Shown: piece by piece, positions 1-64,000 of the stretch
How positions within the stretch are numbered: the stretch's first letter is position 1
Layout of the letters: each line of letters opens with the position of its first letter
DNA from: Variovorax sp. PBL-H6
GTDB taxonomy: Bacteria > Pseudomonadota > Gammaproteobacteria > Burkholderiales > Burkholderiaceae_C
Assembly: GCF_901827155.1 (NCBI RefSeq)
Contig: NZ_LR594659.1
Location: 4,854,501 to 4,918,500, forward strand
DNA: 64,000 bases
Direction: 5' to 3'
Program-made: the position numbers and the translations under genes
Notes under the pieces: model-generated
What the model was told of the DNA's origin: nothing
The model's input: only the letters and a program-made list of their open reading frames with translations
Databases searched by the model: none

Positions 1-195
1 GTGAAGCTGCTGCGCCTCGGGCGTGGGCACGAGGCGGCCCTTGACGCGCTCGAACAGGGTCAACCCGCTCTGTCGCGCCGCATGGGCGAGCAGCTTGCTC
101 ACCGCCGGCTGCGAGACGTGCAGCAGCTCGGCCGCCCCGGCCACGCTGCCGGTGAGCATGACGGCGCGGAAGACTTCCATGTGACGCAGGTTCAT
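1..195 (-). CDS. LysR-family regulator, N-terminal part (cut by window edge)
   Basis: Only the first 65 codons are visible, starting at the ATG whose complement ends at 195. They encode a winged helix-turn-helix of LysR type: MNLRHMEVFRAV, then the recognition segment LLHVSQPAVSKLLAH (about residues 24-38), then LFERVKGRLVPT. The gene is divergent from the Bug receptor gene at 305. LysR proteins commonly control such a neighbour, so it probably regulates the receptor and oxidoreductase pair. The effector domain lies outside the window, so ligand and subfamily cannot be judged. Confidence 0.9.
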   Translation of the reverse strand, partial: MNLRHMEVFRAVMLTGSVAGAAELLHVSQPAVSKLLAHAARQSGLTLFERVKGRLVPTPEAQQLH

Positions 196-304
196 AACCA
201 AAGGTTAAGGCATGGCCATGTCTTTTCATTTGCCCGCGGGCGGTGCGCGCCGAACAATGGGTCTGACTCCCCCGGCGGGGAGAGAAAAAAGATGGAGACA
301 AGCC

Positions 305-1285
305 ATGACGAAGACGAACATCGGCCCTGCGCGCCGCCGCCTGCTGCAGGCCGCGGCCCTGATGGCCCTGGCCCCCTCGCTGCGCGCAGAAGGGTTCCCG
401 AGCAAGCCCGTGCGCATCTACCTGCCCCAGCCCCCCGGCGGCGCGGCCGATCGGCTCGCGCGCGTGCTCGGCGAGCGGCTGGAAGCGCGCTGGAAGCAGT
501 CGGTCATCATCGAGAACAAGCCGGGCGGCGGCGTGGTCATCGGCACGCTGGCGACCGCACGCGCAGCGCCCGACGGCCACACGATGGGCCTGCTCGGCAG
601 CTCGCTCAGCATCAATGCCGTGCAGCGCAAGGACCTGCCCTACGACAGCGTGAAAGACCTGCAGCCGATCGCCCGCGTCGGCTACTACACGGTGGCGCTG
701 GTCGCGGCGGCCGACTTCCCGGCCAACGACATCCGCGAGCTGATCGCGCTGGCGAAGAAGCAGCCCGGAAGGCTTTCGTTCGGTTCCAACGGCATCGGCA
801 CTTCCGCGCAGCTCGCCGGCGAGATGCTCAACCACATGGCCGGCATCCAGCTGCAACACGTGCCCTACAACGGCGCGGCCAAGATGTACACCGAGATCGT
901 GGGCCGGCAGATCCCGATGGGCTTCTCGGTCGCGAGCTCGGCGGAGACCTTCGTCAAGGGCGGCCAGCTCAAGGTGCTCGGCGTGACCAGCACGAAGCGC
1001 AGCCCGCTCTACCCCGACTGGCCGGCAATCGCCGAGACGCTGCCGGGCTACGAGGCCGTCAACTGGGCCGGCTTCGCGGCGCCGGCCGGCGTGCCGCGCG
1101 AGATCGCGCAGCGCCTCGCCGACGACATTGCCGCGGTGCTCGCGATGCCCGACGTCGCCAAGTCCATGGCCGAGATGGGCGTGGAGGTCTCGCCGCAGGG
1201 GCCGGACGAATTCAAGGCCTTCATCCAGAGCGAGATCCGGCGCTTCGCCGAAGTCACCAGGCCGCTCGGCGCACCCACCAACTGA
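305..1285 (+). CDS. Bug-family (TctC-like) periplasmic tricarboxylate-type solute receptor
   Basis: The 326-residue protein begins with a twin-arginine-like leader (ARRRLLQAAALMALAPSLRA), followed by the usual Bug start FPSKPVRIYLPQPPGG and the conserved SFGSNGIGTSAQLAGEML and HVPYNGAAK stretches. Bug proteins are periplasmic receptors for carboxylates, and many are orphans without membrane partners. None of the partners is visible here. The ATG at 305 follows GGAGAC by a few bases and places the signal peptide at the N-terminus. A more upstream start at 212 would add an unlikely 31-residue extension. The gene lies 8 bp from the oxidoreductase and the two are probably co-transcribed. The ligand is unknown. 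Confidence 0.9.
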   Translation: MTKTNIGPARRRLLQAAALMALAPSLRAEGFPSKPVRIYLPQPPGGAADRLARVLGERLEARWKQSVIIENKPGGGVVIGTLATARAAPDGHTMGLLGSSLSINAVQRKDLPYDSVKDLQPIARVGYYTVALVAAADFPANDIRELIALAKKQPGRLSFGSNGIGTSAQLAGEMLNHMAGIQLQHVPYNGAAKMYTEIVGRQIPMGFSVASSAETFVKGGQLKVLGVTSTKRSPLYPDWPAIAETLPGYEAVNWAGFAAPAGVPREIAQRLADDIAAVLAMPDVAKSMAEMGVEVSPQGPDEFKAFIQSEIRRFAEVTRPLGAPTN

Positions 1286-1293
1286 CATCACCC

Positions 1294-2709
1294 ATGAACG
1301 ACGACGACACCTATACCTTGACGCGCCGGATTCCAGCCGGCGACAGTTACGACCTCGTGGTGGCAGGCGGCGGCCCGGCAGGCACCGCGGCAGCCGTGTG
1401 CGGCGCGCGGCTGGGCCTCAAGACCTTGCTGGTCGAAGCCACTGGCTGCCTCGGCGGCATGGGCACCTCGGGGCTGGTCGCGTCCTTCGGGCCGGTGGCC
1501 GACGGCGAGCGCATGCTGGTCGGCGGCTTCATGAAGGAGCTGCTCGAAACCATGTGGGCCCAGAAGGCCTTCGGCCAGCACGTAGTGCCCGACTTCCTGA
1601 ACGCCCAGCTCAATCGCTGGGTCCCGTTCAAGCCCGAGCACCTGAAGCGCATCCTCGACGACTTCGCGGTGTCGGCCGGCGTGGAACTGCGCTTCTTCAC
1701 GCGCGTGATCGAGGCCGAGACCCGCGGGCGGCGCGTCGATGGCGTGGTCCTGAGCAACGTGGAGGGACTGCGCTACGTGCGCGCAAGAGCCTTCGTCGAT
1801 GCGACCGGCGACGCTGCGCTCGCCGCACTCGCGGGCGCCGAATGCAAGGTGGTGCTGCGCGATACCGAAACGGTGGCGCCGAGCACGCTGTGCTCGCTGC
1901 TCGGCGGCATGCACTGGGACCATCCGGCCTATGGCAGCGACTGGCACGGGATCGACGAGGTCAAGAACCACACCAAGACCGAGCTGCTCGCCCATGCCAT
2001 CGCCGACGGGCACTTCACCCAGGAAGACCGCTTCATGCCTGGCATGAACAAGATCGGCGAGCGCAGCGCCACGCTGAACGCCGGCCATGTGTTCAACCTG
2101 AATCCGCTGTCCAACCGCAGCCTCTCCGACGGCATGGTGTTCGGCCGCAAGCTCGCGGTGGAGTACCTGGAGTTCTATCGCAAGTACGTGCCCGGCTGCG
2201 AGGACCTGGAGCTGCTCACCACTGCGCCTGTGATGGGCGTGCGCGATTCGCGCCGCATCGTCGGCGAGTTCGAGCTCGGCATCGAGGACTTCCGCAACCG
2301 GCGCCAGTTCGCCGATCAGATCGCGGTGTACAACCGACCGACCGACGTGCATCCGACCGACACCTCCAAGGCGGAGTACGAGCGCTTCCTGAACGACTTT
2401 CATGGCAAGGACAACCTGGGCCGCGGGGGCAGCGTGGGCATCCCGTACAGCATCCTGGTGCCGCGTGGCTCCGGCAATCTGTGGGTGGCGGGGCGCTGCC
2501 ATTCGAGCGACACCAAGGTGCACGGCTCGATCCGCGCGCAGTCGGCGGCCTACATGATGGGACAGGCCGCCGGGACGGCAGCGGCCCAGTCGATCGCGAC
2601 CGGGCAGCCGGCTTGCGATCTGGATACGCAGACGCTGGTGGAACGCTTGAGGGAGGCAGGCGCCTATCTGCCGCAGGCCACGCTGTCGCGTGCGATGACG
2701 CGCAGCTGA
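1294..2709 (+). CDS. FAD-dependent oxidoreductase (FAD_oxidored family)
   Basis: A 471-residue protein with an N-terminal Rossmann dinucleotide motif (LVVAGGGPAGTAAA, residues 21-34) ending in an acidic residue (LLVEA), then the GCLGGMGTSG stretch typical of the FAD_oxidored family. The C-terminal FAD-contact region LWVAGRCHSSDTKVHGS is present. Such enzymes are cytosolic flavoproteins of poorly known substrate, often beside Bug receptors in organic acid catabolic clusters. The start at 1294 lies 8 bp after the receptor stop. The substrate cannot be deduced from sequence; the pairing suggests it acts on the compound the receptor binds. Confidence 0.85.
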   Translation: MNDDDTYTLTRRIPAGDSYDLVVAGGGPAGTAAAVCGARLGLKTLLVEATGCLGGMGTSGLVASFGPVADGERMLVGGFMKELLETMWAQKAFGQHVVPDFLNAQLNRWVPFKPEHLKRILDDFAVSAGVELRFFTRVIEAETRGRRVDGVVLSNVEGLRYVRARAFVDATGDAALAALAGAECKVVLRDTETVAPSTLCSLLGGMHWDHPAYGSDWHGIDEVKNHTKTELLAHAIADGHFTQEDRFMPGMNKIGERSATLNAGHVFNLNPLSNRSLSDGMVFGRKLAVEYLEFYRKYVPGCEDLELLTTAPVMGVRDSRRIVGEFELGIEDFRNRRQFADQIAVYNRPTDVHPTDTSKAEYERFLNDFHGKDNLGRGGSVGIPYSILVPRGSGNLWVAGRCHSSDTKVHGSIRAQSAAYMMGQAAGTAAAQSIATGQPACDLDTQTLVERLREAGAYLPQATLSRAMTRS

Positions 2710-2728
2710 TCGCGTCGCGCCGCTCGCG

Positions 2729-3751
2729 TCAACGCCACTGCAGCAGCAAGGACCAGGGCTGCCGGCTCAGGTGGCGATCGACGCAGCCCGGGGTGCCGGT
2801 TCCGCAGCCTCGGTAGCTCGGGTCCAGCGATCGGGTGCCGGGTGCGAAGGCAAGACGCCGCAGTGTGACGGACTGCAGCACGTTGCCGCCGATGGCGTCG
2901 AAGCCCGTGGCATCGACGCCCACCACCACGTCGCAATGCATGGGCAATGCGCCTCCGCCGGTACGGCGCGTCGCCAGATTGCGGCCGAGACCCTCGAAGT
3001 CGGCGAGCCCTTCATGGTCGCCGCGCGCATGGCAAACCAGGTCGCCGACACGCGGCGGCGTGCGCGCGAGATCGCAGGCGCGCATGGCATAGGTGGTGGG
3101 CCGGCCCTGCACCTCGTCGGTGCCGGCCTGCCATGCGGCAGCCGCGTAGTCGGCGTGCGCCTCCGAGAAGACGAACTCCTGCGGCCCGAGCCCGGCCTTG
3201 CGTGCGAGCCAGCTCACGAAGGCCGCGGACCAGGGCGTGTCGATCACGGCGACGCGGTCCAGGGCGGTCTGCAGCGCGCGCAGTTCATGCGACGCAAGGC
3301 CTTGGTCAGGCCCGACGCCCAGGCCCTGCAAGTGGGCCGCGGTGGCCTGGTTCAGCGCCTGCCGCAGCAGGCCTCGATCGGCCGGACGCCACGCGCCGAA
3401 CGCCACCTGGGCGGGAAGCCGGCCCTCCCCTGCGTCGACCGCGCGCCAGTAGCCCATGACGCGCTCCCACGGCGCCGGAACAAGCGACGGCCTGCGCAGC
3501 GCCTCGGCTTCGGAATAGCCCGCTTCGACGAGCCGGCCTTCGGCATCGAATGCCTGGCCGCCGAAAGCCTCGTGCTCCTGTCGGGCCGCCGCCGCCAGGG
3601 CCTGGGCGCGTGGCGGTGGCGCGGACCGGAGTGCCGTGTCCAGGCACAGCGGGCCGGCACGGCCGGCCGCAGAGGACAAGGCCAGCAGCGCGACGGCCGC
3701 GCTTGCAAGTCCTCGTCGAAGCGTGGGAAGAAAACAGGGCTCGACATGCAT
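2729..3751 (-). CDS. Exported DUF2272-type protein
   Basis: A 340-residue protein, convergent with the oxidoreductase (19 bp gap). The ATG at 3751 precedes a signal peptide (LRRGLASAAVALLALSSAAGRAG), and a GTG four codons upstream is an alternative start. The C-terminal half contains TPWSAAFVSWLARKAG, FSEAHADY and GDLVCHARGDH, which resemble DUF2272, a family with a papain/CHAP-like fold found in cell-envelope proteins. If the fold is right, the SWxxxxAG-type helix and the H residues would be near the active site, but no cysteine sits at the expected nucleophile position. Function is unassigned. The family call is from motif memory. Confidence 0.6.
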   Translation of the reverse strand: MHVEPCFLPTLRRGLASAAVALLALSSAAGRAGPLCLDTALRSAPPPRAQALAAAARQEHEAFGGQAFDAEGRLVEAGYSEAEALRRPSLVPAPWERVMGYWRAVDAGEGRLPAQVAFGAWRPADRGLLRQALNQATAAHLQGLGVGPDQGLASHELRALQTALDRVAVIDTPWSAAFVSWLARKAGLGPQEFVFSEAHADYAAAAWQAGTDEVQGRPTTYAMRACDLARTPPRVGDLVCHARGDHEGLADFEGLGRNLATRRTGGGALPMHCDVVVGVDATGFDAIGGNVLQSVTLRRLAFAPGTRSLDPSYRGCGTGTPGCVDRHLSRQPWSLLLQWR

Positions 3752-3790
3752 GGTGACGGGCACTTTAGCGGGCTGGCCAGCAAGCGCGGT

Positions 3791-4008
3791 TCACGATCGC
3801 CAGGGGGCGCCGCGGAAGATGTCGGCGCCCGAGCGAGCGTAGCTGCCTGTTCCGATCTTGCCTAGCTCGCCAGGCCCGGTGATGGCGCCGGTGAGGGTGG
3901 CAGTGAAGGGGCCGGTGTCGACGATGGGATCGACCGTGTCGGTGATGGCGACGGGATATTCCGCCTTGCTTGAGATCGCCCACGCGCAGCAGGCCGCGGT
4001 CGGCGCCG
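3791..4008 (-). pseudogene. Degraded 3' end of an unidentified gene
   Basis: On the minus strand about 58 codons from 3970 down to a TGA at 3791 look strongly coding: C-ending codons, and a regular sequence including VAITDTVDPIVDTG and GPGELGKIGTGSY. Just upstream, a second frame reads DRGLLRVGDLKQ and appears to continue into the first after a frame change near 3970. No start codon or RBS fits. The upstream part of the gene is missing, because the bases above 4009 are the end of the deaminase gene. I read this as a truncated and frameshifted remnant. I do not recognise the parent family. Confidence 0.45.
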
Positions 4009-5322
4009 TCAGAAATGCATCGACACCGCATCGCTGACGCAGTAGTCCTCCTCCACGATCGGCATCCAGTGCCACTTGTCGAAGGTAGTGCAGGGATGCG
4101 AGATGCCCAGGCCGATGCGCTCGCCGACGATCGGCGCCTGCGGCGAGGCGGCATCGTCCCAGCGCAGGTAGGCGTGCTGGTCGTTCAGGCCGGTGATCTT
4201 CCAACCGGCGGGCACGCCTTCGGGCACCAGGCTGCCGCGCGCGGCGCGTGCGATGGGCACGGGCAGCGACAGGTCGAAGGAGATGTCGCGCTTGCCCACC
4301 GCGAGGATGGCAAGCCCGGCCTCCGGGCGTGACTGCACCATCGCCCACACTTCCATTGCCGGGCGCAGGCTCCCGCCCTCACCTTGCTCGCAATCGCAAC
4401 CGAGACGCTGGTCCACTGCACGGAGCATCCGCTTGTAGAAGCCGTGATCGTGGGTGACGTAGCAGCCCGAACGCAGGATGCCGCGCACGCCGCGCTTGAG
4501 CGCCGGTTTCAGGCGGCCGGCCACCAGGTCGAAGATGGCCGAGCCGCCGGCCGAGACGATCACCTCGTCGCCATCGAACAGGCCCTGCGCATCGCAATGG
4601 CGCGCCACGGCTTCGACACGGTCCATCAGCGCCTTGGCGTATGCGGTGTCGGGGCCGGTCTCGCCGGTCGCGGCAAGGCCCTCGTAGCACTCGATGCCCA
4701 CCAGGCGCACCGCAGGGCTCCGGTGCAGGGCGATGGCCAGTGCGGTGGCCTCCTCCTGCGTGCGGCAACCGGTGCGTCCACCCTCGACGCCGATCTCCAG
4801 CATCACCTCGAAGGGCAGGCTCTCGTGATGGCGCTCGCGCCAGGCTTCGATCAGCGCGAGCTGGGCCAGCGAATCGACCAGGAACACGATCCGCAGGTCC
4901 GCGTGTTCGCCCAACAGAAGTTGGATGCCGGCCAGGTCCTCGTCGTTCACCACCTGGTTGGCGATCAGCGTGCGGCGCGCGCCGGCCGCCACGCCGACGG
5001 CGAGCTGCGTGACCGTTGCGAAAGTCAGCCCCCACGCGCCGGCATCCAGCTGGCGCCGGAACAGCTGCGGCGACATGGTGGTCTTGCCGTGCGGTGCGAG
5101 GTCGATGCCCCACTGTCGCACGCGCGCCTGCATCCAGGCGAGGTTGTGCTCCAGCGCCTCGCGCTTGAGCACGGCCACCGGCAGCGGCAGGTCGCCGGCC
5201 AGCACATGCCAGCCGGCCTGGCCGATCTCGCTGCGCCGCATGGGCGGTCGCGTGCGCGGGTAGCCTTTGAAGCGGATGTCGAACAGCGGATCGAGAAGCG
5301 CGTCGTCAGTGAGGGTGGTCAT
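4009..5322 (-). CDS. PLP-dependent amino acid deaminase (alanine-racemase fold, DSD1/D-threonine aldolase family)
   Basis: A 437-residue protein. The N-terminal alanine-racemase-type barrel carries the PLP-lysine motif LAPHGKTTMSPQL near residue 80, and the C-terminal beta domain ends with ISHPCTTFDKW, the H-x-C pair that binds zinc in D-threonine aldolase and D-serine dehydratase relatives. Known members act on D-hydroxy amino acids in the cytosol. RefSeq-style naming is amino acid deaminase, and the exact substrate is uncertain. The ATG at 5322 fits family length. A RidA-like stub lies just upstream on the other strand. RidA clears reactive imines made by PLP dehydratases, so the association makes sense, although the stub is broken. 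Confidence 0.82.
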   Translation of the reverse strand: MTTLTDDALLDPLFDIRFKGYPRTRPPMRRSEIGQAGWHVLAGDLPLPVAVLKREALEHNLAWMQARVRQWGIDLAPHGKTTMSPQLFRRQLDAGAWGLTFATVTQLAVGVAAGARRTLIANQVVNDEDLAGIQLLLGEHADLRIVFLVDSLAQLALIEAWRERHHESLPFEVMLEIGVEGGRTGCRTQEEATALAIALHRSPAVRLVGIECYEGLAATGETGPDTAYAKALMDRVEAVARHCDAQGLFDGDEVIVSAGGSAIFDLVAGRLKPALKRGVRGILRSGCYVTHDHGFYKRMLRAVDQRLGCDCEQGEGGSLRPAMEVWAMVQSRPEAGLAILAVGKRDISFDLSLPVPIARAARGSLVPEGVPAGWKITGLNDQHAYLRWDDAASPQAPIVGERIGLGISHPCTTFDKWHWMPIVEEDYCVSDAVSMHF

Positions 5323-5450
5323 GGGATCGGGTCCTTGCGTCGAAGGTGTAGAGCCGCTGGTGGTCATGCTGCATGATGGTGCCATCCAAGTCCGCGGTGG
5401 AGGCCATCGGGTCCAGCGTCTGCTTCCGCCAACCTTCCCCAGGAGCTTCC

Positions 5451-5564
5451 ATGCCGCTTGAATACCTCGGCGTCTCGCCCAATGCATCGGACCGCCAGGT
5501 CCGCCCCCTCTCGCCGACCGTGCGCGCTGGCGACTTCGTCCATGCCTGCAAGCCGAAGGCCTGA
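5451..5564 (+). pseudogene. Truncated RidA/YjgF-like N-terminal stub
   Basis: An AGGAGC ribosome-binding site stands a few bases before an ATG that opens a 37-codon frame. It begins MPLEYLGVSPNAS and continues LSPTVRAGDFV, which matches the opening of RidA (imine deaminase) proteins. It then diverges into HACKPKA and stops, whereas RidA is about 120-150 residues. The stop lies 4 bp before the M23 peptidase ATG. I infer a deletion that removed most of a ridA gene next to the PLP deaminase. The short peptide could also be an expressed leader for the peptidase. Confidence 0.45.
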
Positions 5565-5568
5565 GTCC

Positions 5569-6408
5569 ATGCACCTGAATCGCCGCGATGCCCTGCTGGG
5601 CGCACTCGGATCGATGGCCCTGCCGGCAGCCCGCGCGGCCGAGGAAGAGGCCGTGTGGCCCCGCGACTTGCATGTCCCCGGGGGCGTGGCCCGGCTCTCT
5701 CTGGGCCCGGCGGCGCGCCGGCCGCAGGCGCGAACCGTGGAAGACGTGCCGTTGCTGGTGGTGGGCGATGTCATCGAATGGCACGCGCTGGTGGGCATTC
5801 CCCTCGGCGCGCCACCGGGCGAGGCTCGCATCCGGGCCCTGCGCGAGGAGGGCGGCACCCGCGAGCTGCCCTACGTCGTCGCGCCCAAGCGGTACCGGGA
5901 GCAGCAGCTCAAGGTCGCGCCGGGCCAGGTCGACCTCTCGGCCGAAGACATGGCGCGCTACGAGCGCGAGCGCGCGCACCTGCAGGGCGTGATGGCCACC
6001 TTCAGCGAGCCCCCGCCCGAAGGCGATCTGCGCATGCAGGTCCCGGTGCCGGGGCGGCGTTCCAGTTCCTTCGGCCTGCGGCGCGTGTTCAATGGCGAGA
6101 AGCGCAATCCGCACAGCGGCATGGACATTGCGGCGGCCACGGGCACGCCGGTGAAGGCGCCGATGGCGGGGCGCGTGATCGACACCGGCGACTACTTCTT
6201 CAACGGCGGCACCGTCTGGCTCGATCATGGCGGCGGGCTGCTCACGATGTACTGCCATCTGAGCGCGATGGATGTGAAGGCGGGGGAAGTGGTGAAGGCT
6301 GGTGAGCGCTTCTGTGCGGTGGGAGCTACAGGCCGCGTGACGGGCCCGCACCTGCATTGGTCGGTGATGCTGAACCGGGCGATGGTGGACCCGGGGCTGT
6401 TCCTGTAG
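5569..6408 (+). CDS. Exported M23 family metallopeptidase (LytM-type)
   Basis: A 279-residue protein with a twin-arginine-like signal peptide (NRRDALLGALGSMALPAARA). A linker domain (about 25-155) is followed by a peptidase domain containing HSGMDIA (the H-x3-D zinc ligands), the YFFNGGTVWLDHGGGL core and GPHLHWSV (H-x-H). All four active-site positions are present, so it should be an active periplasmic zinc endopeptidase cleaving peptidoglycan cross-links. The ATG at 5569 overlaps no other gene and gives the signal sequence directly. It stands alone on its strand. The preceding RidA-like fragment may provide translational coupling. Confidence 0.9.
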   Translation: MHLNRRDALLGALGSMALPAARAAEEEAVWPRDLHVPGGVARLSLGPAARRPQARTVEDVPLLVVGDVIEWHALVGIPLGAPPGEARIRALREEGGTRELPYVVAPKRYREQQLKVAPGQVDLSAEDMARYERERAHLQGVMATFSEPPPEGDLRMQVPVPGRRSSSFGLRRVFNGEKRNPHSGMDIAAATGTPVKAPMAGRVIDTGDYFFNGGTVWLDHGGGLLTMYCHLSAMDVKAGEVVKAGERFCAVGATGRVTGPHLHWSVMLNRAMVDPGLFL

Positions 6409-6544
6409 CTTGAGCTGGACACACCCGATGGGTGATTCAAGACCCAGATGGAAAGAAAGGGAATGCCCAAAATGATCGCCAGGCGCCGCCCCCGCTGACC
6501 TCCAGCGAGGCGGCCGAAGCCTGTGCCAACGCCTGCGTTGGTCC

Positions 6545-7882
6545 CTACTCCCTCGGCATCGCCTCCAGCGCCGCAGCAGACGCGGCGAGCCCCTGCAGAA
6601 TCGGCTGCCCCACCTTCGCCGGAAAGCCGGCCGGCAGCTGCGCCTCCATGCGGGCGATCACGCCGGGCGTGCTGTCGAGCAAAAAGCCGATGATGTCCTC
6701 GGCGTCCGCGCCATAGCCGCACAGGCGCGCGGTGGCATTGAAATGGCGCCTGCGGATGGTCGATCTCCGGTAGTGCTTGTTCTTCCCGATCATGGCCATG
6801 GCCAGAGTGGCGTCATGGCGCGAGAACTGATTGGGCCCGGCGCCCTCCACCGGCCAGATCGACATGACGTCATAGAGCGGCGTGAGCCTGAAGCGCCCTT
6901 CCGGCAACAGGTGGATGCTGTAGTTCTTGGCGTGGCCGTCGGGTGCAGCAAGCATCCAGAAGACCAGCTGCGCGGCGAGCAGTGTCCGCAGGTCCTCGCG
7001 TGCGCTGACGGACTGGCGCAGGATCGCGGCCAGGTTCAGCAGGCCCGGGCCGCCGTCAGCCTCGTACTTCAGATGCGAAGGGATGCCGAGCGCCTGGCAG
7101 AAGTCTTCCTGTGGCAAGCGCATGAGCCAGCTTCCCGAGGAGTGCAGTTGCCGGTCGAAGCGCTCGACGGCCAGCACTTTCTGCGCGCCGAAGCCGAGGA
7201 TGGCGCAGCGGGGAACTGGCAGGCCGTACGCCTGAAGGATGTTGAGGCAGAGCCATTCGTTCTCGACCGAGGTGCTGAAGTCGGCCTGGCGATGCCCGAC
7301 GAGCCCCAGCGGCAGCTTCAGGATGTGCGTCGTTGGCGTCGCGCCGTGCGGCCGCATCCACTGCTGGTCGTGCCACAGGAGCGCGGTCTTCTCCTGCGCC
7401 CCTGCCAGCGAGATTCGCAACACGTCCTCCTCCCCGGGCAGGCCGCCGAGGCGGCCCGGCGTCACGGTCTGGAGAAGCAGGGCCTCGACTTCGGCAGGCG
7501 ACATCGGCGAGCCTGAGATCTGCCGAAGACCCTCGGGCGCCTCGTCTTCGGCGAGCAATTGAATGGCGCCGACGCAATCGCGTCCGACGGCTCGCAGCAG
7601 CGCGAAGGCGTCCGTGGATGCCGTCCCGAAACGCGTGGCGAGGCGCTCGCGGATGGCGCGGCTGTCAGGCAGCAGGTTGTCGAAATAACTGTTGACGACC
7701 TGGCCCTTGAGACCGCCCGCCGCCAGCGGAAGCGACAACGACAGGGGACGCCCGGCCGGCGAAGCCATCCAGGCGGGGTCGTAGACGAGCTCCGGCTCCC
7801 CACGCGCGGGGATGCGCCACGCTCCGATCCGCTCGCCGTTGGCCCAGATCGACAGGGCCTGCGAATGCGACCTCCGGCCCAT
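6545..7882 (-). CDS. hipA: HipA-type serine/threonine kinase toxin
   Basis: A 445-residue protein, close to the E. coli HipA length. It carries an N-terminal HipA domain, the autophosphorylation loop SLAGAQEKTALL (serine about 158), a nucleotide-binding lysine near 189, the catalytic stretch DGHAKN (D315, N320) and a metal-binding YDVM (D338). All the key kinase residues are present, so the toxin is probably active. Family members phosphorylate glutamyl-tRNA synthetase or other targets and induce persistence. The start lies 3 bp after the hipB stop, so the pair is one operon and is expected to be repressed by HipB at the dyads at 8160 and 8212. Confidence 0.93.
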   Translation of the reverse strand: MGRRSHSQALSIWANGERIGAWRIPARGEPELVYDPAWMASPAGRPLSLSLPLAAGGLKGQVVNSYFDNLLPDSRAIRERLATRFGTASTDAFALLRAVGRDCVGAIQLLAEDEAPEGLRQISGSPMSPAEVEALLLQTVTPGRLGGLPGEEDVLRISLAGAQEKTALLWHDQQWMRPHGATPTTHILKLPLGLVGHRQADFSTSVENEWLCLNILQAYGLPVPRCAILGFGAQKVLAVERFDRQLHSSGSWLMRLPQEDFCQALGIPSHLKYEADGGPGLLNLAAILRQSVSAREDLRTLLAAQLVFWMLAAPDGHAKNYSIHLLPEGRFRLTPLYDVMSIWPVEGAGPNQFSRHDATLAMAMIGKNKHYRRSTIRRRHFNATARLCGYGADAEDIIGFLLDSTPGVIARMEAQLPAGFPAKVGQPILQGLAASAAALEAMPRE

Positions 7883-7885
7883 CGC

Positions 7886-8167
7886 TCACCATTCCTGCGC
7901 CGGGGGCGCTTCGGATCTCGATTGGACGATGAGCTCCATGCCGAGCAGGCCGAAGAGCGCGAGCAGCTGTTCGAGGCTCACCGATTCCGGGTGGAGCTCC
8001 ATGTGCGAGATGCGGCTCTGGCTGATGCCCATGCGTCGGGCCAGTTCGGCCTGCGGCAGGCCGGCTGCGCGGCGGCCGGATTTCAGGAGCGGGCCGAGTT
8101 GGGACGGTGTGGAGAGGACCTGGCGCATGGCATTGCCCATGAGACGAATAGTCCGCATCTTACCCAT
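7886..8167 (-). CDS. hipB: HipB-type Xre antitoxin and repressor
   Basis: A 93-residue protein with an Xre helix-turn-helix: GRRAAGLPQAELARRMG, then ISQSRISHMEL (about residues 33-58), followed by a short C-terminal tail. HipB homologues bind HipA and repress the operon. Four in-frame ATGs compete (8167, 8158, 8140, 8128) and none has a strong ribosome-binding site. Homologues usually begin near the last one. If 8167 is used, the proximal operator overlaps the start codon. The C-terminal tail ends in a tryptophan, as in E. coli HipB. Confidence 0.9.
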   Translation of the reverse strand: MGKMRTIRLMGNAMRQVLSTPSQLGPLLKSGRRAAGLPQAELARRMGISQSRISHMELHPESVSLEQLLALFGLLGMELIVQSRSEAPPAQEW

Positions 8168-8178
8168 GCCACGGGTAA
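8160..8178. promoter_or_regulatory. Putative HipB operator 1 (TTACCC-N7-GGGTAA)
   Basis: A perfect dyad TTACCC-N7-GGGTAA covers the start region of hipB. Its centre is about 53 bp from a second dyad with the same half-sites and spacer. E. coli HipB also binds paired short dyads upstream of its gene, although with different half-sites. The match in sequence and spacing between the two dyads supports an operator role. Confidence 0.6.
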
Positions 8179-8211
8179 ATGCAAAATACTCGTTAAACTG
8201 GTAAATCCGAC

Positions 8212-8232
8212 TTTACCCACCATATGGGTAAA
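8212..8232. promoter_or_regulatory. Putative HipB operator 2 (TTTACCC-N7-GGGTAAA)
   Basis: A longer version of the same dyad, TTTACCC-N7-GGGTAAA, perfect over 7 bp arms. An isolated half-site GGTAAA lies between the two operators near 8200. About five helical turns separate the centres, so two HipB dimers could sit on the same face and loop or bridge the DNA through HipA. Confidence 0.6.
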
Positions 8233-8257
8233 TCGAAAAACACGGCCGCAGCAGCCC

Positions 8258-9010
8258 CTAACGCCCGTTGTCCAGCCGCCCCGCCGCCAGCCGCAGCACG
8301 CGATCGCAACGACTGGCCAGCGCCTCGTCGTGCGTAACCACGACGAACGCGGTGCGGCGCTCGCGCGCCAGCTTCAACATCTGCGCGAACACGCCATCGG
8401 CGGTGTTGCGATCGAGGTTGCCGGTGGGCTCGTCGGCCAGCACGCAGTCGGGCTGGGTGACCAATGCGCGGGCGATCGCCACGCGCTGGCGCTCGCCGCC
8501 TGAGAGCTCGGCCGGGCGATGATGGAGTCGCTCGGCCAGTCCCACGGCCGCCAGCATCGCAGCGGCAGCCTCCGCCGCCTGCTGAGGCGGCGTGCGGCGG
8601 ATCTTCAGCGGCATTGCAACGTTGTCCAGCGCGCTGAACTCCGGCAGCAGATGGTGGAACTGGTAGACAAAGCCCAGGTGCGCGTTGCGCAACCGGCCCT
8701 GCTCGGCCGCGTCCGCATGCGCAATGTTCTTGCCGTGCAGTTCCACGGTGCCGGCGGTGGGCGCATCGAGCCCGCCCATCAGGTGCAACAGCGTGCTCTT
8801 GCCGGAGCCCGAGGCGCCGACGATCGCCAGCGTCTCGCCGGCGCGCACGTCGAGGTCGACCCCGTGCAGCACCGTGAGGTCGATGCGCCCTTCATGAAAA
8901 CGCTTGGTCAGTCCCCTCACCTGCAGCACGACCGGGCGCTGCGAGCCTGCAGCGGCCTCCTCGGCACGCAGCGACGACACGCCGGAGCCGAGCGTTGCGG
9001 CTTCATTCAT
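8258..9010 (-). CDS. lolD: Lipoprotein-releasing ABC transporter ATPase LolD
   Basis: A 250-residue ABC ATPase with Walker [11 protein letters not shown]-loop [12 protein letters not shown] (the Lol-specific Q-F-H-L-L-P-E-F), signature [15 protein letters not shown] and Walker [13 protein letters not shown]. It powers the release of outer-membrane lipoproteins from the inner membrane to LolA. It overlaps the upstream permease gene by 8 bp and the two form one operon. A 24-residue N-terminal extension before [12 protein letters not shown] is not conserved in the family, so a later start is possible, though none with a clear site was seen. Confidence 0.93.
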
Positions 9011-10259
9011 AGCGCAGCGCCTCCGCCGGATTGACGCGGCTCGCGCGCCAGCTCGGATAGAGCGTGGCCACGAAGGACAACGCCAGCGAGATCAGCGCGA
9101 TCGGCAGGATGTCGCCGCGCTGCGGATCGCTGGGCATCCTGCTGATGAGGTAGATGTCCTGCGGAAGGAAGCGCGCGTTGAAGAGCCGCTCCAGCGCCGG
9201 CACGATCACATCGATGTTGTAGGCGATGCCAAGGCCCAGCAGCAGTCCGGCAAGCGTGCCGATCACGCCCACCATGGCGCCCTGCACCACGAAGATGCTC
9301 ATGATGCTTTTCGGACTCGAGCCCAGCGTGCGCAGGATGGCGATGTCGGCGCGCTTGTCGGTCACCGTCATCACCAGCGTGGACACCAGGTTGAAGGCCG
9401 CGACCGCGACGATCAGCGTGAGGATGATGAACATCATCCGCTTCTCCACCTGCACCGCGGCGAACCAGGTCCTGTTCTGGCGCGTCCAGTCGCGGATCAG
9501 GAACTCGCCGGGCAGCGTGACGGCCAGCTCGTCTGCCACCTCGCGCGCACGGTGCAGGTCCTTGAGCTTCAGGCGCAGGCCGCTCGGCCCTTCGAGCCGG
9601 AACACGCGCGCAGCGTCCTGCTCGTGGATCATGGCGAGCGCCGAGTCGTACTCGTAATGCCCCGAATCGAAAGTGCCGACCACCGTGAATTGCTTCAATC
9701 GCGGCACCACGCCGGCCGGCGTGACCTGCCCGCCAGGCGCGATGAGCGTCACCCGGTCGCCCACCTGCACGAAGAGCGAGCGGGCCAGTTCGACGCCGAG
9801 CACGATGCCGAACTCGCCCGGCACCAGCTTGTCCAGCGCGCCCTTCTGGGCGGTGGTGGAGATGTCGGTCACCTGTGGCTCCAGCGACGGCTCGATGCCG
9901 CGCACGAGCGTGCCCTTCATGTCCTCGCCGCGCGCGATCAGCGCCTGGGCGGCGATGAAGGGCGCGACACCGATGACGTTGGGATTCTTGCGCGCGGCCT
10001 CGGCGATGGCGTCGATGTCCGCCAGTGCCTGGCCGTCGCGCGAGAAGATCTCGATGTGCGAGATCACGCCGAGCATCCGATCGGTCACCTCCTTCTGGAA
10101 GCCGTTCATCACCGAGAGCACGATGATCAGCGCCGCCACCCCCAGCGCGATGCCGAGCATGGAGACGCCGGATATGAAGGAAATGAAGCCGTTGCGCCGC
10201 GTGGCCCGGCCCGCGCGCGTATAGCGCCAGCCGAGTTGCAGTTCATAGGGGAGAGGCAT
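9003..10259 (-). CDS. lolC: Lipoprotein-releasing ABC transporter permease LolC/E type
   Basis: A 418-residue inner-membrane protein: N-terminal helix near residue 30-50 ([20 protein letters not shown]), a large periplasmic domain (about 60-270), then three C-terminal helices ([38 protein letters not shown] and [19 protein letters not shown]). The family removes mature lipoproteins from the inner membrane with LolD. Only one permease gene accompanies lolD here. Enterobacteria have both LolC and LolE, so this could be a single-permease (LolF-like) system, or the partner lies elsewhere. It is divergent from the gene at 10295. Confidence 0.92.
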
Positions 10260-10294
10260 AGAAGTGGAATTGTGGCATCCCGGACAATAGGCCC

Positions 10295-11263
10295 ATGCCC
10301 GCGCCGCCCTCTGCCTCCCATCTGCTCATTCCTTTCGCCGGCCGCGGCACGCCGACTTGCCGGGAGGCGACAGGCAGCCTGCGGCTGCCCAGGCTGGAAA
10401 GCCTGCTCTCCCGTCTCGCGCTCGTGCACGAAGACCTGCAGGACGAAAGCACCCTCTCCCCTCCGCACGAACGTGCCCTGGCCGCGGCGCTCGGCATCTC
10501 GGCGCCTGACGGGCAGATCCCCTGGGCCGCGCTGGAGGCACGGCGCGCCGGCCTCGACGGCGCCGGCGAGGACGGCAGCTGGGGCATCGCCACCCTGTGC
10601 CACTGGCAGGTGGGCATCGACGACGTGGTGCTGGGCGATCCGGGCGCGATTCGCATCGACGCGGCCGAGTCGGAAGCCCTGCTGGAAATCGCCAGGCCCT
10701 ACTTCGAGGAGGACGGCATCGCGCTGCATGCTTCGGCCACGCCACACCGCTGGCTGGCGCGGGGCCGCATGTTCGACAGCCTGGCGACCGCATCGATCGA
10801 CCGTGCGGTCGGGCACCCCATCGCGCAATGGTCGCCGCTGTCCGACGGCGCCCGTCCGCTGCGCCGGCTCCAGAACGAGATGCAGATGCTGCTCTACACC
10901 GAGCGCGTCAACGACGAGCGCACCGCGCGCGGCGAGCCACCGATCAATTCCTTCTGGCTCAGCGGCACGGGGCGGCTGCCATCCGATGCCGCGCTGCCGG
11001 AGACGGAGCCGCGGGTGGCCGATGGACTGCGCGAGGCGGCCTTGCGCGACGACGGCGCGGCCTGGGCACAGGCCTGGGCCGTGCTGGACGAGGGGCCTGT
11101 CGCCGAACTGCTGGCGGCCTACAACGCAGGCGCCGAGGTCACGCTCACCCTGTGCGGCGACCGCAATGCGCAGCGCTTCGGCGTGCAGCAGCGCGGGCTG
11201 GCGCGCTGGGCCCGATCCCTGTTCCAGCGTGCCAGCGCGCCGGCGGTGCTGGAGGCGCTGTGA
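10295..11263 (+). CDS. Phosphoglycerate-mutase-like protein (conserved beside recJ)
   Basis: A 322-residue protein that contains ARGRMFDSLATASIDRAVG, RLQNEMQMLLYTERVNDERTARGEPPINSFWLSGTGRLP. This NSFWLSG-type stretch is typical of the Burkholderiales family annotated as cofactor-independent phosphoglycerate mutase-like, usually found directly upstream of recJ as here. I do not see the metal ligands of a true alkaline-phosphatase-fold mutase clearly enough to claim catalysis. The stop TGA overlaps the recJ ATG (TGATG), so the two are translationally coupled. True function is unknown, and a link with nucleic-acid metabolism is only guilt by association. Confidence 0.75.
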   Translation: MPAPPSASHLLIPFAGRGTPTCREATGSLRLPRLESLLSRLALVHEDLQDESTLSPPHERALAAALGISAPDGQIPWAALEARRAGLDGAGEDGSWGIATLCHWQVGIDDVVLGDPGAIRIDAAESEALLEIARPYFEEDGIALHASATPHRWLARGRMFDSLATASIDRAVGHPIAQWSPLSDGARPLRRLQNEMQMLLYTERVNDERTARGEPPINSFWLSGTGRLPSDAALPETEPRVADGLREAALRDDGAAWAQAWAVLDEGPVAELLAAYNAGAEVTLTLCGDRNAQRFGVQQRGLARWARSLFQRASAPAVLEAL

Positions 11264-12981
11264 TGAAGATCGTGACCCGTTCCATCCCGCCGCGCAGTGC
11301 CTGGGCACTGGAGCAGGCCGGCGTTCATCCGTTGCTGGCGCGGCTCTATGCCGCCCGCGGCGTGCAGACCCGTGAAGAGCTCGACGACGGCCTGGCCCGC
11401 CTGCTCGCGCCCGATGGCTTGCACGGCGCGCGCGAGGCCGCCGTGTTGCTGGCCGACGCGATCCGCGACGACAAGCGCCTGTGCATCGTCGCCGACTACG
11501 ACTGCGACGGCGCCACGGCCTGCGCCGTGGCCCTGCGCGGTCTGCGGCTGCTGGGCGCGCGGCACGTGAGCTACCTGGTGCCCGACCGGGTGATCGACGG
11601 CTACGGCCTGACGCCCCCGATCGCCGAGCGCGTGGCCGAGACCGGCGCCGACGTGCTGATCACCGTCGACAACGGCATCGCCAGCGTCGAGGGCGTGGCC
11701 GCCGCCAAGGCGCGCGGCCTCACGGTGCTGGTGACCGACCACCATCTGCCCGGCCCGGCCTTGCCCGCGGCCGATGTGCTCGTGAATCCCAACCAGCCCG
11801 CCTGCGGCTTCGACAGCAAGAGCATCGCGGGCGTCGGCGTGATGTTCTACGTGCTGCTGGCGCTGCGTTCGGAGCTGCGGGCGCGTGCCGTGTTCGATTT
11901 GGCCAGCCAACCGAAGCTGGATGCCCTGCTGCCGCTGGTCGCCCTCGGCACCGTGGCCGACGTAGTGAGGCTGGATTCGAACAATCGACGTCTCGTCGCC
12001 CAGGGCCTGCGCCGCATCCGCGCCGGCGCCATGCCCGCCGGGCTGGCCGCCCTCTTCAAGGCCGCCGGCCGCAATGCAGCGGCGGCGACCACCTTCGACT
12101 TCGGCTTTGCGCTGGGCCCGCGCATCAATGCGGCCGGGCGGCTGGCCGACATGACGCTGGGCATCGAGTGCCTGACGACCGACGACAGCGCCCGCGCGGA
12201 GGAACTGGCGCGCCTGCTCGACGGCATCAACCGCGAGCGGCGCGACATCGAGGGCGGCATGCGCGAACAGGCGCTGCTGATGGCCGAGTCGCTGTTCGAC
12301 CAGGGCGGCAGCGAGACGCCCCCTGCCGCGATCAGCGTCTTCGATGCCCAGTTCCACGAAGGCGTGGTCGGCATCGTCGCCTCGCGCATCAAGGACCGCT
12401 ACCACCGCCCCACCTTCGTCTTTGCCGCCAGCGGCGCGCCAGGCAAGGAACGCGAGCTCAAGGGCTCGGGCCGCTCGATCCCGGGCTTCCACCTGCGCGA
12501 CGCGCTGGACCTGGTGGCCAAGCGGCACCCCGGCGTGCTGCTGCGCTTCGGCGGCCATGCGATGGCGGCAGGCTGCACAGTGGCCCACGAACACTTCGAG
12601 ACCTTCGAGCGCGCGCTGGCGCAGGTCGCCGCCGAGTGGCTCGATGCGGCCGCCCTGATGCGCCGCCTGGACACCGACGGCCCGCTCGCGCCCGAGTACC
12701 TGCGCGTGGACCTGGTCGACACGCTGCATCGCGAGGTCTGGGGCCAGGGCTTCGCCCCACCCACCTTCAGCGAGGAGGTGGAGGTCATCTCGCAGCGGCT
12801 GGTGGGCGAGAAGCATCTCGCGCTCAAGCTGCGGCACAAGGGCCAGCCGGTGGACGGCATCTGGTTCGGCCACACCGAGCCGTTGCCTGCGCGCGTCGTG
12901 ATCGCGTTCCGGCTGGATGCGGACGAATGGCAAGGCGTGCGGCGCGTACGCTTTCTGGTGGAAGGTGCGGAAACCCCATGA
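11263..12981 (+). CDS. recJ: Single-stranded-DNA-specific exonuclease RecJ
   Basis: A 572-residue protein, normal for RecJ. The DHH phosphoesterase core shows IVADYDCDGATA (motif I), VDNGIAS (II), TDHHLPGPALP (III, the DHH signature) and GTVADVV. The DHHA1 region has FGGHAMAAG near residues 427-435. RecJ degrades 5' single-stranded ends in the RecF pathway and mismatch repair in the cytosol. The start overlaps the previous stop, and its own stop overlaps the Nudix start (ATGA), making a tight three-gene operon. Confidence 0.97.
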   Translation: MKIVTRSIPPRSAWALEQAGVHPLLARLYAARGVQTREELDDGLARLLAPDGLHGAREAAVLLADAIRDDKRLCIVADYDCDGATACAVALRGLRLLGARHVSYLVPDRVIDGYGLTPPIAERVAETGADVLITVDNGIASVEGVAAAKARGLTVLVTDHHLPGPALPAADVLVNPNQPACGFDSKSIAGVGVMFYVLLALRSELRARAVFDLASQPKLDALLPLVALGTVADVVRLDSNNRRLVAQGLRRIRAGAMPAGLAALFKAAGRNAAAATTFDFGFALGPRINAAGRLADMTLGIECLTTDDSARAEELARLLDGINRERRDIEGGMREQALLMAESLFDQGGSETPPAAISVFDAQFHEGVVGIVASRIKDRYHRPTFVFAASGAPGKERELKGSGRSIPGFHLRDALDLVAKRHPGVLLRFGGHAMAAGCTVAHEHFETFERALAQVAAEWLDAAALMRRLDTDGPLAPEYLRVDLVDTLHREVWGQGFAPPTFSEEVEVISQRLVGEKHLALKLRHKGQPVDGIWFGHTEPLPARVVIAFRLDADEWQGVRRVRFLVEGAETP

Positions 12982-13856
12982 ACACTGCTGAAACCGAAAT
13001 CCCGATCCCCATTCGACCCGCCGCCACCGTGCTCATCTGTCGCGATGGCGCGGCCGGGCCCGAGGTGCTGATGATGCAGCGGCATGCACTGTCGGACGTG
13101 CACGGCGGCTCCTACGTGTTCCCCGGCGGCAAGGTGGATGCGTCGGATGCGCGGCTCGACCCGGCGACCCATCTCGACGACCGGCCCGAGCGCCTGCAGG
13201 CGCTGCTCGCAGATCCGGACATCGACGCCGCCACCGCAGCGGCGATCCACGTCGCCGCCGTGCGCGAAGTCTTCGAGGAATGCGGGCTGCTGCTCGCCGC
13301 GGGAATCGACCGCGCAGGCGCACTGCAAGCCGCCGCACTGAGCGCGCAGGCCATGCCCTTCAACGACATGCTCGGTCGCCTCGGGCTGCGGGTGGCCACG
13401 CGTGCCATGCGGCCCTGGTCGCGCTGGATCACGCCGATGCAGCCCCTGCATGCGCCGGGCAAGCGCTTCGACACGCATTTCTTCGTCGCCCGCGCGCCCG
13501 CCGGCCAGGAGCCGCTGCATGACGCGCACGAAGCCGTGCTCTGCGCCTGGCTGCGTCCGCGCGAGGCGCTCGAGCGCTACTGGCGCGGCGAGATCGCGCT
13601 GGCGGCGCCGCAGATCATGAGCCTCGCCCATCTGGGCCGCCATGCCAGCGTCGACTCGTTGATGGCCGAGGCCGAAGGCCGCGCCCCCTGCCTGGTGCGC
13701 CCGCTGACCTTCGACATCGACGGCCACCGCGCCGCCGCCTATCCCGGAGACCCGCTGCACCCGGAACGCGCGCGCGTGATGCCGGGGCCACTGCGCCTGG
13801 TGCTGCGCGGCAAGCGGCTGGAGCCGCCCGGCGGCTTCGACGCCCTGTGGCAATAG
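12978..13856 (+). CDS. Nudix hydrolase, NUDT19/NUDT7-like
   Basis: A 292-residue protein. The Nudix box is split: FPGGKVDASDA is separated from AAVREVFEECGLLL by about 40 residues instead of the usual 7, as in the NUDT19-type acyl-CoA diphosphatases, which also have long C-terminal extensions. The REVFEECG catalytic glutamates are intact. Likely activity is cleavage of coenzyme A or nucleotide diphosphate derivatives, but substrate class is inferred from architecture only. It overlaps recJ by 4 bp (ATGA) and is followed by an open gap before the next gene. Confidence 0.85.
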   Translation: MNTAETEIPIPIRPAATVLICRDGAAGPEVLMMQRHALSDVHGGSYVFPGGKVDASDARLDPATHLDDRPERLQALLADPDIDAATAAAIHVAAVREVFEECGLLLAAGIDRAGALQAAALSAQAMPFNDMLGRLGLRVATRAMRPWSRWITPMQPLHAPGKRFDTHFFVARAPAGQEPLHDAHEAVLCAWLRPREALERYWRGEIALAAPQIMSLAHLGRHASVDSLMAEAEGRAPCLVRPLTFDIDGHRAAAYPGDPLHPERARVMPGPLRLVLRGKRLEPPGGFDALWQ

Positions 13857-13920
13857 GCCGCGGCCTCGCTCACTAACCGACATTCGCCTGCTGCCTCGAT
13901 TCGCCGCCCGGATACATCTC

Positions 13921-14526
13921 ATGGAATTCCTCACCCTGGCAGCCGTGCTCCTGCTGGCCATCCACTTGCTGAAGACCCGCGAGCAAAAGAAGCGAATCCA
14001 GCTGCTCGCCAGCCATCTCGGCCGCTACCAGATCGAGAAGTTGATGGAAACCCTGACCGAAGGCTACCTGCGCTGCCTCGGCGAAAACGACCCTGCGCGG
14101 CGCGAGCAGATCTGGAAACTGCTCGACACCACCGAGCAGACGCTCGCCGGCCAGTTCCAGCGCTTTGCCGCCGATTTCGCGCGCGTCGACGACGCCGATG
14201 CGCGGGTGAGCACGCTGCCGCTGGTCCTCCCCTTCGCCCACCGCCTGTTTCCGGCGTACAGCTTCGACATGCGGCGCGCCCTCGCGATCCACGCCCGCGG
14301 CATCGCCGAAGCGGCGGCCAACAGCCTGCAGCGGACACCCCGCGACAAGGCCTACACGATGTCGGCCGAGCTCTTCCTCATGCAGCACACCTGCCACTGG
14401 TACTGCCGGTCCAGGGCAGTCGCTTCGGCCCGCATGCTGGCGCGGCACAAGACGCCCCATGCGCAGCTGGTCGACTCGGTGGCACCGGCGACGCGGCGGG
14501 ACTACCGGGCGCTGGTCGGCGGCTGA
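13921..14526 (+). CDS. Conserved hypothetical membrane-anchored protein
   Basis: A 201-residue protein that I cannot assign. It starts with one hydrophobic segment (residues 2-17, FLTLAAVLLLAIHLL) and is then soluble, largely helical and rich in charged residues, with LIEKLMETLTEGYLRCLGE and FDMRRALAIHARGIAEAA-like stretches. A cysteine-histidine cluster (QHTCHWYCRSR, about 160-170) could bind metal. It looks like a cytoplasm-facing, single-pass inner-membrane protein. Codon use is like its neighbours. It stands between the recJ operon and a convergent envelope protein gene and gives no functional hint. Confidence 0.7.
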   Translation: MEFLTLAAVLLLAIHLLKTREQKKRIQLLASHLGRYQIEKLMETLTEGYLRCLGENDPARREQIWKLLDTTEQTLAGQFQRFAADFARVDDADARVSTLPLVLPFAHRLFPAYSFDMRRALAIHARGIAEAAANSLQRTPRDKAYTMSAELFLMQHTCHWYCRSRAVASARMLARHKTPHAQLVDSVAPATRRDYRALVGG

Positions 14527-14704
14527 AGGACCCGAGACAGCGGGGCGCCTCCTCGGCCGTCAATGCGTCCGGGCACGCAGTCCGAGCACTGTGGCCAAGG
14601 GCCCGGCCACCGACGGATGGTGCTGTGCCATCAGGCGCGTAGCGCAGCGGCGAGGGGATCTCCACCAGCAGGGCATGCTCGCCCGCTGCAAGCTGTCGGC
14701 AGCG

Positions 14705-15373
14705 TCAGCGCCCGAACTCGTGATTCAGCCCGACCGAGAAGCTGCGCACGCCGCTCGGCCCGGTGCGCGCCGCGCTGAGGTCGATGCTGATCAACGGCGT
14801 GATGCTGACGCGTGCCCCGAAGCGCGAGGTCCAGAGGCCGGAGGCGCGGTTGCGCTCAGCGATGAGCGAGACCGTGTCGTTCAGCGCCCACTCGCCCGCC
14901 AGCCCGCCGCGGCCGGTGCGTGCGCCGCTGCCGGTGGCCCAGTCGGCGCCCAGGTTGGCATGGACCATCAGGCTCTCGGTGGCGCGCCATGTCACGGGAA
15001 CCACGAACTGCCCGCCGTCGCGTCCGCCCCGCCGGGGCTGCTGAGAGATGTAGCCCATCGACACTGCTGCACTCCAGCGGGCTTCGGGTGTCGTTCCGAA
15101 GAAGGTCCATTTGAGCTGCGGCCCAAGCACATGGACCGTATCGCCCGGCACAGAGATCCGGTCGATGTTGAGCCCGAGCTCCACCGGCCCGACGCGGCAG
15201 GCCGGCCCCAGGTGCCACACCGTGCTGTGCTCGCTGCGCACGCGTGTCCCCCAGAACTCGTACTGGCACTGGCCGGGATCGAGCATGCCTGCATCGTCCA
15301 CGTCGAAGTGTCCGCCGGCCTGGGCCGATGTTGCAGCGAGGCAAAGGGAGACGGTCCACGCGCGTGCGATCAT
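14705..15373 (-). CDS. Exported hypothetical protein, probable outer-membrane beta-barrel
   Basis: A 222-residue protein beginning MIARAWTVSLCLAATSAQAG, a clear signal peptide cleaved after AQA. The mature part has alternating hydrophobic strands ending in aromatic or charged residues (GWLWTSRFGAR-like, FSVGLNHEFGR), and the final residues resemble the C-terminal strand of small outer-membrane barrels although the last residue is R, not F. The C-x-Y-E-F motif near 35 and a conserved pair of cysteines could form a disulfide. I do not recognise the family. The ATG at 15373 is the only start that gives the signal peptide. Confidence 0.65.
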   Translation of the reverse strand: MIARAWTVSLCLAATSAQAGGHFDVDDAGMLDPGQCQYEFWGTRVRSEHSTVWHLGPACRVGPVELGLNIDRISVPGDTVHVLGPQLKWTFFGTTPEARWSAAVSMGYISQQPRRGGRDGGQFVVPVTWRATESLMVHANLGADWATGSGARTGRGGLAGEWALNDTVSLIAERNRASGLWTSRFGARVSITPLISIDLSAARTGPSGVRSFSVGLNHEFGR

Positions 15374-15422
15374 GGCCGCGGATTCTAGGAGCGAGCCGGT
15401 CAGTTCACCCGGGCACAGACCC

Positions 15423-16439
15423 TCACAGCTCGAACTGCGGCTGCAGCTCGCGGATGCGCTTGATCGCCACGCCGGCGGCTGCCGTGCGGGTCTCGACGCC
15501 AAGCTTCACGTAGACGCGTTCCAGGTGCTTCTTGGCGGTCGCCGGGCTGCTTCCGAGGATTTCGCCGATGTCGCGGTTGGTCTTGCCCTTGACCACCCAA
15601 TAGAGCACCTCGGCCTCGCGTGCCGTGAGCTTCAGGCTGAGGCTCATGGCCTCGATCACCGCCGAACCGGAGACCTCGCGCATGATGATCAGCCAGTCGT
15701 CGCCCGTCTCGTCCTGCCCGGTCTGTTGGTGCAGGCGCAGGTTGAGCGTGGCAGCGCCGTGCGCAATGGCGAGAACGGGCGGCTCGATCTGGTGCTGGCG
15801 CGCATCCGGCAGGTGCCGGTGCAGCCACTCCAGCACCATCGGCGGCGTCGCGGGCGCGCTGGTGCCGCAGTAGCGCTGCAGCAGCTCGCGCGCCAGTGCG
15901 GTCTGCCAGACGAGCCTGCCTTCGGGCATGCGCACGGTGAAGCTGGCGTAGCCGAAGGCATCGAGCGCATTGCGCGCCTGGCCGGCCTGCTGCGCATCCT
16001 GCCGCGCGCGGCGCGCGCCCTGAAGATGCACGTTCATCCGCGCCAGCACCTCCTTGGGCTTGATCGGCTTGGTGACGTAGTCGACACCGCCCGCCTCGAG
16101 CGCCGCGACGAGGTGCTCGGTCTCGGTGAGACCGGTCATGAAGACGATCGGGATGTGGGCCGTCGCCGCATCGGCCTTGAGCCGGCGCGCGACCTCGAAG
16201 CCGTCGATGCCCGGCATCATCGCATCGAGCAGCACGATGTCGGGCCGCGCTTGCGCAGCACGCTGCAGCGCCTGCTCGCCGCTGGTGGCGACCAGCACGG
16301 CGTAGCCCGATTCGTCCAGCGCGTCGTGCAGCACGGCGAGGTTGTCGGGCACGTCGTCGACGATCAGCACCAGGTCGCCGGTGCCGGCATCCTCGCGCAG
16401 GCTCCTGATCAGCGGCGGCGGGCTCTCTTCCCGGCTCAT
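15423..16439 (-). CDS. Response regulator: receiver plus LuxR-type DNA-binding domain
   Basis: A 338-residue protein. The receiver domain (about 20-140) has the acidic pair VDD (28-29), phospho-acceptor D72 in VLLDAMMPG and the lysine in TKPIKP. The middle region (about 155-260) looks PAS-like. The C-terminal helix-turn-helix (about 265-330) contains [26 protein letters not shown]. It is therefore a transcription factor controlled by phosphorylation. Its start overlaps the kinase stop by 3 bases (16436-16439), so both are made from one transcript and it is the obvious phospho-target. The target genes are probably nearby; urease is the candidate. Confidence 0.92.
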
Positions 16440-19400
16440 GGGGTGCTCCCCGCCGCGGCCAACGCGCGGCTCATGGCCTCGAACTGGAACTGGCGCGCCA
16501 GCCCGCGTTGCGCGCCAGTCCAGGCCGCGCACTCGGGCTGGGCGGCGTCGATGGCATCGAGCTCGTTCATGATGCCGCGGAAGTAGCCCAGGCTCACTGC
16601 ATCGCCGAGCACGCGCAGGCGCGCAGCGTCGGGCAGCACCACTGCAGGCCCGGCCGGAGCGGGCTGCGCTGCAGGGGCGCTGTCGGTCCATCGCAGCGCG
16701 AGCCGGCGCTCCAGCCACTCGAGCAGTTCGCTGTGGCGCACGGGCTTGACGAAGAAGTCCTCGGGCACGATGCCGACGTCGTTGTCCAGCCGCTTGTCGA
16801 ACGCGTTGGCCGAGACGATGGCCACCTGCGCATCGGCCAGGCCGACGGCGCGGGCGCGGCGGATGGTTTCCCAGCCGTCGATGCCGGGCATCGCCAGGTC
16901 CACGAACATGGCATGCGGATGCCAGCCGGCCGCGACCAGGTCGAGCGCATCATGGCCGCTGGCGGCGGTGCGCAGCTCGAAGCCCAGAGGCGCAAGCAGT
17001 TGCACGAGCAGCTCGCGGTCGGCCTCTTCGTTGTCGACCACCAGCAGCCGCCGGCGCGGGCCTTCGTAGCCGCTGCGCTGACGCGGCGTCGCCGCCGCGA
17101 CGCGCCGGATGCCCGCGCCGCTCGTGTGGTGCACGCGCGGCAGAAAGAGCCGCACCCGGAACAGCGAGCCCGCGCCCGGCGCGCTCTGCACCTTCATCTC
17201 GCCGCCCATCAGGTCGATCAGCATCTTCGCGATGGTCAGGCCCAGGCCCGCGCCCGGCGCCGACGGGCCGGCGCTGGCACCACGCGCGAAGGGCTCGAAG
17301 ATGCGGCCCAGCTCCTCGGCCGACATGCCGGGGCCCGTGTCCTCGACCTCGATGGCCGCGAACTCGCGCGCGTAGCGCAGGCGCAGCGTCACGCGCCCGC
17401 TGGCGGTGAACTTGATGGCGTTGCCCAGCAGGTTGATGAGGATCTGCCGCACACGCTTCTCGTCGGCTCGAACCAGCTCGGGCAGATCGCCTTCGGGTTC
17501 GAAGTGAAAGGCCAGGCCCTTCTCGGCCGCCTGCAACTCGAACATGTCGGCCAGCTCGACCATCAGGTCGGCGAACTGCATGGGCCGGGCGTGAAGCGTG
17601 AGCTTGCCGGCCTCGATGTGGGCGATGTCGAGCGTGCCCTCGATCAGCGACAGCAGGTGCTCGCCGCCACGCTTGATCACCGCCACGGCCTGCCGCCGGT
17701 GCGGCGGCACGGCCGCGTCCTCGCCCATGAGCTGCGCGTAGCCGAGGATGCTGTTGAGCGGCGTGCGCAGTTCGTGGCTGATGGCGCTGATGTAGCGGCT
17801 CTTGGCCTGGTTGGCCTGGTCTGCTTGCTCGCGGGACTGCTCGGCCGTCTGCTTGGCAGCCTGCAACGCGCGGTCGGTCTCGCGGTGCAGTTCGATCTCG
17901 CGCATCAGCAGACGCGTCTGGCGATTCGATTCCTCCTGCGCCACCTTGCGGCTCTGGTGCGCCAGCACCAGCCACCAGGCGACGATGCCGGCGATGAGCA
18001 TCAGCGCCATGTAGGCCTTGAGGAAGCCGGAGCGCAGCGAAGTGGTGGACTGCGCCATGTCGGCCAGCGCGCGCTCGCCGATGCCACGCAGTTCCTGCTG
18101 GTAGAGCACGCCGAACACCGCGGCAAGCAAGGGCACCACGATCAGCATGAGCAGCAGGAAGTGTCCGAGCCCGGTGTCGAGATAGGGCCAGACCCGTCGC
18201 GGCAGCAGCCAGCGCAGGGCGCCCGACCATTGCGCCGACAGGCTCGCCATGGGCTTGCACAGGTCGCCGCAACGCGCATCGAGCGTGCAGCACAACGAGC
18301 AGATCGCGCCCTGGTAGGCCGGGCAGTGCGCCATGTCCGGGCCCTCGTAGTCGCGCTCGCAGATCACGCAACGCTGCGTGCTCAGGCGCCGATGGCTGCC
18401 GACTTCGGATTCGACCCGCGCCCAGCGCACTGCGCGCTGCCCTGTTGCCGGTGCGAAGGGCGCGGCACCGCATTCATCCGACAGCCGCGCGATGTAGTAC
18501 TTGCCACGCGTGGCCCAGGCGATCAGCGGCGCGGTGGCGAAGGCGGTGCCCAGTGCGATCAGCGCGGAGAAAGCCTGCGCGGTCCGCCCGAAGGCGCCCA
18601 GGTGCGCGCTGATGGACAGCACCGAGGCCAGCGCCATCGCGCCCACGCCGACCGGGTTGATGTCCCACAGGTGCGCGCGCTTGAACTCGATGCCCGGCGG
18701 CGACAGCCCCAATGGCTTGTTGACCACGAGGTCGGCCACCACGGCCATCATCCAGGCGATCGCGATGTTCGCGTACAGGCCCAGCACATCGCCCAGGGCC
18801 TCGAACACGTTCATCTCCATCAGCATGAAGGCGATCAGCGCGTTGAACACCACCCACACCACGCGGCCCGGATGGCTGTGCGTGACACGCGAGAAGAAGT
18901 TGCTCCAGGCGAGCGAGCCGGCGTAGGCGTTGGTGACGTTGATCTTGAGCTGCGATATCACCACGAACAATGCCGTGGCCGCCACCGCCCAGCCGTACTG
19001 CGGGAACACGTACTCGTAGGCGGCCAGGTACATCTGGTTCGGGTCCACCGCGCGCTCAGGGGGCACCATGTGGCCGATGGCGAGATAGGCCAGCAGCGCC
19101 CCGCCCAGCATCTTGAGCACGCCCAACACCACCCAGCCCGGGCCGCCCGCCAGCACGCCGGCCCACCAGCGGCCGCGGTTGGCGGCGGTGCGCACGGGCA
19201 TGAAGCGCAGGTAGTCGGCCTGCTCGCCCATCTGGGTGATGAGCGCGATGCCGACGGTCAGCGCGGCACCGAAGAGGTGCAAGTCAAACCCGGTCTCGCT
19301 CGCCTTGACGCCGTTGTAGTGCGCAATGCCCGCGAACGCACCAGGATCGCGCACCAACACATAGACGAAGGGCACCACCAGCATCACCAGCCAGATGGGC

Positions 19401-20035
19401 TGGGTCCAGACCTGCAGCCGGCTGATGGCCGAGATGCCGTGCGTCACCAGCGGGATCACCACCAGCGCGCAGACCAGGTAGCCCCAGGCCGCCGGGATGC
19501 CCAGCGCGAGTTCCAGCGCGTAGGCCATCACCGCCGCCTCGAGCGCAAAGAAGATGAAGGTGAAGGAGGCGTAGATCAGCGAGGTCAACGTCGAGCCGAT
19601 GTAGCCGAAGCCCGCGCCACGGGTGAGCAGGTCCATGTCCACGCCGTAGCGCGCGGCATAGACGCTGATCGGCAGGCCGGCGAGGAAGATGATCAGCCCC
19701 GTGACCAGGATGGCCCAGGCCGCGTTGACGAAGCCGTACTGCACCAGCAGCGTCGCGCCGACCGCCTCGAGGATCAGGAAGGAGGCGGCGCCACCGAAGG
19801 CCGTGCTCGCCACCCGCCATTCGGACATGCGGCGAAAGCGCTGCGGCGTGAAGCGCAGCGCGTAGTCCTCCAGCGTTTCGCGCGCCACCCAGCTGTTGTA
19901 GTCGCGCCGGACCTTGACGATGCGCTGCGGCGCGTCGTCGCTGGCGAGCGGGGGAACGGCGGTCGAGTCCACATCGCCGGAGGTGCAGATTCCGTGCCAT
20001 CGGCACGACTGTTGCAATGCCCCTGGGTTGCCCAT
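16436..20035 (-). CDS. NCS1-permease-like sensor fused to hybrid histidine kinase
   Basis: A 1199-residue fusion. Residues about 70-515 are an NCS1 (nucleobase/allantoin/hydantoin) transporter-like region with about 12 helices and a [11 protein letters not shown] stretch. Residues 556-593 form a cysteine-rich knuckle (C556, C559, C571, C579, C582, C583, C589, C593) likely to bind metal. Two more helices (about 624-646 and 672-693) and a coiled coil lead to HisKA with H754 in AISHELRTP, the ATPase domain (N872, DTGPGMS, GLGL) and a receiver with D1046. It is an inner-membrane sensor or sensor-transporter. The upstream start at 20035 overlaps a possible ureA promoter, and the GTG at 19972 gives a shorter alternative. 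Confidence 0.9.
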
Positions 20036-20045
20036 AATGACCCGC
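19993..20045 (+). promoter_or_regulatory. Putative ure promoter with upstream dyad CGTGCC-N3-GGCACG
   Basis: A perfect 6-bp dyad, CGTGCC-ATC-GGCACG (19993-20007), is followed after 4 bp by TTGCAA (20012-20017), a 15-bp spacer and CATAAT (20033-20038), resembling sigma-70 elements with a short spacer. Transcription would begin near 20045, about 27 nt before the ureA ATG. A short spacer plus an upstream dyad suggests activator-dependent expression. The site lies inside the longest reading of the kinase gene, which is an argument for its shorter start. Promoter identity is inferred by eye. Confidence 0.4.
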
Positions 20046-20071
20046 CACGACGAAGCGATCCACTCCCGCCC

Positions 20072-20374
20072 ATGGAACTGACACCGCGCGAAAAAGACAA
20101 GCTCCTGATCTTCACCGCTGCACTGCTGGCAGAGCGGCGCCGCGCACGCGGGCTCAAGCTCAACTATCCCGAAGCCGTGGCACTGATCTCGGCCGCCGTG
20201 ATGGAAGGCGCGCGCGACGGCAAGACCGTTGCCGCGCTGATGAGCGAGGGCCGCAGCATCCTGTCGCGCGCCGACGTGATGGAAGGTGTGGCCGAGATGA
20301 TCCCGGACATCCAGGTCGAGGCCACGTTCCCCGACGGCACCAAGCTCGTCACGGTCCACCAACCCATCGTCTGA
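20072..20374 (+). CDS. ureA: Urease gamma subunit UreA
   Basis: A 100-residue protein of normal gamma-subunit length: [52 protein letters not shown] and [11 protein letters not shown]. It forms part of the (alpha-beta-gamma)3 cytoplasmic urease. It is the first gene of the ureA-J-B-C-E-F-G run, and in most betaproteobacteria ureD precedes it. Here the divergent kinase fusion occupies that place. The intergenic gap is only 36 bp if the long kinase start is used. Confidence 0.98.
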
Positions 20375-20398
20375 CCGACACCTCATCAAGAGCACACC

Positions 20399-21001
20399 AT
20401 GACCCTGCGCCTTCTTCGCCAAGCGCCCCTGCTTCTGATCGCCGGGTTGCCGCTGGCCGCGGCCGCCCACACCGGCGCCGACGCCGGCCTGCATCACGGC
20501 CTGGCCACCGGCTTCCTGCACCCGCTGACCGGTGCGGATCACCTGGCGGTGATGGTGGCGGTGGGACTGTGGAGCGCCCTCGCCGCGCGCCGCGCCTGGC
20601 CCGACCTGCTGTGGGCGCCACTGGGCTTTGGGCTGATGCTGCTGGCAGGCGCGATGCTGGGGCTGGCGGGCCCCACGCTCCCGGCCGTGGAGCCGATGAT
20701 CGCGGCCTCGCTGCTGGTGCTGGGGCTGCTGGTCTTCACGCAGCGCCGGCTGCCGGCCCCGGCCGCGGCGGCGCTGGTCGGCGTGTTCGCGCTGTTCCAC
20801 GGCGTCGCACACGGGCAGGAACTGGCCGGGGAAGCGGGCGCCGCGTTGACGCTGGCCGGCATGCTCGCTGCAACGGCGCTGCTTCACGCCGCTGGAATTG
20901 CGGTGGGCTGGGCGCTGCGCCGCGGGCACCGCTGGATGCCGCGGGTCGCAGGCGCCGCGGTCACGATCTTCGGTATCGCATTGCTCGGCGGCATCGCATG
21001 A
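20399..21001 (+). CDS. ureJ: HupE/UreJ-family nickel permease
   Basis: A 200-residue inner-membrane protein with a signal-like first helix and about six transmembrane helices. The family signatures [16 protein letters not shown] (about 41-56) and [12 protein letters not shown] (about 126-137) contain the histidines proposed to ligate nickel. Within a urease operon it supplies Ni(II) for the active site. The gene lies between ureA and ureB, as in other Burkholderiales, and its stop overlaps the ureB start (ATGA). Confidence 0.93.
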
Positions 21002-21306
21002 TCATTCCCGGCGAACTCATCACCGACGAGGGCGAACATGTGCTCAACCCAGGCCGCCGCACGCTGACGCTGGTCGTGCTCAACGCCGCCGACCGGCCGA
21101 TCCAGGTCGGCTCCCACTACCACTTCGCCGAGACCAACGGCGCGCTCGACTTCGACCGCGAGGCTGCGCGCGGCATGCGGCTGAACATTGCCTCTGGCAC
21201 GGCGGTGCGCTTCGAGCCCGGCCAGCAACGCACGATCGAACTGGTGGACTTCGCCGGCGACCGGGTGGTCCATGGGTTCCGCGGACTGGTTCAAGGGAAG
21301 CTCTGA
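20998..21306 (+). CDS. ureB: Urease beta subunit UreB
   Basis: A 102-residue protein with [37 protein letters not shown] and [12 protein letters not shown], all diagnostic of the beta subunit. Length is normal. The ATG overlaps the ureJ stop. The UreC start follows after 2 bp, so the structural subunits are made in one translational block. Confidence 0.98.
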
Positions 21307-21308
21307 GC

Positions 21309-23027
21309 ATGGCAACGATCGGGCGGCGTGCCTACGCCGAAATCTTCGGGCCCACCGTGGGTGACCGCGTGCGGCTGGCCGACACCGACCTGGTGATCGA
21401 GGTCGAGGACGACTACACCCTGCGCGCCGGCGGCTACGGCGAGGAGGTCAAGTTCGGCGGCGGCAAGACGATTCGCGACGGCATGGCCCAATCGCAACGC
21501 ACGCGCGCCGAGGGCGTGGTCGACACGGTCATGACCAACGCGCTGATCCTCGACCACTGGGGCATCGTCAAGGCCGACATCGGCTTGAAGGGCGGGCGCA
21601 TCGTCGCCATCGGCAAGGCCGGCAATCCGGACGTGCAACCGGGCGTGGACATCGTCATCGGCCCGGGCACGGAAGTCATCAGCTGCGAAGGCAACATCGT
21701 GACCGCCGGCGGCATCGACAGCCACATCCATTTCATCTGCCCGCAGCAGATCGAGGAGGCACTGGCCTCGGGCATCACCACCATGCTGGGCGGCGGCACC
21801 GGCCCGGCGACCGGCACCTTCGCGACCACGGCGACACCGGGCCCCTGGCACATCGAGCGCATGTTGCAGGCGGCCGACGCCTTTCCGATGAACCTCGGCT
21901 TTCTCGGCAAAGGCAACGCCAGCCTGCCCGCCGCGCTGCACGAGCAGATCGACGCCGGCGTGATCGGCCTCAAGCTGCACGAGGACTGGGGCACCACGCC
22001 ATCGGCGATCAGCAACTGCCTGGACGTGGCCGATGCCACCGACACGCAGGTGGCGATCCACAGCGACACGCTGAACGAGTCGGGCTTCGTCGAGAACACG
22101 ATCGCGGCTGTCAAGGGCCGCGGCATCTGCGCATTCCATACCGAGGGCGCGGGCGGCGGGCATGCGCCCGACATCCTGCGCGTGGTGGGCGAGCCGAACT
22201 TCCTGCCCTCTTCCACCAACCCGACGATGCCGTACACCGTGAATACGCTCGACGAGCACGTCGACATGCTGATGGTGTGCCACCACCTCGACGCCGGCAT
22301 TCCCGAGGACCTCGCCTTTGCAGAGAGCCGCATCCGCAAGGAGACCATCGCGGCCGAGGACATCCTGCACGACCTGGGCGCCATCAGCATGTTCAGCTCC
22401 GACAGCCAGGCCATGGGGCGGGTGGGCGAGGTGATCATCCGCTGCTGGCAGACGGCGCACAAGATGAAGGCCCAGCGCGGCAAGTCGCCCGACGACGGCA
22501 GCCGCAACGACAACGGACGCGCCAGGCGCTACGTGGCCAAGTACACGATCAACCCCGCCATTGCGCACGGCATCTCGCACGAGGTGGGCAGCATCGAGGT
22601 CGGCAAGTGGGCCGACCTGGTGGTGTGGAAGCCGGCCTTCTTCGGCATCAAGCCCTTCACCATCCTGAAGGGCGGCAGCATCGCGATGGCCGCGATGGGC
22701 GACCCCAACGCCTCGATCCCGACGCCGCAGCCGGTGCACTACCGGCCGATGTTCGGTGCCTTCGGCGGCGCGCTGGCCAGGAGCTCGCTGACCTTCGTCT
22801 CGCAAGCCGGACTGGCGGCGGGCATCGGCGAGCGCTATGGCCTTGCCAAGACGCTCAGCGCGGTGAAGAACGTTCGCGGCGTGCGCAAGCAGGACATGGT
22901 GCACAACGGCTACACGCCGAAGATGGAGATCGATGCGCAGACCTATGCGGTGCGGGCCGACGGGCAGTTGCTCACCTGCGATCCGGCGGTGGTGTTGCCG
23001 ATGGCGCAGCGGTATTTTCTGTTCTAG
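21309..23027 (+). CDS. ureC: Urease alpha (catalytic) subunit UreC
   Basis: A 572-residue protein. The nickel and catalytic residues are all present: H139 and H141 (IDSHIHF), carbamylated lysine K222 (GLKLHEDWG), H251, H277, flap C324-H325 (MVCHHLD) and D365. It hydrolyses urea to ammonia and carbamate. The flap cysteine is the common form. I see no frameshift or missing ligand, so the enzyme should be active once nickel and accessory proteins are supplied. Confidence 0.99.
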
Positions 23028-23087
23028 GCGACTCGCCAGTGTCGCTCTCCGCTAACGCGCGCAGTACCGTATTCTTTACCAGTTGAC

Positions 23088-23681
23088 ATGCTCACAGCCA
23101 ATAAACTCATGCCCCAGGGCGGCGGCCTCGCGTCCGTGCTCCTGAAACGCGCCGCCACCGTCGAACTCGACTGGGACGTGCGCCAGAAAAGCCGCTTCGA
23201 CGCGACCGACTCGCAGGGCCGCCAGCTCGGCGTGTTCCTGCCGCGAGGGACGTTGGTGCGCGGCGGCGACGTGCTCGTGGGGGAAGACGGCTCGTTGATC
23301 AAGGTGACCGCGGCAAGGCAGCCGGTGCTGGTCATCACGCACTGCAGCGAGCACGGCAAGCCCTTCGACCTCATGCGCGCGGCCTATCACCTGGGCAACC
23401 GGCACGTGCCCATCGAGCTCAAGCCCGACCACCTGAAGATCGAGCCCGATCACGTGCTGGCGGCCATGCTGCGCTCGATGCACCTGATCGTGCGCGAGGC
23501 CGAGGAGGCCTTCGAGCCCGAAGGCGGCGCCTATGGGGCGCAGGGCCACTCGCACGGTGCCGCGCCGGTCGGGCCGGTGCTGCATCCGGATGCCTACGCC
23601 GCGGCGCCCGCGGACGATCACGGCCACGATCACCACGGCAACTCGCACGATCACGCGCATGGCCGCGGCCATTCGAATTGA
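23088..23681 (+). CDS. ureE: Urease nickel metallochaperone UreE
   Basis: A 197-residue protein with the UreE domains ([47 protein letters not shown]) and a histidine-rich C-terminal tail with many [20 protein letters not shown] repeats (about 178-197) that binds several nickel ions. It delivers nickel to the UreDFG complex. The TGA overlaps the ureF ATG (TGATG). It starts 60 bp after ureC. Confidence 0.97.
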
Positions 23682-24370
23682 TGGCTGACGCGCCGGGCTC
23701 CCTGCCCGCGGCCAGCCTGCTGCAGCTGATCTGGCTGGCCTCGCCGGCGCTGCCGGTGGGCGGCTTCTCCTATTCGGAAGGCCTGGAGGCGGCCATCGAA
23801 TGGGCCGGCATCGGGAACGAGGAATCAGCGGCCGGCTGGCTGGTCGACCAGCTGCACCTGAGCCTGGCGCGCGGCGACCTGGCCGTCGTCGCCCAGGCCA
23901 TCGGTGCCTGGCGCAACGGCGAGCTCGCACGCATCCGCGATCTCAACGACTGGGTGTTCCAGACCCGCGAATCGGCCGAGTTCCGGCTGCAGACCGAACA
24001 GATGGGGCGTTCGTTCGTCGAATGGCTCAAGCTGCGGCACGCCGATGCCGCCGATGTCTTCGAGACTCTGCCCGCGAGCTATCCGATCGCCTTCGCCTTT
24101 GCGGCCAGCCGCACCGAGGCGCCAACGCGCGACGCCTGCCTCACCTTCGCCTTCGGCTGGGCCGAAAACATGGCGGCTGCTGCCGTCAGGGCCGTGCCGC
24201 TGGGCCAGAGCGCGGGCCAGCGCATCCTCGGCCGCCTGGCCGCCGACATTCCCGGTGCAGTGGACCGGGCCCTCGCGCTGGCGGATGATGAGCGCCAGGC
24301 CTTCTCTCCCATGCTCGCCGTTCTGTCGGCGCGCCACGAAACGCAGTACTCGCGCCTTTTTCGAAGCTGA
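23681..24370 (+). CDS. ureF: Urease accessory protein UreF
   Basis: A 229-residue protein: [26 protein letters not shown] is the family opening, and [21 protein letters not shown] and [26 protein letters not shown] follow. It acts as GTPase regulator of UreG during nickel insertion and normally binds UreD. A TTG at 23678 is an alternative start, but the ATG at 23681 overlapping the ureE stop is preferred. Confidence 0.96.
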
Positions 24371-24383
24371 TCCCAACCCCGCC

Positions 24384-25034
24384 ATGAGCTCCGCCCTGCA
24401 CCACATCCCCCATCGCACCAAGAGACTGCCGCCCCTTCGCGTGGGCATCGGTGGCCCGGTCGGCTCCGGCAAGACCACCCTGCTGGAAATGCTCTGCAAG
24501 GCGATGCGCGACAAGTACGACCTGATCGCCATCACCAACGACATCTACACCAAGGAAGACCAGCGCCTGCTCACAGTGGCGGGCGCGCTGCCTGCGGAGC
24601 GCATCATGGGCGTGGAGACCGGCGGCTGTCCGCACACCGCGATCCGCGAGGACGCCTCGATCAACCTCGAGGCCATCGACCGCATGCTGGCCGAGTTTCC
24701 CGATGCGGACGTGGTCTTCGTCGAGAGCGGCGGCGACAACCTGGCGGCCACCTTCAGCCCCGAGCTCAGCGACCTCACCATCTACGTGATCGACGTTGCA
24801 GCCGGCGAGAAAATCCCACGCAAGGGCGGTCCAGGCATCACCAAGAGCGACCTGTTCGTGATCAACAAGACCGATCTTGCGCCCTATGTGGGGGCCGACC
24901 TCGGCGTGATGGAAGCCGACACCAGGCGCATGCGCAAGCAGCGGCCCTTCGTGATGACCAACCTCAAGACCAAGGACGGGCTGGACGCGGTGGTCTCCTT
25001 CATCGAGGACCGAGGGATGCTGGCCGAGCACTGA
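24384..25034 (+). CDS. ureG: Urease accessory GTPase UreG
   Basis: A 216-residue SIMIBI GTPase with P-loop [13 protein letters not shown] (about 24-36), the nickel-binding CPH motif ([14 protein letters not shown]), VESGGDN and NKTD. It drives nickel delivery to urease with UreE, UreF and UreD. It ends the operon, with a 171-bp gap to the next gene. There is no ureD on either side within the window. Confidence 0.98.
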
Positions 25035-25106
25035 CAAGGGCGACCGCTTCGCAACTCGGTCGATGGACCGGTGCCCGCCGCTTCGGCGATCCAAAAGCGC
25101 GGCGAA

Positions 25107-25122
25107 TGTGAAATACGTCACA
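25107..25122. promoter_or_regulatory. CRP-type dyad TGTGA-N6-TCACA
   Basis: An exact match to both half-sites of the E. coli CRP consensus, TGTGA-N6-TCACA, at the correct spacing. It lies in the gap between ureG and the small gene at 25206, centred about 91 bp before that gene's ATG. An AT-rich patch further down (TATTTT near 25151) could be a -10 element, placing the dyad at a class II-like position. Betaproteobacteria have CRP/FNR-family proteins with such sites. Confidence 0.5.
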
Positions 25123-25205
25123 GCTTGTTGGCCATATAGACCATCTGGCGTATTTTTTGCGTCGACCGAAAAACAGATACTGCCAGAACGAATACCAAAG
25201 TTCCT

Positions 25206-25478
25206 ATGGCCTCTGAAGCAATCTTCCTTCCTGCAGCCGGCAGCGTCCAGTTCGCCATCTACCCCGACGGGTACGACGGCGCCCGCATCATTGCAAAGAT
25301 CGACGAAGAGGCGCTGCACGCCCGCTTCCAGGCGGCGGACGGCGAACTGGAACTGGTACGAACTTACGACCGGAACGCTGATTCCATCGACGCGCTGGCA
25401 ACGGCCCGTTATCGCGAAAACCCCCGGGTAGAGATCTGCCTGCGGAGCACGGATTTCCAGGCACGCGTGGCGAGCTGA
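25206..25478 (+). CDS. Small DUF1488-like protein
   Basis: A 90-residue soluble protein: an N-terminal strand pair (GSVQFAIYPDGYDGARIIAKI), then DEEALHARFQ and a helix-rich tail. Layout and length recall the DUF1488 family (small proteins of unknown function in proteobacteria), but I cannot confirm this from sequence alone. The gene has a perfect CRP-type dyad about 90 bp upstream and touches the convergent acetolactate synthase gene with no gap. Nothing in its sequence shows catalysis or membrane location. Confidence 0.6.
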   Translation: MASEAIFLPAAGSVQFAIYPDGYDGARIIAKIDEEALHARFQAADGELELVRTYDRNADSIDALATARYRENPRVEICLRSTDFQARVAS

Positions 25479-27242
25479 TCAGGTCGGCGCCTCTTCGTAC
25501 CACGTGCCTTTGGCCAGCATCACGCGGTGGTGGCCCTGCCCCGCGGGAATCATCGGGAAACAGTTCTCTTGCGCCGCCACCTGCACGTCGAGGAAGAACG
25601 GGCCGGGGTAGTTCAGGCATTCCGCGAGGGCGTCGTGCAGTTCGGCCGGATCGGCCACACGCCGCGCGCCCCAGCCGAAGGCCCGAGCCAGCGCAACGAA
25701 GTCGGGCAGTGCCTCGTTCCAGCTGTGGCTCAGGCGGTTGCCGTGGTTGAGCTCCTGCCACTGGCGCACCATCCCCATGTAGCCGTTGTTGCAGAGCACC
25801 AGCTTGACGGGGGCGCGGTGCTGTACGGCGGTGGAGAGCTCCTGGATGTTCATCAGCACCGAGGCGTCGCCGCTCACGCAGACGGTGAGCGCCTCGGGGT
25901 GCGCGATCTGCGCGCCGATGGCGGCGGGCAAGCCGTAGCCCATGGTCCCGGCGCCTCCCGAGGTCAGCCACCGCCGCGGGCCCTCGAAGCGCAGGTACTG
26001 CGCGGCCCACATCTGATGCTGGCCGACATCGGTGGAGACGATGGCATCGCGGCCGGCGAGCGCCTCTTGCAGCGAGACCATCAACTGCTGCGGCAGGATC
26101 ACATCGCAACGCGGCGCGAAATCCAGGCAGCGCCGCGAGCGCCAGCCCTCGATGCGCTTCCACCAGGGCGCAAGGCGCTCGGGGGCCAGCTCGCCGAGAG
26201 CGGGTGTGGCGAGCAGCGCGTCCAGCACCGTGCCGCAGTCTCCGACCATCGGCACGTCGACCTTGACGACCTTGTCGATACTCGCCGGATCGATGTCGAT
26301 GTGGATCTTGCGCGCCTGCGGGCAAAACTCGGCCACCTTACCGGTCACGCGATCGTCGAAGCGCGCGCCGACGCAGAGCACCAGGTCGGCTTCATGCATG
26401 GCCAGGTTGGCCTGCAGGGTGCCGTGCATCCCCAGCATGCCGAGGAAGCGTGGGTCGGAGGCCGGAAACGCGCCCAAGCCCATCAGTGTCAGTGTGCAGG
26501 GCGCGTCGAGCCGGCGCACCAGCGTGGCGAAAGCCTTGCAGGCGTCCGGCCCGGCGTTGACCAGGCCTCCACCGCCGTAAAGCACGGGCCGGCGCGCGGT
26601 GGACAGCAGATCGGCGGCGCGCGCCAGGCTGGTTCGCGGCAGCCGGGCGTCGGCGCCGCTGCGGTACCGACGCACCGCTGCATCCTCGTCGGCCTCGCGG
26701 CCGAGCAGCGCCTGCTGCACATCCTTGGGCACGTCGAGCAGCACCGGCCCGGGCCGGCCACCCGCCGCGACTTCCAGCGCGAAGCGAATGCGGGACGGGA
26801 TCTCCTCCGCCGAGCGCACTTGGTGGTTCCATTTGGTCACCGGCCGCGACATGCCGAGGGCGTCGCTTTCCTGGAAGGCATCCGTGCCGATCACCGCGGT
26901 CGCGACCTGACCGCTGATGCACAGGATCGGCACTGAATCGCTGATCGCGTCGAGCAGGCCCGTCATCGTATTGCCCACGCCGGGACCGGAGGTGACGAGC
27001 ACCACTCCGACCTTGCCGGTGCTGCGCGCATAGCCCTCCGCCGCGTGCACGGCGGCCTGCTCGTGCCGCACCAGCACATGGCGCAGCCGCGGCTCGTCGA
27101 AGAGCGCGTCGTAGAGGGGCAGCGCCGCGCCGCCGGGGTAGCCAAAGACCGTGTCGACACCGCACTCGACCAGCGTCTGAAGCACTGCCTGGGCGCCGTT
27201 GCGCAGCGAGAGAAGCGCCGGCATGGGAACAAGAGATTGCAT
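25479..27242 (-). CDS. Acetolactate synthase large subunit (IlvB type)
   Basis: A 587-residue thiamine diphosphate enzyme. The catalytic glutamate E61 lies in [16 protein letters not shown], the flavin/TPP regions read GTDAFQESD and KWNHQV, and the TPP motif is GDASVLMN followed by [18 protein letters not shown]. The GDA form of the motif is common in alphaproteobacterial-like enzymes. It makes 2-acetolactate or 2-aceto-2-hydroxybutyrate for branched-chain amino acids, in the cytosol. No small regulatory subunit (ilvN) is adjacent. An Lrp/AsnC gene is divergent 28-46 bp away and probably controls it. Start could be the ATG at 27242 or at 27224. Confidence 0.88.
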
Positions 27243-27270
27243 GCGTCGATTTTTCCGCCTTGGGGGCAGA

Positions 27271-27801
27271 ATGTGCTTCGTTTGTTTGATGGATTTGGCG
27301 GTCTTCTTGAATATCAATCGAAAAAAGACAGGTAACAGCGAAGAACTTTTTGACAAAATCGACATGGCGATCCTTCGCGTGCTGCTGCACGACTCGCGCA
27401 AGACATTGCAGGAGATCGGGGCCGAGGTCGGCTTGGGGGCCACCGCTTGCTGGAGCCGCATCAAGAAGCTGGAGGCCAGCGGCGTGATCAAGCGCTACAC
27501 GGTCGATGTGGACGCGGCCAAGCTGGGCTACCAGGACTCCGTGATCGTGCAGCTCACGCTGGAAAGCCACAGCGACGAGACGCTGTACGAATTCGGCCGC
27601 GTGCTGGCAAGCATCCCGGAGGTCCAGGAGGCGTACCTGGTCTCAGGCGACTACGACTACTACATCCGCATTGCGGTTCGCGACACGCGAGATTACGAGC
27701 GCCTGCTGCGCGAGCGGCTCTACAAGATACCGGGCATCCGCCACAGCCAGTCGCACTTCGTGCTGCGGGTGCTCAAGGAAGCCAGTGCGCCCCTGATCTG
27801 A
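27271..27801 (+). CDS. Lrp/AsnC-family transcriptional regulator
   Basis: About 176 residues. The N-terminal helix-turn-helix reads [49 protein letters not shown], followed by a RAM ligand domain with [17 protein letters not shown]. AsnC proteins sense amino acids and bend promoter DNA. The start is unclear: ATG 27271 has a GGGGGC upstream, whereas ATG 27289, or a TTG at 27307 in the AT-rich stretch, would give family-typical lengths. It is divergent from the acetolactate synthase gene, so autoregulation and control of that enzyme are likely. Confidence 0.9.
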
Positions 27802-27870
27802 GAGGCGGCACACGATAGCGCCGAACCGCATTCGTGGAATGCGGCCGGTGCGCCATGAGAGATGTCGGGA

Positions 27871-28092
27871 TCAGCTGGCCTGGAGCGGCGCTTCTGGCGA
27901 CTTCGGGCTTGGCACGGGCTCCGGCTGCTGTGGCAGTTGTTGCTGGTGCTGCGGCACGCCGACAGCGGCCAAGCCGCGGCTTGCAATGCCCTTGACCAGG
28001 TGCCGCGGAAGATGATGCGCCTTGGCGAGCAAGGCCAAGGCCTCGCTGCGCGCCGGCTCGCAGGCCGGCAGCAACTTCTGCAATGAGCTCAT
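27871..28092 (-). CDS. Small hypothetical protein (weak)
   Basis: A possible 73-codon gene: AAGGA stands about 8 bp before the ATG at 28092. The product begins MSSLQKLLPACEPARSE and ends in a proline/glutamine-rich tail. No homologue family is recognised. Codon use resembles the genome, which is weak support in a GC-rich region. It could be a spurious frame. Confidence 0.3.
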   Translation of the reverse strand: MSSLQKLLPACEPARSEALALLAKAHHLPRHLVKGIASRGLAAVGVPQHQQQLPQQPEPVPSPKSPEAPLQAS

Positions 28093-28521
28093 CGTGGTCG
28101 TCCTTGCGCCGGAGAAACGGAAACCCTGGCTCTGCGTCGTGGCGCCGCAGACCTTTCATCGCGTAAAGGAGAGGCGGTCCCGGCACGGCCGCGGCGCAAT
28201 TATGTGCGCGCCGCTCGTCGGAATGCCAGCCAATAGGCCTGCCGGCGGCAGTCTCTTTGGGCGCTGCCGCGGCACGGACTGGCCCCCCTCACGAGAAAGC
28301 CCTGGCTGTTGCCAACCAGGGCAAGAAGGTCGGTGGTCGACCTCGGAGAAAGATGGTGGTTTGGGTTCTCGAACCTGCCCCAAGGTTCCCGAGCGGCGAT
28401 GACCGGCCGAGCTTGGCGGCCCGCCGCCAACGGCAGCACGGCTGTAGTCGCCGCCTGGCTTGGCCAGCGCAAGCATCGACACATCGACGGGCCGGAGGTG
28501 CGCTTCGGTTGAGCCGCGTTT
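28093..28521. other. Gene-free gap with a hairpin
   Basis: I see no convincing gene in this 429-bp stretch. The minus-strand hairpin GCCCTGG-N10-CCAGGGC at 28299-28322 is followed by CTTTCTC and could end transcription of the downstream minus-strand PLP enzyme, though it lies about 200 bp past that stop. Short frames crossing it have no ribosome-binding site. A purine-rich stretch and CCCCCC near 28282 are the only other oddities. Confidence 0.3.
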
Positions 28522-29667
28522 TCACCAGCCATGAAGGCGCTCCCAGGTTTGCACCATGCCATCCGCGGCCAGCGCCTCGTAGGCGGGAAACTGCGCGCCG
28601 GTGGCGCAGGCATGGTTGGGCAGTATCCGCAGCCGGCTTCCGGTCGGGAAGCGCGCCACGATGTCCTTGTCTGCAGAGCCCTCTCGCGACAGGATGCCGT
28701 GCTCCTGGTTGGCCGCCGACAGCAGGTAGCCCTCTATCGGCACTCCGTCCATCGTGCACACCTGGCCATAGCCGTAGTCACGCTGCTGCCTGGCCGTGCC
28801 CCGGTCGCGGCTCATGGCCATCCAGCCTGCATCGACGATGGCCCAGCCCTTGTCTGCCTGGTGCCCAATCACAGTGGTGAGCACGGTCAGGGCGATATCT
28901 TCGGTGCTGCAGACGCCGACGTTGCGCATCACGAGGTCGAAGAACACATAAACCCCGGCGCGCAGCTCGGTGACTCCCTCCAGCGACGCCGCTTCCAGCG
29001 CAGTGGGCGTGGAGCCCACCGACACGATGGGGCACGGCAGGCCTCCTGCGCGAAGGCGTTGTGCGGCATGCACGCAGCCGGCGCGTTCCTGCTCGGCAAG
29101 CGCGGCAAGGGCCTGAGGCGTGTGCAGTTCGTAGCTGGAGCCCGCATGCGTCAGCACGCCCGCCAGGCGCATGCCGCCCTCGTGCAACTCGCGGCCGACA
29201 TCGAGCAGGACGTCCTCGGCCGGCTTGATGCCGGAGCGGTGGCCGTCGGTGTCGATTTCGATGAGCACCTCGAAAGCGTGCCCGTGTTGGCGGCCGTATT
29301 CGGCGATGGCCCGTGCGCCCTCGACGCTGTCCGTCAGGATCTGCAGCGCACAGCCGCGCTGGCGCAGGTCCAGCGCATGCGGGAGCCGGTGGGGCGCCAT
29401 GCCGACGGCATAGAGGATGTCGGTCACACCGTGGCCAAAGAATTGATCGGCCTCTTTCAGCGTCGACACCGTGATGCCTGCCGCGCCGGCATCAAGCTGG
29501 GCGGCGACCACATTGGCGCATTTGGTGGTCTTCACATGCGGGCGAAAGCGCACGCCCAGCGCGTTCGCCCGCTGCTGCATGCGGGCGATGTTCTGTTGCA
29601 TGCGCTGCAGCGACACAATGGCCGAGGGAGTGTCGATGTTGCCGAGGTTCTTGAGGTTGTTCTGCAT
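28522..29667 (-). CDS. DSD1-family PLP enzyme (D-threonine aldolase-like)
   Basis: A 381-residue protein: RPHVKTTKC carries the PLP-lysine (about residue 47), the barrel contains GITVSTLKEADQF and EIDTDGHRSG, and the C-terminal domain ends LRILPNHACATGA, with the H and C of the zinc site. Members cleave D-threonine or dehydrate D-serine, using PLP and a divalent metal. It is the second member of the superfamily in the window (compare 4009-5322) but from a different subfamily, with the classic HVKTTK motif. It stands alone just downstream of tRNA-Ser. Confidence 0.87.
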   Translation of the reverse strand: MQNNLKNLGNIDTPSAIVSLQRMQQNIARMQQRANALGVRFRPHVKTTKCANVVAAQLDAGAAGITVSTLKEADQFFGHGVTDILYAVGMAPHRLPHALDLRQRGCALQILTDSVEGARAIAEYGRQHGHAFEVLIEIDTDGHRSGIKPAEDVLLDVGRELHEGGMRLAGVLTHAGSSYELHTPQALAALAEQERAGCVHAAQRLRAGGLPCPIVSVGSTPTALEAASLEGVTELRAGVYVFFDLVMRNVGVCSTEDIALTVLTTVIGHQADKGWAIVDAGWMAMSRDRGTARQQRDYGYGQVCTMDGVPIEGYLLSAANQEHGILSREGSADKDIVARFPTGSRLRILPNHACATGAQFPAYEALAADGMVQTWERLHGW

Positions 29668-29740
29668 GTTGCACGGCAGCGGAAGCCCAGGTGCTGCTGC
29701 GACACCGACCTTGGCTGATCGACGGCAGGCTGCCCGAATC

Positions 29741-29828
29741 TGGCGGAGAGTGTGAGATTCGAACTCACGGACGGTTGCCCGTCGGCAGTTTTCAAGACTG
29801 CTGGTTTAAACCACTCACCCAACTCTCC
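29741..29828 (-). tRNA. tRNA-Ser (anticodon TGA)
   Basis: The reverse complement folds as a class II tRNA: 7-bp acceptor stem GGAGAGT/ACTCTCC with encoded CCA, D arm, anticodon stem around CTTGAAA with TGA, a long variable arm (about 14 nt, GACGGGCAACCGTC) and a GTTCGAATC T loop. Length with CCA is 88 nt. It reads UCN codons. Confidence 0.96.
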
Positions 29829-29842
29829 GCAAGTCGGCGATT

Positions 29843-30541
29843 TTAGCTGCTGGCTTCACTCGGCCCGTCGCGCTCGACAGCGGCGGGCGCGGGCAGCCAG
29901 CCGCGCAACACCAGATCCACCACGCCTTCGGCCCACGCGCGGCGCTCCTCGGCGCCGGCCAGCGGCTTGGAGATGAAGAAGCGCACCCCGCCGAAGGCCA
30001 GCGTCGAGAGCTGCACCGCGGCCAGTTGGGGATCTGGCACATGCAGCTTGCCACCACGGTTCGCCTCGGCCAGGTACTCGACCACCGGGGCAAGCACATA
30101 GCTGTTCTCGGCGTAGAGCGATTTCGCGAGCTCCGGAAAGCGCACGGCCTCGGCGATCACGAGGCGCAGCAGAGCCAGGGTCTGGGGCTCGGTGGCGCCC
30201 AGGTACATGCGCTCCACGAGGTCGAGCAGCACCTGTCTTTCATCAGCGTCGGAGCGCACGAGCGTGGCCTGCATCGTCTCGCGGGCGCTGCTCACCGCAC
30301 GGTGGACGACCTCGCGGAACAAAGCCTCCTTGTTCTCGAACTGGCGGTAGATGGTGATCTTGGCCACTCCGGCATCGCGCGCGACGGCCTCGATGCTCGT
30401 GGCGGCGTAGCCGTGCTCGAGGAAGGATTTCAGCGCAGCGCCAAGAAAGGCTTCCCGCAGTGCGGCGGCCTGCTCGGGGCTCGGCCGTCCGCGGGATCGA
30501 CGCTTGATGACTTCTTCTTCCGGCAAGGTTCGGGTCGGCAT
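29843..30541 (-). CDS. TetR/AcrR-family repressor
   Basis: A 232-residue protein with an N-terminal TetR helix-turn-helix: ALKSFLEHGYAATSIEAVARDAGVAKITIYRQFENKEALF (about 36-75), then a large helical ligand domain. Its target is unknown. It lies between tRNA-Ser and hemW on the same strand as hemW, and no efflux or catabolic gene is adjacent to suggest the ligand. It may be transcribed separately. Confidence 0.9.
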   Translation of the reverse strand: MPTRTLPEEEVIKRRSRGRPSPEQAAALREAFLGAALKSFLEHGYAATSIEAVARDAGVAKITIYRQFENKEALFREVVHRAVSSARETMQATLVRSDADERQVLLDLVERMYLGATEPQTLALLRLVIAEAVRFPELAKSLYAENSYVLAPVVEYLAEANRGGKLHVPDPQLAAVQLSTLAFGGVRFFISKPLAGAEERRAWAEGVVDLVLRGWLPAPAAVERDGPSEASS

Positions 30542-30557
30542 GGCAGCGCTGGTGGTC

Positions 30558-31823
30558 TCAGCTCTCGGGAAGGAAGATGGCCTGCAGGTCGCTGAGGAAG
30601 TCCAGGCCGCGGGAGGTGGGCCAGACGCGGGCGAGGTCGCGTTCGATCAGGCCCTTGCGCTCGGCGTCCTCGAGCCCGCGCTGGATCGCGGTAACCGCCA
30701 GGCCGGTGCGCTCGCCGAACTGCGCCAGCGTGAAACCGTGCTTCAGGCGCAGCGCGTTGAGCATGAACTCGAAGGGTAACTCGCTGATGCCGACCTCGTC
30801 GCTCTGCGCGACCGCACGGTCGGCAAGCGCGTTATCCATGTAGAGGCGCGGCTCGCGAAAGCGGACCTGCCGCACGATGCGATGCGCAAAGCTCAGCTTG
30901 CTGTGCGCACCGGCGCCGATGCCGAGGTAGTCGCCGAACTGCCAATAGTTGAGGTTGTGCGCGCAGCGATGGCCGGCACGTGCGTAGGCGGAGATCTCGT
31001 AGCGTTCCAGCCCCCGCTGCGCGGTGCGCTCGCTGATGCGGTCGAGCATGTCGTAGGCCATGTCGTCCTCCGGCACCTTTGGCGGAAACTTGGCGAAGTA
31101 GGTGTTGGGTTCGATCGTGAGGTGGTAGACCGAAAGATGCGGCGGCGCGAGCGCGAGCGCCTGGGTCAGGTCGGCGTCGAGCTCATCGGGCGTCTGGCCC
31201 GGCAGCGCGTACATGAGGTCCAGGTTGAAGGTGTCGAAGGCGTCCGCCGCTTCCTCGATGGCCGCGATGGCCTGGGCGCGGTCGTGCACCCGGCCGAGCG
31301 CCTTCAGGTGCACATCGTTGAAGCTCTGCACGCCCACCGAGAGGCGGGTGACACCGGCGGCGCGGTAGCCGCGGAAGCGGTCGCGCTCGAAGGTGCCGGG
31401 ATTGGCCTCCAGCGTGATCTCGCACTCGGGCACCAGCTTGAGCCGCGCCCGCAGGTCGCCGAGCAGGCGGTCGATGGTGGCCGGCGAGAACAGGCTGGGG
31501 GTGCCGCCGCCGATGAAGATGCTGTGCACGCTGCGGCCCCAGACCAACGGCAGGGCCGCGTCGAGGTCGGCGACCAATGCGTCCAGGTAGCGCTGCTCGG
31601 GCAGGGGCGCCTCGGCGCCATCGCCGCGCCACTCGTGCGAGTTGAAATCGCAGTAGGGGCATTTGCGCAGGCACCAGGGCAGGTGCACGTAGAGCGAGAG
31701 CGGCGGCAGCGCCGACAGTTGAAGGGGGCCGGGGCGCATCCAATGCAGCACGTCGTTTGCCCGCTCCGCGTCGCCGCTGCGCGGCTGCGCGCGCTCTTCG
31801 GAGATCAGGATGGGGAGGCTCAC
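30558..31823 (-). CDS. hemW: Radical SAM heme chaperone HemW
   Basis: A 421-residue protein if the GTG at 31823 is used, whose GTGA overlaps the rdgB stop. The radical SAM cluster CxxxCxxC (C51, C55, C58 in WCLRKCPYCDF), GGTPSLF and SIGVQSF-type (here SVGVQSFND) motifs are present. The C-terminal HemN-like domain contains YEISAYARAGHRCAHNLNYW. The family inserts heme into respiratory proteins rather than oxidising coproporphyrinogen. It ends the conserved rph-rdgB-hemW operon. An ATG at 31743 would remove the first 27 residues, which are not conserved, so the start is uncertain. Confidence 0.93.
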   Translation of the reverse strand: MSLPILISEERAQPRSGDAERANDVLHWMRPGPLQLSALPPLSLYVHLPWCLRKCPYCDFNSHEWRGDGAEAPLPEQRYLDALVADLDAALPLVWGRSVHSIFIGGGTPSLFSPATIDRLLGDLRARLKLVPECEITLEANPGTFERDRFRGYRAAGVTRLSVGVQSFNDVHLKALGRVHDRAQAIAAIEEAADAFDTFNLDLMYALPGQTPDELDADLTQALALAPPHLSVYHLTIEPNTYFAKFPPKVPEDDMAYDMLDRISERTAQRGLERYEISAYARAGHRCAHNLNYWQFGDYLGIGAGAHSKLSFAHRIVRQVRFREPRLYMDNALADRAVAQSDEVGISELPFEFMLNALRLKHGFTLAQFGERTGLAVTAIQRGLEDAERKGLIERDLARVWPTSRGLDFLSDLQAIFLPES

Positions 31824-32419
31824 AGCCAGCGCTCCCGCATCAGGGCCAGCATCGCGCGCGCTGCCTGGCCGCGATGGCTGTGGGCGTTCTTCAGCTCGGG
31901 CGGCAGCTCGGCGAAGGTCTTGCCGACTTGCGGCAGCCACATCACAGGGTCGAAGCCGAACCCGTTCTCGCCGATCGGCTCGCGGGTGATCTGGCCCGCG
32001 GCACGTCCGACAGCGATCAGCGGCTCGGGATCCCGGGGGCTGCGCAGCGCCACGAGCGTGCTGACGAGCGCGGCGCGGCGATCGTCGATGCCCGCCATCT
32101 GCTCGAGCAGCGCGCGAACATTGTTCGCGTCGCCCTTCTCGTAGCCGAAGCGCGTGGCGTAGTAGGCGGTGGCCACGCCCGGCAGGCCGCCGAATGCCTC
32201 GACGCACAGGCCCGCATCGTCGGCGATTGCCGGCAGGCCGGTCGCCGCGGCGGCGTGCCGTGCCTTGGCCAGCGCGTTCTCGACGAAAGTGAAGAAGGGC
32301 TCCTCGGCCTCGCCGACGCCAAGCTCTGCCTGTCGCACGAGCTCGACGCCGAGCGGCGCAAACAGCTGCTGCAGCTCGGTGAGCTTGCCGGCGTTGTTGG
32401 AGGCCAGAACCAGTTTCAT
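31820..32419 (-). CDS. rdgB: Non-canonical purine NTP pyrophosphatase RdgB
   Basis: A 199-residue Ham1/RdgB protein: MKLVLASNNAGKLTEL opening, FFTFVENALAKARHAAAATGLPAIADDAGLCVEAFGG, and the GENGFGFDPV/SHRGQAARAM-type signatures. It removes ITP, dITP and XTP from nucleotide pools in the cytosol. A TTG two codons upstream could also start it. The stop overlaps the hemW GTG. Confidence 0.97.
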   Translation of the reverse strand: MKLVLASNNAGKLTELQQLFAPLGVELVRQAELGVGEAEEPFFTFVENALAKARHAAAATGLPAIADDAGLCVEAFGGLPGVATAYYATRFGYEKGDANNVRALLEQMAGIDDRRAALVSTLVALRSPRDPEPLIAVGRAAGQITREPIGENGFGFDPVMWLPQVGKTFAELPPELKNAHSHRGQAARAMLALMRERWL

Positions 32420-32449
32420 CGGCAATCCCCGGATCGCGCCTTCGCCCGA

Positions 32450-33178
32450 TCAGCCGGCCAGCGCCCGCGCCTGCAACGCAGTCAGTTCGGCGATGCCCTT
32501 CTCGGCGAGCAGCAGCAATGCATTCATCTCGTCGCGCGAGAACGCTGCCCCTTCGGCCGTGCCCTGCACTTCCACGAAATGCCCCGCGCCGGTCATCACC
32601 ACGTTCATGTCGGTGTCGCACGCAGCATCCTCGATGTACTCGAGGTCGAGCAGCGGAGTGCCTTGCACGATGCCGACGGACACGGCGGCGACGTGGCCCC
32701 GGATCGGCGAAGCCGCGAGGGTGCCGGCCGCCAGCAGCTTGTTGACTGCATCCTGCGCCGCCACGAAGGCGCCGGTGATGGCCGCCGTGCGCGTGCCGCC
32801 GTCGGCCTGGAGCACGTCGCAGTCGAGATGGATGGTGCGCTCGCCAAGGGCAGCGAGGTCGAAGACGGCGCGCATCGAGCGGCCGATGAGGCGCTGGATT
32901 TCCTGGGTGCGGCCACTCTGCTTGCCGCGCGCGGCCTCGCGATCGCTGCGGGTGTGGGTGGCTCGCGGCAGCATGCCGTACTCGGCCGTGACCCAGCCCT
33001 CGCCGCTGCCGCGCTTGTGCGGCGGCACCTTTTCCTCGACGGAGGCGGTGCAGAGCACGCGCGTCTGCCCGAACTCGATCAGCACCGAGCCCTCGGCGTG
33101 GATGGTGAAACCGCGGGTGATGCGCACCGGACGCAGCTGGTCAGCGGCACGGTCGCCGCTTCGTACGAAAACTGTCAT
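32450..33178 (-). CDS. rph: Ribonuclease PH
   Basis: A 242-residue protein: [67 protein letters not shown] and [15 protein letters not shown]. It trims tRNA 3' ends phosphorolytically. The gene follows the PP2C gene by 25 bp and precedes rdgB by 30 bp, so all five genes back to the kinase may be one transcript. Confidence 0.97.
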
Positions 33179-33203
33179 GTCAACCCAGGAAAAAGAGAAC
33201 GGA

Positions 33204-34118
33204 TCAGGGCTTGCGCGCTGCGGAGGAGCGCTTGATGGCTTCGTTGATCTCGGCGATCGAGCGCTCGATGGCATCTTCGTCGAGATCGTCGAGCTCGCTG
33301 TCGGAGGGCATGCCCGCCTGGATGGTGGAGGCGAAGACGCCATCGCTGATGCTGTCGGTGGATACGCCCCGCGTCTGGCCTGTCGCATCCGGCGTCTCCC
33401 ATTCGAGCGCGATCAGCGTGACGTTGTCGCTGTGGGTGCCGCCGTTGCGCAAGGCCATTTCGGCGAGATCGGGCGCAACGTCGGACACGGGCTTGCCGGA
33501 CGACAGGCTGCGCACGATCAGGCTCTCGTCCAGCACGCCCCACAGCCCGTCGGAGCACAGCATGATGCGATCGCCACGCTGCAGCTGCAGCGGAGCGGAG
33601 ATGTCGAACAGGGGCGTGGTGGGCGAGCCCAGGCAGGTCAGCAGCAGGTTGCGGTTGACGATTTCGGCGCCGGTGGCTCCGCCGGTGCGCGGCCGCTCGG
33701 CATGGGAGTGGTCGCGCGTGCGCGTCAGCAGCTCGCCGTCGCGAACCACGTAGAGACGGGAGTCTCCGCAGTGGATCCAGGTAGCGGTGGTGCCTTGCAG
33801 GACCGCCACCACCACGGTTGTGCGGGGCGTGTCGAGCATGCCCTTGTTGCCTGCGTAACGCATGATCTGCTGGTGCGCAGCCATCACCGAAGCCGTGAGA
33901 AAGGCCTTCACATCCTTCACCATCGGCCGCGCCTCTCGCTGGTACAGCGCCGCGATGGTCTGCAGCGCCATCTGGGCGGCCACCTCGCCTTCCGGATGCC
34001 CGCCCATGCCGTCGGCCAGCACGAACAGGCCCGATTCGCGCGTGTAGCAGTAGCCCATGCGGTCTTCGTTCTTGAGACGGCCGCCTTTGCGGCTGACCTG
34101 GAAGACGGAAAATTTCAC
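33204..34118 (-). CDS. PP2C-family protein serine/threonine phosphatase
   Basis: A 304-residue protein: the PP2C core shows [21 protein letters not shown] (metal-binding D), [25 protein letters not shown] and [15 protein letters not shown]. The C-terminal part beyond about 250 is acidic and unconserved. It should be a Mg/Mn-dependent phosphatase. It lies just downstream of a Hanks-type kinase, which is its likely antagonist and substrate partner. Confidence 0.95.
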
Positions 34119-34155
34119 AGCACCCGCCTCGGGAAGTTAGCAACGTGGGAGGTCA

Positions 34156-35163
34156 TCATGCCGGACGCGTGGTCGGAGCCGCCGCTTTGGGCAGGCCCTT
34201 CTTTTCGAAGGAACGCATATTGTCGATCGACAGCCGCACCTTCTCGCTGACCGTGAGCTTGGTATAGCGGCGCTCGCCTTCACGGCTGAGCTCCTTCTGC
34301 AGCGCAAAAACCGATTGCGGTCGCGACAGCGGGTCAAGCGACATGCACCACTCGACCACCTCGATCAGGTTGTCCGAATAGATGCCGCGCAGGCGCGAGA
34401 GCGACAGGCCGAGGCGGTCTTTCTCGATGCGCTGCGGCGCGTCGTTGGGCGGATAGCCCTGCATGCAGGCATAGATGCAGGCGCCGATGGCGTAGATGTC
34501 GGTCCAGGGGCCCATCGAGGAATCGCGGCGGTACATTTCGGGCGCCGCAAAGCCGGGGGTGTACATCGGGCGGATGAAGTTGCCTTCCTTGGAGAGCACT
34601 TCGCGCGCGGCGCCGAAGTCGATCATCACGGCGCGGTCATCATCGGTCACGAAGATATTGGCTGGCTTGATGTCCAGATGGAGCATCTTGTGCTGGTGCA
34701 CGATTCGCAAGCCGCGCAGGATCTCGTCGAACAGGGAGCGGATGGTGGATTCGCGAAAGACCTTCTGCTTCTTGAGGTCGCGCGCCGTCACGATGAAGTC
34801 CTGCAGGGTGGCGCCCTCCAGATAGTTCATGACCATGTAGACGGTCTCGTTCTCTCGGAAGAAATTGAGCACGCTGACCACCGAGGCATGCGAGATCTGC
34901 GCGAGCGAACGCCCTTCCTCGAAAAAGCTCTTGAGCCCCAAACGGTAAAGCGATAGTTTCTCAGGCGGCACTTGCGGCGCGAGTTCGCCGGTGCCGCGGG
35001 TGGCGAGCGAAGACGGGAGGTATTCCTTGATCGCCACCTGCTGGCCGCTGTGGTCGACAGCGAGGTAGACCACGCCGAACCCACCTGCCGAGATGCGCCG
35101 CACGACGCGATATCCGCCGATGACCGTGTCTGGCAACAAGGGCGAAGGTTTGACCTTTGACAT
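34156..35163 (-). CDS. Hanks-type serine/threonine protein kinase
   Basis: A 335-residue cytosolic kinase: glycine loop SAGGFGVVYLAVD, K46 in VAIKEYLP, the catalytic loop HLDIKPANI (HLD instead of HRD; D164), DFGAAR (D182) and APEMYRR. There is no transmembrane segment or sensory domain, so activity must be controlled by partners. The kinase-phosphatase pair leads the rph-rdgB-hemW block and is divergent from yicC with a 92-bp gap. The family here is typical of Burkholderiales. Substrates are unknown. Confidence 0.95.
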   Translation of the reverse strand: MSKVKPSPLLPDTVIGGYRVVRRISAGGFGVVYLAVDHSGQQVAIKEYLPSSLATRGTGELAPQVPPEKLSLYRLGLKSFFEEGRSLAQISHASVVSVLNFFRENETVYMVMNYLEGATLQDFIVTARDLKKQKVFRESTIRSLFDEILRGLRIVHQHKMLHLDIKPANIFVTDDDRAVMIDFGAAREVLSKEGNFIRPMYTPGFAAPEMYRRDSSMGPWTDIYAIGACIYACMQGYPPNDAPQRIEKDRLGLSLSRLRGIYSDNLIEVVEWCMSLDPLSRPQSVFALQKELSREGERRYTKLTVSEKVRLSIDNMRSFEKKGLPKAAAPTTRPA

Positions 35164-35255
35164 AATCCGGGAGTTTCGCCCGAAGGCGGGAGTGCGGCAA
35201 GCGAAGGTGGTGCCGTCGTCTCGGGGCGTGCACACCAATTCAAGAGCGAGGCACG

Positions 35256-36170
35256 ATGCCAGTTTACAGCATGACCGGCTATGCCAGCGGCCAGACCGCC
35301 GCGGGCAGCGGTCACCCGGACGCCGAGCCGCGCCCCCCCGGCGCGGGCCGGCTCGGAATCGAGATCCGCTCGGTCAACAGCCGTTTTCTCGACCTCACGT
35401 TCAAGCTGCCCGAAGAGCTGCGCCAGCACGAGCCGATGCTGCGCGAGCTGCTGACCGGCCAGCTCAAGCGCGGCAAGGTCGAGGTCCGCGCGGCAATCGA
35501 GAGCGGCGCCGCAGCGGGGATCGGCGAGCCTTCGACCAAGCTGCTGCAGCGGCTCAATGGGCTGCAGGACAGCATCCAAGCCTGGCTGCCCGCCGCGCGC
35601 GAGCTCAGCGTGGCCGACGTGTTGCGCCTGGCGGCCGGCGAAACGGCCGCCCGCAGCGACTGGGGCCCGGAGCTTTCGGGGCTGGCGACGAAGACGCTCA
35701 AGGACCTGATGACCGCACGCGAGCGCGAGGGCGCACGGCTCGCCAAGATGCTGCAGGACCATCTGGCCCAACTGCGCGTCCTGGTGGCGCAGGCGCTGCC
35801 GCTGGTTCCCCAGCTCGTCCAGCAGCAACGCAACCGCTTCCTCGAACGTTGGCAGGAAGCCCTGGGCGCGAGCGGCGGAACTCCACCGGAGGCCGCACAG
35901 GACCGTGCGCTCGCGGAAGCCACGGCCTTCGCCATCCGCATCGACGTCGCTGAAGAACTCACGCGCTTGGGTTCACACCTGGATGAAATCGAGCGGCTGG
36001 TGAAGAAGGGCGGCGAGATTGGCAAGCGCCTCGACTTTCTGATTCAGGAGCTGCATCGCGAAGCCAACACTCTCGGATCCAAGTCGGCCACGCTGGAGCT
36101 CACCCGCATCGGGGTGGACATGAAAGTGCTGGTCGAACAGATGCGCGAGCAAGTTCAAAACATCGAGTAA
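35256..36170 (+). CDS. YicC-family endoribonuclease
   Basis: A 304-residue protein: [12 protein letters not shown] opening, [26 protein letters not shown], and C-terminal [49 protein letters not shown] (the YicC and DUF1732 regions). Recent work on E. coli YicC shows endoribonuclease activity. It precedes gmk by 14 bp, as in many proteobacteria, and starts the yicC-gmk-rpoZ-spoT operon. Confidence 0.95.
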
Positions 36171-36184
36171 CAGGGAACGCGCGA

Positions 36185-36805
36185 ATGGACTACCCCGGCA
36201 ACATCTTCGTGGTCGCGGCGCCCAGCGGCGCCGGCAAGTCGAGCCTGGTCAAGGCCTTGATGGAGCTGGACTCCGCCGTACAGCCCTCCGTCTCGCACAC
36301 CACACGGGCACCGCGTGGCCAGGAGAAGCATGGCCGCGAATACTTCTTTGTCCCGCTTTCGGAATTCGATGCAATGGTCGCGGCCGAAGCATTCGTCGAG
36401 TGGGCCCATGTACACGGACAGCGCTATGGCACCTCGAAGAAGGCGATCGAGGATCGCATCGCCCAAGGTGCCGACGTGATCCTGGAGATCGACTTCCAGG
36501 GTGCGATTCAGATCCGCAAGACCTTTGCGAACGCGGTAATGATCTTCATCCTGCCACCGAGCTGGGAAGAGCTGCGGTCCCGTCTCGAGCGGCGCGGCGA
36601 AGACAGCGCCGAAGTGATCGAGCTGCGTTTGCGGAATGCCGCCGAGGAGATGGCGCGTGCCAACGAATTCGACTTCGTTATAATCAATGAGTTATTTGAG
36701 CGCGCACTTTTCGACCTGAAGGCGATCGTCCACGCTCAGCGGCTCCGGTATTCCGCACAGCGCCGCGCGCGTGCCGACACCTTCGCTGCCCTGAACATTC
36801 CATGA
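36185..36805 (+). CDS. gmk: Guanylate kinase
   Basis: A 206-residue protein with P-loop [32 protein letters not shown] (GMP binding) and [11 protein letters not shown]. It phosphorylates GMP to GDP and is essential. It lies between yicC and rpoZ on one transcript. Confidence 0.98.
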
Positions 36806-36842
36806 TCCCGACCAGGCCTCGCCTGTAAGCCGAAAGACCCAA

Positions 36843-37046
36843 ATGGCCCGCATCACCGTCGAAGACTGCCTGCAACACATCCCGAACCGCTTCCAGCTCG
36901 TGCTGGCCGCCACCTACCGTGCGCGCATGCTGAGCCAAGGTCATGCGCCGAAGATCGAGAGCAAGAACAAGCCTGGCGTCACGGCCCTGCGAGAAATCGC
37001 CGAAGGCAAGATCGGGCTCGAAATGCTCAAGAAGGTCCCCGGTTGA
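36843..37046 (+). CDS. rpoZ: RNA polymerase omega subunit RpoZ
   Basis: A 67-residue protein, [30 protein letters not shown]..., with the family [18 protein letters not shown]. It stabilises the polymerase beta prime subunit and provides one ppGpp site. It lies just before spoT, as in most proteobacteria, with a terminator-like hairpin between them. Confidence 0.98.
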
Positions 37047-37069
37047 GCTGACGCACACCTGCAACAAAG

Positions 37070-37096
37070 AAGCACCGCAACGCGGTGCTTTTTTAT
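37070..37096 (+). terminator. Rho-independent terminator after rpoZ
   Basis: A perfect 9-bp stem AAGCACCGC/GCGGTGCTT with a 3-nt loop AAC, followed directly by TTTTATT. It can end transcription after rpoZ, yet spoT follows after about 43 bp, so spoT may have its own promoter or depend on read-through. Confidence 0.85.
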
Positions 37097-37139
37097 TGCA
37101 CAAAGACATCTAACCAGTCGCCAAGCTAAAGTGACAAGC

Positions 37140-39395
37140 ATGAGCGCGGTTGTCAAGCCCCAGTCAGGTGCCCCCAAAGGCACGCCCAGGCCGAGTCCGG
37201 CGGCGCTGAATGCAGCTGCCGCCAGCTTCGCCGCGCTCACCGATCGGCTCGATTACCTGAGCGCCGAAGACGTCGAGCAGGTGCGCCGCGCCTACCGCTT
37301 TGCCGACGAGGCGCATCTGGGCCAGCTGCGCAACAGCGGCGAACCGTACATCACTCATCCGATCGCCGTGGCCGCGCAGTGTGCGGAATGGAAGCTCGAT
37401 GCGCAGGCGCTCATGGCCGCCCTGCTCCACGATGCGATCGAGGATTGCGGCGTCACCAAGTCGGAGCTGATCGAGCGCTTCGGCGCGCCAGTGGCTGAAT
37501 TGGTCGATGGCCTCACAAAGCTCGACAAGCTGCGCTTCAACACCCGCGAGGAGAACCAGGCCGAGTCCTTTCGCAAGATGCTGCTGGCGATGGCGCGTGA
37601 CGTGCGCGTCATCCTGGTCAAGCTGGCCGACCGCACGCACAACATGCGGACGCTCGAAGATGCCCCGCGCGAGAAGTGGGCCCGGATCTCCAGCGAGACC
37701 CTCGACATTTACGCGCCGATTGCGCACCGGCTCGGGCTCAACCAGACCTACCGGGAACTGCAGGATCTGTCTTTTCGGCACCTGCGTCCCTGGCGCTACG
37801 CGATCCTCGCGAAGGCGGTTGCCAAGGCACGCGGACGGCGCCGTGACCTGATCCAGAAGGTACAGCAGGAACTGGAAACCGCCTTCGCGGCAGCCAGCAT
37901 GAGCGTGCGGATCGCCGGCCGCGAAAAAACGCTCTATTCCATCTATCGCAAGATGGAAGAAAAGCACCTGAGCTTCGCCCAGGTGACCGATATCTACGGC
38001 TTTCGCCTCATCGTGCCGTCGGTGATCGCCTGCTATACCGGTCTGGGCATCCTGCACCAGATGTACAAGCCGCTGCCGGGCAAGTTCAAGGACCACATTG
38101 CCATTGCGAAGCTGAATGGCTACCAGTCGCTGCACACCACGCTGGTGGGGCCGGCGGGTGTGAGCGTCGAATTCCAGCTGCGTACCGAAGCCATGCACGT
38201 CGTGGCCGAGTCCGGCGTGGCCGCCCACTGGCTCTACAAGGCGTCCGAACCGAGCGCGGCGACCGGCGAGAGGCTGGGCACCAAATGGCTGCAATCGCTG
38301 CTCGACATTCAGGACGAAACACGCGACGCTGCCGAATTCTGGGACCACGTCAAGGTCGATCTCTTCCCTGATGCTGTCTACGTCTTCACGCCAAAGAGCC
38401 AGATCCTGGCGTTGCCGCGCGGTGCGACGGTGGTCGACTTCGCCTATGCCATCCACAGCAACATCGGCGACCACACTTCGGCCGCGCGCATCAACGGGGA
38501 CCAGGTTCCGCTGCGCACCGAGCTCAAGAACGGCGACGTGGTGGAAGTCATCACCGCACCCGTTTCGACGCCCAATCCGGCGTGGCTTGGCTTCGTACGC
38601 ACCGGCCGCGCACGCTCGAAAATCCGCCACTACCTGAAGACCCTCGCGCATGCCGAGTCGGAAGGATTGGGTGAAAAGCTGCTGGCGCAGGCCCTGCGCG
38701 CGGAGGGCCTCGGGAACCTGCCGGAGGATGACGACGAGCACCAGCAGATCTGGGAAAAGCTCTTGCGCTTCACCGGCAACCGCACCCGCTCGGAGTTGCT
38801 GACCGACATCGGCTTGGGCAAGCGCATCGCCACCATCGTCGCCAAGCGGCTGATGGGGCTGCTGGCAGAACGCGGCGAAAAGCCGGACGCACTGATGCTG
38901 AGCCGCGAGCGCTTCACCGCCCACGAGGCCGTCTCCCAGGGCGCCGTCACACTGGACGGCAGCGAGAACTCCTCCGTGCGCTTCGCGCTGTGCTGCCGGC
39001 CCATTCCCGATGATCCGATCGTAGGTTATCTCGGCCACGGCGAAGGCCTGGTGGTGCATACCGAAGCTTGCGGCGTCGGGCAGCGCCTGCGGCACAAGGA
39101 CAGCGAACGCTTCTTCGCCGTCGAATGGGCGGACGAACCGGTGCGCACTTTCGAGACTGGCGTGGTCATCACCGTGCGCAACGACAAGGGTGTGCTGGCG
39201 CGGGTCGCCGCCACGTTGGCGGATGCCGAGGCCGACATCACGCATGTGGAGATGGCCGACGAGACGCCGCAGGACTCCACCGACCTGCGCTTCGTGATCG
39301 CGGTGCGCGACCGGACTCACCTCGAGGCCGTGCTGCGGGCTGCGCGACGTACTCCTTCCGTGCTCGCCGCCTCGCGGACCGTTCCGGCTTCCTGA
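37140..39395 (+). CDS. spoT: Bifunctional (p)ppGpp synthetase/hydrolase SpoT
   Basis: A 751-residue RSH protein: HD hydrolase domain (H97-D98, ALLHDAIED; RTHNMRTL), synthetase domain (VTDIYGFRLIV, GYQSLHTTL), TGS (DAVYVFTPKSQILALPRGATVVDFAYAIHS) and a C-terminal ACT domain. Both catalytic halves look intact. It sets ppGpp levels during starvation in the cytosol. The ATG at 37140 is preferred to the GTG three codons upstream. It ends 3 bp before the convergent greB stop. Confidence 0.97.
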   Translation: MSAVVKPQSGAPKGTPRPSPAALNAAAASFAALTDRLDYLSAEDVEQVRRAYRFADEAHLGQLRNSGEPYITHPIAVAAQCAEWKLDAQALMAALLHDAIEDCGVTKSELIERFGAPVAELVDGLTKLDKLRFNTREENQAESFRKMLLAMARDVRVILVKLADRTHNMRTLEDAPREKWARISSETLDIYAPIAHRLGLNQTYRELQDLSFRHLRPWRYAILAKAVAKARGRRRDLIQKVQQELETAFAAASMSVRIAGREKTLYSIYRKMEEKHLSFAQVTDIYGFRLIVPSVIACYTGLGILHQMYKPLPGKFKDHIAIAKLNGYQSLHTTLVGPAGVSVEFQLRTEAMHVVAESGVAAHWLYKASEPSAATGERLGTKWLQSLLDIQDETRDAAEFWDHVKVDLFPDAVYVFTPKSQILALPRGATVVDFAYAIHSNIGDHTSAARINGDQVPLRTELKNGDVVEVITAPVSTPNPAWLGFVRTGRARSKIRHYLKTLAHAESEGLGEKLLAQALRAEGLGNLPEDDDEHQQIWEKLLRFTGNRTRSELLTDIGLGKRIATIVAKRLMGLLAERGEKPDALMLSRERFTAHEAVSQGAVTLDGSENSSVRFALCCRPIPDDPIVGYLGHGEGLVVHTEACGVGQRLRHKDSERFFAVEWADEPVRTFETGVVITVRNDKGVLARVAATLADAEADITHVEMADETPQDSTDLRFVIAVRDRTHLEAVLRAARRTPSVLAASRTVPAS

Positions 39396-39398
39396 GGC

Positions 39399-39974
39399 TC
39401 AGCCCACGGCGGACGATGGTGGCGGATAGCTGACCGACAGCACCTCGATCTCGTGCACGCCTCCCGGCGTTGCCAACTTGACTACATCGCCTTCACGCGC
39501 CTTCAGCAGAGCCCTGGCGATCGGGGAAATCCAGCTCACCTGTCCGTGCGCGCTCTCGGCTTCATCGATGCCAATGATGGTCAGCTGCCGCTCATCGCCT
39601 GTCTCGTCCGTGTAGCGAACAGTGGCACCGAAGAAGATCTGGTCGCGGCCATGGTGGACGGATGGATCCGTCACCTCGGCGACCTCGAGTCGCTTGGTCA
39701 GGAAGCGGATGCGCCGGTCGATCTCGCGCAAGCGCTTCTTTCCGTAGAGGTAGTCGCCATTCTCGGATCGGTCACCGTTCTTGGCCGCCCAGTGAACCGC
39801 CTCGACCACCTTCGGCCGCTCGACGTCCATCAATTCGAGCAACTCGTCGCGCAGACGCGCATAGCCTTGCGGCGTGATGTAGTTCTTGCCGCCGGCGGGG
39901 AGCGGCGGCACGCCGGCCGTGCCGTCATCGTCGTCGTCGTCCGCGTCGTTCTCTTTGGTGAATGCCTTGCTCAT
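39399..39974 (-). CDS. greB: Transcription elongation factor GreB
   Basis: A 191-residue protein with an N-terminal acidic extension (DADDDDDD, about 9-17), then YITPQGYARLRDELLELMDVERPKVVEAVHWAAKNGDRSENGDYLYGKKRLREID, the coiled coil with tip acidic residues. GreB reactivates backtracked polymerase. The ATG at 39974 has GGAG upstream and an alternative start lies 5 codons earlier. Its mRNA begins just after the tRNA terminator. Confidence 0.95.
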   Translation of the reverse strand: MSKAFTKENDADDDDDDGTAGVPPLPAGGKNYITPQGYARLRDELLELMDVERPKVVEAVHWAAKNGDRSENGDYLYGKKRLREIDRRIRFLTKRLEVAEVTDPSVHHGRDQIFFGATVRYTDETGDERQLTIIGIDEAESAHGQVSWISPIARALLKAREGDVVKLATPGGVHEIEVLSVSYPPPSSAVG

Positions 39975-39992
39975 GGCCTGAAGCTCCAAAGG

Positions 39993-40024
39993 AAAAAAGC
40001 CTGCAACTCTCGTTGCAGGCTTTC
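39993..40024 (-). terminator. Rho-independent terminator of the tRNA-Met/Ile-tRNA-Arg unit
   Basis: On the minus strand the stem AAAGCCTGCAAC/GTTGCAGGCTTT with loop GAGA is followed by TTTT. It lies 8 bp after the tRNA-Arg 3' end and just before the greB leader, so it ends the tRNA transcript rather than greB. Confidence 0.85.
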
Positions 40025-40031
40025 TTGTTGG

Positions 40032-40108
40032 TGGTGCGGCTGGCAGGATTCGAACCCACGACCCCTTGGTTCGTAGCCAAGTACTCTATCCAACTGAGCT
40101 ACAGCCGC
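40032..40108 (-). tRNA. tRNA-Arg (anticodon ACG)
   Basis: The reverse complement forms a normal cloverleaf: acceptor GCGGCTG/CAGCCGC, CCA encoded, D stem GCTC, anticodon loop CTACGAA with ACG, T arm GTTCGAATC. 77 nt with CCA. A34 is normally deaminated to inosine. Confidence 0.96.
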
Positions 40109-40164
40109 ACAGCTTGCGAGTATAGCATGCCCGCAGAGCTGTACCGGGGGACGACGCAGTGCGG

Positions 40165-40241
<77 letters not shown>

Positions 40242-40277
40242 ACGCAGCCGGGATTCTAGTGGGCGGCTCGCCCTTGT

Positions 40278-41282
40278 CTATTTGCGGTGGCTCAGCGCAT
40301 TGCTGACCAGCTTCGACGTGATGTCGACGATCTGGATCATGCGCTCGTAAGGCATGCGCGTCGGCCCGATGACGCCGAGTGTTCCCACCACCTCGCCATC
40401 GACCTCGTAGTTCGCGCTGACGATCGAGAGGTCGTCGAAAGGCACGACCTGGCTTTCCCCGCCGATGAAGATCCGAACGCCCTCGGCCTGGCTTGATACG
40501 TCCAGCAGGCGAAGCAGCTGCGCTTTCTGCTCGAAGAGCTCGAAAGCTCTGCGCAGATGGCTCATGTCGCTGGAGAAATCGGTGACTGAGAACAGGTTGC
40601 GCTCGCCCGCGATCACCACTTCGTCCTGCGCCTCCGTCATCACCTCCGAACTGACCTGCACCGCTGCCTGCATGAGGGCGGCAATCTCTCCGCGCAGTTG
40701 CTCCATTTCGGACTGCAGCCGGTCGCGCACCTGTTCGATGGACAGGCCGGCGAAATGCGCATTGATGTAGTTCGAGGCTTCGACCAGCTGCGATTGCGAA
40801 TAGTCGACCTCGGGAAAGATCACACGGTTCTGCACGTCGCCGTCGGGTGCGACGATGATCACCAGCAATCGACGGTCTGACAGGCGCAGGAATTCGATCT
40901 GCCGGAATACCGAGGCGCGTCGCGGCGCCATGACCACGCCGACGAACTGCGACAGGTTCGAGAGCAAATGCGCCGCATTGGCGATCACCTTCTGCGGCTG
41001 GTCGGGCGGCAGGCTGGGAGCCGCGAACTGCTCGCGCTGTGCCGTCAGCATGGTGTCGACGAACAGGCGATAGCCCCGCGCCGTTGGAATGCGTCCTGCC
41101 GAAGTGTGAGGACTGGCAATGAGCCCAAGCCCCTCCAGGTCCGACATGACATTGCGAATGGTCGCAGGCGAGAGCTCGAGCCCCGAAGCTCGGGAGAGCG
41201 TACGGGAGCCCACCGGTTGCCCTTCGGCGATGTAACGCTCTACCAGCGTCTTGAGCAGCAACTTGGCGCGATCGTCCAGCAT
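40278..41282 (-). CDS. hrcA: Heat-inducible transcription repressor HrcA
   Basis: A 334-residue protein: [24 protein letters not shown] and [40 protein letters not shown] are the family DNA-binding signature. It represses groESL and dnaK operons through CIRCE elements, and no CIRCE sequence is visible here. It is divergent from nadK with only 28 bp between starts. The AT-rich gap suggests short or absent leaders. Confidence 0.97.
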
Positions 41283-41310
41283 CGAAAGATTTTAGTGTTG
41301 TAATTTACCG

Positions 41311-42207
41311 ATGACATCCAGCTTCCGGCGCGTCGCATTGATCGGCAAGTACCAGGCATCTGGCGCGCGGGCGCCAGCCGGCGCGCTGGACGAGATCATG
41401 GAGGGCATCGGGGCGTTCCTCGAATCTCAGGGCTGCGAGGTCTTCGTCGAGCAGGGGGAAGACGGCGAGCCGCAGCGGACTCGCTACGCCGCCCTGTCTG
41501 TCGAGGAGATCGGCCGGCAATGCGATCTTGGCCTGGTGGTGGGCGGCGATGGAACGATGCTCGGCATCGGGCGCCAACTGGCATGCTACGGCCTGCCGTT
41601 GATCGGCATCAATCGTGGGCGGCTGGGCTTCATTACCGACATTGCGCTGAACGACTACCAGACCACGCTGATCCCGATGCTGGCCGGCGACTACGAGGAA
41701 GACCACCGAAGCCTCATGCAGGCGAAGGTGGTGCGCAAAGGCGCCTCCGTATTCAATGCGCTTGCCATGAACGACGTGGTCGTCAACCGCGGCGCAACCT
41801 CGGGCATGGTCGAACTCCGGGTTTCGGTGGGGCATCACTTCGTCGCCAACCATCGCGCCGACGGCATGATCATCGCGTCGCCTACCGGCTCCACCGCCTA
41901 CGCACTATCGGCCGGCGGCCCGCTTCTGCATCCGGCTGTGCCGGGCTGGGTGATGGTGCCGATCGCACCGCACTCGCTCTCCAACCGCCCGATCCTGCTG
42001 CCGGACGCGGACGAGGTCTCGATCGAACTGGTCGGCGGCCGGGACGCGAGCGCCAATTTCGACATGCAGTCGCTGGCAACCATGGCAATCGGCGACCAGA
42101 TCGTGGTGCGGCGCTCCGACTACCGCGTACGTTTCCTGCACCCCCGGGGCTGGAGCTATTTCGACACCTTGCGCAAGAAACTGCACTGGAACGAAGGAGG
42201 TTCCTGA
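41311..42207 (+). CDS. nadK: NAD kinase
   Basis: A 298-residue protein with VVGGDGTML (the GGDG motif), [29 protein letters not shown] and [20 protein letters not shown]. It phosphorylates NAD to NADP. The final residues NEGGS and stop are followed directly by a copy of the ATGAGCC repeat. GGAGG from the last codons can act as ribosome-binding site for that copy. Confidence 0.97.
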
Positions 42208-42210
42208 TCC

Positions 42211-42277
42211 ATGAGCCGCACGGCCGCCTCGACGGCGAAAAGCACTGTAGCCAAAGGCGAAGGCACTCCAGTGAGCC
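42211..42277 (+). repeat. ATGAGCC start-site repeat, copy A
   Basis: A 67-bp copy between nadK and recN. It is the same length as copy B and matches it at 51 of 67 positions by hand count. It begins ATGAGCCGCACGGCC and ends CACTCCAGTGAGCC, so the ends carry a short direct repeat (TGAGCC). GGAGG lies 10 nt before its ATG. The ATG opens a 45-codon frame that stops at 42348, 1 nt before the recN ATG. It looks like a translated leader. Confidence 0.7.
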
Positions 42278-42349
42278 CGCATGCTCAATCTGTTCGCCAC
42301 CGCTCCCGGGCGCATGTTGCGCCCTTCAGTATTTCGAGCGGGCACTGAC

Positions 42350-44038
42350 ATGGCACTGCGACGCATCGCCTTGCGCGATTTTGTGATTGTGCGCGCGCTC
42401 GAACTCGATCTGGCCACCGGCTTCACCGTGCTGACCGGCGAGACCGGCGCCGGCAAGTCGATCCTGATCGACGCGCTTCAATTGGCCCTCGGCAATCGTG
42501 CGGACGCCAGCGCGGTTCGCGAAGGCGCGGAGCGCCTCGACGTCAGCGCCGAGTTCGATAGCGAGCCTGCTCTCGCCGGTTGGCTGGACGAAGGCGGCTT
42601 CGAGGCCGGCGATGCGTTGCTGCTGCGCCGGACGGTTGATCTCCAAGGCCGAAGCCGCGGCTGGATCAACGGCAGCCCCGCGACGGCAACGCAACTGCGC
42701 GAACTCGGCGACCGGCTCCTCGACATCCACGGCCAGCACGCGTGGCAAAGCCTGACGCGCCCCGAGGCGGTGCGCCGGCTGCTCGACGCCTATGCCGGCG
42801 CCGAAGATGCAGTTGCGGCTCTCGCGCAGGCTTGGCAAGGGTGGCGTCACGCTGTCACAGCGCTGGACAAGGCGCGCTCGGCCCAGGATTCGCTGCAGCG
42901 CGAGCGCGAACGCCTCCAATGGCAAGTGGGCGAGGTCATGAAGCTCGCCCCGGGTGCCGATGAGTGGGAAGAGCTCGCGGCGAGCCACACCCGTATATCC
43001 AATGCGCAGGCGCTCATCGACGCCGCCGAAGGCGCCTGCGGCGCGCTGGAAGACGACGAGAGCGGTGCCCTGGCCGCGCTGAACCGGGCCGTCACGCTGC
43101 TGCAGAACTGCGAGCATATCGAGCCTGCCTTCAAGGAATTGGGCGAAGTGCTGGCTTCGAGCGTGGCTCAGGCTTCGGATGCCGCGCACTCCCTGCACGG
43201 CTATTTGCGCCAAGCCGACGCGGACCCGCAGCGGCTTGCCGAACTCGACGAGCGGATGGGCCTGTGGATGTCGCTCGCCCGCCGCTACAAGCGCACGCCG
43301 GCCGAGCTTCCTTCGCTGCTCGCGAGCTGGCAGGCCGACCTGCAGGCCTTGGATGCGCAAAGTGATCTGGAAGCGCTGGAGCGCGCCGAGAACGCGGCGC
43401 AACAGGCCTACACGAAGGCCGCCAGGGCCTTGAGCAAGGCCCGGAAGCAGGCGGCCCCGCGGCTGGCACAGGCCGTGACCCAGGCGATGCAGGGCCTCGG
43501 CATGCAGGGCGGGCGCTTCGAGGTCGCGCTGGAAACGCTGGCCGAGCCTGCCCGCCATGGGTTGGAGGACGTGGCCTTCCTGGTCGCGGGCCATCCGGGC
43601 AGCACGCCACGCGCAATCGGCAAGGTCGCCTCCGGCGGCGAGCTCTCGCGCATCGCGCTGGCGATCGCGGTCACGACAAGCCAGCTCGGCGCCGCGCAGA
43701 CCCTGATCTTCGACGAGGTTGACGCCGGGGTCGGCGGCGCAGTGGCCGAGACCGTCGGCCGCCTCATGAAGCAGTTGGGCCGCGATCGCCAGGTACTTGC
43801 GGTCACCCATCTGCCGCAGGTGGCTGCCTGCGCAGATCACCACCTGCTGGTCGCCAAGCAGCAGACGAGCGCAAAAAGCCTGGGCGGCGTTCGAACCGAG
43901 AGCAGCGTGTCGACGCTCGACGACGACAACCGCACCCGCGAGATCGCCCGCATGCTGGGCGGCGAGCGCGTGTCCCAGACCTCGCTCGCGCATGCGCGAG
44001 AAATGCTGGGCAAGAAGACGCCGGAGGTTCCTGCATGA
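42350..44038 (+). CDS. recN: DNA repair protein RecN
   Basis: A 562-residue SMC-like ATPase: [43 protein letters not shown] (Walker A), [13 protein letters not shown], a coiled-coil middle and C-terminal [13 protein letters not shown] (ABC signature) and [10 protein letters not shown]. It acts in double-strand break repair. The ATG at 42350 gives the conserved start. Earlier in-frame codons read MLNLFATAPG and are not conserved. The stop overlaps the rapZ ATG. Confidence 0.97.
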
Positions 44039-44101
44039 GCCACACGGCCGTTCCGAAAGCGGACAGCACCGCAGTCGAAAACGAAGGCACTCCAGCAAGC
44101 C
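44035..44101 (+). repeat. ATGAGCC start-site repeat, copy B (coding part of rapZ)
   Basis: A 67-bp copy that is the first 22 codons of rapZ. Relative to copy A it has 16 differences and no gap. Its 3' end has CAAGCC in place of TGAGCC. The preceding GGAGGTTCCTG is also found before copy A, so homology may extend upstream of the ATG. Confidence 0.7.
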
Positions 44102-44973
44102 TGGAGCTGGTGCTGATCACCGGGATGTCCGGCTCGGGCAAGTCGGTCGCCCTGCACGCACTCGAAGACGCAGGCTACTACTGCGTCGACAACCTGCCGC
44201 CCGAGCTCCTCATGCCCTTCATCGCCCTGCAGCGCGAGCAACAGGCAGGACGCGTGGCGATCGCGATGGATGTGCGCAGCGGCATTTCGCTGCCGCTGGT
44301 GCCGCAGCAGCTCGAGCGCCTGCGCAACGAGGGCGTGTCGCTGCGTTCGCTGTTTCTCGACTCGACCACCGACGCGCTGGTGCGACGCTATTCGGAAACG
44401 CGGCGCCGCCATCCCCTGTCGCGCAACGATGGCCGCACGGATGCGCCGGAGCAGCAGCGCGTCCTCGTGCAGGCCATCGAGCTCGAACGCGAGTTGCTGG
44501 CCGAGTTGCGCGACGGTGCGGACGTGATCGACACCAGCATCATCCGGCCGGCGCAGCTGCAGAGCTACATCAAGGCACTGATTGCCGCGCCCGAGAGCGC
44601 ACTCACATTGGTTTTCGAGTCCTTCGCCTTCAAGCGCGGCGTGCCCCTCGATGCCGACTACGTGTTCGACGTGCGCATGCTTCCCAACCCGCACTACGTG
44701 CCCACGCTGCGGCCTTTGACCGGCCGGGACGTGCCCGTCATCGAGTGGCTGCGCGAGCACGATGACGTCGCGCGCATGCAAAGCGACATCGAGCAATTCC
44801 TTGATCGCTGGCTCGATGCGTTGGCGCGCGACCATCGCAGCTATGTGACGGTGGCGATCGGGTGCACCGGCGGGCAGCACCGCTCGGTTTTCCTGGTGGA
44901 ACAGCTGGCCCGCGGCTTCAGCAGACGCTGGGCCGCCCTCAAGCGTCACCGCGAGCTGGACGCCTTGAGCTAG
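44035..44973 (+). CDS. rapZ: RNase adapter / nucleotide-binding protein RapZ
   Basis: A 312-residue protein. The P-loop GMSGSGKS is at residues 30-37, whereas RapZ proteins normally begin about 22 residues later ([21 protein letters not shown]). The extra N-terminus is the translation of the repeat. Downstream motifs [12 protein letters not shown] and [15 protein letters not shown] are normal. RapZ binds small RNA and directs RNase E to GlmZ in E. coli, and in betaproteobacteria its targets are unclear. Its stop overlaps the convergent mutY stop by 4 bp. Confidence 0.95.
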
Positions 44974-46082
44974 TCGCTGGCCGCGAGCAGCTTGCGCACT
45001 GGCGCCGGCAGACCGAGCACTGGCCATTCGCCGGCCTCGAACCAGCTTCCCGACGCAGTCGGCGGGCGCTCCGCCGCATACGCGACAGACACCGGATGCA
45101 GGTGCAGGTCCTTGTGCGTGAGCACGTGCAGGAAGGCCGGGTCGTCCTGCGCGGCACCATGCGCATCGGGCGCAAGCTCGTCCAGCAGCAAGGCACGGCT
45201 CTCGTAAACCGGCAGGCAGTAGAGGCCGGCCCAGATCCCGCGCGGCGGACGCTTTTCCAGCCATATGCGCCCCTTCCGGTCGAATGCCTTCAGCATCCAA
45301 AGCGATTGCGCGCTGCGCCGCAGCTTGCGCGTCTTGACCGGAAAGCGCTCCGGCGCGCCCGCTCGCCGTCCCAGGCACAGCTCGCTGGCCGGGCAGATCA
45401 TGCAGCTGGGCTTGCGCGGCAGGCAGACGGTCGCGCCCAGGTCCATCAGCCCCTGCGTGTATCCGGCCATGGCATCCCGCTGAGCGGGCGGCGGCAGCAG
45501 GTCCGTCGCCAGCGCCCAGAGCGCTTTCTCCTGTGCGGCCGACGCCAGGTCGCCTTCAAAGCCCAGCACTCGCGTCAGCACACGCTTGACGTTGCCGTCG
45601 AGGATCGCGACGCGCTCGCCGAAGCAGAAAGCGGCGATGGCGGCGGCGGTGGAACGGCCGATACCGGGCAGCGTCTGCAGCTCGGCCGCCGTTCGCGGGA
45701 AGACGCCGCCGAAGCGCGACACCACGTCCTGGGCGCACCGATGCATGTTGCGCGCTCGGCTGTAGTAGCCCAGGCCGCTCCACAGGCCGAGCACCTCGTC
45801 TTCGCTGCCCGCAGCCAAGGCCTGAACCGACGGAAAGCGGTCGAGAAAGCGGGCGAAGTAACCCAGCACGGTCGAGACCTGGGTCTGCTGGAGCATGACT
45901 TCCGAAAGCCACACGCGGAACGGGTCCTGGGTGTTCTGCCACGGCAGCTCGCTGCGCCCGTGGCTGCGCTGCCATGCCACCACCCGCGTGGCGAAGTCCT
46001 CAGGCAGCCCAGGGGCCGCCGACTCCCGGTCTTCAAGCGGCACTGAGTTCGCCGCGCGCGGCAGCCGCTGAGGGCGCCTCAT
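44970..46082 (-). CDS. mutY: A/G-specific adenine glycosylase MutY
   Basis: A 370-residue protein: [13 protein letters not shown] (catalytic E), [25 protein letters not shown] (catalytic D) and the iron-sulfur pattern C-x6-C-x2-C-x5-C ([17 protein letters not shown]). The C-terminal Nudix-like domain recognises 8-oxoG. It removes A opposite oxidised G. Start at 46082 overlaps the upstream GTPase gene by about 50 bp, and its first 25 residues are unconserved. Confidence 0.96.
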
Positions 46083-47994
46083 TGCTCGTCAACAGCGCCG
46101 TGAACTCGCGCAGGCGCACGTGCAGCTCGGCCAGGCCCGCCTCCTGAGTGGCAAGCTCGGCCAGGCGCTCGTCAAGATTGCCAGCGGCGCTCTGGATGCG
46201 CTCGACGGTCTCGATTCGTTTGGTGAAGTTGCGGCGGCGCTCCTTGAGCTGCGTGTCGAGCTGGGCGCCGGCGCCCTTGCTCCAGCGCTCCACCTCGGTC
46301 ATGGCCGCCTCGTTGACCACGCGCAGCCGACTGGCCAGCGCGCGCACGAGCTTGTCGCAGAAGTCGGGTTGCGCGAGCTTCAGCACATTGCCGATGCCGA
46401 GATAGTGGATGTGGCTGCGCTCGATCTGGATCAGCTGCTCCTGAAAGCTCGTCAGGTCTGGCTCTGCCGGCGCCTGGAGCGCGAAGCCGTGCTCGGCATT
46501 CAGCTGGCGGAAGGTGGCGTGCAGCATCGACTGGATCTCGGCGGTGGTCGCCTGCACCTCGCGCAGGTTGTTGCGCAATGCGTCGAAAGTCGCACCGTAC
46601 ACCTTGCGCACGTTGAACTTGATGCCGGGCCGTTTGAGAGACGAGGACAGGCGAGCCATGTCGGCCTTGAGGGCCGTACTGCCGAGCACTGCGTAGACCT
46701 CGCGCAGCAACTTGCCCTGCACCGACCGCAGCGCCAGGATGCGGGTGTTGCTGCCCTCGAACTCGGCCTGCTCCTGCTCGATGCGGGTGCGCATGTGGCG
46801 GATGACCGAGACGTTCTTGCCGCGCAGGCCCTGTAGCTCGAGCGCCTGCTCCGACAGGTCGCGCTGGCGCACCTTGAGAATTCGCGCTGCCTCGGCATGC
46901 AAGGCCGAGATGCCGGCGTCGACGGCCAACCGCAGCATGCGCTCGCGTTTGCCGAGCAGGCCTTCGCCCAGCACGGACTCCAGCGCCGGCAGTCGGCTCG
47001 CCTGCAGCAAAGGCACGTCGCGGCGGATCTTGGCCTGCAGGCCCTTTTGCGCCGACACCGGAAGCACCTGCGTGAGCGGCACGCCCAGCAGTTCGGCAGC
47101 GCCCTTGCGCTGACGCTGGATCTGCGCATCGATCTGGGCCGGCGTGCTCAGCGTGTCCCACATCGTGTCGATCTTGTTGAGCACCACGATGCGGGTCTCG
47201 CCCGGATCGCCCTCAGTGATCAGGTGCTCGCGCCAGATGGCGAGGTCGGAACGGGTCACGCCAGTGTCCGCGGCGAGGATGAAGACCACGGCGTGGGCCT
47301 GCGGAATCAGGCTCACCGTCAACTCGGGCTCGGCGCCGATGGCGTTGAGGCCCGGGGTGTCCAGGATGACGAGGCCCTGCTCGAGCAAGGGATGCGGCAT
47401 GTTCAGCAACGCATGCCGCCACCGCGGAATCTCGAGCTGGCCCTCGCCATCGGGCACGGGATTGTCGTCGGGCGATTCGTCGCTCCAGAAGCCCAGTGAG
47501 CGCGCCTCGGCCAGCGGCACGCGCCGGACCTCGGCCACCTTGCTCATGGTCTGCGAGAGCTGCTCGGCGTCTTCGACGTCAATCGGGATCTCGGTCCAGT
47601 GCTCTGGCTTGTCGCGCCAATGTGCGAGCGAATGCGGCTCCAGCCGGGTTTCGATGGGCAAGAGCCGCAGGCAGGGCGCAACGCCGGCGTCGTAGCCCAG
47701 CTCGGTCGGGCACATCGTCGTGCGGCCCGCGCTCGCCGGCATGATGCGGCGTCCGTACGCAGCAAAGAAGATCGCATTGATCAGCTCGGACTTGCCGCGT
47801 GAAAACTCGGCCACGAACGCGACCATGACCTTGCTGGTGCGCATTTGCGATTCGAGTTCGCGCAAACGCTCCGCCACGCTCTGATCGAGCAGTTCGTTCT
47901 CGTCGAGCCAGCGGGCCAGCCACTTGAGGCGGTGCGCGAAGTTGCGCCGCCAGGCGCCGTGCTGGTCGAATTGCTGATTGAATGAGCGAGTCAA
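46033..47994 (-). CDS. Dynamin-like GTPase
   Basis: A 653-residue protein from a TTG at 47994; homologues begin with a similar FNQQFD stretch. The GTPase domain shows FVAEFSRGKSELINAIF (P-loop, first glycine replaced by A/E), the switch threonines TTMCPTE, DTPGLNAIG and NKID, followed by long helical stalk-like segments. Bacterial dynamins remodel membranes or act in membrane repair. Position between mutY and mutM is typical of Burkholderiales. A dyad TGTAAG-N5-CTTACA lies 5 bp before the start. Start choice is uncertain. Confidence 0.85.
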   Translation of the reverse strand: MTRSFNQQFDQHGAWRRNFAHRLKWLARWLDENELLDQSVAERLRELESQMRTSKVMVAFVAEFSRGKSELINAIFFAAYGRRIMPASAGRTTMCPTELGYDAGVAPCLRLLPIETRLEPHSLAHWRDKPEHWTEIPIDVEDAEQLSQTMSKVAEVRRVPLAEARSLGFWSDESPDDNPVPDGEGQLEIPRWRHALLNMPHPLLEQGLVILDTPGLNAIGAEPELTVSLIPQAHAVVFILAADTGVTRSDLAIWREHLITEGDPGETRIVVLNKIDTMWDTLSTPAQIDAQIQRQRKGAAELLGVPLTQVLPVSAQKGLQAKIRRDVPLLQASRLPALESVLGEGLLGKRERMLRLAVDAGISALHAEAARILKVRQRDLSEQALELQGLRGKNVSVIRHMRTRIEQEQAEFEGSNTRILALRSVQGKLLREVYAVLGSTALKADMARLSSSLKRPGIKFNVRKVYGATFDALRNNLREVQATTAEIQSMLHATFRQLNAEHGFALQAPAEPDLTSFQEQLIQIERSHIHYLGIGNVLKLAQPDFCDKLVRALASRLRVVNEAAMTEVERWSKGAGAQLDTQLKERRRNFTKRIETVERIQSAAGNLDERLAELATQEAGLAELHVRLREFTALLTSNEAPSAAAARGELSAA

Positions 47995-47998
47995 GGTG

Positions 47999-48015
47999 TG
48001 TAAGGGTTGCTTACA
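47999..48015. promoter_or_regulatory. Dyad TGTAAG-N5-CTTACA before the GTPase gene
   Basis: A perfect 6-bp inverted repeat with a 5-bp spacer lies directly upstream of the TTG start at 47994. It could be an operator or an RNA hairpin hiding the start. No known factor is assigned. Confidence 0.35.
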
Positions 48016-48063
48016 AATATTAGCACCCGCATGGCGCTGGCGTGCCAATAGTCTGCCGGGCTT

Positions 48064-48879
48064 TCAGTACTTTTGGCAGTTCGGGCAGAAATATGTCGAG
48101 CGCTGGCCCTGACGTACCTGGCGCACAGGTGTGGCGCAGACCCGGCAGGGCTCGCCGTTGCGCCCGTAGACGGTCGCCTCCAGCTGGAAATAACCGCTTT
48201 GCCCGTCGACATTGGAGAAGTCACGCAGGGTGCTGCCGCCACGCTCGACCGCCCGCGCCAGGATCGCTCGCACCGCCGCATGCAGCCGCGCCGCACGGGG
48301 ACGGCTGATGCGGGAGGCGGACAGGGTCGGCCGGATGCCAGCCATGAAGAGCGCCTCCGAAGCGTAGATGTTGCCCACGCCCACCACCACGTCGCCGGCC
48401 AGCAATACCTGCTTGATCGATGCCTTTCGTCGTCGCAGGCCCGCATGGAAGCGATCCAGGTCGAAGGACGCATCCAGGGGCTCCATGCCGAGGCCGCCCA
48501 GCAGCTTCACCGCCAGCGGTGTCGCCTCGTCCTCGACGTACACCACCGCGCCGAAGCGCCGCGGATCGTTCAGCCGCAGGGTCCCGCGGGTGGTCGCCAG
48601 GTCGAAGTGATCGTGCACCCCAGGCGCGGGCAGCAGGGTGTCGAAGCGCAGGCTGCCCGACATGCCCAGATGCATCAGCAGCAGACCCGAATCCATGTCG
48701 ATCAAAAGGTACTTGCCGCGCCTGCGAACGGCGCGCACCGTGCGCCCCACCAGCGTCGCAGGCTCCGCAGCCAGGGCCCAGCGCAGCGGCTTGCCCAGGC
48801 GCACGGCTTCGACGCGCGCGCCCGCGATCCGTTCGGCGAAGCCGAGTCGCGTCACTTCAACTTCGGGTAGTTCAGGCAT
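48064..48879 (-). CDS. mutM: Formamidopyrimidine-DNA glycosylase MutM/Fpg
   Basis: A 271-residue protein. PELPEVE gives the catalytic P2/E3, K57-type region and H2TH are present, and the C-terminal zinc finger [10 protein letters not shown]...FCPNC closes it. It removes 8-oxoguanine. The start at 48879 is fixed by the requirement for a free N-terminal proline after Met removal. It is divergent from the TPR gene. Confidence 0.98.
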
Positions 48880-48960
48880 GGAGAAAGGCCGACATGAAAA
48901 CAAGGCGAGATCGAAGCCCCATGCGGCCATGGCTCGAAAACCTTGGATTATTATGGCTCG

Positions 48961-50784
48961 ATGACCCCTTCGCTCCGCCGATCCCGCCTTGCGGCGGCCG
49001 CGCTCTTGGCCCTACTCTCTCTGGGCGCGCAGGCGCAGCCCCAAACACCCGCCCCGGCAGCACCGACCAGCCCCGCCCCGCTCATCGAACCGGCAGCGCC
49101 GCCCGTGACGACCGCTGCCGCCACGGCCCAGCGCGAAGAGAAGGCGCAAGCGTCAGCGATGACGGCTGAGCTCTTTTATGAAGTGCTGATGGGCGAACTC
49201 ACGACACGCTCGGGTGACCCCGGCTCGGGCTATGCGCTCGTACTTGACGCCGCGCGCCATTCTCGCGACCCCAAGCTGTTCCAGCGCGCTGTGGAAATCG
49301 CGCTCCAGGCACGCTCTGGCGATGCCGCTCTCGCCGCGACACGCGCCTGGAAAGACAGCCTGCCTCAATCGCGCGAGGCGCGACGCTTCGAGCTGCAGAT
49401 CCTGATCGCGCTGAACCGGATCAGCGAGACCGTCGAGCCCTTGAAGGCCGAGCTGGCGGCTACGCCGCAGGTGGAGCGGCCCTTCCTGATGGCGGTCATC
49501 GCGCGCCACTATGCCCGCGCCACCGACAAGAAGCTGGCTGTCTCGGTCGTCGAACAGGCGCTGGCCGATGAACTCACAAGCCCGGCCACCGGCGGCGCGG
49601 CGTGGGCAACGGTCGGTCGTCTGCGACTGGCGGCCGGTGATGCAGCCGGTGCGCTGGAAGCGGCACGTAAAGGCCAGGAGATTGATCCCTCTGCCGACGG
49701 ACCGGCAATGCTGGCCCTGGAAATGGTCGACCCCGCCCACCCAGAGGCCGAGGCGCTGGTCAAGCGCTACCTGGCTGGGCCCAAGGTCCAGCCCGAGATG
49801 CGTATTGCCTACGCCCGCGTGCTGGTGGAAGGCCGCCGATACACCGACGCGACCGCCGAACTCGCAGCGCTGACGACGTCGCGCCCTGAGCTGCCCGAAC
49901 CCTGGCTGCTGCTGGGCAGCCTGCAGACCCAGGCACGCCAGGACGCAGCGGCCGAAGCCTCGCTCAAGCGCTACATCAACATGGCCGACACGCAGGCCGA
50001 TGCCGAAACGCGCGGCCGTGGCCAGACGCAAGCCTTCCTGCTGCTCGCGCAGTTGGCCGAACGCCGCAAGGACTTCGTCGGTGCCGAGCACTGGCTATCG
50101 CGCATCGACAGCACCGAAGACCTGGCCGGCGCGCAGACGCGGCGTGCCGCACTGCTGGCACGCCAGGGCAAGCTGCCGGAGGCTCGCGAGCTGGTCCGGT
50201 CCCTGCCCGAGCGCACCGAGGAAGACAAGAAGCAGAAGTTCATGGCCGAGGTCCAGCTGCTGCGTGATGCCAAGCAGTACCAGGCCGCCTACGACATGCT
50301 GGCGCAGGCCAGCTCGGCCAAGCCCGAGGACACGGACCTCATCTACGACAAGGCCATGGTGGCCGAGAAGCTGAACCGGCTCGACGAGATGGAGCGCCTG
50401 CTGCGCCGCCTGATCGAGCTCAAGCCCGACAACCAGAACGCCTACAACGCACTCGGCTACTCACTGGCCGATCGCAAGATCCGCCTCGAGGAAGCACGCA
50501 CGCTGATCAAGAAGGCCGTGCAGCTCGCCCCCGAGGACCCGTTCATCGCCGATAGCCTCGGCTGGGTCGAGTTCAGGCTTGGCAACACCGACGAAGCCAT
50601 CCGCATCCTCGAGACCGCCTACAAGCGCCGGCCTGACCCGGAGATCGGTGCGCACCTTGGCGAGGTCCTGTGGGCAAGGGGCCAGCGCGATCGCGCCATG
50701 TCGATCTGGAAGGAGGCCTACCTGGTCGACTCGGACAACGAGACCTTGCAGGAGACGCTCAAGCGTCTGCGCGTGAAGCTTTGA
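48961..50784 (+). CDS. Exported TPR protein
   Basis: A 607-residue protein: signal peptide (about 1-24, [18 protein letters not shown]), then a proline/alanine linker (about 25-60) and many tetratricopeptide-like helices, clearest at 480-600 ([56 protein letters not shown]). It is probably a periplasmic or outer-membrane-associated scaffold. It precedes lolB and ispE in the same block, as in other Burkholderiales. The ATG at 48961 is favoured over one 6 codons upstream. Confidence 0.9.
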
Positions 50785-51275
50785 AGCGTCGTCTCGTCCT
50801 ATGCGCTGGTTGGGCCGGCCTGCTGCTGGCCGCCGGTTGTGCCAGTCCCGGAGGCCCGCCGCAGGACTCGGACACGGGGCAGGCATGGAGCGGCAGACTT
50901 TCGCTGCGCGTCGACAGCGAGCCGGTGCAGACCTTCTCGGCGATGTTCGACCTCCGTGGCGCCCCGCAGGCGGGCGAGCTCATCCTCACGAGTCCGCTCG
51001 GCAACACGCTGGCGCAACTGCATTGGTCCCCAGGTGAGGCGCTTCTGAAGAACGGCGCCGAGACGCGGCGCTTCGACTCGGTCGACGCGCTGATCGAGGC
51101 CGCGACCGGCGCCGTCATCCCGGTGGCCGCGCTGTTCGGTTGGTTGGCGGGACGTGAGGACCGTGTGCCCGGCTGGCGGCCCGACCTGTCCCGGATCGGC
51201 GCCGGCCGCCTGCAGGCCACGCGCGACTCGCCGCAGCCGAGAGCGGACCTGCGCATTGCCTTCGAACGTGCATGA
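50781..51275 (+). CDS. lolB: Outer-membrane lipoprotein receptor LolB
   Basis: A 164-residue lipoprotein. A TTG start at 50781, overlapping the previous stop (TTGA), gives [22 protein letters not shown] with lipobox LAAGC (C about 20). No ATG start would leave a signal peptide. The LolB domain shows WSGRLSLRVDSEP and GELILTSPLGNTLAQLHW. It accepts lipoproteins from LolA at the outer membrane. It is the partner of lolCD at 8-10 kb. Stop overlaps ispE. Confidence 0.9.
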   Translation: MKRRLVLCAGWAGLLLAAGCASPGGPPQDSDTGQAWSGRLSLRVDSEPVQTFSAMFDLRGAPQAGELILTSPLGNTLAQLHWSPGEALLKNGAETRRFDSVDALIEAATGAVIPVAALFGWLAGREDRVPGWRPDLSRIGAGRLQATRDSPQPRADLRIAFERA

Positions 51276-52135
51276 AGGCGCTCTACGACCTTCCGGCGCC
51301 GGCCAAACTCAACCTCTTTCTCCACGTCACTGGCCGGCGCTCGGACGGCTACCACCTGTTGCAGTCGGTTTTCATGCTGATCGACTGGTGCGACACCCTG
51401 CACGTGGAGAAGCGCAGCGACGGTCGCCTGACGCGCGAAGACCTCATTTCACCGCTCCCAAACGATGACCTGGTGCTGCGCGCCGCCAAGGCACTCCAGA
51501 CTTTCGCCGGAACGGCGGAGGGAGCCCACATCGGCATCGCCAAGCGGGTGCCCGCGCAGGCTGGCATGGGAGGCGGCTCCTCGGATGCGGCCACCTGCCT
51601 GCTGGCGCTCAACCGTCTCTGGCGCCTGGATCTGCCGCTGCCGACACTCGAGCAGATCGGCCTCTCGCTGGGGGCCGACGTGCCCTTCTTCCTGCGCGGG
51701 CGCAATGCGTGGGTCGAAGGCATCGGAGAGCAGATCACGCCGATCGAGCTACCGTCGCGGCGGTTCGTCGTTGTCAAGCCGAGTGACGGCCTAGAAACCC
51801 GTCTTATTTTTGCAGCGCCCGAACTTCAACGCGCAACACCCGCTGCTATAATTTCTGGCTTTGCTGCACATGCCGGGCGAAACGGGGGCGAGATCAGAAG
51901 TCTCGGTTTTGGTCGCAACGATCTGCAGCCGGTCGCCGAGAGGCTCTGTCCCGCAGTCACTGACGCCATCGATTGGCTCGGTCGCCAGGGACTCGAGGCT
52001 CGAATGACCGGTTCGGGGAGTTCGGTATTTGCGGCGATGCCGCATGACGTGGAACTGGCCGATGCGCCCTCGGGCTGGCAGCTTCGCAAGTGCAGCAATC
52101 TGGCCATCCATCCCCTGGCGGGGTGGGCGGTCTAA
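51272..52135 (+). CDS. ispE: 4-diphosphocytidyl-2-C-methyl-D-erythritol kinase IspE
   Basis: A 287-residue GHMP kinase: PAPAKLNLFLHVTGRRSDGYH, ATP loop PAQAGMGGGSSDAA and ARMTGSGSSVFA. It catalyses the fourth step of the non-mevalonate isoprenoid pathway. The ATGA overlap with lolB couples translation. Confidence 0.97.
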   Translation: MKALYDLPAPAKLNLFLHVTGRRSDGYHLLQSVFMLIDWCDTLHVEKRSDGRLTREDLISPLPNDDLVLRAAKALQTFAGTAEGAHIGIAKRVPAQAGMGGGSSDAATCLLALNRLWRLDLPLPTLEQIGLSLGADVPFFLRGRNAWVEGIGEQITPIELPSRRFVVVKPSDGLETRLIFAAPELQRATPAAIISGFAAHAGRNGGEIRSLGFGRNDLQPVAERLCPAVTDAIDWLGRQGLEARMTGSGSSVFAAMPHDVELADAPSGWQLRKCSNLAIHPLAGWAV

Positions 52136-52139
52136 AAAG

Positions 52140-52161
52140 TCAGATCGCTTTTGTGGTCTGA
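52140..52161. terminator. Possible hairpin after ispE
   Basis: TCAGATCGC-TTTT-GTGGTCTGA can form a 9-bp stem with wobble pairs and a TTTT loop. There is no U-run afterwards, so it is a weak terminator or an RNA-processing hairpin in front of tRNA-Gln. Confidence 0.25.
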
Positions 52162-52203
52162 TGCGACATATATCGGTGGATGGCTTCGGTCATCAACCTG
52201 TGT

Positions 52204-52280
52204 AGGGGAGTCGCCAAGCTGGTTAAGGCACTGGATTTTGATTCCAGCATGCAAAGGTTCGAATCCTTTCTCCCCTGCCA
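52204..52280 (+). tRNA. tRNA-Gln (anticodon TTG)
   Basis: Cloverleaf with acceptor AGGGGAG/CTCCCCT, discriminator G and encoded CCA, D arm with GCCAAGCTGGTTAAGGC, anticodon loop TTTTGAT with TTG, and T arm GGTTCGAATCC. 77 nt. It is the only tRNA on the plus strand. It precedes prs, as in many Burkholderiales. Confidence 0.96.
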
Positions 52281-52348
52281 AATCTTTACGTTCGCGAGAG
52301 TATTGGCGGCCCCTCAAACGGGCCATTTCCTTTTTTGCCGGGACGCTC

Positions 52349-53323
52349 ATGCAGGCTCACCATCCTGACTTCATGGTTTTCACCGGCAATGCCAATCCGG
52401 GCCTTGCCGCCGAGATCGCGCACAACCTCGGTACCTCGCTGGGCGCTGCCCGCGTCGGCCGCTTCTCCGACGGCGAAGTCACTGTCGAGATCAACCAGAA
52501 CGTGCGCGCTCGCGACGTGTTCGTGGTCCAGTCCACCTGCGCCCCGACCAACGAGAACCTCATGGAACTGCTCATCATGGTCGACGCGCTCAAGCGCGCC
52601 TCGGCCGAGCGCATCAGTGCCGTGATTCCCTACTTCGGCTATGCGCGCCAGGACCGCCGTCCACGCTCGAGCCGCGTACCGATCTCGGCGAAGGTGGTGG
52701 CCAACTTGCTCGAGACGGTCGGCGTGGCCCGTGTGCTGACAATGGACCTGCACGCCGACCAGATCCAGGGCTTCTTCGACATCCCGGTCGACAACATCTA
52801 TGCCTCGCCGGTTCTCCTGGGCGACCTGCGCCAGCAGAACTACGAAGACCTCATCGTGGTCTCGCCCGATGTCGGCGGCGTGGTGCGTGCCCGGGCACTG
52901 GCCAAGCAGCTCAACTGCGACCTCGCCATCATCGACAAGCGCCGCCCCCGCGCCAACGTGAGCGAAGTCATGCACGTGATCGGCGAGATCGACGGCCGCA
53001 ACTGCGTGATCATGGACGACATGATCGATACCGCCGGGACGCTGGTGAAGGCGGCCGAAGTGCTCAAGGAGCGCGGTGCCAAGAAGGTTTACGCCTACTG
53101 CACGCACCCGATCTTCTCGGGCCCGGCCATCGAGCGCATCGCCAAGGGCAACGCACTCGACGAAGTGGTCGTGACCAACACGATCCCGCTGAACGACGGT
53201 GCGATGGGGTGCACCAAGATCCGCCAGCTCTCCGTGGCGCCGCTGATTGCCGAAACAATCCAGCGCATCGCCAAGGGCGAGTCGGTCATGAGTTTGTTCT
53301 CGGACCAGGAAAACCTCTTCTGA
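52349..53323 (+). CDS. prs: Ribose-phosphate pyrophosphokinase
   Basis: A 324-residue protein: [56 protein letters not shown] and the PRPP loop [13 protein letters not shown]. It makes PRPP for nucleotides and amino acids. Start could be the ATG at 52349 or 52373 (homologues often begin at MVFTGNA). It is likely co-transcribed with tRNA-Gln. Confidence 0.97.
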
Positions 53324-53348
53324 GGTGTTCCGAGCCTGAGCAAGAGCC

Positions 53349-53374
53349 GGGCGCCCTCCGTGGCGTCCTTTTTT
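53349..53374 (+). terminator. Rho-independent terminator after prs
   Basis: GGGCGCC-CTCCGT-GGCGTCC stem (one G-U pair) followed by TTTTTT. It lies 25 bp after the prs stop and before rplY. Confidence 0.7.
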
Positions 53375-53421
53375 GAAACCGGAGTCGCACTGGTCGCGGT
53401 CGACTTCCACAGGAGTGAGTC

Positions 53422-54078
53422 ATGAAATTCGTCGCTTACGAGCGCGCCAAGCAGGGCACGGGTGCGAGCCGCCGTCTCCGCATCTCGGGCAAGACGCCCG
53501 GTATCGTCTACGGGGGTGAAGGCCAGCCGCAGTTGATCGAGCTCGATCACAACGCCTTGTGGCACGCCCTCAAGAAGGAAGCCTTCCACTCGTCCATCCT
53601 CGAGATGGAAGTCGCTGGCGCCACGAGCAAAGTGCTGCTGCGAGATGTGCAGTACCACCCCTTCCGCCCGATGGTTCAGCACGTGGATTTCCAGCGTGTC
53701 GATGCCCGCACGCGCATGACCGTCAAGGTGCCGCTGCACTTCAAGGGTGAGGAAGAGTCCACGGCGGTCAAGCTGGACCACAACCTGGTGAACCACGTGA
53801 TGACCGAACTCGAAGTCAGCTGCCTGCCGGCTGACCTGCCCGAGTTCATCGAGGTGGACCTGTCCGGCCTCACCAAGAACGCCACGCTGCACGTCAGCGA
53901 CATCAAGCTGCCCAAGGGCCTGAAGTACATCAGCCACGGCAAGGGCAACCCGGTGGTGGTCTCGGCCGTGTCGCCGCTGGTCGCAGAAGAAGCCGCGCCG
54001 GCTGAAGGCGTCGCTGCCGAAGGCGCGCCTGCGGCCGCCAAGACGGACGCCAAGGCAGCGCCCGCCAAGAAGAAGTAA
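53422..54078 (+). CDS. rplY: 50S ribosomal protein L25/Ctc
   Basis: A 218-residue, long Ctc-type L25: [46 protein letters not shown], then the C-terminal domain with [14 protein letters not shown] and an Ala/Lys-rich tail. It binds 5S rRNA. A terminator follows. Confidence 0.96.
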
Positions 54079-54101
54079 TCGCCTAGCGCCTGCTTCGCCA
54101 C

Positions 54102-54131
54102 ACGGCCCGCTTCACGCGGGCCGTTTCTTTT
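54102..54131 (+). terminator. Rho-independent terminator after rplY
   Basis: Perfect 9-bp stem ACGGCCCGC/GCGGGCCGT with loop TTCAC followed by TTCTTTT. It separates rplY from pth. Confidence 0.9.
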
Positions 54132-54161
54132 GGCGAGTGGTGGCGCCGATAATTCCGCCCC

Positions 54162-54794
54162 ATGATCAAGTTGTTCGTCGGCCTCGGCAATCCCGGCCCC
54201 GAGTACGAAGCCACGCGGCACAACGCCGGCTTCTGGTGGATCGATGCGCTCGCGCACGACCGCAAGCTCACGCTGGTGCCGGAACGCAGCTATCACGGGC
54301 TCGTGGCGCGCATGCAAGTGGGCGGGCAACCAGTGTGGCTGCTGGAACCGCAGACCTTCATGAACCTCTCCGGCAAGTCGGTGGCCGCGCTGGCCCGGTT
54401 CTTCAAGATCGCGCCTCACGAGATCCTGGTCGTGCACGACGAGCTCGACGTGGTGCCCGGCCAAGCCAAGCTCAAGCGCGGCGGCAGCCACGCGGGGCAC
54501 AACGGGCTGCGCGACATCCATGCCCAGTTGGGCACCGACGACTACTGGCGGCTGCGCCTCGGCATCGGCCACCCGGGCGTGAAGTCCGAGGTGGTCGGCT
54601 GGGTGCTGAAGAAGCCGCTCAAGGAACAGCGCGAGGCGATCGAGGATGCGATCACCCGCACCCTCCACGCCTTCCCGGCTCTGATCGCCGGCGAGATGGA
54701 CAAGGCGACGCTGCTCATCCACACGAGCAAGCCGCCGCGTCCCAAGCCGCCGCGCCGGGAGCCAGGTGAAGGCGGACCCTCCGCTCCGGCCTGA
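54162..54794 (+). CDS. pth: Peptidyl-tRNA hydrolase
   Basis: A 210-residue protein: [26 protein letters not shown] (catalytic H in RHNAGF), [41 protein letters not shown]. It releases peptidyl-tRNA that drops off the ribosome. The tail beyond about 190 is Pro/Lys/Arg-rich and variable. Confidence 0.98.
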
Positions 54795-54830
54795 GCGGAA
54801 ACCATCGAAACGAAGGGGAGAGAAGGAAGA

Positions 54831-55591
<761 letters not shown>

Positions 55592-55627
55592 TCATTGCGT
55601 CAGTCAGGTTATGCTGCGGCCCGCCCC

Positions 55628-55672
55628 ATGAGCCGCACGGCTGTTCCGGAGGCGAAGGTATTCCAGTGAGCC
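55628..55672 (+). repeat. ATGAGCC start-site repeat, copy C (short form)
   Basis: A 45-bp version: the first 27 bp match copy B at 23 positions and the last 18 bp match copy A at 16, with 22 bp missing in between. Its ATG opens a 13-codon frame whose TGA overlaps the GTG start of the ABC permease (GTGA), so the two are coupled. Confidence 0.65.
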
Positions 55673-56616
55673 TCTTCCTGTTCAAGCGTATCGTGACGCT
55701 GATCGCCACCCTCGTCGGTGCCTCGGTCATCGTCTTCCTCGTGCTCGAGATCTTGCCCGGCAATGCCGCGCAGATGCTCATGGGCCCCGACGCCTCACCC
55801 GAGGCCGTGACCGCCCTCGCCGCCAAGCTGGGGCTCGACCAGCCGGCCTGGACCCGCTATTGGCAGTGGATCGGCGGCCTGCTCACGGGCAACCTCGGCG
55901 ACAGCTACGCCTACAGCACGCCGGTGATGGAGTTGATCCTCGAGCGCCTCTCCCTGACCGTGCCCCTGGCCCTGCTCGCAATGGCCTTCACCACCGTGCT
56001 CGCCCTGCTGGTGGGAGTGACCGCCGCGGCGCGCCACAACAAGCTGGGCGACGTCGGCCTGATGGGGTTGACGCAGGTGGGCATCGCCATTCCCAACTTC
56101 TGGTTCGCAATCCTGCTGATCCTGGTCTTCTCGGTGCAACTGCAGTGGTTCTCGGCCGGCGGCTTCGAGGGATGGGACGGGGGCGTACTGGCCGGGCTGA
56201 AGGCGCTGCTCCTGCCCGCCCTCTCGCTGGCCGTGGTGCAGGCCGCCATCCTGGCCCGCATCACGCGCTCGGCCGTGCTGGAGGTGATGCGCGAGGACTT
56301 CGTGCGCACCGCGCGCGCCAAGGGCGTCTCGCAGCGTGCCGTGCTGTGGACCCATGTGCTGCGCAACGCGCTGATCCCGGTGATCACCGTCATGGGCATG
56401 CAGTTTTCCGAGCTGCTGGCCGGCACCATCGTGGTCGAGAACGTGTTTTATCTCCCGGGCCTCGGCCGGCTGATCTTCCAGGCCATCAGCAACCGCGACC
56501 TGATCGTGGTGCGAAACTGCGTGATGCTGCTGGCGGCGATGGTGGTCATCGTCAACTTCGTGGTCGATGTGCTCTACGCCGTCATCGACCCGCGCATCAA
56601 GGCCTCCGACATATGA
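55666..56616 (+). CDS. Dipeptide-type ABC transporter permease (DppB/OppB family)
   Basis: A 316-residue inner-membrane protein, six helices, with the family EAA-type loop ITRSAVLEVMREDFVRTARAKGVSQRAVLWTHVLRNALIP. The GTG start is set by the repeat overlap and gives the usual SLFLFKRIVTLIATLVGASVIVF N-terminus. First gene of a five-gene importer operon. Substrate likely peptide- or amide-like, given the amidase at the end. Confidence 0.93.
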   Translation: MSLFLFKRIVTLIATLVGASVIVFLVLEILPGNAAQMLMGPDASPEAVTALAAKLGLDQPAWTRYWQWIGGLLTGNLGDSYAYSTPVMELILERLSLTVPLALLAMAFTTVLALLVGVTAAARHNKLGDVGLMGLTQVGIAIPNFWFAILLILVFSVQLQWFSAGGFEGWDGGVLAGLKALLLPALSLAVVQAAILARITRSAVLEVMREDFVRTARAKGVSQRAVLWTHVLRNALIPVITVMGMQFSELLAGTIVVENVFYLPGLGRLIFQAISNRDLIVVRNCVMLLAAMVVIVNFVVDVLYAVIDPRIKASDI

Positions 56617-57494
56617 GCGCAGTCCCCGCACAAGTCCCGAGCGCCGCCGCCTTCAAGATGCCCGGCTTCTGGCGCCGCGCGGTGCATCACCGCAGCTTCG
56701 CCATCGGCGGCGTTCTCACGCTGCTGCTGGTCCTGGCCGCCGCGGTCTCCCTGGTGTGGACGCCCTGGTCGCCCTACGAGATGGACATTGCCAACAAGCT
56801 CAAGCCGCCGACGGCCGCGCACTGGCTGGGCACCGATACCTTCGGGCGCGACGTGGCCTCGCTGCTGCTGGTGGGCGCGCGTGCCTCCATCCTGGTGGGC
56901 GTGATCGCGGTCGGCATCGGCCTGGTGGTCGGCACGGCGCTGGGCCTGCTCGCCGCTGCGCGGCGCGGCTGGGTGGAAGAAGCCATCATGCGGTTCGCCG
57001 ACTTCTCGATGGCCTTCCCCGCCATCCTCTCGGCCATCATGATGACGGCGGTGTTCGGCGCGGGCATCGTCAACGCGATCATCGCGATCGGCATCTACAA
57101 CATCCCGACCTTCGCGCGCATCACGCGGGCCTCTGCCAACGCCATCTGGTCACGCGAGTACGTCGCCGCCGCGCGCGCCTGCGGCAAGGGCGCGTTCGCG
57201 ATCACGATGCAGCACGTGCTGCCCAACATCTCGGCGGTGCTGATCGTGCAATCCACCATCCGCTTCGCGATCGCGATCCTGGCCGAAGCCGCCCTCTCCT
57301 ATCTCGGTCTCGGCACGCAACCGCCGCAGCCCTCGTGGGGCCGCATGCTCAGCGAGGCGCAGACCATGATGTTCCAGGCCCCCCTGCTCGCCGTGTGGCC
57401 AGGCATGGCGATCGCGTTGGCCGTACTCGGCCTCAACCTGCTGGGCGACGGCCTGCGCGACCTGCTCGATCCGCGCCTCGCGCGCGCCCGCTGA
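56613..57494 (+). CDS. Dipeptide-type ABC transporter permease (DppC/OppC family)
   Basis: A 293-residue permease: HWLGTDTFGRDVASLLLVGARASILVG and the loop ITRASANAIWSREYVAAARACGKGAFAI, with EAALSYLGLGTQPPQPSWG near the C-terminus. Its ATG overlaps the previous stop (ATGA). Forms the membrane pore with the preceding permease. Confidence 0.94.
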   Translation: MSAVPAQVPSAAAFKMPGFWRRAVHHRSFAIGGVLTLLLVLAAAVSLVWTPWSPYEMDIANKLKPPTAAHWLGTDTFGRDVASLLLVGARASILVGVIAVGIGLVVGTALGLLAAARRGWVEEAIMRFADFSMAFPAILSAIMMTAVFGAGIVNAIIAIGIYNIPTFARITRASANAIWSREYVAAARACGKGAFAITMQHVLPNISAVLIVQSTIRFAIAILAEAALSYLGLGTQPPQPSWGRMLSEAQTMMFQAPLLAVWPGMAIALAVLGLNLLGDGLRDLLDPRLARAR

Positions 57495-57506
57495 CCTCTC
57501 ACCGAC

Positions 57507-58493
57507 ATGCCCCTGCTCGAAGTCGACGACCTCCATGTCCAACTGCAGACCCAGCGCGGGCCGGCCGAGGCGGTGCGTGGCATCGGCTTCACGCTCGAAC
57601 GCGGCGAGACGATGGGCATCGTCGGCGAATCCGGCTGCGGCAAGTCGGTCACCGTGCAGTCGCTGATGGGCCTGCTGCCCGCGAGCGCCAAGGTCAGGGG
57701 CAGCATCCGCTTCGACGGCACCGAACTCGTCGGCCTGCCCGAGCGCGCAATGTGCGAGATCCGGGGCAACCGCATGGGCATGATCTTCCAGGAGCCGATG
57801 ACGGCACTGAACCCCGTCCACACCATCTCCCGGCAGGTCGGTGAGCCGCTGCGCCTGCATCGGGGCCTGTCGCGCGCCGAGGCCCGCAAGGAGGCGCTGG
57901 CCCTGCTCGAACGCGTCGGCATCCCGGACGCGGCCACGCGCCTCGACGCCTACCCGCACCAGTTTTCGGGCGGCCAGCGGCAGCGCATCGGCATCGCCAT
58001 GGCGCTGGCCTGCGGGCCCGACCTGCTGATCGCCGACGAGCCCACCACCGCGCTCGACGTCACCATCCAGAAGCAGATCCTCGAGCTGATCCAGGGCCTG
58101 GTAGACGAGCGCGGCATGGCGCTGATCCTGATCTCGCACGACCTGGGCGTCATCGCGCAGAACGTCTCGAAGATGCTGGTGATGTACGGCGGCAGCGTGG
58201 TCGAGAGCGGGCCCACGGCGGCTGTCTTCGCGGAGCGTGCCCATCCCTACACCCAGGGGCTGTTCGCCGCTCGTCCGGCGCTCGGCGCGCCGCGCGGGCA
58301 GAAGCTGGCCACCATTCGCGGCAGCGTTCCCGACCTGGCCGACCTGCCGGGCGGATGCCCCTTCGCCGGCCGCTGCCGATTCACCATCGACGATTGCCAC
58401 GCGACACGGCCGCCGCCCACGCCGATGCCGCACGGCCATGAAGTGCGCTGCATCCGCCTCGGCGAAGTGCTCGCCGAAGGAACGCCGGCATGA
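57507..58493 (+). CDS. Dipeptide-type ABC transporter ATPase (DppD/OppD family)
   Basis: A 328-residue ATPase with [57 protein letters not shown] and the C-terminal oligopeptide extension with a C-x-C-type iron-sulfur-like region ([10 protein letters not shown]...C...C). It works with the next ATPase as a heterodimer. The stop overlaps that start by 4 bp. Confidence 0.95.
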
Positions 58494-59296
58494 CGGCATT
58501 GCTGGAGGTCGACAACCTGGTGCGCCACTACCCGTTGCCGCGCGAACGCCTCTTCGGTCCGCCGCCCACGGTCAAGGCGCTCAATGGCGTGAGCTTCAGC
58601 CTGCAGCCCGGGCGCAGCATGGGCATCGTCGGTGAATCGGGCTCGGGCAAGTCGACCATCGCGCGCCTCGTGATGGCACTCGACACACCCACGGCCGGCG
58701 CGGTGAAGCTGCTCGGCCGCGACCTCCACACCCTGTCCGCGGACGCGCTGCGCGCCGCACGCCGCGACGTGCAGATGGTGTTCCAGGACCCGTACGGCTC
58801 GCTCGACCCGCGCCAGACCGTGGCACGCATCGTCGCCGAGCCCCTGGAGGCTCTGGCAAAAACCACCCGGGCCGAGCAGCGCGAGAGGGCCGGCGAATCG
58901 CTGGCGGCCGTGGGCCTGCGCAGCGGCGACCTCGACAAGTACCCGCACGAGTTCTCCGGCGGCCAGCGCCAGCGCATCGCGATCGCCCGCGCACTGATCA
59001 CGCGGCCCAAGCTCATCGTGGCCGACGAGCCGGTGAGCGCACTCGATGTCTCGGTGCAGGCCCAGGTGCTGAACCTGATGCAGGAGCTGCAGCAGAAGTT
59101 CGGCATCAGCTACCTGCTGATCAGCCACGACCTCGCAGTGGTGAACCACCTGTGCGATGAGGTGTGCGTGCTGCACCGCGGCCTCGTCGTCGAGCGCGGC
59201 GCGCCGCAGCACCTGTTCGCGCATGCCGAGCATCCGTACACGCAGGCACTGCTGGCAGCCGTGCCGCGCGCCGAGCCCGCGGCGGCGCTCCCCTGA
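58490..59296 (+). CDS. Dipeptide-type ABC transporter ATPase (DppF/OppF family)
   Basis: A 268-residue ATPase: [38 protein letters not shown] and VADEPVSALDVSVQ. It ends soon after the H-loop and lacks the long C-terminal extension. It follows the previous ATPase gene by an ATGA overlap. Confidence 0.95.
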   Translation: MTALLEVDNLVRHYPLPRERLFGPPPTVKALNGVSFSLQPGRSMGIVGESGSGKSTIARLVMALDTPTAGAVKLLGRDLHTLSADALRAARRDVQMVFQDPYGSLDPRQTVARIVAEPLEALAKTTRAEQRERAGESLAAVGLRSGDLDKYPHEFSGGQRQRIAIARALITRPKLIVADEPVSALDVSVQAQVLNLMQELQQKFGISYLLISHDLAVVNHLCDEVCVLHRGLVVERGAPQHLFAHAEHPYTQALLAAVPRAEPAAALP

Positions 59297-59381
59297 GCAG
59301 GTGCTTGTCCCGAGCACGCGCCGCTCGCGCATGATGTAACGTCGCTTTCCCCTTCTCAGTTTTTTGCCCGGAGCCTCGACC

Positions 59382-60875
59382 ATGTTGAAACGCCGCACCC
59401 TCCTGACCACCGCCGCCCTCGCCACCGTGCCGCTCGCCCTGCCGCAGGCGGCCCTGGCTCAGGGACGCAAGGACACGCTGGTCATCGGCATGACGCTCGA
59501 GCCGCCGGGCCTCGACCCGACCACCGGCGCCGCCTCCGCCATCGCGGAAATCACCCACTACAACATCTACGAGACGCTGACCAAGATCAACGCCGATGGC
59601 AAGGTCACGCCGCTGCTGGCCGAGAGCTGGGAGATCTCGCCCGACCTCAAGACCTACACCTTCAAGCTGCGCCGCGGCGTCAAGTTTCAGAACGGCGAGC
59701 CCTTCAACGCGCAGACGGTCAAGTTCGCGTTCGATCGCGCCGGCGCCGAGAAAAGCACCAACAAGGACAAGCGAACCTTTGCCAACCTGAGCACGCAGGT
59801 GGTCGACGACAACACCGTGGTGCTGATCAACAAGGAGATCGACCCCGACCTGCCCTTTCTGCTGGGCCAGGCGACCGCCATCATCGTCGAGCCCAAGAGC
59901 GTGGACACCAACGCCACGAAGCCCGTCGGCACCGGCCCGTACAAGCTCGACAGCTGGGCCAAGGGCTCCTCGGTCGTCCTGAGCAAGTGGGACGGCTACC
60001 GCAATCCGGCGGAGGCCAAGCTCCGAAGGGTCACTTTCCGATTCATTTCCGATACTGCCGCGCAGGCCGCAGCGCTGATGGCTGGCGATGTCGACCTGTT
60101 CAAGCCCATCGGCACGCGCGCAGTGGCGCAGTTCAAGAACAATCCGCAGTTCCAGGTCATCCAGGGCGGATCGCGCGCCAAGACCATCCTGGCCATCAAC
60201 AGCAAGAAAAAGCCGCTCAACGACGTGCGCGTGCGGCGCGCCATCCTCGCCGCGATCGATCGCAAGGCGGTGATCGAAGGCGCCGCGGACGGCTTCGGCA
60301 CGCCCATCGGCAGCCACTACGTGCCGGGCGCGCCCGGCTACGTCGATACCACCGCGATCAACCCCTATGACGTCGAGAAGGCCAAGAAACTGCTGGCCGA
60401 AGCGGGTGTGAAAACGCCGCTCGAACTCACGATGACGCTGCCGCCACCGCCCTATGCGCGCCAGGGCGGCGAAGTGATCGCGGCCGAGCTCGCCAAGATC
60501 GGCATCACAGTAAAGATCCAGAACGTCGAATGGGCCCAGTGGCTCAGCAACACTTACGGGGGGCCACACGACTACGACCTCTCCATCGTGTCGCATGTCG
60601 AACCCTTCGATCTGGGCAACTACGCCAAGCCGGACTACTACTGGGGCTACGACTCCAAGGAGTTCACCGCCCTCTACGCCAAGATCAAGGCGACCGCCAA
60701 CGAGGCCGAGCGCAACAAGCTTCTCGCAGAGGCCCAGAAGCTGCTCGCCACCGACGCAGCGAACGGCTTCCTCTACCAGCCCCAGTTCCCGAGCGTCGCC
60801 AAGAAGGGCGTCAAGGGGCTGTGGAAGGAAAGCCCGATCTTCGTCAACGACCTCGCCGCGCTGTCCTGGTCCTGA
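59382..60875 (+). CDS. Family 5 periplasmic substrate-binding protein
   Basis: A 497-residue protein with an Arg-rich signal peptide (KRRTLLTTAALATVPLALPQAALA) and SBP_bac_5 features: GMTLEPPGLDPTTGAASAIAEI, ESWEISPDLKTYTFKLRRGVKFQNGEPFNA and KPVGTGPYKLDSW. It sits after the ATPases, as in the ddp/gsi type of operon. It delivers the ligand to the permeases. Ligand not deducible; dipeptides, glutathione-like or amide compounds are candidates. Confidence 0.94.
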   Translation: MLKRRTLLTTAALATVPLALPQAALAQGRKDTLVIGMTLEPPGLDPTTGAASAIAEITHYNIYETLTKINADGKVTPLLAESWEISPDLKTYTFKLRRGVKFQNGEPFNAQTVKFAFDRAGAEKSTNKDKRTFANLSTQVVDDNTVVLINKEIDPDLPFLLGQATAIIVEPKSVDTNATKPVGTGPYKLDSWAKGSSVVLSKWDGYRNPAEAKLRRVTFRFISDTAAQAAALMAGDVDLFKPIGTRAVAQFKNNPQFQVIQGGSRAKTILAINSKKKPLNDVRVRRAILAAIDRKAVIEGAADGFGTPIGSHYVPGAPGYVDTTAINPYDVEKAKKLLAEAGVKTPLELTMTLPPPPYARQGGEVIAAELAKIGITVKIQNVEWAQWLSNTYGGPHDYDLSIVSHVEPFDLGNYAKPDYYWGYDSKEFTALYAKIKATANEAERNKLLAEAQKLLATDAANGFLYQPQFPSVAKKGVKGLWKESPIFVNDLAALSWS

Positions 60876-60877
60876 GC

Positions 60878-62275
60878 ATGCTGAACGACCTGTCTGCCCA
60901 CGAACTGGTCGGTGCCTATCGGGAGGGCAGCCTCTCCCCGGTCGAGGTCACGCAGGCCGTGCTCGACCACATCGCGCGCTGGGAGCCCAGGCTGCAGGCC
61001 ACCTGGCTGCTGCGTCCCGAGGCCGCGCTCGAGCAGGCGCGCGCTTCCGAGGAGCGCTGGCGGCGCGGCGAGCCGCTGGGCTTGCTCGATGGGGTACCGA
61101 CCACGATCAAGGAAAACATCGCCACTCGCGGAGACCCCCTGCCTGCCGGCACAGCTGCCGTCGAATTGCGGCCCGCCGCCACCGACGCGCCGCCGGCGGC
61201 ACGGCTGAAGGAAGCGGGTGCGGTGATCGTCTCCAAGACCACCATGCCCGACTACGGCATGCTGTCCTCCGGCCTCTCCAGCTTCCATGCGCTCGCGCGC
61301 AATCCCTGGGACCTGACGAAGACGCCGGGCGGGTCGAGCGCAGGCGCCGGGGCCGCCGCCGCGGCCGGCTACGGCCCGCTGCACATCGGCACCGACATCG
61401 GCGGCTCGCTCAGGCTGCCGGCCGCCTGGTGCGGCATCTTCACGCTCAAGCCCAGCCTGGGCCGCATTCCGATCGACCCGCCCTATATGGGTCGTGCCGC
61501 CGGGCCGATGACGCGCAGCGTCGCCGATGCCGCGCTCATGATGCAGGTGCTCGCCCAACCCGACGCGCGCGACAGCATGAGCCTGCCGCCGCAGGACATC
61601 GACTGGCCATCCTTCGACGTGGGCGCAGAGCATCTGCGCGGCCTGCGCATCGGCCTGCTGCTCGACGCGGGCTGCGGTCTTGCTGTCGATGCCGAGATCC
61701 GGGCGGCCGTCGAAGAGGCGGCTCGCCTCTTCGAGCGCGCCGGCGCCGCCGTGAAGGTCATGCAACCGTTCATGTCCCAGGCCATGCTCGACGGGATGGA
61801 CCACCTCTGGCGCATGCGCTCGCTGGTGGACATCGATGCCCTGCCCCCCGAACGGCGTGCCAAGGTGCTGCCGTACATCCGCGCATGGGCCGAGAGCGCC
61901 GCGGGCTTCAGCGGCGAGCATGTCTTCCGCGCGTTCAGCCAGTTCCACGCCACGCGCGTGGCGGCGGTAGCCGCCTGCGCGAAGTACGACTACGTGATCT
62001 CGCCCACCGCGCCCAACCTGCCGGTCGAGGCCGAGCTGCCCTCGCCCACCAACGACCCGCTGCGGCCGCTGGAGCACATCGGCTTCACCGTACCCTTCAA
62101 CATGTCGGAGCAGCCGGCCGCCTCGATCAACTGCGGCTACAGCCGCAGCGGCATGCCCATCGGGCTGCAGATCGCGGGGCAGCGCTTCGACGACCTGGGC
62201 GTGCTCAGGGTTTCGCGGGCCTTCGAGCTGATCCGCGGCCCGCAACGGCCCTGGCCGCAGCCGCCGGTGGCCTGA
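60878..62275 (+). CDS. Amidase signature enzyme
   Basis: A 465-residue amidase with the Ser-cisSer-Lys triad: K78 (TTIKEN), S153 (TPGGSSAG) and S177 (DIGGSLR). It hydrolyses an amide in the cytosol. The start lies 2 bp after the binding protein stop, so the compound imported by the operon is probably cleaved by this enzyme. Substrate unknown. The Lys-Ser-Ser spacing is normal. Confidence 0.93.
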   Translation: MLNDLSAHELVGAYREGSLSPVEVTQAVLDHIARWEPRLQATWLLRPEAALEQARASEERWRRGEPLGLLDGVPTTIKENIATRGDPLPAGTAAVELRPAATDAPPAARLKEAGAVIVSKTTMPDYGMLSSGLSSFHALARNPWDLTKTPGGSSAGAGAAAAAGYGPLHIGTDIGGSLRLPAAWCGIFTLKPSLGRIPIDPPYMGRAAGPMTRSVADAALMMQVLAQPDARDSMSLPPQDIDWPSFDVGAEHLRGLRIGLLLDAGCGLAVDAEIRAAVEEAARLFERAGAAVKVMQPFMSQAMLDGMDHLWRMRSLVDIDALPPERRAKVLPYIRAWAESAAGFSGEHVFRAFSQFHATRVAAVAACAKYDYVISPTAPNLPVEAELPSPTNDPLRPLEHIGFTVPFNMSEQPAASINCGYSRSGMPIGLQIAGQRFDDLGVLRVSRAFELIRGPQRPWPQPPVA

Positions 62276-62280
62276 ACTGC

Positions 62281-62308
62281 GCCTCGCACCTCAGACCAGG
62301 TGCGAGGC
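62281..62308. terminator. Bidirectional hairpin between amidase and LysR genes
   Basis: A perfect 11-bp inverted repeat GCCTCGCACCT/AGGTGCGAGGC with loop CAGACC. It lies 6 bp after the amidase stop and overlaps the last codons and stop of the convergent LysR gene. There is no T-run on either side, so it may act as transcript-end stabiliser or Rho-assisted terminator. Confidence 0.55.
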
Positions 62309-63166
62309 CAATAGCTCGCGCGCACGCGCCACGAACTCGGGTTCGCCACGCCGGGGCGGCAGGAAATGGAACCCCACGCTCGGCAGCGCAGGCAGTCCGT
62401 GCGGCGGCGGCAGACGCGTGACGCCTTCGCACAGCGAGGACTCGTTGAGGCAGGCAACCCCCAGCCCCGCAGCCAAGGCCGATTGAAGGCCTGCGACCCC
62501 CGAGGCGACATGCGCCACGATGAAGGGGACGCGCCGCTGCTTCAGCAGCTTGATCGTGAACTGGTGCAAGGAGCAGGTGTCCGGCAGCACCAGCAGGCGC
62601 AGCGGCTCGCCGCGTGCGACGCGCAGGCCGGTCGCTCCCATCCAGGCCAGGGATTCGCGGCGCAGCGCCGGCACTCTGGGAGCAGCCGGATCGCCCTGCC
62701 CCCCGATGCGCATCGACAAGCCCAGGTCGAACTGCCCTTGCGCATAGCCGGCCTCGATCGCGCCGCTCTTCATGACGCTCACATGCAGCCGCACTTGCGG
62801 GTACCGCTCGCCGAGGCGACCCAGCAGCCGCGCCAGCTCGCCCGGCCGGTAATAGTCGGTCACCGCCAGCCGAAGCTCCCCTTGCAGGGTTTCACCGCGA
62901 AGGTCGCGCAGGGCTTCTTCCGCCAGCGCCAGCAGGCGCCGAGCGTGCTCCAGCAGCCGCGAGCCCGCCGCAGTGGGCGCCACCCCGGCCTTGCTGCGCG
63001 TCAGCAGCGACTGGCCGGCGCGCTCTTCGAGCTTGCGCATCTGCTCGCTGACGGCGGACTGCGACAGGAATACCTGCGGCGCGGCGGCTGTGAGGCTGCC
63101 TGCCTCGACCACGGCGACGAAGGTCCTGAGTTGCTCCAGGTCGAAGGTCTGCACGACGCCATCCAT
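62291..63166 (-). CDS. LysR-family regulator
   Basis: A 291-residue protein: DLEQLRTFVAVVEAGSLTAAAPQVFLSQSAVSEQMRKLEERAGQSLLTRSKAGV is the helix-turn-helix (about 8-60), followed by the periplasmic-binding-protein-like effector domain. Start is the ATG at 63166; a TTG two codons upstream is an alternative. It is convergent with the importer-amidase operon and divergent from the tautomerase gene, either of which could be its target. Confidence 0.93.
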   Translation of the reverse strand: MDGVVQTFDLEQLRTFVAVVEAGSLTAAAPQVFLSQSAVSEQMRKLEERAGQSLLTRSKAGVAPTAAGSRLLEHARRLLALAEEALRDLRGETLQGELRLAVTDYYRPGELARLLGRLGERYPQVRLHVSVMKSGAIEAGYAQGQFDLGLSMRIGGQGDPAAPRVPALRRESLAWMGATGLRVARGEPLRLLVLPDTCSLHQFTIKLLKQRRVPFIVAHVASGVAGLQSALAAGLGVACLNESSLCEGVTRLPPPHGLPALPSVGFHFLPPRRGEPEFVARARELLASHLV

Positions 63167-63262
63167 TCGCAAAGTCGATGATATCCATCATATCTTCCTG
63201 CTTTTCCGATGGCCTGCAACTTCCCACAATGAAGGCCTCATCGATTCGAAAGGAAAAGCGCC

Positions 63263-63661
63263 ATGCCCCACATCGTGATCCACCTCTCCGGCCAGCCTGA
63301 TGCCCAGCTCACCCGCCGCGTGGTCGACACCGTCGCCGAGCTGACCCAGAGCGTCCTGGACAAGAAGCTGCCGGTGATCGCCACCACCGTGCAGTACATC
63401 GCGGACGACGCCTGGTTCATCGGTGGCCGGTCGCTCGCCGAGCTCGGCAAGTCCGCCTTCCATCTGGACATCAGCATCACCGACGAGACCAACACCAAGG
63501 CGGAAAAGGCACGCTACCTGCGCGAGGTCTACGCTGCGATGGCGGCCCTGCGGAAGAACCTGCACGAGGTGTCGTACGTGCACCTCATCGACGCACGCGC
63601 CGCCGCCTACGGCTACGGTGGGCTGACGCAGGAGTACCGCCACCAGCAGGCCGGGGTCTAG
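63263..63661 (+). CDS. Tautomerase-superfamily protein (4-oxalocrotonate tautomerase-like)
   Basis: A 132-residue protein. Pro2 follows the initiator Met (MPHIVIHLSGQPD), as needed for the catalytic N-terminal proline. The second half (about 65-125) repeats the pattern. Length suggests a fused or long form rather than the 62-residue 4-OT, and cis-CaaD/MIF-like relatives are possible. Substrate is not clear. A short dyad ATGAT-N4-ATCAT (63178-63191) lies in the divergent gap to the LysR gene, consistent with LysR control. Confidence 0.8.
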   Translation: MPHIVIHLSGQPDAQLTRRVVDTVAELTQSVLDKKLPVIATTVQYIADDAWFIGGRSLAELGKSAFHLDISITDETNTKAEKARYLREVYAAMAALRKNLHEVSYVHLIDARAAAYGYGGLTQEYRHQQAGV

Positions 63662-63735
63662 GCGACCTGGGGAAAACGCGCTCACGGCTCAGGGGGCGAC
63701 GCGGTGCACCGTGACATGCCCGCTTCCGCAGGCGC

Positions 63736-64000
63736 TCAGTCGAGCAGCCCAAGCACCCGGCCTTCACCCACGAACGATTCGGCCACCAGCATCCGGAATG
63801 CCTTGTCGCGTTGGAAGCGCTGTCGTGCGATCGCCGGTTTCAGGAACTCGACCTGGAATGTTTGCGCCGTCCCGCGCCTGAACGCTTGCCCTGGCGCCAC
63901 GATCCAGCGCGCAGAGAAGCCTTCGTTGTCCACCACGAGGACGCAGTGATGCTCGCCTTCGAGGACTGGCGAGTCTTCGGACGGGAGTTGGGGCGTGCGC
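63736..64000 (-). CDS. Unidentified protein, C-terminal part (cut by window edge)
   Basis: The open frame continues to the window end on the minus strand without stop, giving 87 visible residues including SPVLEGEHHCVLVVDNEGFSAR, APGQAFRRGTAQ and the end VAESFVGEGRVLGLLD. Codon use is typical. I do not recognise the family, and the start is outside the window. Confidence 0.6.
   Translation of the reverse strand, partial: RTPQLPSEDSPVLEGEHHCVLVVDNEGFSARWIVAPGQAFRRGTAQTFQVEFLKPAIARQRFQRDKAFRMLVAESFVGEGRVLGLLD

Follow-up and report, generated by a model that had tools for sequence, protein, structure and literature searches.

An NCS1-like hybrid sensor kinase beside urease genes in Variovorax sp. 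PBL-H6, a putative sensor of urea or short-chain amides with a predicted operator

Solute-transporter domains fused to histidine kinases are known from the SLC5/STAC kinases CbrA, CrbS (a hybrid kinase) and RpuS, which, in the excerpts available of their descriptions, act with a separate response regulator and control nutrient uptake or use. A nitrogen-compound transporter is likewise joined to a histidine kinase in the ammonium sensor kinase of an anammox bacterium, which we take to be the protein named Ks-Amt5; the available part of its description gives an Amt fold and ammonium as the compound. Among sensors of urea and amides, UreR and AmiC/AmiR are soluble and come from few groups. The fmdCABDEF cluster of Methylophilus methylotrophus, induced by formamide and urea (PMC10781810), holds the same kinds of genes as lie beside many relatives of the kinase described here (short-chain amide/urea ABC transporter, formamidase, porin), but the regulator named in the accessible text on it is a putative positive one, and a sensor kinase is not mentioned there. 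In Ectopseudomonas guguanensis G3, a hybrid kinase and a LuxR regulator are reported beside a second urtABCDE cluster, with fmdA near in locus-tag order (PMC13296017); judged by gene set and description, this kinase is probably a member of the same family, although the part of that paper available names no transporter domain, ligand or operator. A description of an NCS1-kinase fusion was not found in the open-access PMC literature.

The window, i.e. the whole analysed stretch of 64,000 nucleotides, contains the following features:

15423..16439, minus strand: response regulator with receiver (D72) and LuxR/GerE helix-turn-helix
16436..20035, minus strand: hybrid sensor kinase whose membrane part is NCS1-like (longest frame, from ATG 20035)
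16715..17044, minus strand: receiver of the kinase, D1046
17141..17464, minus strand: HATPase_c
17606..17806, minus strand: HisKA, H754
17948..18193, minus strand: two further membrane helices (residues ~615-652 and 667-696)
18257..18370, minus strand: eight-cysteine knuckle (residues 556-593)
18476..19909, minus strand: NCS1-like membrane domain (residues ~43-520, numbered from ATG 20035)
19984..19999, minus strand: sigma-54-type -24/-12 element facing the kinase gene, TGGCACGGAATCTGCA
20001..20016, plus strand: sigma-54-type -24/-12 element facing ureA, CGGCACGACTGTTGCA
20072..20374, plus strand: ureA
20399..21001, plus strand: hupE/ureJ
20998..21306, plus strand: ureB (start taken from the sequence)
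21309..23027, plus strand: ureC
23088..23681, plus strand: ureE
23678..24370, plus strand: presumably ureF, by position and sequence (same place in relatives; no match in an NCBIfam search of the product)
24384..25034, plus strand: presumably ureG, by sequence

The urease genes diverge from the kinase-regulator pair. For the kinase gene, GTG 19972 is a likelier start than ATG 20035, and its stop overlaps the start codon of the regulator (ATGA). The order of NCS1-like membrane domain, eight-cysteine knuckle, two helices, histidine kinase and receiver, as well as the overlapping LuxR-type regulator, had been read from the letters in an earlier note and was confirmed throughout. HisKA with its histidine, HATPase_c and a receiver with its aspartate identify a hybrid histidine kinase; receiver and GerE helix-turn-helix place the regulator in the NarL/FixJ (LuxR) type, with the receiver aspartate present in 77/77 aligned regulators and the gene following the kinase in 53 of 60 stretches (gene-order search). 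The HMM check proposed in the earlier note thus matched HisKA, HATPase_c and receiver, but PF02133, the NCS1 family, went unmatched.

Nothing significant was obtained for the membrane domain in Pfam and PDB sequence searches, with nothing matched by Pfam N-terminal to residue 744 at E ≤ 1 (search without a STAC profile) and PF02133 unmatched at E ≤ 1 in 32/32 family members; profile-profile and fold comparison were therefore applied. hhalign gave a probability of 97.7% with the NCS1 profile, and an SLC5 scaffold was rejected (5.3%, E 0.0074), which sets the kinase apart from the SLC5/STAC group, as does its urea/amide context. The predicted model has the NCS1 fold, with CodB and Mhp1 as best structural matches, and a stand-alone relative in locus L254 passes PF02133 while matching the kinase profile at 3e-49, as a bridge between the two. 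By profile and model, the membrane domain is a divergent NCS1-type transporter scaffold, similar to Mhp1, CodB and PF02133 across its length and unlike them fused to a kinase; the transporter-like sensor proposed in the earlier note is thereby backed.

Where CbrA has its STAC domain, in the excerpts available, this kinase has the knuckle and two helices. The eight cysteines are invariant in 88/88 aligned sequences. The knuckle with linker was modelled at pLDDT 90 and pTM 0.59, and the top Foldseek match was a RING finger (1wim, E 0.74, probability 0.87); as none of the 29 rows was significant, though several more are RING fingers, a RING-like knuckle is no more than suggested. A profile of the cysteine region and linker, run on 398 genomes in search of the knuckle with other sensors, returned mainly HisKA matches; among the matches listed, those that extended into the cysteine columns belonged to relatives of this kinase family, apart from one (G627, a 623-aa frame matching from column 33, in a kinase without transporter part).

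The family is large (at least 8000 protein clusters match) and widespread in Pseudomonadota, to which the search was confined; the cluster names listed assign no function other than by terms for kinases and, automatically, by the label 'purine-cytosine permease-like'. Among the 103 relatives' loci, 91 adjoin urea or amide genes: urease in 30, amidase/formamidase in 61 and a urea/amide ABC transporter in 68, the last counted by its binding-protein gene in the stretch. Nine of the 17 neighbour labels were verified with Pfam on one representative each, FmdC only weakly. The kinase facing a transporter-amidase operon, with no urease, is the commonest layout. Of the 12 loci lacking a urea/amide gene by these labels, six lie on stretches shortened by contig ends (L123, L143, L144, L171, L270, L287), and another, L118, has ureF, ureG and hupE.

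Closer to the window, the adjacency to urease that the earlier note had read is conserved: among the 80 loci closest to it, 70 show ureA diverging from the kinase; these 80, as the best of at least 573 confirmed relatives, lean towards Comamonadaceae. In the exceptions, ureA was not found (L007, L043, L066, L069, L079, four of which begin less than 200 bases from a contig end), lay further off (L019, L080) or was partial and ~10 kb away (L056); in L059 urtA follows the regulator, and for L076 nothing was found. The fusion lying mainly away from urease, which the earlier note had named as evidence against its reading, is true of the wider family but not of these closest relatives. In a tree of the kinases from 87 of the 103 loci and the window (at least 1050 aa, recognisable start), 13 of 17 urease-only kinases, the window's included, fell into one 31-row clade (SH-aLRT 100); the other four (L167, L258, L260, L269) stand outside this urea clade.

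Known NCS1 proteins carry uracil, allantoin and hydantoin-type compounds, and the earlier note had the membrane domain sense such purine or pyrimidine breakdown products and tune urease. The NCS1-like scaffold and the adjoining urease would suit this, but all gene clusters found in at least 10 of 106 stretches were labelled urea/amide transporter, formamidase, amidase or urease, with no purine or pyrimidine genes among them. The substrate site points the same way. Of the Mhp1 residues that we take to form it (W117, Q121, W220, N318), W117 aligns with F162 (F in 75, L in 13 of 88 sequences), Q121 with the invariant E166 and W220 with a gap, while N318 aligns with N369; three of four positions are thus changed, in an alignment of only 17% identity. 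Purine or pyrimidine sensing is consequently highly improbable in our estimate, while the link to urea as such stands.

It is somewhat unlikely, too, that the domain is a true transceptor that also transports urea or amides, with the kinase reading transport or flux. The model keeps a transporter fold, and CbrA joins a transporter domain to a kinase domain within a single polypeptide (PMC13022988, PMC7096432). The binding-protein gene of a urea/amide ABC transporter, however, lies in most stretches, and the serine and threonine of the Na2 site in Mhp1 correspond in the alignment to L363 and the invariant K364, which argues against sodium coupling.

A 16-bp palindrome, TACGY-N6-RCGTA, was located upstream of the transporter binding-protein gene (UrtA-like) in 51 of 69 cases, 18 such genes having no exact copy, and upstream of 7/55 FmdA genes and 13/807 unlabelled genes. 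In many loci its place is the stretch that separates the kinase from the operon facing it. The facing intergenic regions with 60-900 bp from kinase to UrtA-like gene number 36 (41 are under 900 bp), and 33 of them have the motif at a score of ≥ 8 of 10 and a spacer of 6, a count that is not independent, the motif having first been spotted in these same regions; other spacers gave 1 to 8 of 36, and shuffles 5.6%. Overall, 83 sites were counted in 1.97 Mb versus 2 in Markov-shuffled stretches. In Comamonadaceae, the canonical urtA carries it in 14/14 genomes (7 with confirmed kinase; the other 7 are Variovorax), and 3/14 FmdD-like genes are without it; of 32 urtA-like matches in this comparison, two came with no stretch to scan.

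That the palindrome belongs to another regulator and merely travels with these operons is improbable. Its operator role is predicted from sequence, but the site tracks the kinase-regulator pair: at urtA of Comamonadaceae it was present in 0/2 kinase-free versus 7/7 confirmed-kinase genomes, and at urtA-like genes of other kinase-free genomes in 0/30 as an exact copy (kinase-free meaning no kinase match at E ≤ 1e-5).

The genome of the window holds five sites in 6.87 Mb, fewer than the reversed control (60 per strand). One is 169 bp upstream of the single urtA candidate that passes the TIGR03407 cut-off, ~3.3 Mb from the window, and four are not at urtA; the window itself has none. The predicted target of the regulator in this genome is hence urtA, instead of the urease that the earlier note had inferred.

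The ureA promoter is of the sigma-54 type: the two elements of ureA and the kinase gene stand back to back, one base apart, are of the form GG-N10-GC and score 11.1 and 10.9 of 11.6. At a score of ≥ 10, such elements were present facing ureA in 71/77 and facing the kinase in 66/77 loci (shuffles 0.7%). Direct action of the regulator on ureA in cis, in this genome as well, by a degenerate site, as co-activator or as repressor at this promoter, is unlikely. The divergent layout is conserved, and a looser site (≥ 10 of 12) lies between kinase and ureA in 30/77 loci (shuffles 0.45%), so urease control is possible in other Comamonadaceae; but neither the window nor the Variovorax loci most closely related to it (L003-L011, L017) have this site, and a urease role in that lineage is therefore without sequence support. 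The single base between the two elements of the window counts against such action as well. Moreover, a LuxR-type regulator has no AAA+ domain and cannot alone open a sigma-54 promoter.

In the accessible part of the literature, the sigma-54 consensus is GGcacg-N4-ttGC, and in Burkholderia cenocepacia urease and urt genes fall in an ntrC mutant, urease being among the targets common to NtrC and sigma-54 (PMC5491218). An ntrC deletion of Acidovorax citrulli is described as still growing on urea (PMC10052978), which speaks against NtrC as indispensable there.

We therefore favour, at a probability of about 0.66, a sensor of urea or short-chain amides that would switch on uptake and often also amidase genes, whereas urease would respond to nitrogen limitation. 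The NCS1-type scaffold would serve as ligand sensor, with the ligand at the old substrate site; the likeliest ligand would be urea in the window's clade and short-chain amides like formamide or acetamide in others. The change that binding brings about in the membrane domain would reach the kinase through the knuckle, the helix pair and a long helix, and the kinase would phosphorylate the adjacent LuxR-type regulator. The regulator would bind the palindrome and activate the operon of the urea/amide ABC transporter, led by urtA or fmdD, and in some cases formamidase too. As urease and the sensor gene both have sigma-54-type promoters, nitrogen limitation would govern the two jointly, acting through NtrC or a different enhancer-binding protein, and uptake would then depend on the ligand.

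More tentatively, at somewhat less than even odds, the protein may be a non-transporting receptor for urea or short-chain amides derived from a nucleobase-transporter scaffold. It would have lost two tryptophans of the substrate site, have an invariant lysine in the former sodium site and be coupled to the kinase by a RING-like eight-cysteine domain. The class would be large and widespread, its operator definable, and its two branches would occur together in one cell, with separate operator variants. The analysis as a whole proposes for the family a ligand class and an operator, the operon targeted and a hypothesis at the level of residues, and it extends the known transporter-kinase fusions by one more transporter fold, joined through a different kind of linker domain.

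The layout in the window, in which a hybrid kinase and an adjoining regulator face a urease cluster, was confirmed as the earlier note had observed it. The genes are as follows, the domains of the kinase being those matched by Pfam:
16436-20035, minus strand, hybrid sensor kinase, 1199 residues when read from ATG 20035, with HisKA (residues 744-810), HATPase_c (residues 858-965) and receiver (residues 998-1107)
15423-16439, minus strand, receiver plus LuxR/GerE regulator, the gene next after the kinase
plus strand, opposite to the kinase, ureA, hupE/ureJ, ureB, ureC, ureE and two genes which, from sequence and place, we take to be ureF and ureG
No Pfam match (E ≤ 1) was obtained for the kinase before residue 744, and the regulator ATG shares bases with the kinase stop (ATGA). 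Among the matches listed, the closest kinase proteins, with 97% identity, were from Variovorax. The single UreD match in the whole genome of the window (G000) was found outside the window (4854501-4918500) at G000:C1:1582367-1582987, far from the urease cluster and approximately 17 kb from the urtA match. Adjoining ureG, a TPP-dependent enzyme (25479-27491, minus strand) faces an AsnC-type regulator (27199-27801, plus strand). In many of the closest loci, a relative of a 225-aa frame without Pfam match (14705-15382, minus strand) lies 3' of the regulator.

Residues 1-700 of the kinase were matched by at least 8000 protein clusters at E ≤ 0.001, every cluster that was scored being a match. In the order sample, 62 of 349 genomes matched the single-protein query (4 weakly or partially: G027, G156, G164, G223), and in the phylum sample 54 of 398 matched the profile (2 weakly or partially: G393, G580). 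In the closest loci (best 80 of 573 confirmed relatives), ureA was divergent from the kinase in 70 of 80. A wider set joined 60 stretches of the order search to 46 of the phylum search, 106 in all, with the kinase identified in 103; 9 of the 17 gene labels used were Pfam-checked on one representative each, FmdC passing weakly. Of these 103 loci, 30 had urease genes (ureA-D), 61 a formamidase or amidase and 68 an UrtA/FmdD-like binding protein, and 91 had one or more of the three; the most frequent combination was amidase plus transporter, no urease (44). The regulator followed the kinase in 53/60 order-search stretches. Three genomes (G204, G264, G706) carry two kinase copies, one beside urease and one beside an fmd-type operon (short-chain amide/urea transporter and formamidase genes). 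Such kinase-regulator pairs are L114/L162, L116/L148 and L243/L244, and in these genomes the palindrome variants differ between canonical urtA and the FmdD-like gene.

The predicted operator is a palindrome discovered as TACGT-N6-ACGTA in the 36 intergenic regions between kinase and facing transporter operon, of which 22 contained it exactly and 33 at 8/10 or better (shuffles 5.6%; other spacers, 1 to 8 of 36). In the 106 stretches (1.97 Mb), TACGY-N6-RCGTA occurred at 83 sites vs 2 in Markov-shuffled stretches. Counted within approximately 350 bp upstream, it preceded 51/69 UrtA-like genes, 45/104 kinases (often in the intergenic region shared with the facing operon), 7/55 FmdA, 1/4 FmdC-like and 13/807 unlabelled genes, and none of the ABC cluster (0/195), regulator (0/78) or ureA (0/24) genes. 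None was found within the 64 kb of the window; the whole genome holds five copies (reversed-pattern control, 60 per strand), one of them 169 bp 5' of where the match to the urtA profile (TIGR03407, 601 bits) begins and approximately 80 bp 5' of the likely urtA ATG.

In a comparison of 20 Comamonadaceae genomes, canonical urtA carried the palindrome (TACGCC-N4-GGCGTA or a near form) in 14/14 genomes, the kinase being verified in seven (G000, G049, G204, G264, G323, G706, G715) and the other seven being Variovorax, whereas it was absent from both kinase-free Comamonadaceae with urtA (G234, G294). FmdD-like genes carried TACGT-N6-ACGTA forms in 11/14 cases. Among 80 further order genomes without kinase match, 22 had UrtA-like genes, and their 30 loci contained no exact palindrome, one scoring 9/10. 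The palindrome is the most conserved block 5' of urtA in the 14 Comamonadaceae, and 3' of it comes a CAGACT/TAGCAT-like block at a position possible for a -10 element; this arrangement would fit a regulator acting as activator near the -35 region. The ten-residue recognition helix of the window's regulator deviates from the family form SPRTVNKHLE, and the palindrome of its genome likewise deviates from the family's; L116 combines the family-form helix with a TACGCC-type site, thus the two changes are not strictly coupled.

The 77 kinase/ureA intergenic regions contained sigma-54-type elements in both directions; a score of at least 10 of 11.6 was reached by the ureA-facing element in 71 and by the kinase-facing element in 66 (shuffles 0.7%). 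In the window these are:
20001-20016, plus strand, sigma-54-type element facing ureA
19984-19999, minus strand, sigma-54-type element facing the kinase
19970-19972, minus strand, predicted kinase GTG start, leaderless, at base 1 or 2 of the predicted sigma-54 transcript
An in-frame start codon fell on base 1 or 2 of the predicted kinase transcript in 53/77 loci (44 and 9), and ATG 20035 would lie upstream of the predicted promoter. In the 36 fmd-type regions, elements towards the kinase reached at least 9 in 25 and at least 10 in 13, those towards the operon in 3 and 1 (shuffles 10.6% and 0.8%). Many members thus appear to have their sensor pair under nitrogen control, and the facing operon appears to be under that of the regulator. 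Urease in the window's lineage looks nitrogen-controlled too. Lowered urease and urt (urea uptake) genes are reported for an ntrC mutant of B. cenocepacia (PMC5491218), and growth on urea is reported to be retained upon ntrC deletion in A. citrulli (PMC10052978). An urt-type site of at least 10/12 preceded ureA in 30 of the 77 loci scanned (shuffles 0.45%), the window and its nearest relatives having none; direct urease control by the regulator is therefore possible elsewhere in the kinase family.

On the tree of 88 kinases, one 31-row clade (SH-aLRT 100) held 13 of 17 urease-only kinases including the window's, together with 5 rows with both gene sets, 1 fmd-only row and 12 without group label; 4 urease-only and 5 both-type rows were placed outside. 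Context labels required 7 changes vs a shuffle mean of 24.

For site residues, two alignments were chained to Mhp1, an NCS1 transporter (17% identity): W117, Q121, W220, S312, T313 and N318 correspond to F162, E166, a gap, L363, K364 and N369. In Mhp1, W117, Q121, W220 and N318 belong to the substrate site and S312 and T313 to the Na2 site. None of E166, K364 and N369 varies across the 88 aligned relatives, of which 75 have F and 13 have L at position 162. These changes, read from an alignment of 17% identity, suggest a small ringless ligand and a membrane domain without sodium site. All eight knuckle cysteines are invariant (88/88); the cysteine region with the following helices was modelled as a confident fold (pLDDT 90, pTM 0.59), several RING fingers being among its best fold matches, none significant, and a long helix joins the linker region to the kinase part. 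A stand-alone NCS1 protein similar to the kinase membrane domain (L254:8273-9766; profile 3e-49, PF02133 36.4 bits) may connect the kinase family with the transporter from which it arose. L369:9902-12690 encodes a kinase matching from residue 582 onward, without transporter part and with a same-kind regulator convergent, and in L268, L276 and L165, stretches where FmdA is also present, the kinase frames are shorter (885-945 aa).

The kinase is not classed as a transporter, and assignment to the SLC5/STAC kinases was rejected, the SLC5 test being negative. It would work in the manner of CbrA, CrbS and RpuS, which are SLC5/STAC kinases, and of the ammonium sensor kinase of an anammox bacterium, but with a different transporter scaffold and linker. 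No description of an NCS1-kinase fusion was found in the open-access literature; automatic names of protein matches already join kinase and purine-cytosine permease-like terms. One paper briefly mentions the gene set next to a second urt operon of Ectopseudomonas (PMC13296017), and another considers a urt-like operon of Bradyrhizobium, which neighbours acetamidase and amidase genes, a likely amide carrier (PMC3098086).

Computation gave the architecture, the homology, the gene context, the palindrome and the promoter motifs; we infer the ligand, the sign of regulation, the binding and the phosphotransfer. Upon nitrogen limitation, sensor, regulator and, in the window, urease would be made; urea or an amide would fill the NCS1-like site of the kinase, which would then phosphorylate the regulator, and this would activate uptake and, where the operon is of the fmd type, the hydrolysis of amides as well. 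Of the earlier proposal that the sensor tunes urease to purine or pyrimidine nitrogen, the link to urea nitrogen is supported, while purine or pyrimidine sensing and direct tuning of urease are not. The NCS1-like sensor kinase is widespread and open to direct test.
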